From assembly GCA_938092065.1 (NCBI GenBank), contig CALKND010000003.1:1-64000 (forward strand): a DNA stretch of 64,000 nt, written 5' to 3'. Source of the stretch: an uncultured Rhodospirillales bacterium. Lineage in GTDB: Bacteria > Pseudomonadota > Alphaproteobacteria > Rhodospirillales > JABHCV01. A program made the position numbers and the translations under genes. Shown one piece after another: positions 1 to 64,000 of this stretch (within the stretch, counting starts at the first letter, position 1; the number at the start of each line of letters is the position of its first letter). The notes under the pieces are model-generated. The model had not been told where the DNA came from, did not search any database, and worked only from the letters and a program-made list of their open reading frames with translations.

Positions 1-731
1 GGGTTAACCAACTGCCTCTGGGTGTTGTTGGGGTTGCAGTTGGTACTGCATTGCTCCCTTTGCTATCCCGTCAGATCAGGGCCGGGGATGAAGTAGCTGC
101 TCAAAATAGTCAGAACCGTGCTGTCGAATTTTCAATTTTAATGACTCTCCCCGCCGCCTGCGCTTTATTCCTTATGGCGGATCCTGTTGTTAGGGTTCTG
201 TTTCAGCGCGGAATGTTTGGCGATACACAGGCTAGTGCAACAGCGGCTGCATTGTCGATTTTTGCCCTTGGCTTACCTGCCTATGTTTTAATTAAGTCCT
301 TGGCGCCAGGCTTCTTCGGGCGTGGTGATACAGTAACGCCAGTAAAAATTGCAGCTGTGGCAATGATTTTTAATGTGATTCTTAGCGTGATCCTCATGAA
401 ATTTTATCTGCATGTGGGCATCGCTATTGCAACAACATCTGCAAGCTGGCTCAATGCTTGTGTGATGGCGTTTATACTATATAAGCGAGGTCATTTTATT
501 TTCGATGATCGCTTGAAAAGCCGTATGCCAAGAACTTTATTTGCTAGCATTGGTATGAGTTTAGCGCTTTATTTAGCTCTAGCTAAGTTAGCTCCATGGC
601 TTGGCAGTGGTGTAGAGCTTGAGCGCGCTTTTGCAATGGCACTCCTTATTGCTGGAGGAATTGCAATCTTTGGGGCGCTAGCTTTGATCAGTGGGGCGGT
701 TGAACGCAGTGATGTTAAATGTCTGTATTAG
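1..731 (+). CDS. murJ: Lipid II flippase MurJ (3' portion, truncated by window edge)
   Basis: C-terminal part of the MurJ/MviN membrane flippase that moves lipid II across the inner membrane for peptidoglycan synthesis. The reading frame is open from base 3 (first codons read VNQLPLGVVGVAVGTA) and joins the listed ORF, whose TTG 'start' at 51 is only an internal leucine. The visible part has several hydrophobic segments and the family-typical LPLLSRQIRAGD and FSILMTLPAA stretches. About 243 residues are present, so roughly half of a usual 500-residue MurJ lies upstream of the window. It is followed by trpS, a common alphaproteobacterial neighbour. Confidence 0.93.
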   Translation, partial: VNQLPLGVVGVAVGTALLPLLSRQIRAGDEVAAQNSQNRAVEFSILMTLPAACALFLMADPVVRVLFQRGMFGDTQASATAAALSIFALGLPAYVLIKSLAPGFFGRGDTVTPVKIAAVAMIFNVILSVILMKFYLHVGIAIATTSASWLNACVMAFILYKRGHFIFDDRLKSRMPRTLFASIGMSLALYLALAKLAPWLGSGVELERAFAMALLIAGGIAIFGALALISGAVERSDVKCLY

Positions 732-807
732 TCATTGCTTTAAATTAACCCATATAACCTGAGGCTACAAAATTTGTCTTTTAATGAAGACTTTAGGGTC
801 CAAATTT

Positions 808-1812
808 ATGAGTAGAATATTTTCGGGCGTCCAGCCCACCGGTGATCTTCACTTGGGAAATTACTTGGGGGCAATCCGTAATTGGGTGCGTCTCCAAGAT
901 GATTACGAATGTTTGTTTTGTGTAGTCGATATGCACGCAATTACAGTGTGGCAAGAGCCGGACAACCTCCTCGCCAACACCCGGGAAGTCACAGCGGCCC
1001 TGTTGGCATCGGGTATTGATCCAAAAAAGAACATTGTTTTCAATCAAAGCCGGGTATCCGGTCACGCGCAACTGGCCTGGATATTTAATTGTGTGGCGCG
1101 TATGGGCTGGCTTAACCGTATGACTCAGTTTAAGGAAAAGGCCGGCAAGCAAAAGGAGAATGCCTCTATTGGTTTATTTGCCTATCCGTGTCTTATGGCT
1201 GCTGATATTTTACTCTATCAAGCGACACATGTTCCTGTCGGCGAAGACCAAAAGCAACATCTTGAGCTGACCCGCGACATCGCCCATAAGTTCAATTCCG
1301 ACTTTAAGAAAGTTATATTCCCTATTGTTAAGCCTCTGATTTTTGGGACAGGTACTAGGGTTATGTCACTTCGTGATGGTACAAAAAAAATGAGCAAGTC
1401 TGATCCATCAGATCTATCACGCATTAATATGGCTGACGATGCGAGTATAATCACCAAAAAGTTCCGGAAGGCAAAGTCTGATACTGATGTTTTGCCTGAT
1501 AGTCAGGATGGCTTCAAAGGAAGACCGGAAGCAGCAAATCTAATGAATATTTATGCTGCGTTATCCGATACGGACATTGAAGAAGTCTGTCAGCAATATG
1601 GTGCTGAACAGTTTTCTGCTTTTAAGAAGGAACTGGCGGACTTGGCAGTTGCCAAGCTGTCGCCAATTCAAGATGAAATGCGCCGTCTTATGGCTGACAC
1701 AGAATATGTTGACTCCGTGCTTTCTCAAGGTGCAGACAGGGCTCAGGCATTGGCGGAGCCAGTGCTAGAGGAGGTTTGTGCAACTATTGGCTTTTTAAGA
1801 AGTAGGGCATGA
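808..1812 (+). CDS. trpS: Tryptophan--tRNA ligase
   Basis: Class I aminoacyl-tRNA synthetase charging tRNA-Trp, cytoplasmic. The HIGH-type signature is seen in [11 protein letters not shown] near the N-terminus and the KMSKS loop in [10 protein letters not shown]. Length from the chosen start is 334 residues, normal for bacterial TrpRS. The ORF track begins at 784, but the family starts with [13 protein letters not shown], which corresponds to the ATG at 808. A TAGGG element about 9 bases upstream of that ATG supports it, while the 784 ATG has no close ribosome-binding site. Confidence 0.96.
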
Positions 1813-1908
1813 GTTTAGTTCTTCCCCTTGATTTTTAAATAATTTGGAACCACTTTGTAACAGTAGAATTTTAATACACAAGTTAAAGTAGCAAAGGTGA
1901 ATTACGAG

Positions 1909-2466
1909 ATGTTTATTCAGACTGAAACTACCCCAAATCCAGCAACACTGAAGTTCATACCGGGTTGTGAAGTGATGGCAGAAGGTACGGCTAATTTTAC
2001 TAACTCTGAAATGGCGACCCGTTCGCCTTTGGCTGTTCATTTATTTGAAACGGAAGGCGTTGATGCAATTTACCTAGGCAGTGATTTTATCACAGTTACC
2101 AAAGCGGATAATAAAGAATGGGAAACAATGAAGCCTATAGTCCTTGGTGCTATTATGGAGCATTTCAGCGCAGGAAAGCCAGTTGTTCTGGATGCTGATC
2201 CTGATGGCGCTGATCTTGAAGATGACGATTTAGCTGACGGTTCAATTGAGTCTCAGATTAAGGAGCTGCTGGAAACTCGCGTGCGTCCAGCAGTAGCTCA
2301 GGATGGGGGTGATATAATTTTTCACTCTTTCGAAGAGGGTATTGTTTACCTTACCATGCAAGGAGCTTGCGCGGGTTGCCCTTCCTCCACCGCTACACTC
2401 AAAGATGGTATTGAAAAAATGTTAATTCACTATATCCCAGAAGTGACTGAAGTTCGCTCGGCTTAA
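1909..2466 (+). CDS. nfuA: NifU-like Fe-S cluster carrier (Nfu family)
   Basis: Iron-sulfur scaffold/carrier protein of the mitochondrial/alphaproteobacterial Nfu1 type. The N-terminal Nfu_N domain (MFIQTETTPNPATLKF) is followed by an acidic linker and the C-terminal NifU domain, with the cluster-binding CxxC in GACAGCPSS. Length is 185 residues. The track starts at a GTG (1897), but the family begins MFIQTE, so the ATG at 1909 is preferred. AAAGG lies about 11 bases upstream of it. It follows trpS by about 100 bases. Deposition of Fe-S clusters on target proteins is family knowledge. The gene symbol is by analogy. Confidence 0.93.
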   Translation: MFIQTETTPNPATLKFIPGCEVMAEGTANFTNSEMATRSPLAVHLFETEGVDAIYLGSDFITVTKADNKEWETMKPIVLGAIMEHFSAGKPVVLDADPDGADLEDDDLADGSIESQIKELLETRVRPAVAQDGGDIIFHSFEEGIVYLTMQGACAGCPSSTATLKDGIEKMLIHYIPEVTEVRSA

Positions 2467-2700
2467 TAAAGTCCTGTGTCAAGCATTATGGTCATCTTTC
2501 CATGCGTCTGTAGTTTCTTAGCTTTGTGAATTGAAAAATGAGTGACACATAGAGTTTTGAATTATGAATTGTACCTTGTTGTTCGACTTATGATCATTGC
2601 GTTATTTAATCATAAACGCTATATTTAGTGTTGTTATTGATTTGTTCACAATACTTAGTGTATATTTTTGTCATTGTTTTTGGTTTGGATAGGCAATCAA

Positions 2701-3768
2701 ATGCGGCAAAATAAAATAGACATAGAAAAAGTGAACCATTTTAGAACGGACCCAGAGAAAACAATGCATTTTGAACGTGCGGTACTTACCTTTGTTGGGG
2801 TCTTTGTGATTATGTTGATTTCTGCTGCTTGGTTTAATCCGCCTGAAAGCGGCACTATGAGGCCTCATGCCTCTATTGGTAAGTTAGAGCCTTTGATTTT
2901 GAGCGGTAATTTGTTGCCAGGGCACGTAACAAGTGCACCCATAAAGGAACTAGGTGGTTTTGATATTGCTAATATGCCTGTCGGCTCAAGTGCAAAAGCT
3001 TTGCATAAAACATTTATGCGATTGGGCTACCAGTTGGACAAGGTAAAGTCTGATAATCAACCTGTCCCAAGAGTATTTCTCACAAGCCTGCCTGACGATC
3101 TGTCCCAAGTGCCAGAAAATAAACAACGTAAGGCAATTTTTTTTAGGGCTTTGTTACCCCTAGTGTTGCAGGTCAATGAAGAAATTCTTAATGACCGGCG
3201 CCATTTGTGGAAATTACGTTATCAAACGGCATTGGGTGAAAAGCTAAATGCTGCCGACCGTCTGTGGTTGCGTGTGATGACAGAACGCTACAAGGTTAAA
3301 GAGGGTGATATAGATGCCTTATTCAGCCGTATCGATATAGTTCCAACTTCTCTTGCTTTAGCCCAAGCGGCGGAAGAGAGCGGCTGGGGAGCATCGCGCT
3401 TTGCTAGGGAGGGTAATGCTATGTTTGGTCAATGGGCAAGAGCAGCCTCCAAGGGGCTGGTGCCGTTGAAGCGTGATGAAGGCAAAACCCATAAAGTGCA
3501 GTCTTTTGAAACGTTGATAGATTCTGTGCGAGCATATGCTCTGAATTTGAATAGCCATGGTGCATATAAAGGTTTCAGAAAAACTCGTCAAAGCACTCGC
3601 CGCTCGGGCAGTGCTATCGATGGTCGTGTTTTGGCGGGAAAACTTCATAAATATTCGGAGCGTGGCGTTGATTACGTTATTTCGCTTCGTAATCTGATTG
3701 ACCGTAACGGACTTGTGCTTCTTGACGGTGCCCGCCTTGATATTAGTGCTAGAGCAGCATCCATCTAA
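2701..3768 (+). CDS. bax: Bax-like glucosaminidase domain protein, membrane anchored
   Basis: Resembles the E. coli Bax/FlgJ-type glucosaminidase family (peptidoglycan hydrolase fold). The signature block is SLALAQAAEESGWGASRFA followed by GNAMFGQWA, containing the expected catalytic glutamate. An uncleaved N-terminal membrane segment (AVLTFVGVFVIMLISAAWF) should place the catalytic part in the periplasm. The start is uncertain. The track uses TTG 2668. I chose ATG 2701, preceded by GGATAGG, but ATG 2764, just before the membrane segment, is also possible. The gene stands alone with gaps on both sides. Substrate is not deducible from sequence. Confidence 0.85.
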   Translation: MRQNKIDIEKVNHFRTDPEKTMHFERAVLTFVGVFVIMLISAAWFNPPESGTMRPHASIGKLEPLILSGNLLPGHVTSAPIKELGGFDIANMPVGSSAKALHKTFMRLGYQLDKVKSDNQPVPRVFLTSLPDDLSQVPENKQRKAIFFRALLPLVLQVNEEILNDRRHLWKLRYQTALGEKLNAADRLWLRVMTERYKVKEGDIDALFSRIDIVPTSLALAQAAEESGWGASRFAREGNAMFGQWARAASKGLVPLKRDEGKTHKVQSFETLIDSVRAYALNLNSHGAYKGFRKTRQSTRRSGSAIDGRVLAGKLHKYSERGVDYVISLRNLIDRNGLVLLDGARLDISARAASI

Positions 3769-4286
3769 TCTGAAATTATCCCAAGCAATCTTATTCTGGG
3801 ATTGTTTTAAAACATATTCGTAAGACCTTACTTCACAGCCATAAATTAGACTTTTTGATCAAGAATTGTGTCGTAAGCACTCAGGCTTAAACAGGTTCAA
3901 AATATCGTGGAGTGAGCCGTAAAATAACAGCTTCTGTTTTATCTGCTTGGGTTGATCAATGTAATTGAACTGGAATAAGCAAGCGAAGCTAACTTCAATT
4001 GTGAGCGTGAGGCAGGTAACGCTTACCACTCAGAAAAAAAAGAAAATTTTGATAGGGTTAAGTTGGAGAAATGAAGTATTTCGTTTGTTGAGACAAAATG
4101 GGTGTGACTTAAAGGGAGTTTTTATAAATGTTGCCTATTTATTTTGTCTCCTTCTAAGACGAGAGAAATCTTTTGTTTACCTAATGTGTTTAATTTTGGA
4201 TTTGTCGATTTCTTTGCGAAGTTGTTAAGGGTACGCAGGCAAGGGGGTCTTAATCCTTATTAATTTTAAATACGGCAGAGGTATCT
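3769..4286. other. 518-base intergenic gap, no convincing gene
   Basis: The only ORF here (3965-4228) encodes a low-complexity K/L/R-rich peptide with no family resemblance and no good ribosome-binding site, so it is not called. Just after the bax stop there is a weak hairpin (ATCCCA at 3778 pairing with TGGGAT at 3797, then TGTTTT) that could terminate bax. The segment is AT-rich and probably carries the promoter of the following CNB-TPR gene. Confidence 0.5.
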
Positions 4287-6026
4287 GTGAAAAAAATCGA
4301 ACGAAGATTTAAAGATGGTGATTTCCTATTCCGAGAAAATGAACGAAGTACTTCGGTTTATGTTCTAGTGCAAGGTAATGTGGAACTGAGTAAAACCGGT
4401 CAGCATGGCCCAGTTATGTTGGCTATGCTGGAACCTAACGAGATGTTCGGCGAAATTGGCATTATTGACGGTGGTGTGCGTTCTTTAAATGCTATTGCCG
4501 TTGGAAATATTCTGGTTGAAGAAACTACACGTGATGTGTTTCTCGAAGCCCTTGATGGCGAGGCAGGCATTGCAGTCGACGTAGTGGGTAAAATGGTAAA
4601 ACGCCTCCATCAGGCCAACGAACGTTTGTCCCACCCTAAAACAGCTATAGCAAAGCTTCAGAATAGCGGTGGGAATTTTTCGATCGTGGGTATGTTCAAA
4701 AAATTTGCAGTTCGCGGTGGTAACAACTCAGGTCGCATTGAAATCAAGGTGCTTCCTTTGCTGAGTGAGGACCAAGAAGTAGCTGATTCTCAAAGACGTC
4801 ATATTGTCGCCTCTCTAGGGAAGCGTCCGGGCATCAAAGTGAAGGCTTTTAATGAAAAAGTAGACATTGATGTCGACCTTCATCCAGATGACCGCTTCAT
4901 GAAATTGCGAGAGCTTGCAGCAAGTACGCTTTACGACTCGAATGGTGACTTGATAATTTATGGTGACATTCCTCCACCTGGCAATACGCTGCATTTGCAT
5001 TTTTTACCTGCAAATGTGGGTAGTGATGACCACCCTGGCTATACTTTACCTTCAACCGTGTTAACGTTGCCTGTAGATTTTGAATATGAATTGGCGGAAC
5101 TTTTATTAGCTGTTGCTTTGTCAGTTATGTCCTTCAAAGATGAGGGTAAAAGGATGCGCTTGGGACAAGCCCTTTCGGAGACACTTTATGCGGCAATGCC
5201 TGCTGTTCAAAGTCTACCTCAGGACTTGAATAACCGTGAGCGTGCCTCGATTCAGATGTGTTATGGTAATGCAGTGGCTACTCTAGCTTTTCATCGTGGT
5301 ACTATTGACCTATACCACGTGGCCGTACAGACTTATCGGGCGACCCTTGAACAATTATCCCGCGGGGATAGCCCTATAGACTGGGCATTGACGCAAAAGC
5401 ACCTTGGTGCATCTTTACAGGCAATAGTTGAACATACTTCTGATGAAGATACTTTGCGTCAAGCTGCTGAAGCTCTGGAAGCTTCTCTAGAAATTTTTCG
5501 CCCTGATAATTTTCCGATGCAATGGGCATCTGCACAAAATCGTTTAGGACAAGTCCTATTTAAACTGGATATGAAAACTGGTGAACAGGAAATTCTGAAG
5601 AAATCACTAGCTGCTTTTCAGGCTGCCTTGCAGGTTTTTAACCGAAATGAATTTCCCTTACGCTGGGCCGATGTCATGAATAACTTAGCCCAAGCCGCTC
5701 AGGTTTTAGGGGAACAACTTCATAACGCCGAAGTATTGGAGAAAGCAGTTAATGCCTGTTTAGGAGTGCTGGAAATTCGTCGAAAGGAAAAAAGCCCTCT
5801 ACAGTGGGCTGCAACTCAGAATAATCTGGGCTCAGCTATGTTTTTGCTTGGTAAGTTAACCAACGATCAAGCCCATCTTGAGGGTGCTGCCAATGCCTTT
5901 GACCAGGCACTCGGTGTCTACATGGCGCATAAAGCAGAGCATCTTGCCGCCGTTGCTAGCAAAAATTTATCTCGAGTACGTCTGCACCTAGGAGAAAAAA
6001 AGAATGTAAGTGGTGTTTATAGCTAA
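4287..6026 (+). CDS. Cyclic nucleotide-binding domain protein with 47-residue TPR-like repeats
   Basis: 579-residue soluble protein with no signal peptide. Residues ~5-110 look like a CRP/CNB-type cAMP-binding domain (GDFLFRENE, FGEIGIIDGGVRSLNAIA). The middle (~140-320) is not recognised. Residues ~320-570 are helical TPR-like repeats. Each contains W-A-x-x-Q/M-N-x-L-G, and the tryptophans fall at residues 366, 413, 460 and 507, an exact 47-residue period. A fifth, weaker copy lacking Trp follows. There is no DNA-binding or catalytic domain, so it is probably a ligand-regulated scaffold or adaptor. The start is GTG, with GCAGAGG just upstream. The gene stands alone, with no operon partner. 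Confidence 0.82.
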   Translation: MKKIERRFKDGDFLFRENERSTSVYVLVQGNVELSKTGQHGPVMLAMLEPNEMFGEIGIIDGGVRSLNAIAVGNILVEETTRDVFLEALDGEAGIAVDVVGKMVKRLHQANERLSHPKTAIAKLQNSGGNFSIVGMFKKFAVRGGNNSGRIEIKVLPLLSEDQEVADSQRRHIVASLGKRPGIKVKAFNEKVDIDVDLHPDDRFMKLRELAASTLYDSNGDLIIYGDIPPPGNTLHLHFLPANVGSDDHPGYTLPSTVLTLPVDFEYELAELLLAVALSVMSFKDEGKRMRLGQALSETLYAAMPAVQSLPQDLNNRERASIQMCYGNAVATLAFHRGTIDLYHVAVQTYRATLEQLSRGDSPIDWALTQKHLGASLQAIVEHTSDEDTLRQAAEALEASLEIFRPDNFPMQWASAQNRLGQVLFKLDMKTGEQEILKKSLAAFQAALQVFNRNEFPLRWADVMNNLAQAAQVLGEQLHNAEVLEKAVNACLGVLEIRRKEKSPLQWAATQNNLGSAMFLLGKLTNDQAHLEGAANAFDQALGVYMAHKAEHLAAVASKNLSRVRLHLGEKKNVSGVYS

Positions 6027-6261
6027 CCACTCCAATTTTAAATTAAAAATAGGTTTGTGGGCGTCATCATTTATTAAACCTGTGTTTTCAGGCTAAATAA
6101 TTTAATAGTTTTCTAAATATTGAAATAAACTCAAGATCAAGGGCCATTAAAACGTATGGTCAGGCTTCTACCGTCACTATTTAAGCAATGCTGATTGGGG
6201 ATTTGCTTGTTTGCTTAGTTCTCTATCAAAAACAAGATTCTGTTGCAGGAAATAAGCTGGA

Positions 6262-7887
6262 CTAGAACTTATGGAAACGCCATTTTATCCTGGCACCATC
6301 GCCGTAGAGTGATCCTGAGACCACAATTTGATTGGATCTTCTTGCTTCATCATGGCCATTTAGATAAACACTTTCTTGCAAACGAATAGTGCCGCCCGAT
6401 GCTTGAAATTTCCAACCAACACCTTTCAATAATTTTAATAGTACGCTTGTGCGCCCCTGTGACTGAGATGCTTGCACGTTGGGGTGAAGATGGAAACGTA
6501 TTGTATAATCGTTACTAGAAGAACCCTCAATTATATCCTCTCCGCGGAAGTCTTCACCTGATGCATCCAAATAGAGTTTTCTTTTGTGAACAATGCCGAC
6601 CCTGTTTAGAAATCCATTGTGGGAAGTATCAAGCCAGACAGCTCCATTGGCTTCGCTGCGCCTACACTCAACAGTTATAGGACCCAAAATAGTTCCACTC
6701 TTGTCAAATTGGGTTGAGTTCAGATTGTTTATCGACAAAGTTGAATGGGCAGCCGTAGCCTGCATGGCGGAAAACCATTTACGGCCCTCAGAACTTGCTG
6801 TGCCACAATTGACAACAAGCCGATCTTTTCCAACGCTCATCTCAAAACTCAAAGTTCCAGCGTGGCTGTTTTGCATGGCTGACACAACCGGGCTCCCAGT
6901 ATCTACAATAATTAACGTACGCCCACCAGCTAATCTTTGGAAACCGCTGTGTGGTGCGCTGGTTAGCGCTTTTCCCCTTACCCCGGTATCAGCAAGCACC
7001 GTATCAACAAAGTTGCGTTTTTCCTCGTAGCCCCCGTTAAACTGAGCTAGGCCACCATCACCAAGTCGCATCGCACGCACCATGGGTGGTATTCTATCAA
7101 TCGCGCCCTGTAGCTGGATGGGAACTTCAATATGGGCGGCCAATAGCAATGCCTTGATTTGATTGAACCGTGATAAAAGCTCAAGTGCTAGTGATGGGTT
7201 GCGCTCAATATGTCCGCCGTCTGGCAGGACTTGGCGATCAATCTCCTTGTTAAGAAGATTAAAGGATACATCTAACATTGTTTCAGCACCAGGCAGGCAG
7301 ACTGCAGCAAAGAGAAGGCCCTGAATAGCCTTAAAAAACCGTGCGTCGTTTGGTGCTTGCGCACAGCTTCGACTGAGGTGGCGGGTTTGAATCATAGCCA
7401 TATTGAGCAGGATCGATTTAATTTTGTCGTCTTTGGCCGAAATAAATTCAAAACAGTAAAGCCAAGAAGACAAACGCTCCCCGAGAATATCGGGTCGCCA
7501 TGACAAGTCCTGCCATTTTTGATTATGTTCAACCCAACCACACAGCAACTGGCCTGCCTCCTCCCGTGCCTCAACAGTTCCAACTGCATATAAATCGGTT
7601 AACCAAGAAAAGCCGTGTAAATCGGCAAGCTGTTCAGGATCATTTAATGGGGTACTCCATGGCTCTTTGCCTAATTTGACCCGTTGATGAAACAAAGTAA
7701 AAGTTCCATCAATTGCTCTACGTCCAGTTTCCGGATCGCCAAGGCGAAAAGTTGGTGGGGTTAGGCGCAGCCTGTTGGGAACCCCTCCCTTAAGGGTTAG
7801 CCGATAGAGCGGACTTGCGTAAAGCAAGTGGCGTAGCTTTTGCCTAGTGTTTGAAGGCGATAGAACCGACAAGGATCCTTGCTTCAT
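6262..7887 (-). CDS. Heparinase II/III family protein
   Basis: 541-residue protein of the heparinase II/III-like polysaccharide lyase family: an N-terminal alpha-helical toroid region, then the C-terminal beta-rich Heparinase_II_III domain (AHSTLSINNLNSTQF, FRGEDIIEGSSS). Such genes commonly sit next to rsmB in alphaproteobacteria, and here it lies downstream of rsmB on the same strand. The true substrate is unknown. A cell-envelope glycan is plausible, but this is inference. The track starts at TTG 7893. I use ATG 7887, preceded by AAAAGG at 8 bases. No signal peptide is obvious. Confidence 0.87.
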   Translation of the reverse strand: MKQGSLSVLSPSNTRQKLRHLLYASPLYRLTLKGGVPNRLRLTPPTFRLGDPETGRRAIDGTFTLFHQRVKLGKEPWSTPLNDPEQLADLHGFSWLTDLYAVGTVEAREEAGQLLCGWVEHNQKWQDLSWRPDILGERLSSWLYCFEFISAKDDKIKSILLNMAMIQTRHLSRSCAQAPNDARFFKAIQGLLFAAVCLPGAETMLDVSFNLLNKEIDRQVLPDGGHIERNPSLALELLSRFNQIKALLLAAHIEVPIQLQGAIDRIPPMVRAMRLGDGGLAQFNGGYEEKRNFVDTVLADTGVRGKALTSAPHSGFQRLAGGRTLIIVDTGSPVVSAMQNSHAGTLSFEMSVGKDRLVVNCGTASSEGRKWFSAMQATAAHSTLSINNLNSTQFDKSGTILGPITVECRRSEANGAVWLDTSHNGFLNRVGIVHKRKLYLDASGEDFRGEDIIEGSSSNDYTIRFHLHPNVQASQSQGRTSVLLKLLKGVGWKFQASGGTIRLQESVYLNGHDEARRSNQIVVSGSLYGDGARIKWRFHKF

Positions 7888-8251
7888 CGACAATACCTTT
7901 TAATGGGCGGGGATGGCACAAATTGTCATCAATTCCTCCTAGAATTTGTTAACAGTTTCTGTGAACATGAGCAAGTATGGTGAGAAAAGACCTATTTAAT
8001 TAGCAGATTTATTTTTATTAAAAATAAAACAATTAGGAGATATGCCTCTAAACAAATAGTGAATTTTTTTTAATTGCTTCTTTATTTGCAACCCTGATAA
8101 CGAATGATTCCTAAATTATTAGTGAAGCAAGACACTGTTTTATTTGGAAAATAGTGTCAAAAAGAGGGTGGTGATAAATTTAAACGACCATTCATTCTCC
8201 ATCTTGATGTGACTGTATTTAGCCAGGACTTCATGATTTTTTTTAAAAAGC
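7888..8251. other. 364-base intergenic gap between rsmB and heparinase genes
   Basis: AT-rich segment with long A/T runs. I see no ORF with family resemblance, no tRNA and no strong terminator. It separates two genes on the minus strand, so the heparinase gene probably has its own promoter here rather than relying on read-through from rsmB. Confidence 0.4.
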
Positions 8252-9544
8252 TTAGTCGGATATTAAGCGGGCAATAAAAAATCCATCCATGCCACCTTGT
8301 TCCATTAGATGATAAGGCAAGCACCTTATAGTGCCTTCGCCAAGTATCAATTCATCGAGGCCTCCAATCTCTTCAGACCTAACTGCCTCTAAGCGAACAG
8401 AAGAATGCTCTCTGAGAACTTTTTCAATAAGCTCTGGCCCTTCCTCAGGCTGCAACGAACAGGTGCAGAAGATGACCTTGCCTCCAGGTTTGACCATTTT
8501 AAGTGCTGCTTCTAGTAAACGATACTGAGCAGTAGCAAGTTTTTTTACGTCCTCTGATGTTTTCAGGTGTTGAATGTCTGGATGACGGCGGATGGTGCCC
8601 GTTGAAGAGCACGGTGCGTCAAGTAACACCGCATCTGCTTTTTTATTGGGCGCCCACTGAGCAGCATCGCTACAGAAAGCTTCAGCTGTCATACTTAGGC
8701 GTGCTAAATTTTCTTCTAAGCGTTTTAGGCGCTTCGGTGAACGCTCAACGGAGCTGACTATAGCACCCCGGCTTACTAGTTGAGCCGTTTTACCCCCCGG
8801 TGCTGCACAAAGGTCAATAATATACTTTCCTTCAACATTCCCAAGAAGAGCGACGGGCAAAGTCGCAGCAGCATCCTGCACCCACCAAGCACCTTCATCG
8901 AAGCCGACAAGTTGCTTTACATTAGTCGTCTTTGTAAGGCGTAAAGTTCCTGTCGGGAGTATTGTTGCGCCTAGACTAGTTGCCCAAGTTTCTGCATTTT
9001 CCTTGGCAGTTATATCTAGTGGCGGTTCGCTAAGATGGGCTAGGGCGATGCGACGGCAGGCTCCTTTGCCGTAAGCATTCGTCCAGCTTCTCCAAAGCCA
9101 CTCAGGGGTATTTAGATGCTCTGCATCATGGTTTTCTATAAGCTTACTACCCTCCCGTGAAAGTCTTCGCATAATCGCATTTACTAGTTTTTTGTAGTGG
9201 CCTAGATCAATTTCATCAAGCATAGATACAGTCGTATCGACGGCAGCATGAGCAGGGGTCCTCAAGAACATCAACTGGCAGACACCTAGCCTCAGAACGT
9301 CACGTACGGCAATGGCGCGACGTGGTAAAGGGCGTTCTAAACAATAGTTAATAAGATCGTCAATCTGGCCTAGTCGGCGTAATATAGTCGCTGCTAAATT
9401 ACGTGCAAAAGCTCGTTCGCGTGGCTCTAAAGAGTTAAATTCAGCATATTCTTCAAGGACGTCGTCAAGGGGCCGGCGGCGTTTTAGAACAGCGTTGATC
9501 AGTTCAAAAGCAATGGTGCGCGAGTTTTGTGATGGAACTGCCAT
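8252..9544 (-). CDS. rsmB: 16S rRNA (cytosine-967-C5)-methyltransferase RsmB
   Basis: SAM-dependent m5C methyltransferase of the RsmB/NOP2 family modifying 16S rRNA. Residues ~1-140 match the NusB-like RNA-binding domain (AFELINAVLKRRRPLDDVL, RAFARNLAATILRR). The C-terminal Rossmann domain has the SAM site LCAAPGGKTAQL, the catalytic motif DAPCSSTG, and the second cysteine in FCTCSLQPEE. Length is 430 residues, normal. It is divergent from the SDHAF4-like gene, as in many alphaproteobacteria. Confidence 0.95.
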   Translation of the reverse strand: MAVPSQNSRTIAFELINAVLKRRRPLDDVLEEYAEFNSLEPRERAFARNLAATILRRLGQIDDLINYCLERPLPRRAIAVRDVLRLGVCQLMFLRTPAHAAVDTTVSMLDEIDLGHYKKLVNAIMRRLSREGSKLIENHDAEHLNTPEWLWRSWTNAYGKGACRRIALAHLSEPPLDITAKENAETWATSLGATILPTGTLRLTKTTNVKQLVGFDEGAWWVQDAAATLPVALLGNVEGKYIIDLCAAPGGKTAQLVSRGAIVSSVERSPKRLKRLEENLARLSMTAEAFCSDAAQWAPNKKADAVLLDAPCSSTGTIRRHPDIQHLKTSEDVKKLATAQYRLLEAALKMVKPGGKVIFCTCSLQPEEGPELIEKVLREHSSVRLEAVRSEEIGGLDELILGEGTIRCLPYHLMEQGGMDGFFIARLISD

Positions 9545-9615
9545 GGCCGTTCATGCCGGAAAGTTGTTGCCAACGCAATGTTTGAATGCTTGAATTAAAA
9601 AAATAGGATATTTAT

Positions 9616-9786
9616 ATGACTGTAAATTATAATAAAAAAGCTAATCTTGAAGCCGAAGGCATCAACAAAAAGAAAGCTCAGCTAATTATTAAGGATGACG
9701 ACGTAAAAGAAACGGGGGGGCCCTTGGGACTTGAGCCAACCCGCTATGGTGATTGGGAAAAAAAGGGTCGTTGTGTGGACTTTTAA
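9616..9786 (+). CDS. Small DUF1674/SDHAF4-type protein (succinate dehydrogenase assembly factor 4 family)
   Basis: This 56-residue gene is absent from the ORF track because of its size. Translation from ATG 9616 ends GGPLGLEPTRYGDWEKKGRCVDF. That is the diagnostic C-terminal signature of the DUF1674/SDHAF4 family (GP-x-G-x-EPTRYGDWE-x-KGRC-x-DF). The N-terminal half is charged and variable. A TAGGA ribosome-binding site lies 7 bases upstream of the ATG. In mitochondria the family assists assembly of flavinylated succinate dehydrogenase subunit A. A similar role here is inferred. It is divergent from rsmB and convergent with acs, with a strong hairpin between. Confidence 0.9.
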   Translation: MTVNYNKKANLEAEGINKKKAQLIIKDDDVKETGGPLGLEPTRYGDWEKKGRCVDF

Positions 9787-9804
9787 GTTACAAATCATAA
9801 ATTA

Positions 9805-9845
9805 TTGCACCTGGGGATTGCTTCTTGTGTAATCCCAAGGTGCAA
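9805..9845. terminator. Long hairpin between convergent SDHAF4-like gene and acs
   Basis: TTGCACCTGGGGATT pairs with AATCCCAAGGTGCAA over 15 positions with one mismatch and an 11-base loop. Its position between the 3' ends of two convergent genes suggests a shared terminator. There is no clean U-tract on either side, so it may act mainly as an mRNA 3' end stabiliser. Confidence 0.6.
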
Positions 9846-9924
9846 ATTCCCTATAATGGTTTAAAAAATAGCAGTTTCTTCAAATTCAGCTACTCCTATT
9901 TTTTATGATCGGAACGTTATCGTG

Positions 9925-11865
9925 TTATTTATTTTGTCTGTTCACAATTAGATCATCAACGACAGCCGGTTCGGCAAGGGTTGATATATCACCCAGAGAG
10001 GTAAAGTCATTCTCTCCAATTTTGCGTAATATGCGCCGCATTATTTTACCAGAGCGCGTTTTAGGCAGACCTGGTGCCCACTGAATCCAGTCGGGTGAGG
10101 CAATTGGACCTATTTCTTTTCTGACCCACTGTACCAACTCTTTTTTTAAGTTGTCGCTAGATTCTACATCCGCGTTCAGAGTGACATAGGCATAGATACC
10201 CTGCCCCTTGATTTTGTGTGGCGCGCCAATGACCGCTGCCTCGGCTACATGTTTATGGGCAACAAGCGCACTTTCCACTTCCGCTGTTCCCATGCGGTGA
10301 CCTGAAACATTTATTACATCATCAACACGACCAGTGATCCAGTAATAGCCGTCTTCATCGCGTCGACAACCATCACCAGTGAAATATTTGCCCTGATATG
10401 TTGAAAAGTATGTTTCCATAAAACGGTTGTGATCGCCAAAAATGGTTCGCATTTGACCAGGCCAGGAATCGACGATACATAAATTACCGGACAATGCTCC
10501 CTCTAGGATATTACCTTCTCCATCTACCAATTGTGGCCGAATACCAAAGAAGGGACGTGTTGCAGATCCCGGTTTCATGTCCGTAGCTCCAGGCAGTGGC
10601 GTTATCATGATCCCGCCAGTTTCTGTTTGCCACCAAGTGTCTACGATCGGACAACGACTTGAACCGACCACATTGTAGTACCAGCTCCAGGCTTCCGGGT
10701 TGATTGGTTCACCAACGGTGCCAAGAAGTCGGATTGATTGTCTAGAGGTCTTGTCTACTGGTTCGTTACCGTCGCGCATCAGGGCTCGAATGGCTGTAGG
10801 TGCTGTGTAAAAAATATTGACGTTGTGCCTGTCGCAAATCTCCCACATGCGCGAGCTGTCCGGGTAGGTAGGAAGGCCCTCGAATAACAATGTTGTTCCA
10901 CCGTTGGCAAGTGGGCCGTATACCACGTAGGTGTGACCTGTCACCCAGCCAACATCAGCCGTACACCAGTAAATATCTCCATCGTGATAATCAAAGACGT
11001 ATTGATGGGTCATTGCCGCATAAACCATATAGCCTCCAGTAGTATGCAACACACCCTTGGGCTTGCCTGTTGATCCTGACGTGTAAAGGATGAACATGGG
11101 GTCTTCAGCGTTCATTTCCTCTGGCGGACAATTTGTGGAGGCCTCTTTGCAGGCTGTCTCATATTTGACGTCTCTACCATCAACCCAGCCGACGTTGTTG
11201 CCGGTTCGGGTGATCACAAATACTGCTTCAACCCCCGGACAGCTTTCAAGAGCTTTGTCCGTATTTTCTTTCAGCGGTATAACTTTGCCACCACGAATAC
11301 CTTCATCAGCCGTGATTACGTAACGGGATTTACAATCATTAATGCGACCAGCTAGGGCTTCTGGCGAGAAGCCACCAAAAACAATGGAGTGGATGGCACC
11401 TATTCGGGTACAGGCCAGCATAACTACTGCAGCCTCGGAAACCATGGGCATATAGATTGTAACTACATCGCCTTTTTTGATCCCACGTGACTTCATTGCA
11501 TTAGAAAAACGACAGACTTCTTCGTGTAGTTCCTTGTATGTAATATTTTTTACTTCATTGGCATTATCGCCTTCCCAAATGATGGCGGTTTGACCGCCAC
11601 GGCTTTCCAGATGCCGATCAAGGCAGTTAACTGATGCATTCAAGGTGCCATCATAGTACCATTTAATAGAGACGTCAGGCGCGTTGAAATTGACTTTTTT
11701 GACCTGGGTATAAGGTTTGATCCAGTTGATTCTTTTACCCTCTTCACGCCAAAACCCCTCATTGTCCTCCAGGGACTGTTTATACATGGCCAAGTATTTG
11801 TCGTTATCTGCCCATGCCGTTTCGGCAAGTCCAGTTGGAACCGGATAAATATCACTGTCTGACAT
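9925..11865 (-). CDS. acs: Acetyl-coenzyme A synthetase
   Basis: AMP-forming acetate--CoA ligase producing acetyl-CoA from acetate, ATP and CoA in the cytoplasm. Length is 646 residues, standard for Acs. Visible motifs are the P-loop-like [45 protein letters not shown], and the C-terminal [15 protein letters not shown]. The lysine in the last motif is the known regulatory acetylation and catalytic site in the family. It is monocistronic by appearance, convergent with the SDHAF4-like gene. Confidence 0.97.
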
Positions 11866-11999
11866 GTTGCTAAAACCTCTCTGCGTTTTTTATGTCGCGA
11901 CCGTTATTATATTTATTTTTAAGGATAACAGTTTCTGCGACGCAATCTGAGATTGATTATCTCAAAAATACGGTGTGAAACAAGAGCTGAAACACACTT

Positions 12000-12344
12000 T
12001 TAATAAGGGAGAAGAAAAACTGATCCCTCGATGAGATCGATGGGGACATTGATAAGGGACTGTTCGGCACAAGGTCCAGAGATACAAAAGCCATCATCAA
12101 CCCTGAAGAGGGCACCGTGGGTGGAGCACATAATTAAGTTTTTATCCGGATTGAGAAAACGTCCGGGAGAAAAATCGAGAGGTGTGCCAATGTGTGGGCA
12201 ACTATTAACATAAACGAAGACTTTATTTTTTTTTCGGACCACGATAAAGCTCTCTCTTTTGCCGTTTCTTTCGGCAACAAATCCAGCGCAATCATCGTCG
12301 GCTATTTGGTTAATCTCACAAAGTTTTTGAGGGATAGCTCTCAT
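12000..12344 (-). CDS. Rieske [2Fe-2S] domain protein
   Basis: 114-residue soluble single-domain Rieske protein. The two cluster-binding boxes are visible as CPHIGTPLDF and CSTHGALF, giving the C-x-H...C-x2-H ligand set. The size and the lack of membrane or catalytic domains fit a small electron carrier of the biphenyl-dioxygenase-ferredoxin or NirD type. The partner is unknown. It lies 5 bases after the yciI gene, as the last gene of a probable tsaD-gpsA-yciI-Rieske operon. Confidence 0.88.
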   Translation of the reverse strand: MRAIPQKLCEINQIADDDCAGFVAERNGKRESFIVVRKKNKVFVYVNSCPHIGTPLDFSPGRFLNPDKNLIMCSTHGALFRVDDGFCISGPCAEQSLINVPIDLIEGSVFLLPY

Positions 12345-12349
12345 GTTTA

Positions 12350-12637
12350 TTAATATTTGGGCTCAAGAACCATTTTCCAAGGCTTGATTATGACACTTTC
12401 AAATAATCCTGCTTTAGCATACGGATCGCTGGCGGCAAAAGCATTGGCATCTGCGAGACTGGGAAAATCTACTACTAGTAAGGAACCATTCATGCCTTCA
12501 CCGTCTTGGGTAAGTGTAGGTCCAGCGACAAAGATACTGTCCCGGTGTCTTTCAATAAAATCGATATGAGCTTTGCGGGTTATAGCACGAAGATTGTTGC
12601 TGTCTGGTTTATCAGTGCATTGAATAATGAAGTGCAT
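12350..12637 (-). CDS. YciI family protein
   Basis: 95-residue YciI-like alpha/beta ferredoxin-fold protein. Features include the N-terminal MHFIIQCTDKPDS strand, the HIDFIERHRDSIFVAGP segment, and DPYAKAGLFESVIIKPW near the end, all typical of the family, including its conserved His/Asp pair. Biochemical function is not established for most members. It sits between gpsA and the Rieske gene on the minus strand, an arrangement frequent in alphaproteobacteria. Confidence 0.88.
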   Translation of the reverse strand: MHFIIQCTDKPDSNNLRAITRKAHIDFIERHRDSIFVAGPTLTQDGEGMNGSLLVVDFPSLADANAFAASDPYAKAGLFESVIIKPWKMVLEPKY

Positions 12638-12665
12638 GTTTAAATGTCCTTTTAATCGTTAGGGC

Positions 12666-13673
12666 CTATCCGAGAGGTTCCTCGTCACCTACAGGCCTTG
12701 CCAGTAGGTTTTGAATAGTTTTGTCAATATCACCATTCTTGTTAAGAATGCTGTCCATGGCTGAGCACAGTGGCATTTCAACATTTAGGGTTTTGGCTAG
12801 TTGTACTGCAGACGATGCAGTAAAAACTCCTTCGGCGATAGAGGAGCGTTTGGCTAGAATATCCCCAAGAACTTGTCCTTCTCCTAAGGCAACGCCGAGG
12901 GAGAAGTTTCTCGATTGCATTGCATTACAGGTCAGAGATAGATCACCCAGACCGGATAGGCCGAGCATAGTCCCAGGATCAGCACCTTTTGCCGTTGCCA
13001 TACGTGCTATTTCAGCCAGACCGCGAGTTATAAACGCGGCACGGGCATTGTCTCCTAGCTTGCGCCCCTCGATAATGCCACAGCCAATGGCTAGCACGTT
13101 CTTGATAGCGCCACCAAGCTCAACACCAATGATATCGTTGGATCTGTATGCTCTAAAAGTTGGCGTCGAGATAGCTTTTGATAAGGCCACCAAAGTATTC
13201 ACATCTTTTGATGCGAGAGTAACCGCCGTTGGCAGACCCTTGGCCACCTCGATAGCAAAAGTTGGCCCTGATAATGCGGCGAGGTTCACACCAGGTAAGG
13301 TTTGGGTGGCTATTTCACTCAATAGTGAACCAGTTTTCTGTTCAATGCCTTTGGCGCAGATAACGGCTGGAACCTCGATTCGCCAAAATGCCGCCATTTC
13401 ACCTGTTACCGCACGTAAGAACTGTGCGGGCATGGCTAAAAAAACAGCATCACAGGCTGCAATTTTACTTAAGTCAGTGGTTGCCCAGATGCCTTTATCT
13501 AGCGGGACACCTGGTAAAAAAAATGAGTTTTCGTGAGCTTGATTGATGGTTTTAGCGACATCCGCCTCGTGGGCTTGAATAACAACATCGCGTCCTGCGC
13601 GCCGAGCCGTTATGGCTAGGGCTGTTCCCCAGGCACCCGCCCCGATCACGCCTATTTTCTGAATTATGCTCAT
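12666..13673 (-). CDS. gpsA: Glycerol-3-phosphate dehydrogenase [NAD(P)+]
   Basis: Reduces dihydroxyacetone phosphate to sn-glycerol 3-phosphate for phospholipid synthesis. The N-terminal Rossmann signature is GVIGAGAWGTALA, the substrate-binding lysine region is GGAIKNVLAIGCG, and the C-terminal helical domain holds GLSGLGDLSLTC. Length is 335 residues, normal. It is about 55 bases downstream of tsaD on the same strand, likely co-transcribed. Confidence 0.96.
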   Translation of the reverse strand: MSIIQKIGVIGAGAWGTALAITARRAGRDVVIQAHEADVAKTINQAHENSFFLPGVPLDKGIWATTDLSKIAACDAVFLAMPAQFLRAVTGEMAAFWRIEVPAVICAKGIEQKTGSLLSEIATQTLPGVNLAALSGPTFAIEVAKGLPTAVTLASKDVNTLVALSKAISTPTFRAYRSNDIIGVELGGAIKNVLAIGCGIIEGRKLGDNARAAFITRGLAEIARMATAKGADPGTMLGLSGLGDLSLTCNAMQSRNFSLGVALGEGQVLGDILAKRSSIAEGVFTASSAVQLAKTLNVEMPLCSAMDSILNKNGDIDKTIQNLLARPVGDEEPLG

Positions 13674-13729
13674 AAGAATGTTATGCCCTGTTGCAAGAAT
13701 TCATTCAAGCATTGGCATCCCTGCGTTTG

Positions 13730-14806
13730 TTAGGCTTTGGCCCCTGCAAAGGCGGCCTTTGGTGCATCTGGGTCAAGAGGCCAGCGTGGTCGCGGCTTAA
13801 AGTTTAAATTATCCCGAGCGTTCTCAATACCCACATCTTGAATTCGCTCAATAGCTGCCCAAGCAATCATTGCCCCGTTATCTGTACACAGACTGGCGGG
13901 GGGCGCAATCAGGTCAACAGAACGTTGATTAGCAAGTATTTTCAGTCTTTTACGTAGGAACTGGTTGGCAGCAACACCACCTGCTAAAACCAAGGAGTTG
14001 CTATCTGGATGGTCTGTAAAAAAAATATCCAGTGCATGATTAATACGGTCGGCGAGCACATCGCCTGCTGCTGCCTGGAATCCAGCACACAAATCGGAAA
14101 TGTCTGTTTTTAGCAGGGGTCCTTCGGGTAGACCTAACGCAATATGACGAACCGCTGTCTTTAGGCCAGAAAAAGAGAAATCACACCCAGGACGACCTTT
14201 CATGGGCCGGGGCAGTGCAAAACGAGCCGCATTACCGTTCTTAGCAGCCGCCTCAACAGCGGGGCCGCCAGGATATCCAATTCCAAGCATTTTTGCAGTC
14301 TTATCAAATGCCTCTCCAAGGGCGTCGTCAATTGTCGTGCCTAGACGTTTGTAGCGACCCGATCCTCTGACATTTAACAACTGACAATGACCACCGGACA
14401 TTAGCAATAACAAATACGGAAATGCGACCCTGCTTACTTTGCTCAACCGGGCACTTAACGCATGACCTTCCATGTGGTTAATGGCGAGAAATGGTAGATT
14501 ACATGCGGTAGCAATAGCTTTGGCCGTCATAATACCGACAATAACCCCGCCTATCAGCCCTGGTCCACCAGTCGCGGCAACAGCATCAAGTTCGTGAAAA
14601 TTTATCCTAGCTTTGGCCATAGTTTTGCTGACAAGTACGTCCACATGCTCCAAATGAGCACGTGCTGCTACCTCCGGAACGACGCCGCCGTATGGGCGAT
14701 GATCATCTAATTGTGAGAGTATAGTTTCGGCTATAATTACTCCGTCGCCATTAACAACTGCGGCTGCAGTTTCATCACAACTTGTTTCGATCCCTAGCAC
14801 GATCAT
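13730..14806 (-). CDS. tsaD: tRNA N6-adenosine threonylcarbamoyltransferase TsaD
   Basis: Catalytic subunit of the t6A37 tRNA-modification complex (TsaB-TsaD-TsaE). The ASKHA fold is visible with IETSCDETAAAVV at the N-terminus, metal-binding histidines in NHMEGHALSA, the phosphate loop LLMSGGHCQL, and FSFSGLKTAVRH. Length is 358 residues. It is divergent from hemC across about 96 bases. Its partner tsaE is also in this window (47.6-48.1 kb), but tsaB is not. Confidence 0.97.
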   Translation of the reverse strand: MIVLGIETSCDETAAAVVNGDGVIIAETILSQLDDHRPYGGVVPEVAARAHLEHVDVLVSKTMAKARINFHELDAVAATGGPGLIGGVIVGIMTAKAIATACNLPFLAINHMEGHALSARLSKVSRVAFPYLLLLMSGGHCQLLNVRGSGRYKRLGTTIDDALGEAFDKTAKMLGIGYPGGPAVEAAAKNGNAARFALPRPMKGRPGCDFSFSGLKTAVRHIALGLPEGPLLKTDISDLCAGFQAAAGDVLADRINHALDIFFTDHPDSNSLVLAGGVAANQFLRKRLKILANQRSVDLIAPPASLCTDNGAMIAWAAIERIQDVGIENARDNLNFKPRPRWPLDPDAPKAAFAGAKA

Positions 14807-14902
14807 TTATAAACACTCATACAAATCATTTACTCTTGCCAAGCAAAAGAAGAACCTTACTCTCTGATAAGCAATTGAACCATAACTTTGGGTAAATTAT
14901 TT

Positions 14903-15844
14903 ATGAAATCATTATCTTCTTTTTGTATTGGCACCCGTGGTAGTCCGTTGGCCCAAGCTCAGGCTAAAGAACTCAAGTCGCTATTGACTGCAGCATTTCC
15001 CGAATTAGTTAATCGAGTCGAAATCACGGTTATCAAGACGACTGGCGATATGGTTCAGGATCGTGCTTTATCTGAAGTTGGTGGCAAAGGCCTGTTTACC
15101 AAAGAAATAGACGACGCCATGCTGGATGGTTGCATCGATGTAGCGGTCCATTCCATGAAAGACGTGCCAACTTGGCTACCTGACGGCATAGTTTTACCAT
15201 GCATGCTTAAACGTGAGGACACCCGCGATGTCTTTATAAGTGAAAAGGCTAAAACAATAGCTGGTCTTCCAAAAGGTAGCGTTATTGGAACTGCCTCACT
15301 GCGCCGTCAAGCTCTGGTATTACACCAGCGTCCTGACCTTAAAGTTGTCACCTTTCGTGGTAATGTGGAAACTCGCTTGAAGAAACTAGGTGCTGGTGAT
15401 GTTGATGCTACGTTACTGGCTATGGCGGGGCTCAATCGTCTGGGTCGAGCCGATGTTGCTACTTCTATAATAGAGCCCGAAGAAATTTTGCCTGCCGTGG
15501 CGCAGGGTGCCATTGGGATTACTTGTCGCGCAGACGATGAAATTTCTCAATTGTATCTGGCGGCCCTTAATCACGATGAGACAGTGATACGTGTTTCCGC
15601 AGAGCGCGCCTTATTAAGAGTTCTTGACGGGTCTTGCCGAACGCCTATTGCGGCCCTTGGGGAGATTAATTCTGATGGCAGATTTTTTTTTAGAGGTCTT
15701 GCAGCTCGTCCAGACGGCTCAGAGCTACTGGAAACCAAACGCAGTGGTTCCATCCAGGAGGCCGAAGCTCTTGGCAAGGATGCCGGTGAAGAATTAAAGG
15801 GTCGCGCCAGCCCCAATTTTTTTGATGCTGTGGAGTTGAGTTAA
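14903..15844 (+). CDS. hemC: Porphobilinogen deaminase (hydroxymethylbilane synthase)
   Basis: Polymerises four porphobilinogens to hydroxymethylbilane in tetrapyrrole synthesis. Motifs are IGTRGSPLAQAQA at the N-terminus, the VAVHSMKDVPT block, GTASLRRQA, and the dipyrromethane-cofactor cysteine in LDGSCRTPIAALG. Length is 313 residues from ATG 14903. The track starts at an upstream TTG (14888), which is less likely because the family begins just before the IGTRGSP strand. First gene of a hemC-hemD-mic60-hemY operon. Confidence 0.97.
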   Translation: MKSLSSFCIGTRGSPLAQAQAKELKSLLTAAFPELVNRVEITVIKTTGDMVQDRALSEVGGKGLFTKEIDDAMLDGCIDVAVHSMKDVPTWLPDGIVLPCMLKREDTRDVFISEKAKTIAGLPKGSVIGTASLRRQALVLHQRPDLKVVTFRGNVETRLKKLGAGDVDATLLAMAGLNRLGRADVATSIIEPEEILPAVAQGAIGITCRADDEISQLYLAALNHDETVIRVSAERALLRVLDGSCRTPIAALGEINSDGRFFFRGLAARPDGSELLETKRSGSIQEAEALGKDAGEELKGRASPNFFDAVELS

Positions 15845-15848
15845 AACT

Positions 15849-16595
15849 ATGGCCCTGAGCTTGATCATCACTCGTCCTCAGGAAGACGCAGAGCCACTGG
15901 CCAATGAATTGGCGGCCCTTGGTGTTGAAAGCCTACTAGCTCCATTGCTATCTATTAAAGCATCTGAAACAAAAATGCCGGATCTTACTGATGTTCAGGC
16001 CTTATTATTGACTAGCGCTAATGGTGTTCGGGCATTTACTCATCTCAGTAAAGAGCGAAAGATTCCTATATATGCAGTTGGACATGCCTCTGCCTTAGCC
16101 GCTCAGAAAGCAGGCTTTAATAAAGTAAAGAGCGCTGGGGGCGATGTGGAAACGCTTGCTAAACTGGTTTGCGAAAAACTTGATTCTAGGGATGGGGCTG
16201 TTCTACATATAGCTGGTTCAATGTTGGCGGGTGACCTTGCGGGTATTTTATTTCAAAACGGTTTTGATTATCGTCGCATTCAGCTTTATCATGCAAAGAA
16301 GGTCACTAATCTTCCGCCGCAATGTTTGATTGCCATTGAGGATGCTCTTGTAAATGGTGTCGTATTGTATTCTCCACGCACTGCAAAGGCGTTTATGGAT
16401 TTGCTGATAAAAGCTGAAATTGATGATTGTACATTGCAATTATCAGCTTTCTGCTTGAGCGATGCCGTTGCCGCAAAAATTGTGGCATATGACTGGGCTA
16501 ACATTGTGGTTGCTAAAACACCCGACCAGACGGCTTTGATAAAGAGCGTGAGAGAATTCTTGACCTCTAATAATTTTGCTAAACCGTCGCGATAA
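15849..16595 (+). CDS. hemD: Uroporphyrinogen-III synthase
   Basis: Cyclises hydroxymethylbilane to uroporphyrinogen III. The family is poorly conserved in sequence. The N-terminal LIITRPQEDAEPLANELAALG, the middle HIAGSMLAGDLAGIL and the VVLYSPRTAKAFMDLL segment are typical HemD4 features. Length is 248 residues. The ATG is 5 bases after the hemC stop, so translational coupling is likely. Identity is strengthened by the hemC neighbour. Confidence 0.92.
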   Translation: MALSLIITRPQEDAEPLANELAALGVESLLAPLLSIKASETKMPDLTDVQALLLTSANGVRAFTHLSKERKIPIYAVGHASALAAQKAGFNKVKSAGGDVETLAKLVCEKLDSRDGAVLHIAGSMLAGDLAGILFQNGFDYRRIQLYHAKKVTNLPPQCLIAIEDALVNGVVLYSPRTAKAFMDLLIKAEIDDCTLQLSAFCLSDAVAAKIVAYDWANIVVAKTPDQTALIKSVREFLTSNNFAKPSR

Positions 16596-16640
16596 CGCCT
16601 GATAGGCTGTGGCTACTAATTTTTTACAAGGGATTGGCTA

Positions 16641-17948
16641 GTGAGCGAAAAAATAAAAAAACAAGCAAAAAACTCTAACAAGCAAGAGAGTAAGTCATCA
16701 ACAAAAGCTATACCTGACTCGAAAGGTGGCAGTTCAAGCTCGCCGAAGGCACTGAAAGATCTGATAAAGCCCCAAATTGTATCAAACACTGAGGAAGGTG
16801 GTATTGCTCCTTTTCTGTGGGCGTTGCTTTTCATTGTTGTTGTTGGCTGTGGCGTGTATGCCATAAAACCCCTGTGGGCGCCTTATGTCATCAATTACCT
16901 ACCAAAACTAAAAAGTATAGCTGGTGATCAGATTCCCGAAGACGTGCTTGCGGATCGCATTCACCAGCTTGAGGAGGAAATCGTATTGGTCCAAAAAAGT
17001 GGACAAACCATTACTGATCTTGAAATTGAGCGAAGCCGTATGAATAAAAATTTTGAGGGAGTAATGACCCGTATTATTACGCTGGAGAAACAATTAGACA
17101 ATGTCCGTAGAATGAAGAAGTCTACGGCACCACCCACTGATGCGCTCATTACAAATGAAACCTTAAGCCGGCTCAACTCTCGCATGATCGAGTTAGAAAA
17201 AAGCGATGAAAGAGCTAGTACTATTTTAGAACGTTTGAACAAACTGGAGCAAATGGCAGGTAAAAGTGATACCAGCGCGGGTGGCTCAGCTAAAGGGCTT
17301 TCGCAAATTATGACAGATATTTCCCAGCGAATTACAACTCTTGAAAGCGGTGCAGCCGAATCTATAGCTGGCGTGGCAAATGTAGCTGAGGCCAAACAAC
17401 AGGTAAGGGCCCAAACTCTTGTTTTAGCTGTAAGTCATTTGCGTGAGTCACTCCGTTCTAGTGACCCCTTTGTTCATTCTCTTCGAGCCTTGAAAGTATT
17501 GGGTGGAGATGACCCGGATATAATGAGTGGGCACAAAGACCTTGCTCCTTTTGCCCAAAAAGGTATCCACACAATGGATATGTTGCGTCGTGAATACGAT
17601 ACTGTGGCCGAGAATATCAAAGCAGCAGCGCCGAAAGTCATCTCTGATAACATAGCTCAAGGTACTCTTGGTGAAGTTTTCAACCAAGTAACGTCCCTTG
17701 TTACTATCCGCAAGACAGATTCTGAAAACTATGATGGTTTTGAAACTAGTCTTGTTGACACCGCCATGGCTCAACTTGATCAAGGCGATCTGGAGGGCGC
17801 TATTATAACTTTGTCAGATCTTGATGGGACAGAATCTGCCGCTGCCGCTCCTTGGCTTAAAAAAGCTCGAGGCAGATTGATCGCAGAGAAAGCACTTTCC
17901 AGATTGCACGTCTTTGTTGTTTCAATTTTAGCCGCGTCTATCCAGTAG
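16641..17948 (+). CDS. Mitofilin/Mic60-like inner membrane protein (COG4223)
   Basis: 435-residue alphaproteobacterial homologue of mitochondrial Mic60. The layout matches the family: a basic, Ser/Lys-rich cytoplasmic N-terminus (~1-52), one membrane segment (IAPFLWALLFIVVVGCGVYA, ~53-73), a long coiled coil (~100-230, many K/E/L heptads), and a C-terminal helical mitofilin-like region (~250-435). In alphaproteobacteria Mic60 is known to be encoded beside hem genes, as here. It is proposed to bend or organise inner membrane and contact the outer membrane. The start is GTG 16641 with AAGGGA 8 bases upstream. Confidence 0.85.
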   Translation: MSEKIKKQAKNSNKQESKSSTKAIPDSKGGSSSSPKALKDLIKPQIVSNTEEGGIAPFLWALLFIVVVGCGVYAIKPLWAPYVINYLPKLKSIAGDQIPEDVLADRIHQLEEEIVLVQKSGQTITDLEIERSRMNKNFEGVMTRIITLEKQLDNVRRMKKSTAPPTDALITNETLSRLNSRMIELEKSDERASTILERLNKLEQMAGKSDTSAGGSAKGLSQIMTDISQRITTLESGAAESIAGVANVAEAKQQVRAQTLVLAVSHLRESLRSSDPFVHSLRALKVLGGDDPDIMSGHKDLAPFAQKGIHTMDMLRREYDTVAENIKAAAPKVISDNIAQGTLGEVFNQVTSLVTIRKTDSENYDGFETSLVDTAMAQLDQGDLEGAIITLSDLDGTESAAAAPWLKKARGRLIAEKALSRLHVFVVSILAASIQ

Positions 17949-17967
17949 GGGAATGGAGTAAGCCTAA

Positions 17968-19368
17968 ATGTTCCGCGCCGTTTGGTTTATGTTATTACTT
18001 GGTATTTTGGCCATAACGGCCATGTGGTTTGCAGATAATCCGGGCCAGGTCAGTGTGACTTGGCATGGATATGTCATTGAAACATCGGCGGCGGTATCGG
18101 TTGGCGCAATAGCGACTATTGCCGTTCTATCTGCCCTTATTTATCGCCTTTGGGTTTTTATTCGTGGCGTTCCTGCTGGAATCTCGTGGTTTCGCGGAGA
18201 AGGTCGTCGTCGTCGAGGTTATTTGGCACTTAGCCGGGGTATGGTTGCAGTGGCAGCAGGTGATCCTGGTGAGGCCCGTCGGCAGGCTGGGTGGGCTAAT
18301 AATCTACTAGAAGAGCCGTCACTTACCATGTTGCTATCAGCTCAATCCGCACAACTCGCAGGAGATGAAGACTCTGCTCATAAATTTTTTACCAAAATGC
18401 TAGAAAACCCTGATACAGAATTTCTTGGTTTGCGTGGGTTGCTTAACCAGGCAACAAAAAATGGAGATAACTATCAGGCTTTAAAATGGGTCCGCCGAGC
18501 ATACCAATTGAAGCCCGAGAGTGATTGGGTAGCACGCACCATGTTTGATCTTGCTGCTCGGGCAGGATTGTGGAGCGAAGCCTCTAGTGCTTTGGCCACT
18601 GCCGCTCGAAAAAAGCAAGTTAATTCTGCAGAGGCAAAACATTCTAGAGCAGTTCTATATCATCAAATGAGTTTGGAGGCAGAAGCATCTTGTGATAACG
18701 CCAAAGCTCTAAAGCTATCAAAAAAAGCCGTTAAGGAAGAACTTGAATTTGTCCCGGCCCAGTTACATTTGGCCCATCTGTTGATGTCTTCTGGAAAGCA
18801 AAACAAAGCCTTCATAACCTTAGAAACCGCATGGGCAGCTACTCCTCATCCTGGAATAGCTCACGCTTATTTGTCGTTTACTGAAGCTAATGATGCCATG
18901 GCGCGCATGAAGGCGGCACACAAACTAGCAGCGCTAAATCCGAAACATTTGGCCACAAAGTTGATGTTAGCTAACTGCGCCCTCAATGCAGGACTTGGGG
19001 GGGATGCCCGTAAGATTCTGGAAGAGGTTAGTGCCTTAGATGAAGCAGTCACAAGCAATTACTGCCAGTTGATGGCGAAGGTAGAAGAAGCTGAGCATTC
19101 AGACATAATTGCGGCCCGGGAGTGGTTAGTCCGTGCTGCCAATGCTGACGCTGACCCGTCATGGGTTTGTCAGGATTGTGGCAATGCAGCAGACACTTGG
19201 TCGTCCCTTTGTGGCGCTTGTCGCAGTTTTGACAAATTTCAGTGGCGGCGTCCTTCCCGTGTTCCTGGCTTAAGTGCCCCCATCGATGATGACCCAAAAG
19301 CACCACGTTTAGTTTCTCCTGGCACTCGTCTGGCACAGGAAATTGACGCGAATGGCATCGAGCATTAG
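17968..19368 (+). CDS. hemY: HemY-like TPR membrane protein
   Basis: 466-residue protein with the HemY_N domain (two membrane segments at ~3-22 and ~40-65, followed by GYLALSRGMVAVAAGDPGEARRQA) and a large TPR region. The C-terminus carries two CxxC pairs (VCQDCGN and LCGACRS), a rubredoxin-like metal knuckle resembling that of LapB/YciM. The family is conserved beside hemC/hemD but its biochemical role is unresolved. It should not be confused with Gram-positive protoporphyrinogen oxidase HemY. It lies 20 bases after mic60, in the same operon. Confidence 0.9.
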   Translation: MFRAVWFMLLLGILAITAMWFADNPGQVSVTWHGYVIETSAAVSVGAIATIAVLSALIYRLWVFIRGVPAGISWFRGEGRRRRGYLALSRGMVAVAAGDPGEARRQAGWANNLLEEPSLTMLLSAQSAQLAGDEDSAHKFFTKMLENPDTEFLGLRGLLNQATKNGDNYQALKWVRRAYQLKPESDWVARTMFDLAARAGLWSEASSALATAARKKQVNSAEAKHSRAVLYHQMSLEAEASCDNAKALKLSKKAVKEELEFVPAQLHLAHLLMSSGKQNKAFITLETAWAATPHPGIAHAYLSFTEANDAMARMKAAHKLAALNPKHLATKLMLANCALNAGLGGDARKILEEVSALDEAVTSNYCQLMAKVEEAEHSDIIAAREWLVRAANADADPSWVCQDCGNAADTWSSLCGACRSFDKFQWRRPSRVPGLSAPIDDDPKAPRLVSPGTRLAQEIDANGIEH

Positions 19369-19386
19369 TCAAGGTTCATAATCAAT

Positions 19387-19424
19387 GCCGCCTTAGCTCA
19401 GTTGGCAGGTCATCGCTTTCGTAA
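19387..19424 (+). pseudogene. Degenerate 5' half of a tRNA-Thr(CGU) gene
   Basis: GCCGCCTTAGCTCAGTTGG... runs through the acceptor 5' strand, D arm and anticodon loop (TTTCGTAA), then homology stops. It matches 30 of 38 positions of the intact tRNA-Thr(CGU) at 19574 up to the CGTAA of the anticodon loop. The D stem is broken (GGTC where GAGC is expected) and there is no T arm or 3' acceptor strand, so it cannot be functional. It begins 18 bases after the hemY stop. Confidence 0.75.
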
Positions 19425-19573
19425 TAAATGCCTCTTCCAAAAAGACAATATTTATCAGTTAGTTATGACATAAACGAAATTCATGTGAATGATATGTGTA
19501 TTATGATCATTTCATTTGTGTGAAGAAACTGGATTACCCAGATCGGTTAAGATATACAGGGACCGTGTGACTA

Positions 19574-19646
19574 GCCCTCTTAGCTCAGTTGGTAGAGCAC
19601 AGCATTCGTAATGCTGGGGTCAGGTGTTCGAATCACCTAGAGGGCA
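19574..19646 (+). tRNA. tRNA-Thr (anticodon CGU)
   Basis: Complete cloverleaf. Acceptor GCCCTCT pairs with AGAGGGC, the D arm is GCTC..GAGC, the anticodon stem CAGCA/TGCTG has loop TTCGTAA (anticodon CGU, reading ACG), and the T arm is AGGTG-TTCGAAT-CACCT. Discriminator is A and CCA is not encoded. Its 3' half is repeated imperfectly about 490 bases downstream. Confidence 0.95.
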
Positions 19647-19681
19647 CACATCTATTCCAATATTTTAAAAATGAGAAATTC

Positions 19682-20083
19682 ATGACCCCCACATTTGATA
19701 AACTTTTTGAAACAACTGAAAATAATTTAGCTCTGTTAAAAGTTCTTGCTGAAAATAGTTTTGATTCAATATTAGTTACTGACGCAACGGTTAAGGGAAA
19801 GATTATCTATGCAAACAAATCTTTTGAGAAACTTACTGGACATCTCTCTTCTGAAGTTATTGGAAAAACCCCTCGTATCCTTCAGGGCAAGGCTACAGAT
19901 AAGAAAGTAATTGATCGCCTTACTAAGGCGCTCAAATCAGGAACTAAGTTTGAAGGAAAGGCCATCAACTATAAAAAGGATGGAACACCATTTATTATGT
20001 ATTGGAGGGTCCTTCCTATTAAAGTTGCAAAAAAGGTAAAATTATGGGTTGCCATCCAAAGAGAGGGGTCGGCGATTATATAA
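19682..20083 (+). CDS. Stand-alone PAS domain protein
   Basis: 133-residue protein that is almost entirely one PAS domain (SFDSILVTDATVKGKIIYANKSFEKLTG, EVIGKTPRILQGKATDKK, NYKKDGTPFIMYWRVLPI). The region equivalent to the LOV flavin-cysteine motif (NCRFLQ) reads TPRILQ, so it is not a photoactive LOV domain by the canonical chemistry. No output domain is attached, so it would have to work with a separate partner. The track ORF runs back through the tRNA. The ATG at 19682 with GAGAAA just upstream is the realistic start. The gene is A/T-rich, lysine-rich, and flanked by tRNA-Thr and a copy of the tRNA 3' half. Confidence 0.8.
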   Translation: MTPTFDKLFETTENNLALLKVLAENSFDSILVTDATVKGKIIYANKSFEKLTGHLSSEVIGKTPRILQGKATDKKVIDRLTKALKSGTKFEGKAINYKKDGTPFIMYWRVLPIKVAKKVKLWVAIQREGSAII

Positions 20084-20098
20084 TGAAAGTATCAAACA

Positions 20099-20140
20099 AA
20101 TGCTGGGGGTCAGGTGTTTGAATTACCTAGAGGTCAACAT
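20099..20140 (+). repeat. Displaced copy of tRNA-Thr 3' half (possible attachment-site remnant)
   Basis: AATGCTGGGGGTCAGGTG... repeats the intact tRNA sequence from the anticodon 3' stem to past the acceptor end (19610-19651), with three substitutions and two single-base indels. A tRNA gene followed downstream by a copy of its 3' half is the classic footprint of site-specific integration. No integrase gene is present between the two copies. Confidence 0.7.
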
Positions 20141-20332
20141 TTCTCTTCCCTTCTGGGGGTCTACAATTAAATCTACCAATTAAGGAAACTAGCCTTGCCC
20201 AGTTTTAGAGGGGGGGTACTTTTTCCAGAGACACCTTATTGAGTTTATAGATTAGACTATTGATTGCGTTCGCCTGCTAGCACAGTGGTTGTTCTAATTT
20301 ACACGGTAACAAACATTCATTATGCTGAAAAA

Positions 20333-20351
20333 GGCTATTTATAAAATAGCC
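20333..20351. terminator. Perfect 8-bp hairpin upstream of motA
   Basis: GGCTATTT-ATA-AAATAGCC. It is preceded on the plus strand by AAAAA, so on the minus strand a T5 tract follows it. On the plus strand it is followed by ATTACTTTTAAT. It could insulate motA from upstream transcription or lie in the motA leader. Low GC makes it a weak terminator. Confidence 0.45.
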
Positions 20352-20393
20352 ATTACTTTTAATAGTATTAAAAAAAGAAAAGATACTAAATAG

Positions 20394-21164
20394 ATGAACT
20401 TAGATTTTGCGACCCTCGCAGGGTTAATATTTGGGGTTACTATTGTAACTGTAGCTATTATCTCTGGATCTCCCTTGAATATTTTTCTCAATTTGCCAGG
20501 CTTTATGATTGTTGCAGGCGGTACTCTCGCAGCAACAATGATAAAATTTCCTATAACAGGTGTTTTTATTAGTCTTCCACTTGGGCTCAAAGCTGCATTT
20601 TCTAATGATAAAACTAAGGCTAGTGACTATATACGGCTAACTGTTAAATTAGTTAAGAAGGCAAGAAAAGCGGGATTGCAGTCACTCGAAAAAGAAAAAA
20701 TACCAAATGCTTTTTACAAGAAAGGCATACAACTCTGCGCTGATGGCAAAGATGCCGAATTCATTCGCAAAGTTTTAGTCGAAGAAATTCAGCAAGAGAT
20801 TAGACGTGAGCAAGTGGGCGCTAACGTGTTTAGGGCTATCGGTGACAGCGCACCTGCATTTGGAATGTTTGGCACTCTCGTTGGTTTGATTCAAATGTTA
20901 AGTAACATGACTGATCCTGCCACTATTGGGCCAGCGATGGCCGTTGCGATGCTAACCACGCTATACGGTGTCTTAATTTCGCAACTTCTAGCTTATCCAA
21001 TAAGCGAAAAACTGATCATGAAAATTGATCGCCAAAGATCCCTGAGTGAGCTAATTCTGGAATGTATAGTTCAAATTCAGCAACTTCAGAATCCTACTGC
21101 ACTTCAGGATATACTCGAGCCATATCTTCCTGGTAACCAGCGTAAAATAGAAGAGGTTAGGTAA
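20394..21164 (+). CDS. motA: Flagellar-type stator protein MotA/PomA
   Basis: 256-residue MotA/PomA family inner membrane protein, the ion-channel half of a flagellar stator. There are four hydrophobic segments (e.g. ATLAGLIFGVTIVTVAIIS, and GDSAPAFGMFGTLVGLIQML with the conserved proline/glycine region) and a cytoplasmic loop rich in charge (~70-145). Length and the N-terminal GLIFG segment are closer to PomA and short MotA than to the 290-residue E. coli type. It pairs with motB, with a 5-base gap. No other flagellar or chemotaxis gene is in the window. Composition is A/T-rich relative to neighbours. Confidence 0.92.
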   Translation: MNLDFATLAGLIFGVTIVTVAIISGSPLNIFLNLPGFMIVAGGTLAATMIKFPITGVFISLPLGLKAAFSNDKTKASDYIRLTVKLVKKARKAGLQSLEKEKIPNAFYKKGIQLCADGKDAEFIRKVLVEEIQQEIRREQVGANVFRAIGDSAPAFGMFGTLVGLIQMLSNMTDPATIGPAMAVAMLTTLYGVLISQLLAYPISEKLIMKIDRQRSLSELILECIVQIQQLQNPTALQDILEPYLPGNQRKIEEVR

Positions 21165-21169
21165 GTTAC

Positions 21170-21883
21170 TTGGAAGTTAAACAAACTAATGATGAAAAGT
21201 GGTTGGTCACGTTTGCCGATCTTATGTCTCTTCTTTTCGCATTATTTGTATTGATTAACTCATTTTCTGAAGTCGATGCTGATTCCTTCAAAAAGAATGC
21301 AGGCCCAATGTCTCAAGCGTTCAACGGGTCTGTAAAAGAAAGTGATATTACCTACACGGGGAAAAAGAAAAAGCCAAAAGTAGTTGAAAAAGAGATAGAA
21401 CTCACAAAACTAAACATTAAAAATAAAGCACCTACTGATCCTTATCTCCTTTTAGTTGAGCAAACAAAACTTTTAAAAATATTAAAAGTTAAACTTAAGA
21501 GTGAGATCAAAACCAAAAAATGGATTGTTGCTGTGAGAGATGGAAGCATTTTTATTAGCATGCCGGGCGATACAGTTTTTTTATCTGGCAGCGCACAATT
21601 AACCAATGCAGTAAAAAAATCATTAGACCGCATGATTCTGGTCTTTTCTCAGGCAAGAGGCTCAATCGAAATTATAGGGCATACTGATGACGTTCCGATA
21701 GCCACTTCAAGGTTTCCATCAAACTGGGTCCTGTCTTCAGCACGAGCAAGCTCAGTGGCAACCTATTTGCTCTCAAAGTCACGAATTAAAAAATCCAGAA
21801 TGAGTGTAGTAGGTAGGGCAGACACTCAACCAGTAAGCAAAAATAAAGAAGAAAATAGAAGAATAGAAATAAAAGTAATGTAA
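21170..21883 (+). CDS. motB: Flagellar-type stator protein MotB/PomB
   Basis: 237-residue stator B subunit. The N-terminal membrane helix contains the proton/sodium-binding aspartate in LVTFADLMSLLFALFVLIN. A lysine-rich linker follows, then a C-terminal OmpA-like peptidoglycan-binding domain (EIIGHTDDVPIATSRFPSN, LSSARASSVATYLL). It is shorter than many MotB/PomB proteins, mainly in the linker. Start TTG 21170 is the only reasonable one in frame before the helix. Ion specificity cannot be decided from sequence here. The stop codon lies inside a 10-bp inverted repeat. Confidence 0.9.
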   Translation: MEVKQTNDEKWLVTFADLMSLLFALFVLINSFSEVDADSFKKNAGPMSQAFNGSVKESDITYTGKKKKPKVVEKEIELTKLNIKNKAPTDPYLLLVEQTKLLKILKVKLKSEIKTKKWIVAVRDGSIFISMPGDTVFLSGSAQLTNAVKKSLDRMILVFSQARGSIEIIGHTDDVPIATSRFPSNWVLSSARASSVATYLLSKSRIKKSRMSVVGRADTQPVSKNKEENRRIEIKVM

Positions 21884-21897
21884 CTTCTACTTTTATT
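21868..21897. terminator. 10-bp AT-rich inverted repeat at the motB stop, between convergent genes
   Basis: AATAAAAGTA and TACTTTTATT are perfect reverse complements separated by 10 bases, overlapping the end of motB. A long T-rich run follows near 21924-21937, ahead of the convergent LysR gene. It is a plausible bidirectional transcript end, although the stem is almost all A-T. Confidence 0.4.
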
Positions 21898-21935
21898 GAT
21901 GATCTATTGGCTCTCTGTTGATCTTTTTTTTCTTT

Positions 21936-22853
21936 TTAAGAAGCCTCCAGGCACTTATCCCAATACGGTTCACCACTGTAACTCTCAACGAGAAAATCGA
22001 TAAAGGCACGGACCCGCTTAGAGAGATGTCGTGTTTGTGGATAGATTGCGTATGCGTTTAACGTTGGTAGGGTGAATTTTGGCATAACATGGACCAAGCG
22101 GCCTTTTTCAATTTCTTGCCATGCCACAAACGTTGGCAAGACGACAATCCCAAACCCAGCAACCGCAGCTTCACAGAGATAATCACCATTATTCGCGCTT
22201 ATTTTAGTTGGGAGATTGATGCGTATTTCTTTTGCACCTGGTTCAGTGAAGGCCCAGAACGAAGTGGGTGAGTTATCGTAATGGAGAATATCATGTGTTT
22301 TTAGATCCTTGGGCGTTTTAGGGTGACTAGCACGCCTTAGGTAGTCTGGGCTTGCACACAAAACCCGCTTAATAGTGGTTAGTTTACGAGCTATGTAATT
22401 TGAATCTTTCAATTCGGCAATTCGGATAGCAAGGTCGAAGCCTTCCTCGATCAGGTCGATTTGCCGATCTGCAAAATCAAGGTGAATGGTAATATCAGGG
22501 TGTTCTTTGGCGAAGGTGTTTATAACCGGGGTTAGGTGAAGTAAACCGAACGATAAAGGCACAGCGACCTTTAAGCCACCCTCTAATGCAGACTTGCTAT
22601 TTGATGTCGTGTTATTCAGCTCATTTACGTCATCAAGGATTTGAAGTGCGTGCTGATAGTAAATCTGCCCAATCTCAGTCAAGTTGGATTTTCGGGTGGT
22701 TCGGCTAAGAAGTTGTACGCCTAGCCTTCCCTCGAGATCGACTAAGCGGCGACTTACAGCGGATTTTGCCACACTTAATTGATCAGCAGCACGACTAATG
22801 CTGCCAGCTTCAATAATGCGTACGAACGTGCTCATGTCCTCGAATTGCCCCAT
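21936..22853 (-). CDS. LysR-type transcriptional regulator (YhaJ-like by context)
   Basis: 305-residue LysR regulator. The N-terminal winged helix-turn-helix is in SISRAADQLSVAKSAVSRRLVDLEGRLGVQLL, and the rest is a periplasmic-binding-like effector domain ending in VRAFIDFLVE. It is divergent from a cluster encoding DoxX, CDGSH, pirin and a glutathionyl-hydroquinone reductase. In E. coli YhaJ (LysR) is associated with the pirin yhaK, the DoxX gene yqjF and yqjG, so a similar response to quinone-like or electrophilic compounds is inferred. The ATG has GGAGA 8 bases upstream. A perfect palindrome lies in the divergent promoter region. Confidence 0.92.
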   Translation of the reverse strand: MGQFEDMSTFVRIIEAGSISRAADQLSVAKSAVSRRLVDLEGRLGVQLLSRTTRKSNLTEIGQIYYQHALQILDDVNELNNTTSNSKSALEGGLKVAVPLSFGLLHLTPVINTFAKEHPDITIHLDFADRQIDLIEEGFDLAIRIAELKDSNYIARKLTTIKRVLCASPDYLRRASHPKTPKDLKTHDILHYDNSPTSFWAFTEPGAKEIRINLPTKISANNGDYLCEAAVAGFGIVVLPTFVAWQEIEKGRLVHVMPKFTLPTLNAYAIYPQTRHLSKRVRAFIDFLVESYSGEPYWDKCLEAS

Positions 22854-22954
22854 CTAATATTCTCCAAATTAGAACAAACAATTGCAATAGTTACTGTTTA
22901 TCCTGAAAATCACAACTCTTATTATATGATCAATTGTTTTACAAACTATACATT

Positions 22955-22969
22955 TATGCATTGTGCATA
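22955..22969. promoter_or_regulatory. Candidate LysR operator palindrome
   Basis: TATGCA-TTG-TGCATA is a perfect 6-bp inverted repeat with a 3-base centre, in the 147-base region between the divergent LysR gene and the doxX-like gene, about 30 bases upstream of the latter's start. LysR proteins bind such dyads in divergent promoters. Assignment to this regulator is inference from position. Confidence 0.5.
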
Positions 22970-23000
22970 GTGTCTTGGCTCCAGATACAAGGAAGAAATG

Positions 23001-23413
23001 ATGTCCAATATTCAAATATTTTCAGCCCCACTAGGCCGTTTTTTTATTTCCACCATTTTTGTTATGGCGGGCTTGAACAAAATTTCTGAATACGAAGGCA
23101 CTTCTGGATATATGGACACTATGGGCGTTCCCAGCGGGTTCCTGCCTTGGTGATTATTCTCGAGGTAATCGGTGGGCTTGCTATTATTACAGGATGGAAG
23201 ACACGCTCTGTAGCCTTTATTCTTGCGGGATTTAGTATCCTATCTGCCCTTATTTTTCACGCAGACTTCACAGATCAAAATATGATGATCATGTTTATGA
23301 AGAATATTGCCATCGCTGGTGGTTTTCTGTTTTTAGTAGCACATGGCTCAGGCGCTTATGCCTTAGACAGCCTCACCATAAATAAACGCAAAAATTTGTC
23401 CGTAGTCGATTAA
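23001..23413 (+). pseudogene. DoxX/YqjF-like membrane protein gene with a one-base frameshift
   Basis: Reading from ATG 23001 (AAGGA 7 bases upstream) gives MSNIQIFSAPLGRFFIS...GVPSGFLP and then a TGA at 23151. The -1 frame continues from there as LVIILEVIGGLAIITGWKTRS... to 23413. Joined, they form a typical 137-residue DoxX family protein with four membrane helices. Restoring one T in CCTTGG (CCT TTG GTG ATT) makes the frame continuous. The call is therefore a recent frameshift, a sequencing error, or conceivably programmed slippage. It is the first gene of the cluster facing the LysR regulator. Confidence 0.8.
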
Positions 23414-23481
23414 TTTATAAGTTCGGAACACTAGTTTATGAAGTTGTAAGTGTTAAAAAAGTAAATATTATGAGAGAGATT

Positions 23482-23601
23482 ATGAGTGGCTGGCAAAATG
23501 AACCCTTCATTTTGAACATGAAAGCCCCAGACAACAAAGCAGTTTGTACGTGTGGGTTGTCAAAAAATAGACCTTACTGTGATGGCTCTCACCAAGTTTA
23601 A
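23482..23601 (+). CDS. Minimal CDGSH iron-sulfur domain protein
   Basis: A 39-residue gene missing from the ORF track: [18 protein letters not shown]... ending [18 protein letters not shown]. The C-x-C-x(n)-C-x3-H arrangement with the literal CDGSH motif is that of mitoNEET-type [2Fe-2S] domains. Here it is reduced to about the shortest length able to carry the motif. The second ATG (23482) is preferred because GAGAGA lies just upstream. An in-frame ATG at 23470 would add four residues. It is located between the DoxX and pirin genes, so a redox role in the same response is inferred. Confidence 0.8.
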
Positions 23602-23648
23602 CGTCGTATCCGGCCTGTCACGCCGATAGTTCACTTGAGGAAAGATTG

Positions 23649-24521
23649 ATGAACGCTTCTAATCAAAATTCACCGGGATATAATAAATTTATAGAGTTAG
23701 CTCAACTGACTTCTGGCATCCCAGCGTCCGATGGAGACGGTGTGCGGCTCACGCGCATCATTGGGTCGCCTGAGATTGATATGTTAGACCCATTCCTTCT
23801 TTTAGACGCATTCGAATCTGATAGGCCGGATGATTACATCGGCGGTTTTCCAGAACACCCACACAGAGGTTTTGAAACCGTGACCTATCTCTTGGCTGGA
23901 CGCATGCGTCACAAGGACAATAAAGGGCATGAGGGTGTGATTGAGCCTGGTGGTGTTCAATGGATGACGGCGGGACGTGGAATTATTCATTCCGAAATGC
24001 CAGAGCAGGAAGATGGACTTTTGCGGGGTTTCCAGCTGTGGATCAACTTACCTGCTGCTGAAAAAATGACGGCACCTGTATATCAAGAGTTTGCCGCCTC
24101 AGTCATACCCAATGAAAGGCTAGAAAACGGTGGCAATATCAAGGTAATCGCCGGTCGTACAGACAGCGGAACTGAAGGACCAGTTAAAAATGATTATACT
24201 GTTCCTTTTTTTCTCGATATTCAACTCGAACCAGGTGAAACCTTTCACCAGCATATCCCTTATTCACACGCTGGTTTCCTATACGTTGTTATGGGCGGTG
24301 TTCGGGTTGGTCAAACGAAGGCGATCTTGAATAGTCGATCCCTTGGCGTTTTGGGTGATGGAGAAAAACTTCATCTGTCATCAGGAGCTGAAGTAAGTAG
24401 GGTCTTGATGGTTGCCGGGAAACGCCTGAACGAACCGGTGGCGCGGGGAGGACCCTTTGTTATGAACACAAAACAAGAGGTCAAGAAGGCCTTCCAAGAT
24501 TATCAAGAAGGGCAATTTTAG
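23649..24521 (+). CDS. Pirin family protein (YhaK/YhhW-like)
   Basis: 290-residue bicupin of the pirin family. Metal ligands are expected in FPEHPHRGFETVTYLL (two histidines) and GRGIIHSEMPE (His and Glu), all present. The C-terminal Pirin_C domain follows (PGETFHQHIPYSHAGFLYVV). Bacterial pirins of this kind can have quercetin 2,3-dioxygenase activity or act as redox sensors. Which applies is unknown. Start ATG 23649 has GAGG 8 bases upstream. The track's TTG 23646 is less likely. It is followed after 9 bases by the glutathionyl-hydroquinone reductase gene. Confidence 0.93.
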   Translation: MNASNQNSPGYNKFIELAQLTSGIPASDGDGVRLTRIIGSPEIDMLDPFLLLDAFESDRPDDYIGGFPEHPHRGFETVTYLLAGRMRHKDNKGHEGVIEPGGVQWMTAGRGIIHSEMPEQEDGLLRGFQLWINLPAAEKMTAPVYQEFAASVIPNERLENGGNIKVIAGRTDSGTEGPVKNDYTVPFFLDIQLEPGETFHQHIPYSHAGFLYVVMGGVRVGQTKAILNSRSLGVLGDGEKLHLSSGAEVSRVLMVAGKRLNEPVARGGPFVMNTKQEVKKAFQDYQEGQF

Positions 24522-24530
24522 GATTTGATC

Positions 24531-25508
24531 ATGGGACTTCTGCAAAACGGAAAATGGGTTGACCAATGGTACGACACCAAATCGTCAAAGGGGCGGTTTG
24601 TGCGAAAGGACTCACATTTTCGTAATTGGGTCACTGCTGATGGTTCACCCGGTGTGACCGGAACAGGTGGATTTAAAGCTGAATCAGGGCGTTATCATCT
24701 TTATGTATCCTATGCGTGCCCGTGGGCGCATCGTACCTTGATCTTTCGCGCACTCAAAGGCCTTGAAGAAATGATCTCATTGTCTGTGGTTGATTGGTAC
24801 ATGGGTGCAGATGGGTGGACCTTTAACGATTCAGACGGTGTCGTTCAAGATACAGTTAATGGTGCCAACTTTTTGCATCAGGTTTATACAAAGGCAGATC
24901 CAAATTATAATGGTCGGGTAACTGTACCAGTATTGTGGGATAAAAAAACAAACACAATAGTTTCAAATGAATCTTCAGAGATCATTCGTATGTTCAATAC
25001 GGCTTTTGACGAAGTGGGTGCCAAGCCGGGCGACTTTTACCCAAAAAAACACAACACTGAAATTGATGCGTTGAATGATTTCGTCTATGATAGCGTTAAT
25101 AACGGTGTTTATAAGGCGGGTTTTGCAACCACTCAGGAAGCATACGAAGAAGCCGTCTTGCACTTGTTTGAAACATTGAATTTATTGGAGGACCGATTAA
25201 GAACCCAGCGTTATCTGTTAGGCTCGAGCATAACGGAGGCAGACTGGCGTTTGTTTACTACCTTAGTTCGATTCGATCCAGTTTATGTGGGTCACTTCAA
25301 ATGCAATCTTAAGCGCCTCGCTGATTATCCAAACCTTTCGGGTTACATCCGTGATCTCTATCAATGTCCGGGCATTGCGGCGACGGTGCGCATGGATCAT
25401 ATCAAGAACCATTATTATGTAAGCCATACATTAATCAATCCTACGGGGATTGTATCTAAAGGGCCAGAAATTGATTATTCTGCCCCCCACGATCGCTATA
25501 GAAAATAA
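24531..25508 (+). CDS. yqjG: Glutathionyl-hydroquinone reductase (YqjG/EcmB family)
   Basis: 325-residue Xi-class glutathione transferase that reduces glutathionyl-hydroquinones. The catalytic cysteine is in YVSYACPWAHRTL. The C-terminal helical GST domain includes LEDRLRTQRYLLGSSITEADWRLFTTLVRFD, a hallmark of the family. The start is ATG 24531, 9 bases after the pirin stop, with AGGA at 7 bases. The track's 24525 start is two codons upstream. Together with pirin, DoxX and the LysR gene this reproduces the E. coli yhaJ/yhaK/yqjF/yqjG set in one locus. Confidence 0.94.
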   Translation: MGLLQNGKWVDQWYDTKSSKGRFVRKDSHFRNWVTADGSPGVTGTGGFKAESGRYHLYVSYACPWAHRTLIFRALKGLEEMISLSVVDWYMGADGWTFNDSDGVVQDTVNGANFLHQVYTKADPNYNGRVTVPVLWDKKTNTIVSNESSEIIRMFNTAFDEVGAKPGDFYPKKHNTEIDALNDFVYDSVNNGVYKAGFATTQEAYEEAVLHLFETLNLLEDRLRTQRYLLGSSITEADWRLFTTLVRFDPVYVGHFKCNLKRLADYPNLSGYIRDLYQCPGIAATVRMDHIKNHYYVSHTLINPTGIVSKGPEIDYSAPHDRYRK

Positions 25509-25715
25509 GTCTCTAGCCAAACATTGACGAACCTCTGGAACGGTAAAACATTGCCCGTTTCGGAATGGTTCTGACAAACACACGAATCTAATCCACACGC
25601 TTTGACTGAGGATAGAAATGGTGAAGCTTATTTAGGCTATTGCAGATTTTTGCAAATGCACCATTCTGTGATGGCACGCAGATAAAGTATGGGCGTATTT
25701 TTTAGGAGTAACGTT

Positions 25716-26762
25716 TTGTCAAAAACTGTCATACTTACCGGCATATCAGGCTATATCGGGTTACATTGTGCAAAGGAGTTGCTGGACGCCGGATTTAATG
25801 TTCGAGGAACTATTCGTGACCCTAAAAAAGAGTCAATTGTACGCAATGCGCTGGCACTCAGCGAGAAAAAAGTAAAACATCTTACCTTTGTGGTGCTTGA
25901 TCTGACATCAGATCATGGCTGGGACGAGGCTGTGCAAGGCTGCGATTACGTTATGCATGTCGCCTCGCCATTCAGAATTGCGAATCCAAAAATTGAAAGT
26001 GAAATGATAGAACCCGCCGTTGAAGGAACTGAACGTGTTTTACGTGCAGCGCAACAGGCTAATGTTAGACGTATTGTTATCACAGGTTCGATTGTTTCGA
26101 TGATGGCAAGCTTGAGGCAAGGTCGGTTCGGTCCAGACGATTGGACGGATGTCACATACCCGGATTTAAGCACGTATGTTAAAAGTAAAACATTGGCTGA
26201 AAAAATGGCGTGGAATTGGGTTGAAAGCAATAATAAATCTCACAACTCTGACGAGATTTTGCCAGAATTAGTTGTAATTGCTCCGGGGGCTGTATTTGGC
26301 CCCCCCTTGGGAAGAAATATATCTTGCGAGTCTCTCATTTTGTTGACGAAAATGCTTAACGGCAAAATACCAATGGTTCCAGATTTTGCTTTTCCTATGG
26401 TTGATGTTCGGGATGTAGCAAAACTACATGTTAAGGCATTGACTTTGGATGAGGCTGCAGGCGAGCGTTTTATTGTGGCAGGAGAAGACCCGATAAGTTT
26501 TTCTGATGTTGCAGAAATTCTCCTCAATGCCGGCTACAAGGGCCCTAGCAACAAAAAAGCCCCAGGTTGGGTGATCAGATTTATGGGGCTTTTTGATCGA
26601 GAAGCTAAGGGGATGGCCGGTTTTCTTGGTATGCATCTAAGTGCAGATAACTCAAAAACCCGAGATATGTTTGGTTGGACCCCATTGCCTTTTGGGCAGT
26701 CGGTTTTGGAGTCGGCTCGTGCAATAAAAACACACGAGAAAAGTCAATTGTTAGAGTTATGA
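25716..26762 (+). CDS. NAD(P)-dependent epimerase / dihydroflavonol-4-reductase-like extended SDR
   Basis: 348-residue extended short-chain dehydrogenase. The nucleotide-binding glycine motif is TGISGYIGLH, the catalytic Tyr-Lys is in YVKSKTLAEK, and MHVASPF is typical of dihydroflavonol reductase and cinnamoyl-CoA reductase relatives. It probably reduces a carbonyl compound. The substrate is unknown. I chose TTG 25716 because AGGAG sits 7 bases upstream and the protein then begins MSKTVILTG as in relatives. The track uses ATG 25689. The gene is separated by about 200 bases from yqjG but could belong to the same stress response. Confidence 0.87.
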   Translation: MSKTVILTGISGYIGLHCAKELLDAGFNVRGTIRDPKKESIVRNALALSEKKVKHLTFVVLDLTSDHGWDEAVQGCDYVMHVASPFRIANPKIESEMIEPAVEGTERVLRAAQQANVRRIVITGSIVSMMASLRQGRFGPDDWTDVTYPDLSTYVKSKTLAEKMAWNWVESNNKSHNSDEILPELVVIAPGAVFGPPLGRNISCESLILLTKMLNGKIPMVPDFAFPMVDVRDVAKLHVKALTLDEAAGERFIVAGEDPISFSDVAEILLNAGYKGPSNKKAPGWVIRFMGLFDREAKGMAGFLGMHLSADNSKTRDMFGWTPLPFGQSVLESARAIKTHEKSQLLEL

Positions 26763-26795
26763 AAACACGAAGAAATTAAAGGTGTGCCGAAATAA

Positions 26796-26825
26796 CAAAG
26801 CCCCTAGGCAAACCTTGGGGCTTTG
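26796..26825 (-). terminator. Strong hairpin terminator 3' of tRNA-Ala
   Basis: CAAAGCCCCTAGG and CCTTGGGGCTTTG pair over 13 positions (one mismatch) with a 4-base loop, directly after the encoded CCA of tRNA-Ala. On the minus strand TTATTT follows. It may also stop transcription coming from the convergent SDR gene. Confidence 0.75.
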
Positions 26826-26826
26826 T

Positions 26827-26902
26827 TGGTGGAGCCGAGGGGAATCGAACCCCTGACCTCAACACTGCCAGTGTTGCGCTCTCCCAACTGAGCTACGGCC
26901 CC
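26827..26902 (-). tRNA. tRNA-Ala (anticodon GGC)
   Basis: On the minus strand GGGGCCG pairs with CGGCTCC (one G-U), the anticodon stem is CAACA/TGTTG with loop CTGGCAG (anticodon GGC), and the T loop is GGTTCGATTCC-like. Discriminator is A and CCA is encoded. It lies next to the TIGR02300 gene and aroA, a common alphaproteobacterial arrangement. Confidence 0.96.
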
Positions 26903-27035
26903 GCATTTTATAAAACAATGCACCACTTGGGGTGGTGCAAGTGACGGATACATACGGGTGCTGGCACATCAAGGCAAGGGAAAAATAGATAAACCCGTTG
27001 ATGGAAAATTCCTAACAGTCGCCTGCATTCTTTAC

Positions 27036-27449
27036 TTATTGCTTGTCGGTATCATTAACATTTACGTGTTCAAAAACTTCCGATAGTTCATCGCTGTCTT
27101 CATCTAATTCAGATGTGTTCTCCATCAAGCTTTCATCCAGATCATCATCAAGTTCAGCTTCGAGTTCATCGGTTTCATTGTCTGCGTTGCTGTCGCCATC
27201 ATCGATCTCAGGCGCTATTGCTTCTACCTTGGCCTCTTCAGCTAATCCATCAGCCTCAATAATGTTTACATTACTGGTTTTTTGCTCTGACGTTGACGCG
27301 CGCTTGGGTTTGGTAATGGGAATTTTGTACTTTTCACCGCACTTGGGGCAGATGGCAGGGTTTTTGTTTAAATCAAAAAAGCGTGTTTCACAGCTTAGGC
27401 AAGTTCGTTTTTTTCCAAGGTTAGGCTTTGTCACACCTGTTTCCTCCAT
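27036..27449 (-). CDS. TIGR02300 / FYDLN-acid domain protein
   Basis: 137-residue protein of a family confined to alphaproteobacteria. The N-terminus has the zinc-ribbon-like core (GKKRTCLSCETRFFDLNKNP, CPKCGEKY), where FFDLN replaces the usual FYDLN and both CxxC pairs are intact. The C-terminal half is intrinsically disordered and highly acidic (Asp/Glu runs), as the family name says. Function is unknown. It is divergent from aroA, as in many relatives. The large plus-strand Ser-rich ORF over it is a shadow. Confidence 0.9.
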   Translation of the reverse strand: MEETGVTKPNLGKKRTCLSCETRFFDLNKNPAICPKCGEKYKIPITKPKRASTSEQKTSNVNIIEADGLAEEAKVEAIAPEIDDGDSNADNETDELEAELDDDLDESLMENTSELDEDSDELSEVFEHVNVNDTDKQ

Positions 27450-27641
27450 AAGATATCAGTATTTCTATAATGCCAATTGCCATTTTCTCACGGCTCTGTC
27501 AAAACCTAAAATACATTGAACTTTAAAGGTCTCATTGTTGATGCTACCTTTTGGTTATTAATTTGTGCTAAAGATGACTTTGTACTTTTTCCAAAAAAGG
27601 TGCGGAAGCGAGTGAATTATTGATGTTTTTGGAATTTATGA

Positions 27642-28967
27642 GTGAAACCGCTTAAATCTGAAGCAATAAATTATTTGCAAGGAACCGTTCAGGTGCCCGG
27701 GGATAAATCCATATCTCATAGGGCTTTAATGATCGGGGGCTTGTCTATTGGTGAAACCCTAATTGAGGGGTTGCTTGAGGGCGAGGATGTTCTCAAAACG
27801 TTGGAAGCACTTCGTAGCCTTGGTGTTGTTATTGAAAAAAAAGCTGCTGGAAATTGGTTGGTTAGGGGACGTGGTGTATGCGGATTGGCCGAGCCAGAGC
27901 AAGTTCTGGACATGGGAAACTCAGGGACTGCAGCTCGACTTCTTATTGGTGTTCTCGCGGCCCATCCATTCAGTGTCACACTTTCAGGCGATAAATCTCT
28001 AAACAGCAGACCAATGGGGCGTATTATTAATCCTCTTAGAGAAATGGGGGCGATTTTCCAGGCGCGAAGTGGCGGGCGCTTGCCCTTAAATATGACCGGT
28101 CTAGCCGATCCTTTGCCTATTGAATATGAATTGCCTGTAGCATCAGCTCAGGTTAAGTCTGCAATTCTGCTGGCAGGATTAGGGGCCGCGGGCAAAACGC
28201 GGGTGATAGAGCCCAAACCGACCCGTGACCATACAGAATTGATGTTGCGTCACTTCGGGGCTGAAGTTGAAGTGGAGAATTTATCGGGCGGTGCTCGCGC
28301 AATCACAATTCAAGGGCAGCCAGAACTCAGCGCGCGCGACATTGTCGTTCCGGGAGACATTTCGTCCGCTGCTTTTCCCATGGCAGCAGCTTTGCTAATA
28401 CCCGGATCAAAAGTTACCATTAAAGGCGTAGGTATTAACCCTCTTCGCGCTGGGCTGATTGAGACGTTTAAAAATATGGGTGGTGCTATAACCTTGGAAA
28501 ATTTCAGCAATGAAGCTGGGGAACCAGTCGCTGACTTACTGGTTGAGGGTTCAATCTTACACGGTGTTACTGTGGCGCCTGATCACGCTCCGTCTATGAT
28601 TGACGAGTATCCAATCCTTGCCGTTTGTGCTGCTTGTGCTGAGGGCACAACTCGGCTTGAGGGTCTGAGTGAGCTCCGGGTTAAGGAAAGTGATCGCCTT
28701 AACGGCATGGCTCGTGGCCTTGAGGCTTGTGGTGTTAACATAGAGGAAGGCGAAGACTTCCTGATTATTCACGGTGATGGTTCAGTACCTCAAGGCGGTG
28801 TAAAAATTAAAACGGCTCTTGACCACAGGATTGCCATGGCGTTTCTTATTCTTGGAGCGATTACGAAAAAGCCTGTTGTTATTGATGACGCAGTTCCCAT
28901 TGAAACAAGCTTTCCTGGATTCGTTCAGCTAATGAATGGTCTTGGTAGTCGTATTGAAGAAATGTGA
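27642..28967 (+). CDS. aroA: 3-phosphoshikimate 1-carboxyvinyltransferase (EPSP synthase)
   Basis: Sixth step of the shikimate pathway: transfers enolpyruvyl from PEP to shikimate-3-phosphate. Motifs are VPGDKSISHRALMIG at the N-terminus, the LDMGNSGTAARLL loop, and RVKESDRLNGMARGLEACG. Length is 441 residues. The start is GTG 27642 (a nearby ATG is out of frame). It heads a long co-directional run through folC. The loop sequence GNSGTAARL is the ordinary PEP-binding site. I do not infer inhibitor tolerance from it. Confidence 0.96.
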   Translation: MKPLKSEAINYLQGTVQVPGDKSISHRALMIGGLSIGETLIEGLLEGEDVLKTLEALRSLGVVIEKKAAGNWLVRGRGVCGLAEPEQVLDMGNSGTAARLLIGVLAAHPFSVTLSGDKSLNSRPMGRIINPLREMGAIFQARSGGRLPLNMTGLADPLPIEYELPVASAQVKSAILLAGLGAAGKTRVIEPKPTRDHTELMLRHFGAEVEVENLSGGARAITIQGQPELSARDIVVPGDISSAAFPMAAALLIPGSKVTIKGVGINPLRAGLIETFKNMGGAITLENFSNEAGEPVADLLVEGSILHGVTVAPDHAPSMIDEYPILAVCAACAEGTTRLEGLSELRVKESDRLNGMARGLEACGVNIEEGEDFLIIHGDGSVPQGGVKIKTALDHRIAMAFLILGAITKKPVVIDDAVPIETSFPGFVQLMNGLGSRIEEM

Positions 28968-28977
28968 TAATTTTATG

Positions 28978-29631
28978 ATGGCACCAAAAATTATTGCCAT
29001 CGACGGGCCTGCTGCCGCGGGTAAGGGAACTCTGGCTAAGCGGCTTGCCGAGCATTTTGGCATGGAACTGCTTGATACCGGCCTGTTGTACAGGGCAGTG
29101 GGACGAAAGGTCTTAGATGCCTTTGTGGAAATTGGCGATGACCCAAAATTTTTTAGCGTTATTGCCGAAAAAATTGCACAAAACTTAATTCCTGCAGATC
29201 TCGAAGTTGATGGATTGCGGACCGATCAAGCTGCCCAAGCAGCATCAAAAATATCAACTGTTCCTGAAGTTCGGGCTGCCCTTTTGGACTTCCAGCGGGA
29301 CTTTGCTATGAACCCACCCAATCGCGGCAAGGGGGCAATTTTAGATGGCCGAGACATAGGCACAGTGGTTTGTCCAGATGCTGATATAAAATTATTCATT
29401 TTTGCTTCAACAGAGGTTCGTGCAAAAAGACGCTATAAAGAGTTGCAGTATCGCGGTGTCGAAGCTATATATGCCCGCGTTCTTGAAGATATGGAGAAAC
29501 GTGACGCTCGAGATATAGAACGTGATGCTTCTCCATTGATACCAGCGAAAGATTCGTTTCAGCTTGATACTAACAATCTTGATGCTGACAGGGCTTTAGC
29601 AGTGGTTCTGGATTATATCCAGAACAAATAA
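28978..29631 (+). CDS. cmk: Cytidylate kinase
   Basis: Phosphorylates CMP and dCMP. The P-loop is in IIAIDGPAAAGKGTLAKRLA, followed by LLDTGLLYRAVG and LDGRDIGTVVCPDADIKLFI. Length is 217 residues. The track ORF (28936) overlaps aroA. The realistic start is one of two consecutive ATGs (28975/28978), 7-10 bases after the aroA stop. It precedes rpsA, as in nearly all proteobacteria. Confidence 0.96.
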   Translation: MAPKIIAIDGPAAAGKGTLAKRLAEHFGMELLDTGLLYRAVGRKVLDAFVEIGDDPKFFSVIAEKIAQNLIPADLEVDGLRTDQAAQAASKISTVPEVRAALLDFQRDFAMNPPNRGKGAILDGRDIGTVVCPDADIKLFIFASTEVRAKRRYKELQYRGVEAIYARVLEDMEKRDARDIERDASPLIPAKDSFQLDTNNLDADRALAVVLDYIQNK

Positions 29632-29764
29632 AGCGTTTCTGCAGATAGCAGTTAATGCGAGGGCTTTTCCACATGGTGTGGTTCAGCTTTTAATTTCCGT
29701 ATAGAAAGACCACCGGATTCAACTGGTTGGCCGGAAGAATAATAAGTATTAAGGATACCAAATC

Positions 29765-31588
29765 ATGGCTCCTGCTCCTCAGGCAAGTACAGAAGAAAAT
29801 ATTTTTGAAACTGGAGAACAGTTTGCAGATCTCCTTGAAGAATCTCTTGGTAATGGCGAACCATTTGAAGGTGCCGTTGTAAAAGGTACGGTTGTTGCTG
29901 TTGATGGTGATGCGGCGACCATTGATGTTGGGCTCAAGTCAGAAGGTCGTGTTGACCTTAAAGAATTCTCCGTTCCCGGCCAGGCTGCAGAAATCAAGGT
30001 TGGCGACACCATCGACATTTTTGTTGAGCGTTTTGAAGACCGTGACGGCATTGTTCGGCTGAGTCGCGAAAAAGCTCGTCGTGAAGAATCTTGGGCTGAA
30101 CTTGAAACCAAGTTTAACGCTACCGAGCGCGTTAATGGTGTTATCTTTGGTCGCGTCAAGGGAGGCTTTATTGTTGATCTTGATGGCGCTGTCGCATTCC
30201 TACCAGGATCACAAGTGGATATTCGCCCTGTACGTGATGTTTCCCCGTTGATGGGAATGCCACAACCATTTCAAATTCTGAAGATGGACCGTGCCCGCAA
30301 TAACATTGTTGTCTCGCGTCGTGCTGTTCTTGAAGAAACCCGCGCAGAGGAGCGTGGTGAGCTAATTTCTAACCTTACTGAGGGTCAGGTTTTGGAAGGG
30401 ATAGTTAAAAACATCACTGACTACGGTGCATTTGTTGACTTGGGTGGTGTTGACGGACTGCTGCATGTAACCGATATAGCTTGGCGGCGTATTAACCATC
30501 CGTCTGAAGCACTCCAAGTTGGTCAGGCCTTGAACGTTCAGGTCATTCGTTTCAACGCTGATACCCAAAGGATTTCTTTGGGGATGAAACAGCTTGAAAC
30601 GGATCCATGGGAAGGTGTTGAACAAAAGTTCCCTGTGGGTGCTAAGTTCAGCGGCCGAATTACTAACATCACAGACTATGGTGCATTTGTCGAGCTGGAG
30701 CCTGGTGTTGAAGGCTTAGTTCATGTGTCCGAAATGAGCTGGACTAAGAAGAACATCCACCCTGGCAAGATCGTATCGACCAGCCAGGAATTGGAAGTTA
30801 TGGTATTGGACGCAGACCCTGAGAAGCGCCGCATTTCTCTTGGTCTCAAGCAATGCAGTTCGAACCCTTGGGAAGATTTTATTGATAACTTTGCTATTGG
30901 CTCAGAAGTTGAAGGTGAAATTAAGAACATCACTGAATTTGGCCTTTTCATTGGCTTGTCTGGTGATATTGACGGCATGGCTCATCTGTCTGACCTGTCC
31001 TGGCACAAATCCGGTGAAGAAGCTTTGGCAGATTATGCCAAGGGGAACACCGTTCAGGCCAAGGTGTTGGGTGTGGACGTAGAAAAAGAACGTATTTCTT
31101 TAGGCATAAAACAACTGACAGAAGACCCGTTCGAGGGCGAAGTAACTAGTATCAAGAAGGGCGCGGCTGTAACTTGTTCTATTACTGCCGTCGTTGATGG
31201 AGGCCTTGAAGTTAAGGTTGGTGAAGGCATGTCCGGCTTTATTCGCAAGGGTGATTTGTCGCGAGACCGATCAGGACAACGCGTTGAGCGTTTTGCCGCA
31301 GGCGAGAAAATCGACGCTAAAGTAATGCAAATCGATACAGCGGGCCGGAAGCTGACCTTGTCAGTCAAAGCCCTTGAGGCTGCTGAAGAAAAGAAAGCAA
31401 TGAAGGAGTACGGGTCATCTGATTCTGGCGCCTCTTTGGGTGATATTCTGGGCGCGGCCTTCAAGGATAAGCAGAATTCTGAGCCAGAAAAAGCAACGGC
31501 TAAGAAGGCTTCTCCAAAGAAAGCCGCACCTAAGAAAACAGCCAAGAAAACAGCTAAGAAACCAGCCAAGAAAACTGAAGATGAATAG
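29765..31588 (+). CDS. rpsA: 30S ribosomal protein S1, with lysine-rich C-terminal tail
   Basis: Ribosomal protein S1, binding mRNA at translation initiation. Six S1 (OB-fold) repeats are visible, starting around residues 36, 122, 207, 292, 379 and 464, e.g. ITDYGAFVDLGGVDGLLHV and ITDYGAFVELEPGVEGLVHV. At 607 residues it is longer than the usual ~560-570. The excess is a tail of about 40 residues of KKASPKKAAPKKTAKK-type repeats, histone-H1-like. AAGGA precedes the ATG. A small hairpin (CCACA-TGG-TGTGG, 29669-29681) lies in the 133-base leader after cmk. Confidence 0.96.
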   Translation: MAPAPQASTEENIFETGEQFADLLEESLGNGEPFEGAVVKGTVVAVDGDAATIDVGLKSEGRVDLKEFSVPGQAAEIKVGDTIDIFVERFEDRDGIVRLSREKARREESWAELETKFNATERVNGVIFGRVKGGFIVDLDGAVAFLPGSQVDIRPVRDVSPLMGMPQPFQILKMDRARNNIVVSRRAVLEETRAEERGELISNLTEGQVLEGIVKNITDYGAFVDLGGVDGLLHVTDIAWRRINHPSEALQVGQALNVQVIRFNADTQRISLGMKQLETDPWEGVEQKFPVGAKFSGRITNITDYGAFVELEPGVEGLVHVSEMSWTKKNIHPGKIVSTSQELEVMVLDADPEKRRISLGLKQCSSNPWEDFIDNFAIGSEVEGEIKNITEFGLFIGLSGDIDGMAHLSDLSWHKSGEEALADYAKGNTVQAKVLGVDVEKERISLGIKQLTEDPFEGEVTSIKKGAAVTCSITAVVDGGLEVKVGEGMSGFIRKGDLSRDRSGQRVERFAAGEKIDAKVMQIDTAGRKLTLSVKALEAAEEKKAMKEYGSSDSGASLGDILGAAFKDKQNSEPEKATAKKASPKKAAPKKTAKKTAKKPAKKTEDE

Positions 31589-31666
31589 CATTTAATATTC
31601 TAAAAATGGTCAAGAGTGGGTTTGTCTATCTGCTTAGGGCCCGAAATATAAAATTGGCGAGGAAAA

Positions 31667-32578
31667 ATGTCACTCGAAGCTGACTATGTTGTCGACCGGC
31701 GAAGACTAAAGCGTAGGCTCTCTTTTTGGCGAATCCTTGCCATTGTTATTCTCGCAATTTTATTTATTACATCCATCACAAATTTCAAGATGAATTCTAC
31801 TGGTGATCACATAGCGCGTCTGAGTGTGACCGGTTTAATCATCGACGATATAGAACGCGAACATGCCTTAAAAAATCTTAAAGACGACGAAGAGATTTTA
31901 GCCTTGATTGTAAGGATTGACAGTCCGGGGGGTACTGTCGTAGGTGGAGAAAATTTGTACCATCAATTAAAGGACCTGGGGCAAAATAAACCAGTTGTAG
32001 CTGTGATGGGCTCTACGGCCACCTCTGCAGGATACATGATTGCTCTGGGTGCAGATCATCTTATTGCTCGTGAGGGCTCATTGACCGGCTCAATTGGCGT
32101 GTTATTGCAAACTGCGGATATTACTAGTCTCTTAGAAAAAGTAGGTATTAAGCCGGAAATTATTAAAAGTGGCCCTTTGAAGGCACAGCCTAATCCCTTT
32201 GAAAAAACCACTCAGGCGGCTCGTGGAGCCATTGAGTCAGTGGTCATGGATATGTACGCAATGTTCGTCGACATAGTTGCAGAACGTCGAAAGATGTCGC
32301 CTGAGGCGGTAAGAGCCCTTGCGGATGGGCGTGTCTATTCTGGTCGGCAGGCCTTGGCTAATGGCTTAATAGACGCTATTGGCGGCGAGGATGAGGCTAT
32401 TGACTGGTTGCTCGAAACTGGAAAAATTCCACCAGATCTTTCTGTCAAAGATGTCATAATTGATCGTCCGGGCCAAGGTTGGCGTAGATTTATTAACTCC
32501 TTAGTTGGAAAGGCTCTGTTTTCTGAAAGTCTTAGCCTTGACGGTTTGTTCCCACTTTGGCAGTCTAAAGTTTGGTGA
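31667..32578 (+). CDS. sppA: Signal peptide peptidase SppA
   Basis: Membrane-bound serine protease degrading cleaved signal peptides. It has one N-terminal membrane segment (ILAIVILAILFITSITNF). The Ser/Lys dyad is visible as Ser120 in TATSAGYMIA and Lys172 in SGPLKAQPNPF. The 52-residue spacing equals that of the characterised short-form SppA. Length is 303 residues, the single-domain form. It is located between rpsA and ihfB, the standard alphaproteobacterial order. The ATG follows GAGG. Confidence 0.94.
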   Translation: MSLEADYVVDRRRLKRRLSFWRILAIVILAILFITSITNFKMNSTGDHIARLSVTGLIIDDIEREHALKNLKDDEEILALIVRIDSPGGTVVGGENLYHQLKDLGQNKPVVAVMGSTATSAGYMIALGADHLIAREGSLTGSIGVLLQTADITSLLEKVGIKPEIIKSGPLKAQPNPFEKTTQAARGAIESVVMDMYAMFVDIVAERRKMSPEAVRALADGRVYSGRQALANGLIDAIGGEDEAIDWLLETGKIPPDLSVKDVIIDRPGQGWRRFINSLVGKALFSESLSLDGLFPLWQSKVW

Positions 32579-32616
32579 GGCTAAAAACGTAGCCATTATA
32601 AATGGGGAAAGTGGTA

Positions 32617-32895
32617 ATGACGAAATCAGAATTAATCCAACACATGGCTGATGCCAACCCGCACCTTTATCAAAGGGACATTGAAAGAATAGTTACCACC
32701 ATCTTCGAGGAGATCACTTCGGCACTAGAGAGCGGAAACCGGGTTGAGTTGCGAGGCTTTGGTGCTTTCTCTATCAAAAACCGCGGCTCCCGTGTCGGGC
32801 GTAACCCACGTAGCGGTGAAGTGGTCAATGTGGCTGCCAAACGTCTTCCTTATTTCAAGACAGGCAAGCAGCTCCGCGAAAAACTTAACGGTTAA
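32617..32895 (+). CDS. ihfB: Integration host factor subunit beta
   Basis: 92-residue DNA-bending protein of the HU/IHF family. It begins [11 protein letters not shown], has the beta-arm region [22 protein letters not shown] with the intercalating proline in RNP, and ends [16 protein letters not shown]. The track starts five codons upstream at 32602, but IhfB proteins begin MTKSEL, so 32617 is used. Position between sppA and lapA separates it from HU genes. Confidence 0.95.
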
Positions 32896-32900
32896 GCCTT

Positions 32901-33251
32901 GTGGCCCGGTTTCTTAACTGGATTTTAATTATACCGTTAGGAGCAGGGGTTGTTGCCTTTACTGTCTCCAATCGTGGTAGGGTTTTAATTGATCTTTGGC
33001 CAGCCCCTTTCAGTTTTGAAACCCCTATTTTTGCTGCCTTACTAATTGCTCTTTTTGTTGGTTTTTTGCTGGGCGGCATTATTTCGTTTACTTCAACGAG
33101 TAAGCGTCGTTTACTCAATCGACGATTGTCACAGTTGCTGGAAAATGCCAGGCGCGAAGAGGTAATTTTAAGAGATCAAATAAGAAAACTCGAGGCAGCT
33201 GCTTCTGATCAACCTTCGCAACCTAAAACTCAACCTCAAACACGAAAATAG
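32901..33251 (+). CDS. lapA: LapA domain (DUF1049) membrane protein
   Basis: 116-residue protein with two membrane helices (NWILIIPLGAGVVAFTVSN and FAALLIALFVGFLLGGIISF), a basic patch (SKRRLLNRRLSQLL) and a cytoplasmic coiled-coil tail ending in a Q/P/K-rich stretch. This is the LapA/YciS topology. In E. coli LapA works with LapB in LPS-synthesis control. The role here is inferred. The start is GTG 32901, 5 bases after ihfB, so the two are likely co-transcribed. Confidence 0.87.
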   Translation: MARFLNWILIIPLGAGVVAFTVSNRGRVLIDLWPAPFSFETPIFAALLIALFVGFLLGGIISFTSTSKRRLLNRRLSQLLENARREEVILRDQIRKLEAAASDQPSQPKTQPQTRK

Positions 33252-33321
33252 CTGGGTAAGGGTTGAATAAGCTTAAAGTGACATGCTGGCTTTTAATCAC
33301 ATGAACATATGAAAGTCACAT

Positions 33322-34038
33322 ATGACCAAGTTGCAACCTCATGAAAGAATTTTTGTCGCCCTGGACACCACCGATTTAACCAAGGCTCTTGATCTAGCCA
33401 ACGCCTTAAGTGGCCATGTGGGTGGTATTAAGTTAGGCAAGGAGTTCTTTACTGCCTGCGGTCCTGAGGGTGTTCAAGCCGTCACCAATTGTGGCATGCT
33501 GGTTTTTTTAGACCTTAAGTTTCATGATATCCCCAACACAGTTGCCGCCGCGATTAGGGCTTCTTTGTTGTTTTCCCCTTATATGGTCAACGTTCATGCT
33601 TGTGGTGGCGAGATGATGATGCGCGCAGCCGCTCAAAGCGCTGGAGAGGCTGGCCAAGACCGTCCCCTAGTACTGGGCGTTACGGTTTTGACCTCTATGG
33701 ATGAAAGTGATCTAAAGGGAACTGGCATTGAAAGTTCCGTCTCTGATCAGGTCCTCCGTTTGGCATCTTTAAGTCAGTTCAGTGGCTTAGACGGGGTCGT
33801 TTGTTCAGCCCGAGAAGTTGAAGATCTTCGTGAGCATTTGGGAGAAAGCTTCAAATTGGTGGTGCCGGGCATTCGACCTGAGTGGGCTCAAAGCAACGAT
33901 CAGAAACGCATCGTTACTCCTGCAGCCGCTGTTGCAATTGGGGCAGATTACTTGGTTATTGGTAGGCCCATCACTCAATCTAACAATCCGGTTGAAGCAG
34001 CTGATAAGATCGCCGCTGAAATTGCCGCTGGGGTATAG
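33322..34038 (+). CDS. pyrF: Orotidine 5'-phosphate decarboxylase
   Basis: Last step of de novo UMP synthesis. The TIM-barrel motifs are IFVALDTTDLTKAL at the N-terminus, the catalytic DLKFHDIPNT (Asp-Lys-x-x-Asp) and the C-terminal VIGRPITQSNNPVEAA phosphate site. Length is 238 residues. It is followed 6 bases later by trpF. Confidence 0.96.
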   Translation: MTKLQPHERIFVALDTTDLTKALDLANALSGHVGGIKLGKEFFTACGPEGVQAVTNCGMLVFLDLKFHDIPNTVAAAIRASLLFSPYMVNVHACGGEMMMRAAAQSAGEAGQDRPLVLGVTVLTSMDESDLKGTGIESSVSDQVLRLASLSQFSGLDGVVCSAREVEDLREHLGESFKLVVPGIRPEWAQSNDQKRIVTPAAAVAIGADYLVIGRPITQSNNPVEAADKIAAEIAAGV

Positions 34039-34044
34039 GGTGCC

Positions 34045-34686
34045 GTGAGCGTAGATCTAAAAATTTGCGGATTAAATACTCCAGAAGCTATCAAGGCAGC
34101 AGTAATGGGTCGTGCGGCATACATTGGATTTGTTTTTTTTAAGGCTTCACCACGCGCAGTGACCCCAGACATCTTGGCAAATTTGTGTTTGCCTGTTCCA
34201 AAAACCATTAAAAAAGTTGGTCTGTTCGTGGACGCATCCATAGAAGAGATTGCAGCTGCCGTATCTACTGGTTCACTTGATATATTACAACTTCATGGCT
34301 CTGAGGCACCGAGCATGTTGACTGAAATCAAATCTAAATTTGGTTTGCCTGTGATGAAAGCTATTGCCATTTCCTGTGAGGATGACTTGGCTAAGGCAAG
34401 AATATATGAGAAATGTGCAGATATGCTTTTGTTTGACGCCAAGCCACCCTCAGGTGCCACTCGGCCAGGGGGTAATGCTTTGTCCTTTGACTGGGCCCTT
34501 GTTGCAGGTCAGGATTGGAAGTTGCCATGGATGTTGGCCGGTGGTATTCATCTGGCAAATCTTGCTCAGGCGGTACAAATTAGTGGAGCATCAGCGATTG
34601 ATGTGTCAAGCGGGGTCGAAGACCCACCGGGTTTTAAGAACCCTGCAAAAATAACAGAGCTACTTTCCTTAGCTACTACACTATAA
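34045..34686 (+). CDS. trpF: Phosphoribosylanthranilate isomerase
   Basis: Tryptophan biosynthesis, converting PRA to CdRP. Motifs are [15 protein letters not shown] at the N-terminus (catalytic Cys in KICG), [23 protein letters not shown], and [15 protein letters not shown]. Length is 213 residues. The start is GTG 34045. It lies close behind pyrF and is followed by trpB after 55 bases. Confidence 0.95.
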
Positions 34687-34741
34687 ATATTACAAAAAAA
34701 CTGCCAAATATTCATATTTTTCTCACACACAGAGCATCGTT

Positions 34742-35971
34742 ATGCGTATTATACCTCTCATGAACACTCCCAATACATACCGAACTGGGCCAGACGAGTT
34801 TGGGCACTTTGGCATCTTTGGTGGCCGTTATGTCGCCGAGACCTTGATGCCGCTTATTTTAGAGGTCGAACGGGCCTATGATGCCGCCAAAGCTGATCCA
34901 AGTTTTCAGGCAGAACTGGATCAATTTCTGGCTCAGTATGTCGGCCGCCCTAGCCCACTTTATTTTGCAGAACGTCTGACAGAATATTTTGGTGGTGCTA
35001 AAATTTATTTCAAGCGCGATGAGCTGAACCACACCGGTGCACACAAGATTAACAACTGTATGGGTCAGATTTTGCTTGCACGGAGGATGGGGAAAAAAAG
35101 AATCATCGCCGAGACTGGTGCAGGTCAACACGGTGTTGCGACAGCCACAGTTTGTGCACGATTTGGGTTAGAATGTGTGGTTTATATGGGAGCGACTGAT
35201 ATCGAACGTCAGGCCCCCAATGTATTTCGTATGAAATTACTTGGTGCCAAGGTAGTCCCTGTGACCAGCGGTACCGCGACTTTAAAAGATGCGATGAACG
35301 ATGCATTACGAGATTGGGTCTCCAATGTAAACGATACTTATTACCTCATAGGTACGGTTGCCGGCCCTCATCCTTACCCAACGATGGTTCGGGACTTTCA
35401 GGCTGTCATTGGCAGCGAAGCCCGTGAACAAATACTAGCTGCTGAAGGACGCCTCCCGGATTCATTAGTAGCTTGTATTGGTGGCGGTTCTAATGCCATG
35501 GGCTTGTTCCACCCCTTTCTCGATGATACTCAGATACGAATTATTGGTGTAGAAGCCGCAGGTCACGGAATTGAAAGTGGCAAACATGCCGCCTCGCTGA
35601 CCGGGGGCAAGCCTGGTGTATTACACGGCAATAGAACATATTTGCTTCAGGATGATGATGGGCAAATTCTTGATGCCCACTCAATTTCAGCTGGGCTCGA
35701 CTACCCGGGTATTGGCCCTGAGCATTCTTGGCTGAATGATAGCGGTCGTGTGGAATATGTATCTGTACGTGATGACGAAGCTCTTGAGATGTTCCAGCTT
35801 TGCTCGAGTCTCGAAGGTATCATCCCAGCCCTGGAGCCGTCTCATGCTCTCGCTCATATCAAGAAAATAGCTGCAGACCTTCCAGCAGAACACTTGATGA
35901 TCATGAACATGTGCGGTCGGGGTGACAAAGACGTATTTACTGTCGCAGATGCTCTAGGGGTGAAGCTGTGA
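34742..35971 (+). CDS. trpB: Tryptophan synthase beta chain
   Basis: PLP enzyme joining indole and serine. The Schiff-base lysine lies in [14 protein letters not shown], with the phosphate loop in [12 protein letters not shown] and the conserved [11 protein letters not shown] near the start. Length is 409 residues from 34742. An ATG six codons later (34760, [15 protein letters not shown]) is an alternative start. The stop overlaps the trpA start (GTGA), indicating coupled translation. Confidence 0.97.
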
Positions 35972-36822
35972 CCCGAGGGGCGACCAGTGGACGTATTGAG
36001 GCGCGTTTCGCCTCATTGCGGGAGATAGGGCGCGCAGCCTTCATACCATTTATAATGGCCGCAGACCCAGACTATAAAACTACCTTAGAAATTCTCAAAG
36101 GTCTGCCTGGTGCGGGAGCAGATATAATTGAAATAGGTGTAATGTATTCTGATCCGATGGCTGATGGACCGGCTATTCAGGCAGCTGGGCTACGTGCGAA
36201 AACTGGTGGGGCACGGGTCACTAAGACCCTCGATATGGTGCGTGATTTTCGAAAGGAAGATGATACCACGCCAATTATCTTAATGGGCTACTACAACCCA
36301 ATTTACATTTATGGCGTCCAGACGTTTCTTGCCGATGCCTGTGAAGCTGGCGTTGATGGATTGATTGTTGTCGATCTGCCACCTGAAGAAGACACAGAAC
36401 TTTGTATCCCCGCGCTGGAAGCAGGCATGCACTTCATCCGTCTGGCTACTCCTACTACTGATGATAAACGCATACCTGCCGTGCTCGCAAATACTTCCGG
36501 CTTTGTCTATTATGTCGCAGTTGCTGGGATCACTGGCACCAAATCAGCTGATAAAAGTGCTATTCACACAGCGGTCAAACACCTGAAGCGCCATACAGAT
36601 CTGCCCGTAGCTGTGGGCTTTGGTATTAAAACGCCAGCACAAGTGGCTGAGATTGGAAAAATTGCCGACGCTGCTGTTGTTGGTTCTGCTCTTGTAGATA
36701 TTATAGAGGCAAATTTGGATGACAATGGTAACGCAAAGGCTGGACTGGTAAACAAAGCTCTGGAATTTGTTGCGGAACTTTCCAAAGGTCTGCAGTCATC
36801 CGAAAAGGTGCTTCTTAAATGA
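35968..36822 (+). CDS. trpA: Tryptophan synthase alpha chain
   Basis: Cleaves indole-3-glycerol phosphate and passes indole to TrpB. Motifs are [11 protein letters not shown], the catalytic [20 protein letters not shown] (catalytic Glu; the usual PFSDP reads MYSDP here), VDLPPEE and [10 protein letters not shown]. Length is 284 residues. The GTG start overlaps trpB by 4 bases and its stop overlaps the accD start by 4 bases. Confidence 0.97.
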
Positions 36823-37712
36823 ATTGGTTAAAAAACATCGTCCGCCCTAAGCTCAAGCAATTGGTCGGTGCCCAGAAGGAAATTCCTGATAACCTATGGA
36901 ATAAATGCCCTAGCTGTGAAGAAATGATTTTCCACAGAGACTTGGAAAAGAATCTCAGAGTTTGCTCTCATTGTGGATATCATCTGCGTATTGGATCAGC
37001 TGAGCGCTTGAGAATGCTGTTTGATAATGGTGAATTCCAGAGTATTGATTTGCCAGAGGCGAGTGCGGATCCTCTTAAATTTAGGGATCGTAGAAAATAT
37101 ACAGACCGTTTGAAAGAAGCCCAAACTAAAACTGGTCTCAAGGATGCACTTACTGTTGCCTATGGCACTATGGGCGGTCTTAATGTTGTTATAGCAGCGC
37201 TAGATTTTTCCTTCATGGGCGGATCTATGGGTGTAGGAGTTGGTGAAGGATTGATCACAGCAGCCCGGCTTGCCGTAGTTCAAAATGCATCGCTGATTGT
37301 TGTGCCTTCGTCTGGTGGCGCACGTATGCAGGAGGGGATTTTATCTCTTATGCAAATGGCACGGACTACTATCGCAGTCGAAGAGGTAAAAGAAGCAGGC
37401 CTCCCTTACATTGTAGTGCTTACGGATCCGACAACGGGTGGTGTTTCTGCCTCGTTCGCTATGTTAGGTGACATCGCTGTTGCTGAGACTGGAGCTGTTA
37501 TTGGTTTTGCTGGTGCTCGCGTCATTGAACAAACCATTCGTGAAAAATTGCCGGATGGTTTTCAACGTGCTGAGTATTTACTTGACCATGGCATGATAGA
37601 CATGGTCGTGCGTCGTCAGGATTTACGGGATACTCTAATTCGGGTAATTGGCTTGCTTATCAACACATCACCTAAAGGGGATGTGCTGGCGCTGGAGATA
37701 CCCGCTGAGTGA
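36819..37712 (+). CDS. accD: Acetyl-CoA carboxylase carboxyltransferase subunit beta
   Basis: Beta subunit of acetyl-CoA carboxylase, the first step of fatty acid synthesis. An N-terminal zinc ribbon (CPSCEE...CSHCGY) is followed by the crotonase-like carboxyltransferase domain ([36 protein letters not shown]). Length is 297 residues. It is translationally coupled to trpA (ATGA overlap) and overlaps folC if that gene uses its CTG start. Confidence 0.97.
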
Positions 37713-38997
37713 TAGTGACGCCATTCTGAGACGTTTGATGGCTCTGCACCCCAAGGTCATTGATTTAAGCCTTGATCGCATTAAAAACCTGCTCGAACGC
37801 CTCGGTAATCCCGAACGTCAATTGCCACCTACCATACATGTTGCTGGAACCAATGGTAAGGGTTCCCTTATCGCATTCCTGCGTGCCATTCTGGAAGCTG
37901 CGGGTCATAGTGTGCATGTATACATTTCGCCCCATCTTATCAGATTTAACGAGCGCATTCGTTTAGCAGGAAAGCTAATTGACGACGATTTGCTTTCTAA
38001 TGTTTTGGCAGAATGTGAAAAGCTTAACGAAGGTAAGCCTATAACTTATTTTGAAATTACTACGGCGGCGGCGTTTCTCGCTTTTTCTAGAGCCGATGCT
38101 GATGTGCTGTTGTTAGAGACAGGACTTGGTGGCAGGCTTGACGCAACTAACGTTATTGATAACCCAGCCCTTACTATTATCACTCCCGTGTCTCTAGATC
38201 ATCAGCAGTTTCTTGGAAATACCTTAAAAGAAATAATTACTGAAAAAATAGGTATTGTAAAATCGGGAGCCCCTTGTCTTTCTGCCAAGCAGGAACGTCG
38301 GGAAGAAAAATTTTTTTGCAAATTGGTTAAGGAGGCGGGGGCATCATTAGCCATAGAGGGTAAGGACTGGTCTGTGCGTAAGTCTGGGAAAGGTATGGCT
38401 TTTGATTCAAATTTGATTGGAGTCAAAAAATCCCGTGACTTTCCTGTTCCAGCTCTGAGTGGTTCACACCAGTTAAGGAACGCAGGCTTGGCTATCGCGG
38501 CCATTGAGCGCCTACCCGGCTTTGATATTCCTGACAGTGCCATTGCGCTGGGCCTAAAAAGTGCCAATTGGCCGGCACGACTTCAACGTCTAACTACTGG
38601 CCCCCTGATTGATAAAATGCCTGATGGCTGGGAACTCTGGTTAGATGGTGGCCATAATGGTGCTGCTGGAAAGATGATATCAAAGCATGCACGTTCTTGG
38701 CGTGATAAGCCGCTACATATGATTTTTGGCATGCTTAATTCAAAGAATCCGGGTGATTTTTTGGGTCACCTTGAAGGGCGCCTTGGTTTATTTCGCGGTA
38801 TTGCAATCCCAGGCGAGGAAAACACCCTAAGCGCCCAAGAAGTTACAGCAGTAGCCTTAAGTTTACGCATGGATGGAGCCTTTGCCGGCAGTGTTGAGGC
38901 GGCGCTTGACGATATTATCAAGCAAAAAAAAGTAGCACGCATTATTATAGCAGGCTCTCTCTACCTAGCCGGTAACATTCTTAAAGAAAACGGCTGA
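37705..38997 (+). CDS. folC: Bifunctional folylpolyglutamate / dihydrofolate synthase
   Basis: Adds glutamate to folates. The P-loop is in IHVAGTNGKGSLIAFL, with the YISPHLIRFNERI and LLETGLGGRLDATN motifs typical of FolC. The track's ATG (37648) lies deep in accD and its first 19 residues do not resemble the family. Similarity to relatives starts at [16 protein letters not shown], directly after a CTG at 37705 that has GGAG 8 bases upstream. I therefore propose CTG initiation with an 8-base overlap on accD. TTG 37735 or ATG 37738 are the fallback starts. Length is 430 residues. Confidence 0.9.
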   Translation: MSDSDAILRRLMALHPKVIDLSLDRIKNLLERLGNPERQLPPTIHVAGTNGKGSLIAFLRAILEAAGHSVHVYISPHLIRFNERIRLAGKLIDDDLLSNVLAECEKLNEGKPITYFEITTAAAFLAFSRADADVLLLETGLGGRLDATNVIDNPALTIITPVSLDHQQFLGNTLKEIITEKIGIVKSGAPCLSAKQERREEKFFCKLVKEAGASLAIEGKDWSVRKSGKGMAFDSNLIGVKKSRDFPVPALSGSHQLRNAGLAIAAIERLPGFDIPDSAIALGLKSANWPARLQRLTTGPLIDKMPDGWELWLDGGHNGAAGKMISKHARSWRDKPLHMIFGMLNSKNPGDFLGHLEGRLGLFRGIAIPGEENTLSAQEVTAVALSLRMDGAFAGSVEAALDDIIKQKKVARIIIAGSLYLAGNILKENG

Positions 38998-39114
38998 ATT
39001 AAAAAAAGCCACAGGCATTATTTTTTTAAGTGCCATGAAAATTCCATATATAAATCTCTACTGAGGATAGAGTAACAATTAGCGGTAACTTTTTAAGGGG
39101 TGAACATCAATTAA

Positions 39115-39432
39115 TTAGATCACCGATTGAACCCATTCTAGTAGTTTGTTTTTTGGTAAGGCACCAATTTTGGTCGCTAAAACTTCGCCATCCTTGAATA
39201 GCATCAGGGTCGGGATACCGCGGACTCCGTATTGAGATGGAACCGCAGGGTTTTCGTCAATATTTAGCTTGGCAATTGTGACTTTGCCCTCCATTTCAAT
39301 AGCAATTTCCTCTAAGGCTGGAGCGATTTGCTTGCAGGGCCCACACCATTCTGCCCAAAAATCAACAATTACTGGTAGGGATGAGTTTTTAACGTCAGCT
39401 TCAAAAGAATCGTCGGAAACAGTTATGGGCAT
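39115..39432 (-). CDS. trxA: Thioredoxin
   Basis: 105-residue thioredoxin with the canonical active site in [15 protein letters not shown] and the cis-proline region [12 protein letters not shown]. General cytoplasmic dithiol reductant. It is located 75 bases downstream of addA on the same strand and convergent with folC, the usual order in the lineage. AGGAC precedes the ATG. Confidence 0.97.
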
Positions 39433-39507
39433 CTAATTCGTCCTATAAAAAAAGTATTTTGCAAGAATCAATTATCTTATTAAATCTAAGGAGCCAATTG
39501 GTTGGCG

Positions 39508-42500
39508 TCAAGATGCGTACTGATCCAGTAATTCATCAGACAAAGTCATAAAACATATAGTATAGGTCCAAGCAAGAATACACACGACTTTTCGCTCTGG
39601 ATATATTTCTCGCAACAAAGCGCGGTAAATGGCCATTTGCACCAAATATACCGGAGAGACACTTTCAGCATTCAGAGGTGGTGGCCTGCTAGTCTTGTAA
39701 TCAATGATGGTGATTGTCTCGTCGCTGATAGCCAGACGGTCAATTCGACCAGAAACTATGCGTCCCCCAACCATCCCGTTAATGGGAACTTCAGCTAAAG
39801 AGCTGGGGCCGAACAAGGACTTAAATTCGGGGTCGTCCAAAACGCTCAGAACCTCTCTCGCGATAGCTTTCTGTTGGTCCTCATCAAGTCCATGTACGGG
39901 GCGTGCCAAATATCCAACTGTCGCCTTAGCCCATTTTTCAGAACCTAGACTTGGTAAGCCTTCCAGCAGGCGATGTATCAGGCTACCACGCTTGAAGTGC
40001 GCCCCATCGTTCCCATCAAATGGCGATCGCACGGCGGGCTCCTCGTCTTTTGAAAATCTGGATGGGCTTAGGGGCGTCGTGGGCTCCGGTTCCCGTGGCG
40101 CTGGCCTTAAAGCCCAATCCGGTGTGCTGAGAGCATTAAACATCTCGCTGCTAGCAGTCTCAGGTTTACCGTCGGGGTACTCTTCTTGCGGGTTAGCTAA
40201 TCTGAGAATGCTCTCCCCGGTTGCAGTGAGGGCTTCTTCTGCAATCTCCTTAAAAGCCGGTTTAATCAGGTTGTACCAACAACCATCGCTTGGTTTGTTT
40301 TTACCCTCCCAGCCGCCGATGTACAAGCGGTCCCGGGCTCGGGTCATGGCCACATAAAGTAGGCGGCGGTATTCCTGGGCACGTAATTGTTTGTTTTCCT
40401 CAGCCAAGGCGGTGGTGCGACTTTCTTCCTGATCTTTTGCCGGGGCCCATAGAAGGGCTGGTTCAGGGTGATGGACCCAACGCAACTTTGATTCGTGGCG
40501 GGATGTTGGCACAGAACACGTATCGGGCAGAAAAACAATATTACCCTGTAACCCCTTTGACCCATGAATAGTCATGACGCGGACTTCGCCCCTGCCCTGC
40601 TCCAAATCGCGTTTTATCTGGGTGCGTCCGGCCTCGACCCAGCTCAGAAAGCCCTGCAGGGATGGGACATGCTCTCGCTCAAAATCAAGAGTCAGACTTA
40701 AAAATTCATCTATGGGATCATCTGCTTCCTGGCCCAGTCTTGCCAGCAGATCCCTGCGTGCGCCTTCCGGGCCAAGCAGTTGGGCATAAAATTCATAGGG
40801 TGGCATATAGTCGGCGCGGGACAGCAATTGTGACAAACGATCAAAGGCCCCTAGGTATTTTGTATTGTCCGCGCTGGCTTTTTTCAGCGCCGCCCACAAT
40901 GTGTCGGGCCTTTGATAGGCGAGTGGGAATAGATCATCATTGTCCGTAAAGCCAAACAGCGGGCCCTTCAGGACTACGGCTAGGTTTAGATCGTCTTCAG
41001 GCAACAGCACGAAGCGTCCCAGTGCTATAAGGTCCATCACCGCCAACTGTTCGGTCAAGACCATACGGTCGGCCCCGGCGACGGGAATGTCGTTTTGCTT
41101 AAGGGTGTTGACCATCTTTTCTGCAAAGCTACCGCGTTGGCGTACCAAAATCATAATGTCGCTCTCGCGTATGGGGCGCCCCGCAGAAAGTAGTTCTTCG
41201 CCACCTTCAAGCCAGTCTTTGATGGTGCCCGCAATGCGCCCAGCCATGCGGTCTTCTGGGCTGTCCACGGGAAGACGATCGAGCGGTGCATCCCAAGGTT
41301 TGACCTCGATTGCTTCGCCCTTCTTGATAGTCGGCCACAATTCCACAAGCCCGGCCTGTCCGTGGCGTTCCCAGTGATGGATGATTGGCTTTTCATTGAA
41401 GGTGAGCCCTTCACGGGCGACTTCACTTTCAAAAACCTTATCTACGGTTTTCAGAATCGATGCGGTCGAACGATAGGACCTTTCCAGTTCGACCGGCTCA
41501 AAAGCTTTGCCAGCTTTCAACGCTTTCTTAAAAAAATACTGGCTTGTATGGCCGAACATGAAGGGGTCGGCACCTTGAAAACTGTAGATGGATTGTTTTT
41601 CGTCACCAACGGCGAAGACCGTACGCTCGCCCTCGCGCGCGCCAAGACCTGCAAAAAAGTCTCCGGCCAGGGCCCTGATGACATCCCATTGATCGGCGCT
41701 GGTATCCTGGGCCTCATCGACTAGAACATGATCCAGTCCGCCATCTAGCTTATAGTGAACCCACGAGGCACCGCCATCGGCTTGTAATAGGTCGCGGGCC
41801 TTCAGGATCAAGTCGTCATAATCGAGCAAGGAGCGGGCATTTTTTAGCTGCTCGAAGGCATCAAGCAACCGGTGACCCAAATGAATAAGTGCCTGGCTTG
41901 CTTGGAATACGCCGATGCAGCGCAGTCGCTCGTTGATGGCAGCAATGCGCCGTTGTTCGTCGAGCAAGGCCTTTAGCAAATCCGGGTTGGCCTCTGCTAT
42001 TTTGTTGGTCATCAGTTTCTTGCGAAGCCCGTTGTCGTTTGTGAGAAAAAAAGGTTTGTAGATTTCATCAAAGTTTGCGGCCCGGAAAACCTCGTCACTC
42101 TCGAGCCAGCCTCGTAGGGTTTTGGCCTTAGTTTTTTCAGGGGCAGTGCCTCCGGATAGAGCCTCTGTCACGGCGAACATGGCATTCACATCAAAGTTGG
42201 CTTCGTCACAGGCATGATCAAGAATACTTTTCAGTGTTTCATCTTGTTTAAGACCCAATGCTCGACGCGACGCATCAATAACAGCGTCTATGCTGCCATA
42301 GCGCCTGAACAGGCTGCGTAAATGGGTGCGCCGGAAAGAAAGATCGCTCATCAGACTGTTGAAGCCTTCTTCGTTCAGAAGCCCAGCCATCAGTGTCAAG
42401 GCATTGGCGACCTGTCCAGAAACCCCTATGTGGGCCTGAACCAAAAGACGATCGCGCGCTTCGTTCATAAGCTCGGCTGCGGTGCGCTCGTCGATGACGG

Positions 42501-42945
42501 AAAAATGCGGTGCGATACCGGCCTCAATAGGGAAACGCCCAAGCAAGGATTCACAAAAAGCGTGTATGGTGCGAATTTTAAGACCGCCCGGTACATCAAG
42601 GGTTTCGGCGAACAAACGCCTTGCCGGGGCCAGTAAGGTTTTCTCGGGGGCCTTGCCGATCAAGGCGGTAATCTCACGGATGAGCACGTCGTCATTTGCC
42701 ATTGCCCATCCACCAAGGCGATCGGAAAGTCGGGTTGCCATTTCTGCCGCCGCCGCCTTGGTGAAGGTCAGGCACAAAATTCGCTTTGGCTTGACGCCGT
42801 CCAGAAGCAGACGGGTGATGCGATCAGTTAAGACCTGGGTTTTACCGGTCCCGGCGTTGGCGGATACCCAGACCGAACTTTGCGGATCAGCGGCAGTGAC
42901 CTGGGCTGTGGTGCGAACCTGTGGGGTGCGGTCGCTGTTGCTCAT
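39508..42945 (-). CDS. addA: Double-strand break repair helicase-nuclease AddA
   Basis: 1145-residue UvrD-like helicase subunit of the AddAB recombination complex. Walker A is ANAGTGKTQVLTDR (Lys35), Walker B is VDEAQDTSADQW, and further helicase motifs include VAMTRARDRLYIGG. The C-terminal PD-(D/E)xK nuclease core is seen in ITIIDYKTSRPPP with the downstream QMAIYRALL. It overlaps addB by 4 bases. The N-terminal three quarters are clearly GC-richer than the flanking genes. Confidence 0.95.
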   Translation of the reverse strand: MSNSDRTPQVRTTAQVTAADPQSSVWVSANAGTGKTQVLTDRITRLLLDGVKPKRILCLTFTKAAAAEMATRLSDRLGGWAMANDDVLIREITALIGKAPEKTLLAPARRLFAETLDVPGGLKIRTIHAFCESLLGRFPIEAGIAPHFSVIDERTAAELMNEARDRLLVQAHIGVSGQVANALTLMAGLLNEEGFNSLMSDLSFRRTHLRSLFRRYGSIDAVIDASRRALGLKQDETLKSILDHACDEANFDVNAMFAVTEALSGGTAPEKTKAKTLRGWLESDEVFRAANFDEIYKPFFLTNDNGLRKKLMTNKIAEANPDLLKALLDEQRRIAAINERLRCIGVFQASQALIHLGHRLLDAFEQLKNARSLLDYDDLILKARDLLQADGGASWVHYKLDGGLDHVLVDEAQDTSADQWDVIRALAGDFFAGLGAREGERTVFAVGDEKQSIYSFQGADPFMFGHTSQYFFKKALKAGKAFEPVELERSYRSTASILKTVDKVFESEVAREGLTFNEKPIIHHWERHGQAGLVELWPTIKKGEAIEVKPWDAPLDRLPVDSPEDRMAGRIAGTIKDWLEGGEELLSAGRPIRESDIMILVRQRGSFAEKMVNTLKQNDIPVAGADRMVLTEQLAVMDLIALGRFVLLPEDDLNLAVVLKGPLFGFTDNDDLFPLAYQRPDTLWAALKKASADNTKYLGAFDRLSQLLSRADYMPPYEFYAQLLGPEGARRDLLARLGQEADDPIDEFLSLTLDFEREHVPSLQGFLSWVEAGRTQIKRDLEQGRGEVRVMTIHGSKGLQGNIVFLPDTCSVPTSRHESKLRWVHHPEPALLWAPAKDQEESRTTALAEENKQLRAQEYRRLLYVAMTRARDRLYIGGWEGKNKPSDGCWYNLIKPAFKEIAEEALTATGESILRLANPQEEYPDGKPETASSEMFNALSTPDWALRPAPREPEPTTPLSPSRFSKDEEPAVRSPFDGNDGAHFKRGSLIHRLLEGLPSLGSEKWAKATVGYLARPVHGLDEDQQKAIAREVLSVLDDPEFKSLFGPSSLAEVPINGMVGGRIVSGRIDRLAISDETITIIDYKTSRPPPLNAESVSPVYLVQMAIYRALLREIYPERKVVCILAWTYTICFMTLSDELLDQYAS

Positions 42946-45917
42946 TGATCGCCCCCCTCATTGTCGTCACCAGCCATCCATTCCTTAACCCGCGCCAGAT
43001 GATCGTAGTCACCAAAACGGCTTAAAAACTGGGGTACCGGGCGCGATAGATAGGGGGTCGCCTCATCATCAAAATCGGCGACCCGCTTTTTTAGTCCTTG
43101 AAGGGCGTCTGCTGCCAGGGTCTCAACACCCTCAAAAATACCGCTTTCCTCGCCCGGAGTCTTCCCCCCCGATAGCTTCATATAAACAAGCTCGGAGACA
43201 TAGGTTGCGTCGATTCCTTCAAAGTTTCCTTGGGCTGCAATTGCCGCTTCCAGGGTCAACTGCGGGGTCAGACCACTCTTCATCTGCTTTTTTGTCGGAA
43301 CGCCGCCTGTTTTGTAATCGATGATTGCGAGACTGCCATCGGGCGCACGGTCGATGCGGTCAGCCCGGGCATTCAATGTGAAGTTGCCACCGGGGGCAGT
43401 AAAAGTTATTTCGCCGCTGGTTTCCGTGCTTAAGGGGATGCGCCCTGCGTTGCGTTGCGTGGTTTCGTTTTTGACAAACCAGTGGGCAATACGTTCAAAG
43501 CGGGGCCACCAGAAAGCCCGGATGGAGGGGTTTCGCATTTTCTCATCAAAGACGTGGGTGCCTATTTTGATTAATTCATCAAAGGCGTCATCAGGCAAGT
43601 CGTCGGGGTATTTTTTGACGAAGCAATCCAGTACTTCATGAACAACAGTGCCACGATCGGCAGCACCCGGTTCCGCATCGATAGGGTCGAGCACTTTGAG
43701 CCTGAGTATGTTGCGGGCGTAGATGGAGTATGGATCGCGTATCCAGGTTTCTATCCTTGAAACAGAAAGTCCACGCGGCCGGCTTTCAAGTGGTGGGGTC
43801 GCGAGTGGTTCTTTCGGATCAAGATATTTTTCTGGCCTATCCAAGCCTGCAAAAAGTGCGTTCAATTTTGAATTTGGTTGAAGTTGTGCTTCCAGGGGTG
43901 TGCCACTTAAGAGAGTTTTTATGCGTTGAAGCCAGCGCGACGGGACGGTCGGTGAGCCGCCACTGCGTGCGGCCCGGGTTAAGATAACTTCCTTGGCACA
44001 GGCGGCCTGGGTGAAGTCGTGGGCGGTAAGGCCCAAGCGTCGCTCCGGTTGTGGTAGGCCGAATTTGTCCAGCATGGGGCGGCTCATCCAGGGGCTGGCC
44101 GGGGCTTCGGGCGGCCAGCTATTCTCGTTAAGGCCGCCTAGAATCATTACATCAACCTGCTGCAAGCGCGCTTCAAGAAGGCCCCATATGTGCAGGCGCG
44201 GGTGGCGTCCATAGGCCGGGCGATGGACACGTGGGCTAAGCAGGACATCAAGAAGGGCCGGATAATGCCCGGCTGTGATCGCCCCAAAGGTGTCCGATGC
44301 CTCGTGTAGCTCGGCAAAGAACAAGGCCAAGGCCTCGCCATCTTCACCGCCCCATAGCCGAGCCTTGCCGTCTTTTTCATCTGTGGACGCCAATTTTTCG
44401 GCCAGTTGTACATGGCTTGCCAAAAGTTCTTTTAAGGGAACTTGAGGTTGCTCAAACATAAAGGCGAAGGGGGAAATAATTTCATCCAGGCCATCAATCA
44501 ACTGTTCCAGCCCATGGATCTTTTTTAGATCGGTTTCTTGTAAGGCGTTCCTTAATGCGCCACACCCACGCCCTGGACGGGGACCGCGCAAAAGGGTTAA
44601 TTCAAGACGCCGCACCAGTTTTCTGAATTCCGCCGGGTTCATGCCGCTCGCAGTGTAAGGATGTTTCAAAAGACCAAGCAATGGTATCGGGGCCAGCCCG
44701 TCTGCTGCGACGCGTGCGAATTGGAGCATAAAAGCTCCGGGCGGGGTTTCCGCCAGGGGACGCCCGGCGGAATCGTCAATGTTAATTTTCCAACGTGCCA
44801 GCTCGGCAGTGACGCGCCGCGCAAGGGTTCGATCCGGCGTCACAAGGGCTGCCGTCATGCCGTCGGTCTCCAGGGTTTCGCGCATGGCCAAGGCAATCAT
44901 TCCAGCTTCTGCTTTTTCGTTCCCGGCCTCTATCAAAGTGACCCCATGCAAAGCCTGGGAATCAGGTTTAGTTATGGTTTGCCAGTTATCGGTGCCGCTG
45001 GCGGGAACTAGGGCATGGTTTAGAAGCCGGGCGCGTGATGCAGGCGCAATGGCTTTGACGGGCGATGGCCAGTCGGCAACGTCGCTGCGATCAACTTGTA
45101 GGTGCTCAAGCAGATGGGCCAAGCCATATTGCGGGTGGCTTGGCTCCAGGGCCTGCCAGATTGTATTGTCTGCATCCTTATCAAGACCAGGAAGAACGAC
45201 CGAACCGTTCGCCATTTGACTGATGGTTTTTAAAAGATCCGCGGTGGCCGGGATTGACCCTGTAGAACCGGCGGCGATAACCGGGCCGCGTGGCAGGCTT
45301 TGCTGCCATAGTCTGGTTTGGGCATCGAGTAGGCGATTGCGTCGTTCCGCCGGATCAAGGACGCCCTGCTCAGCTAAAATATTTGGCCAGTGCTGACTTA
45401 AGATGGCGAGAAATTCCAAGGTCTGTTGCCAATGTTTGGATAGCCCTGCTTCTTCAACCAAAGTGTCAAGTTTATCAAAAGACAGCCGTTCGGTTTGCAC
45501 CTGATCGAGAAGGCGGGCCAGTTCCTGGGCTAGTCTTGCCGCCTGATCGATTGTTGTTACGCTGTCTTTTCTTGCCATAATCATGCGCGCCAGCAACAGT
45601 TGGCGTTGTAAGCCAGTGATCGCCGGGGCGATTTCGAGTGAAGCCTCACCGGCCAACTCACCAGTCCCGCTTAAGACCAACTCATCCTCATCAATGTCAC
45701 CAAGGGACATCATCCTAGGCAGCAACATGGGCTTGCCCCCGGCGAAGCGGAGGAAGGCTTCGCTTAAAGAGCGACAGGCCCTACGCGTTGGCAGCAAAAT
45801 GGTAGTTTCGACAAGAAATTCTGGTTTACTTGCATAGCGCTCAAGAATTCCAGCAGCCAGAGTGTCAAGAAATGGAAGCCCTGCGCCGATATTGAAGACT
45901 GTTGATTTTCCTGTCAT
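42942..45917 (-). CDS. addB: Double-strand break repair protein AddB
   Basis: 991-residue alphaproteobacterial-type AddB, the inactivated-helicase/nuclease partner of AddA. The N-terminus is a degenerate helicase domain (ILLPTRRACRSLSEAFLR). The C-terminal nuclease motif is in LAIIDYKTGGVPTKKQM, and the nearby RAYG-type WGLLEARLQQVDVMILGGLNENSWP is typical. Its stop overlaps the addA start and its own start overlaps the murU stop by 4 bases, so the block is one operon. GC content is visibly elevated (about 60-67% in sampled lines). Confidence 0.94.
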   Translation of the reverse strand: MTGKSTVFNIGAGLPFLDTLAAGILERYASKPEFLVETTILLPTRRACRSLSEAFLRFAGGKPMLLPRMMSLGDIDEDELVLSGTGELAGEASLEIAPAITGLQRQLLLARMIMARKDSVTTIDQAARLAQELARLLDQVQTERLSFDKLDTLVEEAGLSKHWQQTLEFLAILSQHWPNILAEQGVLDPAERRNRLLDAQTRLWQQSLPRGPVIAAGSTGSIPATADLLKTISQMANGSVVLPGLDKDADNTIWQALEPSHPQYGLAHLLEHLQVDRSDVADWPSPVKAIAPASRARLLNHALVPASGTDNWQTITKPDSQALHGVTLIEAGNEKAEAGMIALAMRETLETDGMTAALVTPDRTLARRVTAELARWKINIDDSAGRPLAETPPGAFMLQFARVAADGLAPIPLLGLLKHPYTASGMNPAEFRKLVRRLELTLLRGPRPGRGCGALRNALQETDLKKIHGLEQLIDGLDEIISPFAFMFEQPQVPLKELLASHVQLAEKLASTDEKDGKARLWGGEDGEALALFFAELHEASDTFGAITAGHYPALLDVLLSPRVHRPAYGRHPRLHIWGLLEARLQQVDVMILGGLNENSWPPEAPASPWMSRPMLDKFGLPQPERRLGLTAHDFTQAACAKEVILTRAARSGGSPTVPSRWLQRIKTLLSGTPLEAQLQPNSKLNALFAGLDRPEKYLDPKEPLATPPLESRPRGLSVSRIETWIRDPYSIYARNILRLKVLDPIDAEPGAADRGTVVHEVLDCFVKKYPDDLPDDAFDELIKIGTHVFDEKMRNPSIRAFWWPRFERIAHWFVKNETTQRNAGRIPLSTETSGEITFTAPGGNFTLNARADRIDRAPDGSLAIIDYKTGGVPTKKQMKSGLTPQLTLEAAIAAQGNFEGIDATYVSELVYMKLSGGKTPGEESGIFEGVETLAADALQGLKKRVADFDDEATPYLSRPVPQFLSRFGDYDHLARVKEWMAGDDNEGGDQ

Positions 45918-46645
45918 CTGCGTTTTATTCCGGAGTAACGCTTTCGCATATAATCTTCAGCTTCATCAAGAGCCCTCGGGGTCCCCACATGGAACCATTC
46001 ACCATCATGAACAATGCCGTAAAGCTTCCCCCTTTCAATCGCTTTATCATAAAGTACATTCAGAGAGAATGGGCCTTCAGGAGCCTTCTTGAAAAGCCTT
46101 GGATGTAGGATCTGAAGGCCAGTGAATAAATAAGGCGATAGCTCGCTTTCAGGGCGCCTTGACAACACTCCTAGGGGGTCCATATCAAAATCACCTAAGC
46201 CTTGATAGCCGTATGCATCGACGGTTGAATGCAGCATCAGTAGAGCATCCATCTTGTCTGCGTCCCAGTGACGGGCCATGCGACTTACCGCGTCCTGAGA
46301 TCCGTTCAGCCATAGGGTGTCGCCGTTGCTAGCAAAAAACGGTTCATTCCTAAATTTGCTGAGAGCATTTCTTATGCCACCACCAGTCTCAAGAATTTCA
46401 TCTTCAAGCGAAAACAAAATTTCTACATCAACGCGTTTTTTTAGATGCTTATGAATCTGTTCACTTAAGTGATGAGTATTGACAACAAACGTTTCCACAC
46501 CGCCTTCATGCAGTCGGTCGATGGCACGGTCAATCAAAGTTCGACCGAGAACCTTGACCAATGGTTTGGGTGTGGTATCCGTGATTGGGCGCAAACGTAC
46601 ACCAAACCCAGCGGCTAGAACCATCGCACGTTTTATATCTTTCAC
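45914..46645 (-). CDS. murU: N-acetylmuramate alpha-1-phosphate uridylyltransferase MurU-like nucleotidyltransferase
   Basis: 243-residue sugar-1-phosphate nucleotidyltransferase with the signature AMVLAAGFGVRLRPITDTTPKPLVKV. Single-domain length and adjacency to an AmgK-type kinase match the MurU-AmgK bypass that recycles MurNAc directly to UDP-MurNAc. Without that context it would be annotated as a mannose-1-phosphate guanylyltransferase-like enzyme. It is co-transcribed with amgK (4-base overlap) and addB (4-base overlap). Confidence 0.87.
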   Translation of the reverse strand: MKDIKRAMVLAAGFGVRLRPITDTTPKPLVKVLGRTLIDRAIDRLHEGGVETFVVNTHHLSEQIHKHLKKRVDVEILFSLEDEILETGGGIRNALSKFRNEPFFASNGDTLWLNGSQDAVSRMARHWDADKMDALLMLHSTVDAYGYQGLGDFDMDPLGVLSRRPESELSPYLFTGLQILHPRLFKKAPEGPFSLNVLYDKAIERGKLYGIVHDGEWFHVGTPRALDEAEDYMRKRYSGIKRR

Positions 46646-47652
46646 TGAGATATCTCTGGAATGCCACGCATTGCGGTTGGCATGTGGGTGTCAAACCAGT
46701 CTTTTAAATCGGCAAGCACTGGATTTTCCAACGCGGCTTCAAGCAGCGCCCAGACCCGGGGGATGTGGACAAGATATTCTGGCTTGCCATCACGTTGGCA
46801 AAGCCGTGTGAAAACTCCAATGACTTTGGCGTGGCGTTGGGCGGCTAGGATGGAAAAAGCGATGTCGAACGAGCTTCGATCCAGTTCGGGAAAAGCTGAG
46901 AGGTAACGCTTGATCATCTTGGCTTTTACTCCTGATCCCAAATCACGACGGGCATCTTCTAGCAAGGACATTAAATCATAAGCTGGATGTCCAGCTACTG
47001 CGTCCTGAAAATCAAGTAGTCCGCAGGCCTTTATTCCTGAGCGATCACTCAGCCATATCAAATTATCTACGTGGTAGTCACGCAAGACCAGCGTCTTTGG
47101 TCCAGAATGAATACGGGGGAAAAGTTCCAGCCATATATTTCCATAAGTCTTTCGTGCATATTCAGTAGCAGGGACACCAGCGAAAGCTGGAAAAGTCCAT
47201 TGGGGTGCCATAAAGGCTTCATCAAGCAGGCGACCATTACCATAGGCGGGCAAAGATGGTGGAATGCTCTCACTGCCAGGACGCTTATGTAGGTCAATCA
47301 GCACATCAGTGGCCAACTCATAAAGTGCTATCTCGTCACCGCCTTTTGAAAGAACCTGTGTATAAGTGGTATCACCGAGGTCCTCAAGCAACAGTAATCC
47401 GTCCTCTTCATTTGCTGCAAGGATTCTCGGGGCAGAATAGCCAAGCCAGGTTAAATGCCGGTCAATCGTAATAAATTGATGCACATCTCCGTCAGGTGGC
47501 AGCGAATCCATTAGTACGGCACATTTATCTGACAGCCATAAACGATCATAGCGGCGAAATGAGGCATCCCCGGCTAGAACAGTACGCTCGGCGCCTGCCC
47601 ACCCATTTTGATCAAGGAAAGCCTTAATAATACTGTCGCGTTCAAGGCTCAA
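46642..47652 (-). CDS. amgK: AmgK-like N-acetylmuramate/N-acetylglucosamine kinase
   Basis: 336-residue aminoglycoside-phosphotransferase-fold kinase. The catalytic loop is in VLRDYHVDNLIWL and the metal-binding Asp in LLDFQDAVAGHPAYDL. The N-terminal RRYDRLW segment and position between tsaE and the MurU gene are characteristic of AmgK, which phosphorylates MurNAc at the anomeric position for MurU. Start and stop each overlap the neighbouring gene by 4 bases. Substrate assignment rests on context. Confidence 0.87.
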   Translation of the reverse strand: MSLERDSIIKAFLDQNGWAGAERTVLAGDASFRRYDRLWLSDKCAVLMDSLPPDGDVHQFITIDRHLTWLGYSAPRILAANEEDGLLLLEDLGDTTYTQVLSKGGDEIALYELATDVLIDLHKRPGSESIPPSLPAYGNGRLLDEAFMAPQWTFPAFAGVPATEYARKTYGNIWLELFPRIHSGPKTLVLRDYHVDNLIWLSDRSGIKACGLLDFQDAVAGHPAYDLMSLLEDARRDLGSGVKAKMIKRYLSAFPELDRSSFDIAFSILAAQRHAKVIGVFTRLCQRDGKPEYLVHIPRVWALLEAALENPVLADLKDWFDTHMPTAMRGIPEISQ

Positions 47653-48125
47653 AGAGAAATCCCCTGCAACCGTTTGTACCAGTTATCGCCTGCGGTGATC
47701 ATTGCTTGGCGATGAGATTCGGACGAACCATAACTTAGGGTAAGTTCTAGATGATTACGTGGTAATAGTGAACCCAACCGTTCCGGCCATTCAATTAATG
47801 AGATACCATCGGCAAAAGCATCATCAATGTTCAACTCCAGTGCCTCTCTAGAATTTTCTAGCCGGTAAAGGTCAAAATGAAAAAGCTCCCGCCCATCCTC
47901 AGCATCATATGTCTGGAGAAGTGTGAAGGTTGGGCTTGGCACTTCTGTATCCGATCCACATAGAGCTCTTACAAAGGCACGGGCAAAAACCGTCTTGCCA
48001 GTACCAAGGTCACCTATTAATGCTAGTTGCTCACCATTATTGACTAATTTTGCCAAAGAAACAGCCAGTGCTTGTGTTGCCGCTTCATCTGGCAGTTCAA
48101 TAGTTAGAATTTTCCCCGTTGCCAT
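47649..48125 (-). CDS. tsaE: tRNA threonylcarbamoyladenosine biosynthesis ATPase TsaE
   Basis: 158-residue P-loop ATPase that drives the TsaBD cycle in t6A synthesis. Walker A is in ALIGDLGTGKTVFARAFV, SPTFTLLQTYDA is the conserved second block, and FHFDLYRLE and LIEWPERL are family hallmarks. It is first gene of the tsaE-amgK-murU-addB-addA run (4-base overlap with amgK) and divergent from the ferredoxin reductase gene. Confidence 0.96.
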   Translation of the reverse strand: MATGKILTIELPDEAATQALAVSLAKLVNNGEQLALIGDLGTGKTVFARAFVRALCGSDTEVPSPTFTLLQTYDAEDGRELFHFDLYRLENSREALELNIDDAFADGISLIEWPERLGSLLPRNHLELTLSYGSSESHRQAMITAGDNWYKRLQGISL

Positions 48126-48217
48126 ATTAAAAATAATCCTATTCTTGCTTTCGACACTCTTGCAACAATCGCCGCAAGAGGCGATAACCTGTTTACCCTT
48201 TTAATAAGAGAGTTTCC

Positions 48218-49261
48218 ATGTCAAATCAGACTAATTTAGAGAACAGAACAATTGAAACGGATGTTTGCATTATCGGCGCTGGGCCTGCGGGACTGTTCAG
48301 TGTTTTTGAATGTGGAATGTTGAAGATGTCTTGCCACGTTATAGATGCTCTAGATGCCATTGGTGGCCAGTTATCGGCGTTATACCCTGAAAAGCCTATC
48401 TATGATATTCCCGGATTTCCAAAGGTATTAGCTGCTGATTTAGTGCATGATCTTGAAGCGCAGGTGGCCCCTTTTGATCCTGTATATCATTTGAACCAAC
48501 AGGTAGTTTCTCTGCTGGAAAATCAACATAATCGATGGATAGTGGAAACCTCCAAAGGAACACGTATTAGCACTGGTGCCGTTGTCATTGCTGCTGGTGT
48601 TGGCGCATTTGGTCCAAACCGGCCTCCTCTTGAGGGTATCGAGGCCTTTGAAGGCCAAGGGCCAGGCATTGGCGTTCACTACTTGGTCAAGCGCCGTGAG
48701 GATTTTCGAGGTAAGAAAGTGGTTATTGCCGGTGGGGGGGATTCTGCTGTCGACTGGGCTTTATCCCTAGCCGAAGTTGTGGAAAGTTTATCTATTGTGC
48801 ATCGTCGCCCAAAATTCCGCGCTGCACCTGATAGTGTAGATAAGCTACACAAGCTAGCAGATGATGGTTCTATTGATCTAGTTACTCCGTTCCAATTATC
48901 CGGACTAGATGGTGAGGACGGTATGCTTACTACTGTTAATGTGGCTGATTTGGACGGCAACGAGCGTTCATTGAAAGCTGACGTGTTACTTCCATTTTTT
49001 GGTTTAACGCAGAACATTGGTCCAATAGCCGATTGGGGGCTTAACCTAGACCACAACCATATCACTGTCGCCCAGGAAACCATGGCGACAGACAAGCATG
49101 GTATTTTTGGTATAGGAGATATCATTACTTACCCCGGCAAGTTAAAATTAATTGTTAACGGTTTTGCCGAAGCCGCAACGGCTGCCCATTCAGTGCGTGC
49201 TTATTTGCATCCGGGTGAAGAATTACACTTCGAATATTCAACGACAAAAGGTATTCCTTAA
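48218..49261 (+). CDS. Ferredoxin--NADP+ reductase, thioredoxin-reductase-like type
   Basis: 347-residue flavoprotein with an FAD-binding GxGxxG (CIIGAGPAGLFSVFECG) and an NADPH-binding Rossmann motif (VVIAGGGDSAVDWAL), lacking the CxxC of true thioredoxin reductases. LYPEKPIYDIPGFP and the C-terminal GIGDIITYPGKLKLIVNGFAEA match the type-2 FNR of alphaproteobacteria and Bacillus YumC. It should transfer electrons between NADPH and a ferredoxin or flavodoxin. Single gene between divergent tsaE and convergent divL. Confidence 0.93.
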   Translation: MSNQTNLENRTIETDVCIIGAGPAGLFSVFECGMLKMSCHVIDALDAIGGQLSALYPEKPIYDIPGFPKVLAADLVHDLEAQVAPFDPVYHLNQQVVSLLENQHNRWIVETSKGTRISTGAVVIAAGVGAFGPNRPPLEGIEAFEGQGPGIGVHYLVKRREDFRGKKVVIAGGGDSAVDWALSLAEVVESLSIVHRRPKFRAAPDSVDKLHKLADDGSIDLVTPFQLSGLDGEDGMLTTVNVADLDGNERSLKADVLLPFFGLTQNIGPIADWGLNLDHNHITVAQETMATDKHGIFGIGDIITYPGKLKLIVNGFAEAATAAHSVRAYLHPGEELHFEYSTTKGIP

Positions 49262-49678
49262 GAAGGATAGATGATGATCTTGGGGCTTTCAGATCATATA
49301 TAATTGTGCTTTCTCAATTAAGATCCAGTAAAAACCTTTATGCTGCTGCGACTAGGCCTCAAGTTTAAACTAGGGCCTTATATTGTGTGGGTATAACGAT
49401 TAAGGCACCGCTGGGGTATGGTGAGGTCTTTCAGAGTTAATCAGTTAGGTTTTAGTATGCCTATAAAATGCATATCGAAAATATAACTTTGAGTGGTCTA
49501 GCTCGAAATTATTAACGTAACTAACTATTTCCTAAAAATTAAGTTGCCATAGATGATATCCCTTACCTATTGCGGACTTACAAGCAAAAGCATTGAGCCA
49601 GAGCCACTAGTGAGCCGGATACTCTTCTCTTTGTCATGGGTTAGCGCCTCCTACGTAGTCTATGTACTAATTTGGTTT
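49262..49678. other. 417-base gap between ferredoxin reductase gene and divL
   Basis: Separates two convergent genes. I see only a short ATGATC/GATCAT inverted repeat shortly after the reductase stop, with no U-tract, and an ORF (49553-49822) that overlaps the divL end antisense and resembles nothing. No gene called. Confidence 0.45.
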
Positions 49679-52054
49679 TTAGCCGTTTACAAAGTTCAGG
49701 TTTGGTTGATCATTGTGTTGACTGCCGGTTGCTGGCAGCCTACAGGTAATTGTTGTGCCTTTGCCTTGCGGGGATTTAATTTGAACGTTCCCTCCGTGCA
49801 ACTCAACAAAACGCTTTACTAGTGTCAACTCTAGGCCAGCACCCATCGGCATATGATCGGGTTTCAGATCCGCACCCTCAGAAGTGTGGTTTAATTCTGA
49901 GAGAACATCTGGTTGATCCGTCTTCAAAACACCACTAGTCAAACCGTTGATCATGAAGCTGATAGTACTATCATATTTATCTCCATCGCGGCGTGTTTCC
50001 AATCGCACTGTGCCCTGGACAGGTGATAAATTGACGGCGTTTGATAACAAATAAAATAGCACTTGCTTAAGACGTTTTTCGTCTGCGACTATCCAGCCAA
50101 TATCCGGTGGGCAGTCAAAATCTATTTCGAGGGCTTTACGCCGGGCTCGCTCTTTAATTAAGTTTAAAACAGAGGCCAGCATAGCGTGGATGTCAATAGT
50201 ATCCAGTTCGAGTGTCATCATACCAGCTTCAATACTCGCCATATCAAGAATATTATTTATGACGCTGGCTAATCCTTCGGAGCTATCAAGAATGCCCTGG
50301 CAGTATTCCTTTTGTCGATTATTAAGTTTACCAAAATATTCTTGGGCGAGAATTTCTGCAAACCCTTTTAGTGAAGTAAGTGGGGTTCGAACTTCGTAGG
50401 AAACATTAGCAATAAACTCAGATTTTAGGCGATTAGCTTGGCTCATGGCATCAGCCCGTTGGCGCAAGGCATTTTCAACACGAGCACTATCTGACACATC
50501 CAGATAGTTAAGCAAAACTGCTCCATCGGGAAGTGGTGCCGATGAATAATCCAATACCACACCATCAATCAACTTGATTCGCCCGCTAGTTGTCTGACGG
50601 CTAAAGAATTGGTTCATTGTATTTTTTACATATGAGATCCAGTCGTCGTTAGTCCATGTTTCAATTCCAGCTATTTTCAGCCTAGTCTGATTGATAACAT
50701 CACTTAGATGCGGTGTGCCGATAAGCTCTGATAGAGGAAGGCCCCATAACTGAGAAAAGGCTGGGTTTGATAATTTCAATTTACCATCACTCCCAAACAC
50801 TGCGATACCTTCATGCAAATTATCCAAGGTTTCGCGTTGAACCGCATTTAGAGTTTTTAAGGAACGCTCTAGATTTAGGCGCTCGCTAACGTCGTCGAAA
50901 GAAAATATGAGACCGCCTGCCGAATATGGGCCAACGATTTTTCGAAGGGTTCTGCCGTCGGGCAGGTGAAGTAGGCTTTCACGGGGTCCGCTAAGATTGC
51001 TGAAAAAGCTTTTTTGTTCTTCCTTAAATATGCGAAAGTTGGCAACTTCGGGCAGTTGTCTTGTATCACGTAAGCGGTCAAGAATTCCACTTAAAGAAGG
51101 CGCATTAGCCAACCACTGAGAGTCAAACTGCCAAAGAGATGCGTAGGCGCCATTGCAAAATATTAAGCGCCTATCCGAGCCAAAAATGGCAATAGCTGTA
51201 CTCAAATTTTCGAGAACTTCATCACGAGCTAGATTGATACTCATTTTAGATTTCAAAATAGCTGGAATTTTGCTGTTTATAATTTGTTTCTGAGCAAAGC
51301 CAATCGTTCCACTCCAACCATAGGCTGGAACCTCGCTGACATTAAATGGAATGCTATCAATATATATTAAGTCTGAGATAGTATCATTACCTGAGCGTGC
51401 TGTTTCTGCGATCTTTTTACTAGTTTGGCTGGCTCTAATAAGCCCTTCGGCAGTGTTGGAGAAAACAACAGTCAGTGCGCTATCCCTAATCCACACCGGT
51501 AGAGGCAGGGCATCAAGAAGTTGACGGAAGTGATCTTGGGCTGCCACATCCTCAGAAGGACGAGGAGAATAATGTATACTTGGCTCATTGGTAACATCGC
51601 GCATCCACATAAGGTCATTAAGAAGACTTCCATCTAGTTTGGTTGTCCTCATTCCAGTTGCCTGAATGGTGCGCTTGCCTATATTTAAAAGTAGATTAAA
51701 TGACATGCCCATGCTGTGCAGTTGCTGAGTAGCGTTGGTAAGGGCACGTGCTTCACAGTAAGAAAATTTTTCAAGCACGTTGTTAAAGCTGGCTTCAGTT
51801 CCAGCATCTAGCCTTAGAAGAACAGCCAGCCTACGCGAGCACTTTTCATTGGCGTTTTGATGATCCCACAAAAATAGTCCGTCCGGGCTGGAGGCTAGGA
51901 TCTCACGATTTTGTTCGGCTTCTGCCACAAGGCGTCTATTATAGATTTCAAGTTTGATTAGGCGCTTGCCTAGCCACAACAGAAGAGGCACAGCAACAAG
52001 AATGATGCCAAGCAGGAATACTAAAAATAGTTTGTCGTTCAAAAAATTAAACAC
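49679..52054 (-). CDS. divL: DivL-like tyrosine pseudo-histidine kinase with PAS domains
   Basis: 791-residue membrane-anchored kinase-like protein. There is an N-terminal helix (FLVFLLGIILVAVPLLLWLG), then several PAS-like segments (~45-530), a HisKA-type dimerisation region and a degenerate HATPase domain. The phospho-acceptor box reads FIANVSYEVRTPLTS: a tyrosine (residue 553) stands where histidine kinases have histidine. This is the hallmark of DivL (Tyr550 in Caulobacter), which controls CckA/CtrA. The ATP-binding region keeps the N-box Asn (LLSNAVNLSP), but the usual D-x-G-x-G is degenerate (MINGLTSG). Position beside ahcY and near tsaE matches divL loci. The start is a GTG. Confidence 0.88.
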   Translation of the reverse strand: MFNFLNDKLFLVFLLGIILVAVPLLLWLGKRLIKLEIYNRRLVAEAEQNREILASSPDGLFLWDHQNANEKCSRRLAVLLRLDAGTEASFNNVLEKFSYCEARALTNATQQLHSMGMSFNLLLNIGKRTIQATGMRTTKLDGSLLNDLMWMRDVTNEPSIHYSPRPSEDVAAQDHFRQLLDALPLPVWIRDSALTVVFSNTAEGLIRASQTSKKIAETARSGNDTISDLIYIDSIPFNVSEVPAYGWSGTIGFAQKQIINSKIPAILKSKMSINLARDEVLENLSTAIAIFGSDRRLIFCNGAYASLWQFDSQWLANAPSLSGILDRLRDTRQLPEVANFRIFKEEQKSFFSNLSGPRESLLHLPDGRTLRKIVGPYSAGGLIFSFDDVSERLNLERSLKTLNAVQRETLDNLHEGIAVFGSDGKLKLSNPAFSQLWGLPLSELIGTPHLSDVINQTRLKIAGIETWTNDDWISYVKNTMNQFFSRQTTSGRIKLIDGVVLDYSSAPLPDGAVLLNYLDVSDSARVENALRQRADAMSQANRLKSEFIANVSYEVRTPLTSLKGFAEILAQEYFGKLNNRQKEYCQGILDSSEGLASVINNILDMASIEAGMMTLELDTIDIHAMLASVLNLIKERARRKALEIDFDCPPDIGWIVADEKRLKQVLFYLLSNAVNLSPVQGTVRLETRRDGDKYDSTISFMINGLTSGVLKTDQPDVLSELNHTSEGADLKPDHMPMGAGLELTLVKRFVELHGGNVQIKSPQGKGTTITCRLPATGSQHNDQPNLNFVNG

Positions 52055-52090
52055 AATTTCAATTTTAATGGGTGTAACTCAATAAGAAAA

Positions 52091-52117
52091 GGGCGCTCCT
52101 AATTTAAAGGAACGCCC
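52091..52117 (-). terminator. Rho-independent terminator of ahcY
   Basis: On the minus strand GGGCGTTCC-TTTAAATTA-GGAGCGCCC forms a GC-rich stem (one mismatch or wobble), followed by TTTTCTTATT. It lies 29 bases after the ahcY stop and ahead of divL, so divL probably has its own promoter or depends on read-through. Confidence 0.82.
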
Positions 52118-52145
52118 ATCTTAAGTTATTGTTTTGTCTATAATT

Positions 52146-53441
52146 TTAGTAGCGATACGCGTCTGGTTTAAAAGGGCCTTTCTTGGAAAGGTTCAGATAT
52201 TTGGCCTGATCGTCAGTCAGTGTCGTCATTTTAACGCCAAGTTTTTCAAGATGCAGCGAGGCGACTTTCTCGTCCAGATGCTTTGGTAACACATATACAT
52301 CGTTGTTGTAGTTGTCACAATTTTCCCAAAGCTCAATTTGGGCGAGCACTTGGTTTGCAAATGAAGCACTCATGACGAAGCTTGGATGGCCAGTGGCACA
52401 ACCTAAATTCACGAGGCGACCCTCTGCGAGCAGGATAATCCTTTTACCGTCAGGAAACTCAATTTCGTCAACCTGAGGCTTAACGTTATGCCATTTCATG
52501 TTACGTAACGCAGCAACCTGAATCTCTGAATCAAAATGGCCGATGTTGCAGACAATAGCTCGGTCCTTCATTTCACGCATGTGATCGAGAGTGATGACAT
52601 CCTTATTACCAGTGCATGTAACAAAGATATCGCCTTGAGCTGCTGCATCTTCCATTGTGGTAACTTCATAACCTTCCATTGAAGCCTGCAAGGCACAGAT
52701 TGGGTCAATTTCAGTGACCAGAACACGGGCACCTTGATTGCGAAGAGAGGCAGCAGAACCTTTGCCTACATCGCCGTAGCCGCCAATGACAGCTATCTTA
52801 CCAGCAAGCATAACGTCGGTGGCCCGCTTGATGCCATCGGGTAGACTTTCGCGACAGCCATAGAGATTATCAAATTTAGACTTGGTGACGGAATCGTTGA
52901 CGTTTATGGCAGGCACTTTGAGGGACCCTGCCTTAACCATTTCATAAAGGCGATGAACGCCGGTGGTGGTTTCTTCAGATAGGCCTCTTACGTCACTTAG
53001 TAGGTCTGGATAGTCTTCGTGCATCATCAATGTTAAATCGCCACCATCATCAAGTATCATATTTGGACGCCAGCCGTTAGGACCCTCAATAGTTTGTACG
53101 ATGCACCACAGGAACTCCTCTTCTGTTTCACCCTTCCAGGCGAAAGTTGGAATTTCAGCCTCAGCCATTGCGGCAGCTGCTTGATCCTGTGTTGAAAAAA
53201 TATTACATGAACTCCAGCGTAGCTCAGCCCCAAGCTCCACCAAAGTTTCCATGAGAACGGCAGTCTGGATGGTCATGTGGAGACAACCCGCGATGCGAGC
53301 TCCTGCAAGAGGATGCTTGCCCTTGAATTCTTCACGCAGGGCCATCAGACCCGGCATTTCTGTTTCGGCGATGGCTACTTCTTTACGGCCCCAACTGGCT
53401 AATGACATGTCCGCGACTTTATAATCGGCGAAATCGCTCAT
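52146..53441 (-). CDS. ahcY: Adenosylhomocysteinase
   Basis: Hydrolyses S-adenosylhomocysteine to adenosine and homocysteine in the SAM cycle. Motifs are the substrate region [33 protein letters not shown], the NAD-binding [14 protein letters not shown], and the C-terminal KPDAYRY. Length is 431 residues, the bacterial short form. AGGAGAG sits 7 bases upstream of the ATG. I looked for an SAH riboswitch in the leader and could not support one. Confidence 0.97.
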
Positions 53442-53993
53442 ATGAACGCTCTCCTGATGGTTGAAAATGTTGTTAAGACGGCGGGTTTAACAGGGAAACT
53501 GAGGCTTCGCAAGTGCCATTTATTTTGCACACCAAACTTATGGTAGGACGCAAAGTATCTTGGAGAAGACAAAGTTACTTAAGTTAAGCCATAGCGTTAA
53601 AGTCTATCAGTAGAATAGTAATCTGAATGCTATTGACTTGATCCATGATTGTCCGGACGAGGACTTTATAAGGTGATTTTTTTAAGGGGATCATGTGCAG
53701 CTGAATGCACACTGCTAAATATGACTATGTGAGAAACTTTTAGCATCTACAGGTAGGTATCAGAAGTTACGCTTTTTAGGAAGCCGTGCCTGCTTGGGGT
53801 CTTGTCTTTGGAACAAAATTAATTGATTTTTTAATTGGTACTAGTACAAGCCCGCTTATATCAACTTATGCTATTTGGTCGCGTTATTTGCAGATATTTT
53901 ATGTTAAAATAGATTAATCACATTAATTTTAGCTTTGCGCATATCGTAGATAGCAACAAAAAACTACTTTTTTTTGACCTCATTCTAAATACC
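53442..53993. other. 552-base gap between ahcY and ptsH
   Basis: No ORF or relic gene recognised. It must hold the ahcY promoter. A perfect dyad TGTGCA-N6-TGCACA lies at 53694-53711 (listed separately). AT-rich overall. Confidence 0.45.
53694..53711. promoter_or_regulatory. Perfect inverted repeat TGTGCA-N6-TGCACA upstream of ahcY
   Basis: Six-base arms with a six-base spacer (18 bases total), about 250 bases upstream of the ahcY start and downstream of ptsH. The form resembles a dimeric repressor or activator site, but no regulator can be assigned and a chance palindrome is possible. Confidence 0.3.
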
Positions 53994-54290
53994 TTATTCT
54001 TCTTCAAACTTATTGGCGATAAGTTCCAAAAGTGCTTCAAGCGCAGCACGAGCGTCCTTGCCAGAGCAACATATTATAATTTCACTACCCGTGCAGGCAG
54101 CTAACATCATTAATCCCATGATTGAATTTCCAGAAACAGTCTGCTCATTACGAGTGACGGTAATATCAGCTTCGAAGGTCCCTGCAATTTTGACAAATTT
54201 AGCAGCAGCTCGTGCATGTAGCCCACGTTGGTTCAAAATACCCGCAATGCAGGTAAATTGACCATTTTTGTTCGTAATTACAGGTGCCAA
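53994..54290 (-). CDS. ptsH: HPr phosphocarrier protein (regulatory PTS)
   Basis: 98-residue HPr. The phospho-accepting histidine is His25 in QRGLHARAAAKFV. The regulatory serine equivalent to HPr Ser46 is Ser56 in SGNSIMGLMMLA, at the correct 31-residue spacing, consistent with an HPr kinase encoded nearby. It has a short N-terminal extension relative to E. coli HPr. It follows the EIIA-Man gene by 8 bases. EI is not in this window. Confidence 0.95.
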   Translation of the reverse strand: MAPVITNKNGQFTCIAGILNQRGLHARAAAKFVKIAGTFEADITVTRNEQTVSGNSIMGLMMLAACTGSEIIICCSGKDARAALEALLELIANKFEEE

Positions 54291-54298
54291 ACTTACCC

Positions 54299-54694
54299 CT
54301 AAGATAATAATTGTGAGGCTATATTGATGTACTTGCGGCCAGCTTCTTGGGCACTTATGACGGTATCTGCCAAGGAGCTTGACTTTCTTACCGTAGCCAG
54401 CTTGATTAGCATGGGCAAGTTGATACCGGCAATTACTTCTATATTTGTACTGTCGATAACAGAAATAGCAAGATTGGACGGTGTACCGCCGAACATATCT
54501 GTCAGTAAAATAACCCCCTTGCCCTGATCTACTTGAGTTATTTTTTGAAGAATTTCCTTTCTGCGTTGATCTACATCGTCGTCGGGACCAAAACAGACCG
54601 TTGCAACATGTTCCTGATTACCTACAACATGTTGCAGCGCACTGACAAATTCCTCAGCAAGATTACCATGTGTGACTAATACCATGCCGATCAT
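54299..54694 (-). CDS. PTS EIIA component of the mannose family
   Basis: 131-residue EIIA(Man)-type protein. The N-terminal phosphorylation histidine is His9 in GMVLVTHGNLAEEF, and the core strand ILLTDMFGGTPSNLA is diagnostic. There is no attached EIIB, EIIC or EIID, so this is a regulatory PTS phosphate acceptor as in other alphaproteobacteria, rather than a sugar transporter. It lies between ptsH and a decayed rapZ. Confidence 0.93.
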   Translation of the reverse strand: MIGMVLVTHGNLAEEFVSALQHVVGNQEHVATVCFGPDDDVDQRRKEILQKITQVDQGKGVILLTDMFGGTPSNLAISVIDSTNIEVIAGINLPMLIKLATVRKSSSLADTVISAQEAGRKYINIASQLLS

Positions 54695-54770
54695 ATTATA
54701 ATGATATTCCTTTATCAGCCATGATGTGACAAGTGGACTCTTTAATTTTAAGGCCTAGGTCTTAACGTCA

Positions 54771-55438
54771 GCTTTGTGGGCAACAAAGACAAATTGAGTT
54801 TTTCCGCTCATACAAATGAGCGTATTGTTTTAATAACTTCTTACGTGAGTTGCCTAGCTCATTAATAAATGACTTAGTTAGCTTGTTAAACTATCAAGGA
54901 AACTTCGGGCCTTTGCTTAAAGTGTTGTATTTTGCCAATAATTAATTATTTGCTCATTATTATTTTTAAGGTTGAAATTATAATGGGGATTGACAAGAAA
55001 ACGCACGTCAAAAATAAGTTTCACTAGCCTAGCCAAAACTGGAAGCGTCGACAACTCCACCTTCTTAGCTCCTGTACTATTGTAATGGTTTGTCTCCATG
55101 CATAATACTGTAATTGTCCAGTTTGCCTTGTAGGAGCGAATATCAGCTCTTCTCTTTATGTACGGCGGAGTTTTAAATAGTTTTTGCGATCGCGAAACTT
55201 GACTTTTGCGGCAAACTTGAACTTGCTAAATAAAGGACTAGCTCCTTGTATAAGGGGCAGATAACAAAATTACTTATGCTGATAAATGTTTACAGGACGA
55301 TAGCTTTGATTGCTGAGCATAATATGTGTTCTGCTGTGGATTTTCTATAGTGCTATAAAAAGGTTAGTTGTAGATGGCTTTATAACCAATTTTTTTAAAG
55401 TCTTTAAGGGCACAAGTCTTGTAGGGTTTGGGCACACC
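54771..55438 (-). pseudogene. rapZ: Decayed rapZ (RNase adapter / nucleotide-binding protein) pseudogene
   Basis: The 804 bases between hprK and the EIIA gene hold no intact ORF but three collinear minus-strand fragments resembling RapZ, as I know that family. At 55438-55367, GVPKPYKTCALKDFKKIGYKAIYN lines up gap-free with the P-loop start of RapZ (G-x-S-G-A-G-K-S-T-A-L-K-...-I-G-Y-E-A-V-D-N). At 55018-54965, LIFDVRFLVNPHYNFNLK is the diagnostic FDVRFLxNPHY motif, inside the listed 60-aa ORF. At 54839-54771, LYERKNSICLCCPQS then stop resembles YE-x-x-GKS-x-LTI-x-x-GCTGG. The frames differ, stops intervene, the P-loop is destroyed, and fragments 1-2 are about 180 bases too close. The position is exactly where rapZ sits in relatives. 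Confidence 0.82.
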
Positions 55439-55498
55439 ATATTTTTGACAAAATGAAAAAGTATACAGATTGAAAATCAATATCTTATTTGTCTAAAT

Positions 55499-55948
55499 TT
55501 AGTAAACATTAGTAATTTCCCCTTTGATTTGGCGCACAACAAGGCGCACTTTTGCGGGGCCTGAGGCTTCAAGAGGGAAGAGACGAAAGAGTGGAACGTG
55601 AATTCCGAGGAGTTCTTCGCTTTGGTCTTCAGGACGGCGGTCGACTTGTTCAGGTGAAACCAGATCAATGATGACGCCGAGGTTTGTTTGCAATTCTCCA
55701 TCAACTTTTAAGATGCCAATGCCGCGAACTTCCAGTAAACCCCCTATAGTTTTAGGTGCTCGTGCTATGAGGGCAGCATTTTTTATTAACAATTCAGTGT
55801 AGTCATCAGCTATTAGGCGTGAGCCACTATCAATCATACGCAAGGCGAGATCTGATTTCCCACTTCCTGTGGGGCCGCGAAATAGAACGCCGAGCCCTTC
55901 GACTTCGACACAGGTTCCGGGCACTTTTTTACTTGGAGCTTTTCCCAT
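55499..55948 (-). CDS. hprK: HPr kinase/phosphorylase, short alphaproteobacterial form
   Basis: 149-residue protein equivalent to the C-terminal catalytic domain of HPrK. Walker A is RGPTGSGKSDLALRMID (Lys31), followed by LIADDYTELL and EVRGIGIL, the latter being the HPrK signature region. The N-terminal domain of Gram-positive HPrK is absent, as is normal in alphaproteobacteria. It should phosphorylate HPr on Ser56. It is first gene of the hprK-[rapZ]-EIIA-ptsH cluster. Confidence 0.92.
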   Translation of the reverse strand: MGKAPSKKVPGTCVEVEGLGVLFRGPTGSGKSDLALRMIDSGSRLIADDYTELLIKNAALIARAPKTIGGLLEVRGIGILKVDGELQTNLGVIIDLVSPEQVDRRPEDQSEELLGIHVPLFRLFPLEASGPAKVRLVVRQIKGEITNVY

Positions 55949-56099
55949 GGTTTCAGAGGGTGTGGTGGAAGAGTGTATAAGTCAATCCCTTGGTGTGTTT
56001 GTGATGAAATAGGTACTAATTATAATTCGACTATTATTTTTATTGAGCCCGTGTTTTGCCATGTTTCATGTGGGTGGTGAAGTGCTCTTTATAGTCTTT

Positions 56100-56573
56100 C
56101 TAATTATTGGTGCTTTTTTTATGGGTTTTATTGGACCCAACCCCAGCAACATGAACCATGACTATTCTTTTTCCTGCTTTCCCGAATGTAAGGCTCACGG
56201 GGAACACATCGCCTGCCCTTAACAAAGATTTCAAATTAAATAGCATGATATGAAAACCGCTTGGCCTTAGCATAGTTGTGCTAGAGGGGGGTATCTCCAC
56301 AGTATCAACCTGGCGCATTCTCATAACGCCATTATCCATGGAATGACGATGTAGTTCTGCCCTTTTAGCTGTATGTGTATGGGCGGCAGTTAGCCGTTCG
56401 TACGATGAGCTATTGTTAGTGATGCTCAGATAAATTGCGCTGGGGCGTTCTATGCCAGTTGAGGCGCGGCTCCAAGCATTTGAAATAGCTAGGTCATCAA
56501 CTTTGATAACATTAGCAGCGTTAGTGGAGCTTTGTAAAAAAGTAAGGACTAAAAAAATAATAATTTTTTTCAT
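56100..56573 (-). CDS. Periplasmic copper chaperone PCuAC
   Basis: 157-residue exported protein: a lysine start, a hydrophobic signal peptide (KKIIIFLVLTFLQSSTNA) and a PCuA(C) domain. The copper-binding set H-x(n)-M-x(n)-H-x-M is visible in ELHRHSMDNGVMRMRQ and SGFHIMLFNL. The family delivers Cu(I) to the CuA centre of cytochrome c oxidase. No oxidase gene is near, so partner assignment is inference. The tail is basic and His-poor. Confidence 0.9.
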   Translation of the reverse strand: MKKIIIFLVLTFLQSSTNAANVIKVDDLAISNAWSRASTGIERPSAIYLSITNNSSSYERLTAAHTHTAKRAELHRHSMDNGVMRMRQVDTVEIPPSSTTMLRPSGFHIMLFNLKSLLRAGDVFPVSLTFGKAGKRIVMVHVAGVGSNKTHKKSTNN

Positions 56574-56698
56574 TATTTGGTTTCCTTTAACAGGTATAGC
56601 CCTGCTTACTTTATGCGACTAAAGGTCTAGTGGAGTAGCTACTGAAGAGTGTTTAACGTCTTTTTTTCAGACCTTTTATTTATTCTTAGAACAAATAC

Positions 56699-58138
56699 TC
56701 AATGTAGCGGTAGCGTTGACAAACCCATGAGATGCTCATCAACTGCTCGGGCGCATTGGCGGCCTTCTCGAATGGCCCAGACAACAAGTGATTGGCCGCG
56801 ACGCATGTCTCCTGCTGCAAATACCTTGTTAACTGATGTCTTGTAGCTATTCTTACCTTCGGTTGTTGCCATGACATTGCCACGTTCGTCATATTCCACG
56901 CCAAAGTCGTTCAACATACTCTCGTGAATAGGGTTCAGAAAGCCCATAGCTAGTAAAACAAGATCGGCTTTTATTTCATAATTGCTGCCTTCGATCGGTT
57001 CGGGTCTGCCATTTGACCAGTCCATTTGGGCAGCATTAAGGGTAGTTATCTTGCCATCTTTGCCTTCAAAAGAAGTTGTGCCAACAGACCATTCGCGCTT
57101 GCAGCCTTCTTCGTGTGAAGTGGAAGACCGTAATTTTACTGGCCAGTTTGGCCATGTTACGTCTTTGTCTTCTTTTTCGGGTGGTTTTGGCATGATTTCC
57201 ATTTGGGTGATTGATGCCGCACCTTGACGTGCTGAGGTGCCAACACAATCAGCTCCAGTATCACCGCCACCCAGGACAACAACATGTTTGCCTGTGGCTA
57301 GGATTTCTTTAGCGTTACCTATGGATTCTCCAGAATTACGACGATTTTGCTGGGGTAGAAAGTCCATTGCAAAGTGGACCCCACCTAGATCGCGTCCGGG
57401 TACAGGAAGGTCACGTGGTTTTTCAGAACCGCCAGTCAGTACAATGGCATCAAATTTATCCATCAGGCGTTCTGGGAGAACATTATGGCCGACGTGGGAA
57501 TTCGGCCGAAATTCAACCCCTTCCGCTTGCATTTGTGCCATCCGTCGGTTGATAAGGTCCTTGTTTAGTTTAAAATCTGGAATGCCGTAGCGCATTAGGC
57601 CACCCATTTTGGAATTCTTTTCAAATACAACAACGGAATGTCCTGCTCGTGCCAATTGTTGAGCGCAGGCAAGTCCAGAGGGGCCCGCACCTACGATGGC
57701 AACACGCTTGCCAGTGAGACGTTCAGGTGCTTGTGGCTCCAGCCAACCTTCGGCCCAAGCACGATCAACAATGGCACATTCGATGGACTTTATGGTAACT
57801 GGTTCATCTGTCAAATTTAGTGTGCACGCAGACTCACAGGGAGCGGGGCATATGCGACCGGTAAATTCTGGGAAGTTGTTCGTTGAGTGAAGAACTCTTG
57901 AGGCTTCACGCCAATCTCCAGTGTAAACTAAGTCATTCCATTCTGGGATAATATTGTTAACAGGGCAACCGTTGTGACAAAAGGGAATGCCGCAGTCCAT
58001 ACAACGTGCCCCCTGGTTGCGAATTTCTTCCTCCCCAAGAGGCACCATCATTTCTTCATGACTCTTCAGACGCTGAATTACTGAAGTATAGGTACGGTCC
58101 TGACGTTCAAACTCCTTAAAGCCGGTTGGCTTTCCCAT
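56699..58138 (-). CDS. gltD: Glutamate synthase [NADPH] small chain
   Basis: 479-residue beta subunit of GOGAT, supplying electrons from NADPH. N-terminal Fe-S cysteines are in [17 protein letters not shown] and [10 protein letters not shown]. The FAD motif is [15 protein letters not shown] and the NADPH motif [14 protein letters not shown]. Its ATG overlaps the gltB stop by one base (TAATG), so translation is coupled. Confidence 0.97.
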
Positions 58139-61100
58139 TATTCAGCTCCTACTGCTATTTTATTGTCGTCTTGCATGGTGGCTTTGGCCTGTATATCAAG
58201 CAGGGCACGGCGATAGTCGGTTGGCATGATCTTAATGAATTTGGGCAGCATATTGTCCCAGTTATCAACAATTTCCTTCGCCCTAGAAGAACCAGTATAA
58301 CTAAGGTGCTTTTCGACTAGACCACGCAGTCTTTGAGCATCGTGATTATTCATATCAGCCATTTGTTGATCTGATACAGAAATGCCATCATCGCTGATAC
58401 GTTCAAGCTCTACTTGTGCCTTGTTACATCGCTTTTCAAAGTTGCCGTCTTCATCCAAAATATAGGCAATACCTCCAGACATTCCAGCTGCAAAGTTACG
58501 CCCAGTTGATCCCAAAACAACAATGCAACCGCCAGTCATATACTCACATCCATGGTCGCCAACCCCTTCGACAACAGCGATGGCACCTGAATTTCTGACA
58601 GCAAATCGTTCTCCAGCAATACCGCAAAAATAACATTCCCCGGCTATTGCTCCGTAAAGCACGGTGTTGCCAACAATAATGTTATCTTCCGGTCTTAGGG
58701 GGCTTTTTGGGCTTGGATAAATGATGATCTTGCCGCCGGATAGACCCTTACCGACATAATCGTTAGAATCTCCAGCGAGTTCCAAAGTAACACCGCGTGA
58801 CAACCAGGCACCGAGACTTTGTCCTGCAGTCCCTGTTAACTTCACGTGGATAGTATTTTCCTTCATGCCGGCGAAACCGTATCTTTCGGCAATACGGCCG
58901 GACAGCATAGCGCCGACCGATCGATTGGTGTTTTTAATCTTGCTTTCAATTTTAACTGGTTTGCCCATTTGGATAGCACTATTTGATTGTTCTATCAAAT
59001 AATTGTCTAGGGCTTTGTCCAACCCGTGGTCTTGTTTTTCACAATTAAAAATAGCAACATTTGGGCCGGGGTCAGGAGTTGCTAAGAGCTTTGAAAAATC
59101 TAATCCCTGGGATTTCCAATGCTTGATAGCATCAGTCATTTCAAGACGCTCGGATTGGCCAGTCATTTCTTGCATGGTCTTAAAGCCCAACTCGGCCATT
59201 AGTTCGCGCACTTCTTGGGCAATAAAGGTGAAAAAATTAACCACATGTTCGGGCTTTCCCTTGAAACGTTTACGTAGTTCTGGGTCCTGTGTTGCTACAC
59301 CTGTTGGGCAGGTATTTAGGTGGCACTTACGCATCATGATGCAACCCTCTGATACCAGTGCACCGGTGGCAAAGCCAAACTCATCAGCCCCCAAAAGTGC
59401 GCCTACGACAACATCGCGTCCAGTCCTTAATCCGCCATCTACCTGCACAGCTATTCGTCCACGGAGGTTATTCATAACCAATGTTTGTTGGGTTTCAGCT
59501 AAACCAATTTCCCACGGGCTTCCTGCATGCATAATTGAAGTTATTGGGCTGGCCCCCGTGCCGCCATCTGCACCTGAAATGGTAACGTGATCGGCGTGCG
59601 CCTTAGAAACACCTGCAGCAACAGTGCCGACGCCAACTTCTGAGACAAGCTTTACAGAAACACGTGCCTTGGGGTTGACATTTTTTAAGTCATGAATCAA
59701 CTGTGCAAGATCTTCAATAGAGTAGATGTCGTGGTGTGGTGGGGGTGAAATAAGTCCAACACCTGGGGTGGAGTGACGAACACGGCCAATCCACTCATCG
59801 ACTTTGTAACCAGGGAGTTGTCCGCCCTCCCCGGGCTTAGCCCCTTGAGCCATTTTTATTTGGAGATCATCTGCATTGACCAGATATTCACCGGTGACAC
59901 CAAAGCGACCGGAGGCGACCTGCTTGATTGCGGAGCGCATGCTGTCACCATTCTTCATGGTCTTGAATCGAACGGCTTCTTCCCCACCTTCACCTGTATT
60001 GGATTTGCCGCCCAAGCGATTCATGGCAATAGCGATATTGGTATGGGCCTCCCACGATATGGAACCAAAGGACATGGCACCACTAGCAAAACGTTTGACG
60101 ATTTCAGAAACTGGCTCGACTTCGTCAATGGAAATCGCTACGCCATTGGTGAAACGGAACAAACCTCGCAAGTTCTTAAGTTTTTGATCATTATCATTGA
60201 TCATTCTGGAGTATATTTTGAAACCCTCATAATCATCACTGCGAACTGAGTGTTGCAGCGCAGATATAGTTTCAGGTGTCCAGACGTGTTCTTCACCACG
60301 AGCACGGTACGAAAGTTCGCCGCCAACATCTAGAACTTTATTGTAAATAGAGGCATTACCATACGCATCATTATGGCGTGAAATAGTTTCTTCGGCGACC
60401 TCACTCAGCCCAACACCTTCAATTGTAGTTGATGTGCCAGTGAAATACTTGTCCACAAATGCACTGGAGAGGCCGACAGCATCAAAAACTTGAGCTCCAC
60501 AATATGACTGGTAGGTCGATATTCCCATCTTTGACATGACCTTTAAGATGCCTTTGTTGACGGCCTTGACGTAACGTTTATGGGCTTCAACTTCGCTTAT
60601 AACTTCAGCGAAGTTGTGGCGCATGTGAGATAATGATTCAAATACCAAGTAAGGATTTATAGCTTCTGCACCATAACCGGCTAGTAAGCAGAAGTCATGA
60701 ACTTGGCGAACTTCACCAGTTTCAATAACTAGCCCAACTTCAGTACGGAGACCCTCTCGGATTAAGTGGTGATGAACTGCTGCAGTTGCGAGCAGTGCTG
60801 GGATAGCTACTCTGTCTGCATTCACTCCACGATCAGACAGAATTAAGATATTATGATCTTCATTGACAACATTTCGAGCTTTTTGACATAATTTATCTAG
60901 GGCATTTTCCATGCCGGCAGCACCATCAGCGGCGGGATAGCAAATATCCAGAGTATAGGTGATGAAAGCTTTGTTTACATTGTTCTCTATTCGACGAATT
61001 TTTTCTAAATCAATGTTGGAAAGAATAGGTTGCTGAACCTCTAAGCGCATGTGGTTGCCACTAGTTTCCATGTCAAGAAGATTTGGTCTAGGGCCAATTA

Positions 61101-62757
61101 AAGAAACCAGTGACATTACTGATTCTTCGCGGATTGGATCAATTGGAGGGTTGGTCACCTGAGCAAAAATTTGTTTGAAGTAAGAATACAGCATCCTTGA
61201 GCGACTGGAAAGAACTGCAGGTGGGATATCACTGCCCATGGAGCCCAGTGGGTCAATACCCTCAACGGCCATGGGTGTGATGTAAAATTTAACATCTTCT
61301 TGCGTATAGCCAAAGGCTTGTTGCCGGCTCTGAATGGTCTCTTTATTTGGAGCCATGGGCGAAACTTCTTCGGGTAGATCATCCAATACAATTTGGGTTT
61401 CGTTGAGCCACTTTTGATAGGGCTTGGCTTGGGCTAGGGTTTTTTTCAATTCGGCATCATCAACTATGCGACCTTCTTCCAGATCGATTAGCAGCATCTT
61501 ACCTGGCTGCAGACGCCATTTTTTTACAATTGAACTCTCTGGAATAGGCAAGGCCCCGACTTCAGATCCAACGATAACCTTGTCATCATCAGTAATGATA
61601 TAACGAGAAGGTCGCAAGCCGTTGCGATCTAGGGTCGCGCCTATCTGACGGCCGTCTGTAAAGGCCATAGCAGCAGGGCCGTCCCATGGCTCCATAAGTG
61701 CCGCGTGATATTCGTAGAAAGCCCGGCGTTCCTCATCCATGAGGGGATTACCAGACCAAGCTTCAGGTATCATCATCATCATGGCGTGTGCTAATGAATA
61801 GCCGCCAGCAACGAGTAATTCTAGTGCGTTATCAAAGGTCGCTGAATCAGATGCACCGTCGCCAATCAAAGGCCATAGTTTTTCTAAATCAGAACCAAGA
61901 ATGCTTGAGCTCATATTGTGTCTTCGGGCGTGCATCCAATTAATATTACCGCGTACCGTATTTATTTCGCCGTTGTGGCACAAATAGCGAAAAGGCTGAG
62001 CCAAAGGCCAGGACGGGAAGGTGTTGGTTGAAAACCGTTGGTGAACAAGGGCAAGGGCGGACTGACACCGATCGTCACTTAAATCTGTGAAATATCTATC
62101 AACATTACCAACCAACATCATACCTTTGTAGACAATGGTTCTGGAAGACATTGAGGGTATATAGAATTGTTCTCGATCTTCTAATTTGACATCCCAAACC
62201 CTGTGATGGACCTGCTTGCGAATTACAAATAATTTACGTTCGAATGAGCCTGCGTCAACACACTTTTTGCCACGACAAATAAATACTTGGCGGATGACAG
62301 GCTCGATAGGTTTTACACTCTCGCCAAGGACACTGTTATCGACAGGCAAATCCCGCCAACCAATAATGCTTTGACCTTCTTCTGCGACGACGGTGTCAAA
62401 AGCCTTGAGACAGGCGGTTCGGGTCTGTGCGTTTTGTGGCAAAAATACCATTCCAACGGCATAGTCACCTATATCAGGTAAATCAAATCCCAGTTTGGCA
62501 CATTCTTCTCGATATAGGCTGTCAGGAATTTGTATTAAAATACCTGCTCCATCACCTGCTAAAGGATCGGCACCAACTGCACCACGATGGTCTAAGTTGA
62601 TAAGAATCTGTAGGCCTTGGCGTACAATTTCGTGAGACTTTCGATTCTTTATGTCGGCAATAAAGCCGAGACCGCAATTATCGTGTTCATTGCTAGGGTC
62701 ATAAAGCCCCTGTTTTGGGGGCAATCCCGGCGCTTGGGGCCAAACTTTTTGGCTCAT
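58138..62757 (-). CDS. gltB: Glutamate synthase [NADPH] large chain
   Basis: 1539-residue alpha subunit of GOGAT, making two glutamates from glutamine and 2-oxoglutarate. The class II glutaminase cysteine follows a short propeptide (HDNCGLGF, Cys28). Next come the central domain, the FMN-binding synthase domain ([24 protein letters not shown]), the 3Fe-4S cysteines in [15 protein letters not shown], and a C-terminal GXGXG beta-helix ([21 protein letters not shown]). Divergent from uppP across a 227-base AT-rich region. Confidence 0.97.
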
Positions 62758-62984
62758 TGGACAAATCTCTTACTGTTTTTTGCAAATACAATTTGGAACG
62801 TTTTAAATAACAAATATAGTATATCATTTTATTTATAAAAAATGAAATTTTGTTCGCATTACGGCTATGCAAAAAACACATAATTTAACATTTGCAATAA
62901 AAAATTGATTATTAAAAGTGCCGTCAGGGTTGGGCGTGACTCAATGTGAGGTTATAGTCAGTCCAATATATTGAAAGGATTAAT

Positions 62985-63791
62985 GTGCCTATTCTACATA
63001 TTGTGGTTTTAACTCTTGTTCAGGGTGTTACTGAATTTTTGCCAATCAGTTCTTCAGGACACCTGGTGCTGGTCCCAATTTTTACGGGTTGGCCAGATCA
63101 TGGCCATATTATTGATGTTGCAGTGCATGTGGGAACACTAGGTGCTGTTCTTTTGTACTTCTGGCGTGATATTATTGCCATGCTAAAGGGGCTGGTGATG
63201 GCCGCGCGAGGACGCCATGATCCTTATGCAAAGCTTGCTGGGTTGATAGTGTTGGCGACAATTCCGGTTATTGCCGCTGGATATTTGTTTAACTATTACG
63301 GCGTGAATAGTTTGCGTTCCCTGAATATTATTGCCTGGACTACTTTGGCATTTGGTATCGTTTTGTGGATCGCTGACAAGGCTGGCATGACACTGCGCCG
63401 GGTCGAGCATTTGGGCGTTAGTGACGCAATCATAATCGGATTTGCCCAGGTGCTGGCGTTAGTGCCAGGGACGTCACGCTCAGGCATTACCATGTCTGCA
63501 GCGAGAATTCTTGGTATGGAGAGAGGTGATGCGGCGCGTTTTTCAATGTTGATGTCTATCCCAACAATTATTGGTGCTGGAACTCTCTCAGGAATAGATC
63601 TTTATCGCATTGGTGACTTACGCCTGACCTTTGACGCTGCTTTAGCGGCAGGCCTTTCTCTCGTAATTGCCATGCTTGCCATATCTTTTTTGATGGCTTG
63701 GCTGAGGCATTCCAGTTTTGCTCCTTTCGCAGTATACCGAATTATTCTCGGTGCTGGATTGCTTGGGCTGTCTTACGGCTATCTGGGTTAA
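62985..63791 (+). CDS. uppP: Undecaprenyl-diphosphatase
   Basis: 268-residue polytopic membrane phosphatase (BacA) recycling the undecaprenyl carrier. Signature motifs are QGVTEFLPISSSGHLVL and VPGTSRSGITMSAARILGMER. The GTG start at 62985 follows GAAAGGA by a few bases. An ATG two bases earlier is out of frame. The 3' end overlaps the convergent dehydrogenase stop by 4 bases. Confidence 0.96.
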   Translation: MPILHIVVLTLVQGVTEFLPISSSGHLVLVPIFTGWPDHGHIIDVAVHVGTLGAVLLYFWRDIIAMLKGLVMAARGRHDPYAKLAGLIVLATIPVIAAGYLFNYYGVNSLRSLNIIAWTTLAFGIVLWIADKAGMTLRRVEHLGVSDAIIIGFAQVLALVPGTSRSGITMSAARILGMERGDAARFSMLMSIPTIIGAGTLSGIDLYRIGDLRLTFDAALAAGLSLVIAMLAISFLMAWLRHSSFAPFAVYRIILGAGLLGLSYGYLG

Positions 63792-64000
63792 TAGCCTGTG
63801 TTAAAATCAACTAAATCATTTGGTGTTTCACCGCGACGGATACGGCGGATGTTTTCGGCAATATTTTGTGCAGCGGATTGGGCTGACGAGAGGCTTGCAA
63901 TGTGTGGGGTAACTATAATCTTCGGATGGTCCCAAATTGGGCTATTTTTAGGAATTGGCTCTGTGCAAAAAACATCCAGTGCTGCTCCGGCGATGTGGCC
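63788..64000 (-). CDS. GhrA-like D-isomer 2-hydroxyacid dehydrogenase (C-terminal 70 residues, cut by window edge)
   Basis: Not in the ORF track because its start lies beyond the window. The minus strand is open from 64000 to a TAA at 63788 and reads GHIAGAALDVFCTEP...IWDHPKIIVTPHIASLSS...NIRRIRRGE...DFNTGY. The GAALDVF, HPKIIVTPHIAS (catalytic His) and terminal D-x-x-x-GY features match the glyoxylate/hydroxypyruvate reductase A group. Substrate is unassigned. The gene is convergent with uppP. Confidence 0.88.
   Translation of the reverse strand, partial: GHIAGAALDVFCTEPIPKNSPIWDHPKIIVTPHIASLSSAQSAAQNIAENIRRIRRGETPNDLVDFNTGY

Follow-up and report, generated by a model that had tools for sequence, protein, structure and literature searches.

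Remnants of putative small integrative elements carrying a whole tRNA-Thr(CGU) gene downstream of hemY in an uncultured Rhodospirillales bacterium

Three tRNA-Thr(CGU) pieces behind hemY

The analyzed stretch of 64,000 nucleotides, referred to as the window, carries hemY at positions 17968–19368 (HemY_N, 1.3e-23), which is conserved upstream of the locus and serves as its anchor. All window features described here are located on the forward strand. As the initial annotation had stated, hemY is followed by three pieces of tRNA-Thr(CGU) in one row; all of them are present, and each lies far beyond chance expectation. While this arrangement stands, the exact ends had to be shifted: the 5' relic comprises 39 nt and extends to 19425, the 3' piece comprises 38 nt and extends to 20136.

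The first piece, located directly after hemY (19387–19425), is the 5' half of the native tRNA-Thr(CGU), covering positions 1–39 and breaking off just past the anticodon loop (90%, E=2.8e-10, with the native tRNA-Thr(CGU) of relatives as query and the 64-kb window as search space). Its acceptor strand GCCGCCT is of the native type. The second piece is a complete tRNA-Thr(CGU) at 19574–19646 (ARAGORN; Rfam RF00005, 70.3 bits) with the acceptor GCCCTCT/AGAGGGC, which differs from the native gene in the acceptor, anticodon and T stems. It lacks the CCA that 27 of the 29 distinct tRNA genes read in this genome encode. It is also the sole Thr(CGU) gene detected: a search of the assembly for a second full copy, which would have spoken against the initial annotation, found none, and a native 3' half was likewise not encountered there. 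A tRNA-Thr(UGU) gene is present, and thus ACG codons are probably still readable by wobble. The third piece (20099–20136) is a displaced 3' half that covers positions 37–73 and matches the complete tRNA in type (89%, E=1.2e-8 with the complete tRNA as reference); homology beyond the tRNA end is not significant. A further match to the anticodon core at 20314–20325 was too weak for use.

The region 19426–21890 has a GC content of 0.377 versus 0.458 for the whole window, the lowest among window stretches of equal length; the strongest tetranucleotide deviation within the window is found at 40801–46400. Between the complete tRNA and the 3' half lies a PAS gene of 133 aa (19682–20083; Pfam PAS_9, 6.7e-13) with a GC content of 0.36 versus 0.46 for the window. 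The AT-rich character of this gene had been recognized correctly, yet the AT-rich stretch also includes motA and motB (20394–21883; Pfam; GC 0.41 and 0.36). By sequence, the PAS protein is LOV-like without the photoactive cysteine, which is absent in all 80 homologues compared; these carry the motif GKTPRILQG or a close variant. Records with 62–82% identity are labelled Alpha-, Beta- and Gammaproteobacteria, Acidobacteria, Gemmatimonadetes and Nitrospira, although such labels may be erroneous for metagenome bins. Conservation of the family is high over multiple phyla of aquatic bacteria, and a photolyase-like gene is found close to it in some genomes. The neighbours of the PAS gene in other genomes have no relatives in the window, and no PAS relatives were found in viral contigs.

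The native state is preserved in the same-genus genomes G001–G003. As expected from the initial annotation, comparison of their hemY-downstream regions revealed a single intact tRNA-Thr(CGU) with encoded CCA, separated from hemY by approximately 20–40 nt. Its acceptor is GCCGCCT/AGGCGGC in G002 and G003, and GCCGCGT/ACGCGGC in G001.

A left-end module and split tRNA genes in other families

The stretch of approximately 148 nt that separates the relic from the complete tRNA (19426–19573) is a conserved module, regarded as the left end of an element. A profile built solely from the corresponding modules of G483, G021 and G688, genomes of three other families of the order, matches the window at 19452–19563 (E=1.6e-10), and such leave-one-out profiles recover every module (G021 2e-9, G688 7.7e-9, G483 1.5e-12). 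No module was detected by profile at the other loci searched, including about 60 further tRNA-Thr(CGU) genes. Module lengths are 147–149 nt, with 173 nt in G021 and approximately 141 nt in an older unit of G688; 5' halves follow at a spacing of 187 and 185 bp in the row of G483 and of 187 bp in the window.

The module contains the core motif TCATGTGAATGATATGTGTATT with the small inverted repeat TCAT/ATGA at 19481–19502, 56 nt past A38 of the relic; the 22-nt motif TCRTGTGAAYGATATGTGYATT occurs at this identical offset in window and G021. For the core motif, 0.01 matches with at most three mismatches are expected in the window. A search of 317 genomes of the order with the motif only, by which the split tRNA-Thr(CGU) genes of G483 and G688 were located, yielded four matches with at most two mismatches, namely window, G021, G483 and G688. 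In all four cases a tRNA-Thr(CGU) 5' half that stops at the anticodon loop lies ahead of the motif, while this applies to none of the nine matches with three mismatches. The spacer alignment was not equalled in any of 50,000 shuffles. Three direct repeats of the type TGTGNA start at 19483, 19494 and 19518 (19483–19529); G483 has them at the same positions relative to the relic, with the same spacings of 11 and 24 bp, and they are candidate arm sites of a recombinase.

Several further matches were set aside. A motif match in G098 from a class-wide scan is not located at a tRNA and was taken as chance, and the 29 short matches to the motif core in viral contigs are neither preceded by a tRNA 5' half at a distance of 56 nt nor accompanied by the remaining module. 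On contig 118 of G680 (L259, 1632–1832), a tRNA-Thr(CGU) 5' half with the same break position lies 87 nt before a complete gene. Since the module is absent, this locus was not counted as a member; it is a different or decayed case.

The structure of the insertion is best seen in G688 and G483. In G688, the upstream 5' half GCCCACT pairs with the downstream 3' half AGTGGGC at 7/7 positions, the stem CGACA with TGTCG at 5/5, and the joined halves form a tRNA-Thr(CGU) accepted by ARAGORN. The 1,929 bp in between hold the module, another complete tRNA-Thr(CGU) with the acceptor GCCGTTG/CAACGGC, an ORF of 100 aa and a 334-aa gene for an NMT1-like receptor. The outer halves of G483 likewise pair 7/7 and 5/5 across 1.38 kb, and ARAGORN accepts the joined tRNA; the interval contains two modules, an intron-interrupted tRNA-Thr(CGU) and an ORF of 93 aa. 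In both genomes the outer halves pair while the inner tRNA is complete and different, and thus a resident tRNA was split, both halves were displaced and a whole tRNA was supplied. G021 shows a 5' relic followed by a complete, different tRNA-Thr(CGU), both halves of which differ from the tRNA of its genus. An uninterrupted copy is found in G041 of the same genus, with a 5' half identical to the relic at 38/38 positions. The junctions share ATTCGTAA(T), which is the anticodon loop. No conservation of right ends was found between the element loci. All element-bearing genomes are draft assemblies, some of them metagenomic.

The interrupting intron of G483 is a group I intron of 211 nt (contig 47, L275, 4250–4460), with an Rfam score of 54.6 bits that exceeds the gathering score. 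It is positioned between U36 and A37, and ARAGORN finds the tRNA gene only after splicing. Our literature search found no case of a group I intron in a bacterial tRNA-Thr.

The complete tRNA of the window is identical to the module-preceded, split tRNA of G688 at 67/73 positions, and the six differences form three compensated pairs. Compared to the gene of G003, which belongs to the window's own genus, approximately 10 positions differ; both counts were made by hand. The split G688 tRNA is the closest sequence seen, nearer than the gene of the own genus. The 5' half of the window is native, and the complete tRNA is foreign. Exact scans of the genome collection and of viral contigs gave no match to the foreign tRNA, and blastn against phages and plasmids revealed general tRNA similarity only.

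Proposed element and rival explanations

We consider it likely that the locus is a remnant of small integrative elements, nested in the window, which target the anticodon loop of tRNA-Thr(CGU) and carry a replacement tRNA. Such an element, free of an integrase, would combine the left end of approximately 148 nt and its phased direct repeats with a whole tRNA-Thr(CGU) gene and one or two small genes. A tyrosine recombinase acting in trans may have recombined it into the anticodon loop. The host tRNA would thereby be split, its 5' half remaining upstream and its 3' half being shifted past the cargo, and the tRNA of the element would take over, probably expressed from the left-end module.

Much of the initial annotation is retained by this reading. 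Integration at the anticodon loop agrees with the break of the relic and with the junctions of G688 and G483, and replacement of the native tRNA by an incoming one agrees with a native relic beside a foreign gene that is the only Thr(CGU) gene found. What has to be given up is the idea that integration rebuilt the tRNA in the usual way from a native half and an island half, as the related loci show a complete tRNA approximately 148 nt behind the left end and both host halves displaced. The search for an integrase also ended as had been anticipated: no tyrosine integrase is left on the window contig. The other element contigs hold none either, all PF00589 matches in the five genomes searched being located on different contigs. 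Neither a recombinase nor an autonomous relative was found, and excision was not seen.

In contrast to G688 and G483, the window itself has no matching native pair of halves. Here, the 3' half pairs at 6/7 and 5/5 positions with the foreign 5' half that is part of the complete tRNA, but at just 4/7 and 3/5 with the native relic. Thus, the 3' half derives from an earlier element tRNA of the same type, and at least two insertions are needed. Most likely two nested elements were involved. The older one would have left behind a box at 20196 and perhaps motAB, which composition and position mark as probable outer-element cargo. This box (20196–20223), located beyond the 3' half, matches a sequence inside the G483 element (26/28 identical apart from one gap; 0/1000 shuffles). 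It is taken as a remnant and also points to an outer element that perhaps carried motAB. The younger element would have introduced the PAS gene together with the present tRNA, thereby displacing the 3' half of the older one. One unit of approximately 187 bp, relic plus module, would later have been lost, probably via repeat recombination; G483 holds one 5' half too many, which suggests that the number of such units can change. With the native 3' half gone, the tRNA of the element would now be the host's only gene for this isoacceptor.

Three other histories were weighed. Ordinary tRNA islands could have produced the locus if they had the minority layout in which the island supplies a new 5' half with promoter and the old half is displaced upstream; the island interior would later have been deleted to approximately 148 bp, and a second ordinary island of the 3' type would have brought the PAS gene. 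Precedents exist, since Islander lists 159 islands with 5' fragments versus 3760 with 3' fragments (PMC4383910), and ordinary 3' fragments do occur at tRNA-Thr(CGU) in G077, G024 and G043. This history is nevertheless unlikely, because in G688 and G483 the two outer halves fit each other and enclose a tRNA of which both halves are foreign, as are those of the complete tRNA of G021 relative to its genus, and because the nearly constant module length is not explained by random deletion.

We regard a transposon-like insertion with a target duplication of 8–9 bp (ATTCGTAAT) and a chance preference for the anticodon loop as less probable still. The 8–9 bp common to both junctions would fit; however, site and tRNA are always the same, terminal inverted repeats were not seen by eye at the ends of G483, and phased direct repeats are present. 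Moreover, what the junctions share is the anticodon loop, where tyrosine recombinases usually have their overlap (PMC8371274). A history free of mobile DNA, in which the tRNA was duplicated in tandem and the additional copies decayed, is the least credible of the three and very improbable. It could draw on the tandem units of 187 and 185 bp in G483, but the paired outer halves of G688 and G483 have already largely refuted it, and it is also at odds with the single copies in relatives, the different acceptor stems of relic and complete gene, the recurrence of breaks at position 38–39, the foreign cargo between the halves and the lack of the module at other loci searched.

Other tRNA insertion sites were encountered on the way. 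Ordinary insertions at tRNA-Thr(CGU) leave extra 3' parts approximately 1–8 kb downstream in the three genomes named above; contig 159 of G043 (L036), with a complete gene and two 3' parts approximately 2 and 8 kb downstream, is a serial ordinary insertion site. A phage-labelled record contains, by eye, an ORF resembling a tyrosine-integrase start shortly behind tRNA-Thr(CGU), and G007 (L233, 1701–1730) has an inverted 5' part (positions 1–30) approximately 130 nt behind the complete gene. The window's genome, G000, has an older island at tRNA-Arg(CCG) (contig 31, L114, 1596–7848) in which the native tRNA is accompanied by two radical SAM/B12-binding genes, an integrase that is broken, and a tRNA-Arg(CCG) copy that is nearly complete but lacks CCA. 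Its contigs 22 and 36 (L121, 554–607; L122, 649–687), where 3' parts of tRNA-Arg(UCU) and tRNA-Arg(ACG) lie near tyrosine-integrase genes, are further insertion sites.

Relation to known islands and significance

Islands in the sense of Islander carry an integrase and regenerate their target by means of a tRNA fragment (PMC4383910). The proposed elements share with them the anticodon-loop insertion and tRNA fragments at the expected sides: an intact tRNA is accompanied by cognate fragments on the same strand, 5' upstream or 3' downstream. They differ in the lack of an internal integrase, in their length of 0.67 kb (window), 1.38 kb (G483) and 1.93 kb (G688) instead of 2–200 kb, and in carrying a whole tRNA with both host halves displaced instead of regenerating it from a host and an island half. 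Tycheposons, as far as the descriptions consulted go (PMC10872708, PMC11389934), likewise occur in aquatic bacteria, carry cargo and are bordered by a tRNA, but span 4–200 kb and have a tyrosine recombinase. Additive flexible islands (PMC10872708) resemble our loci in that small insertions follow one another behind a tRNA, the smallest being 330 bp with a single gene. Their repeats are 3' ends only, the last 20 nt of tRNA-Lys, whereas here a 5' half, a module and a whole tRNA are found.

Our literature search found no description of an element carrying a complete tRNA, although the original tycheposon paper or Williams 2002 may contain one. With somewhat less assurance than for the locus itself, we favour the view that these are undescribed, integrase-less mini-islands of Alphaproteobacteria, which carry one or two small genes and a whole tRNA-Thr(CGU) behind a conserved end of 148 nt, are mobilized in trans, nest at the anticodon loop, and become locked in once the host halves decay. 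Island finders that demand an integrase and at least 2 kb would miss elements of this kind.

The common view of islands in tRNA genes holds that the host is spared because a matching half restores the target. A whole tRNA gene on the element would free it from the need for matching host sequence, and the host would come to depend on the element's tRNA. This would explain the in-place replacement of a conserved tRNA gene by a foreign one. Furthermore, the module could mark very small gene transfers, in which a LOV-like sensor or a solute receptor is moved as a single cargo gene.
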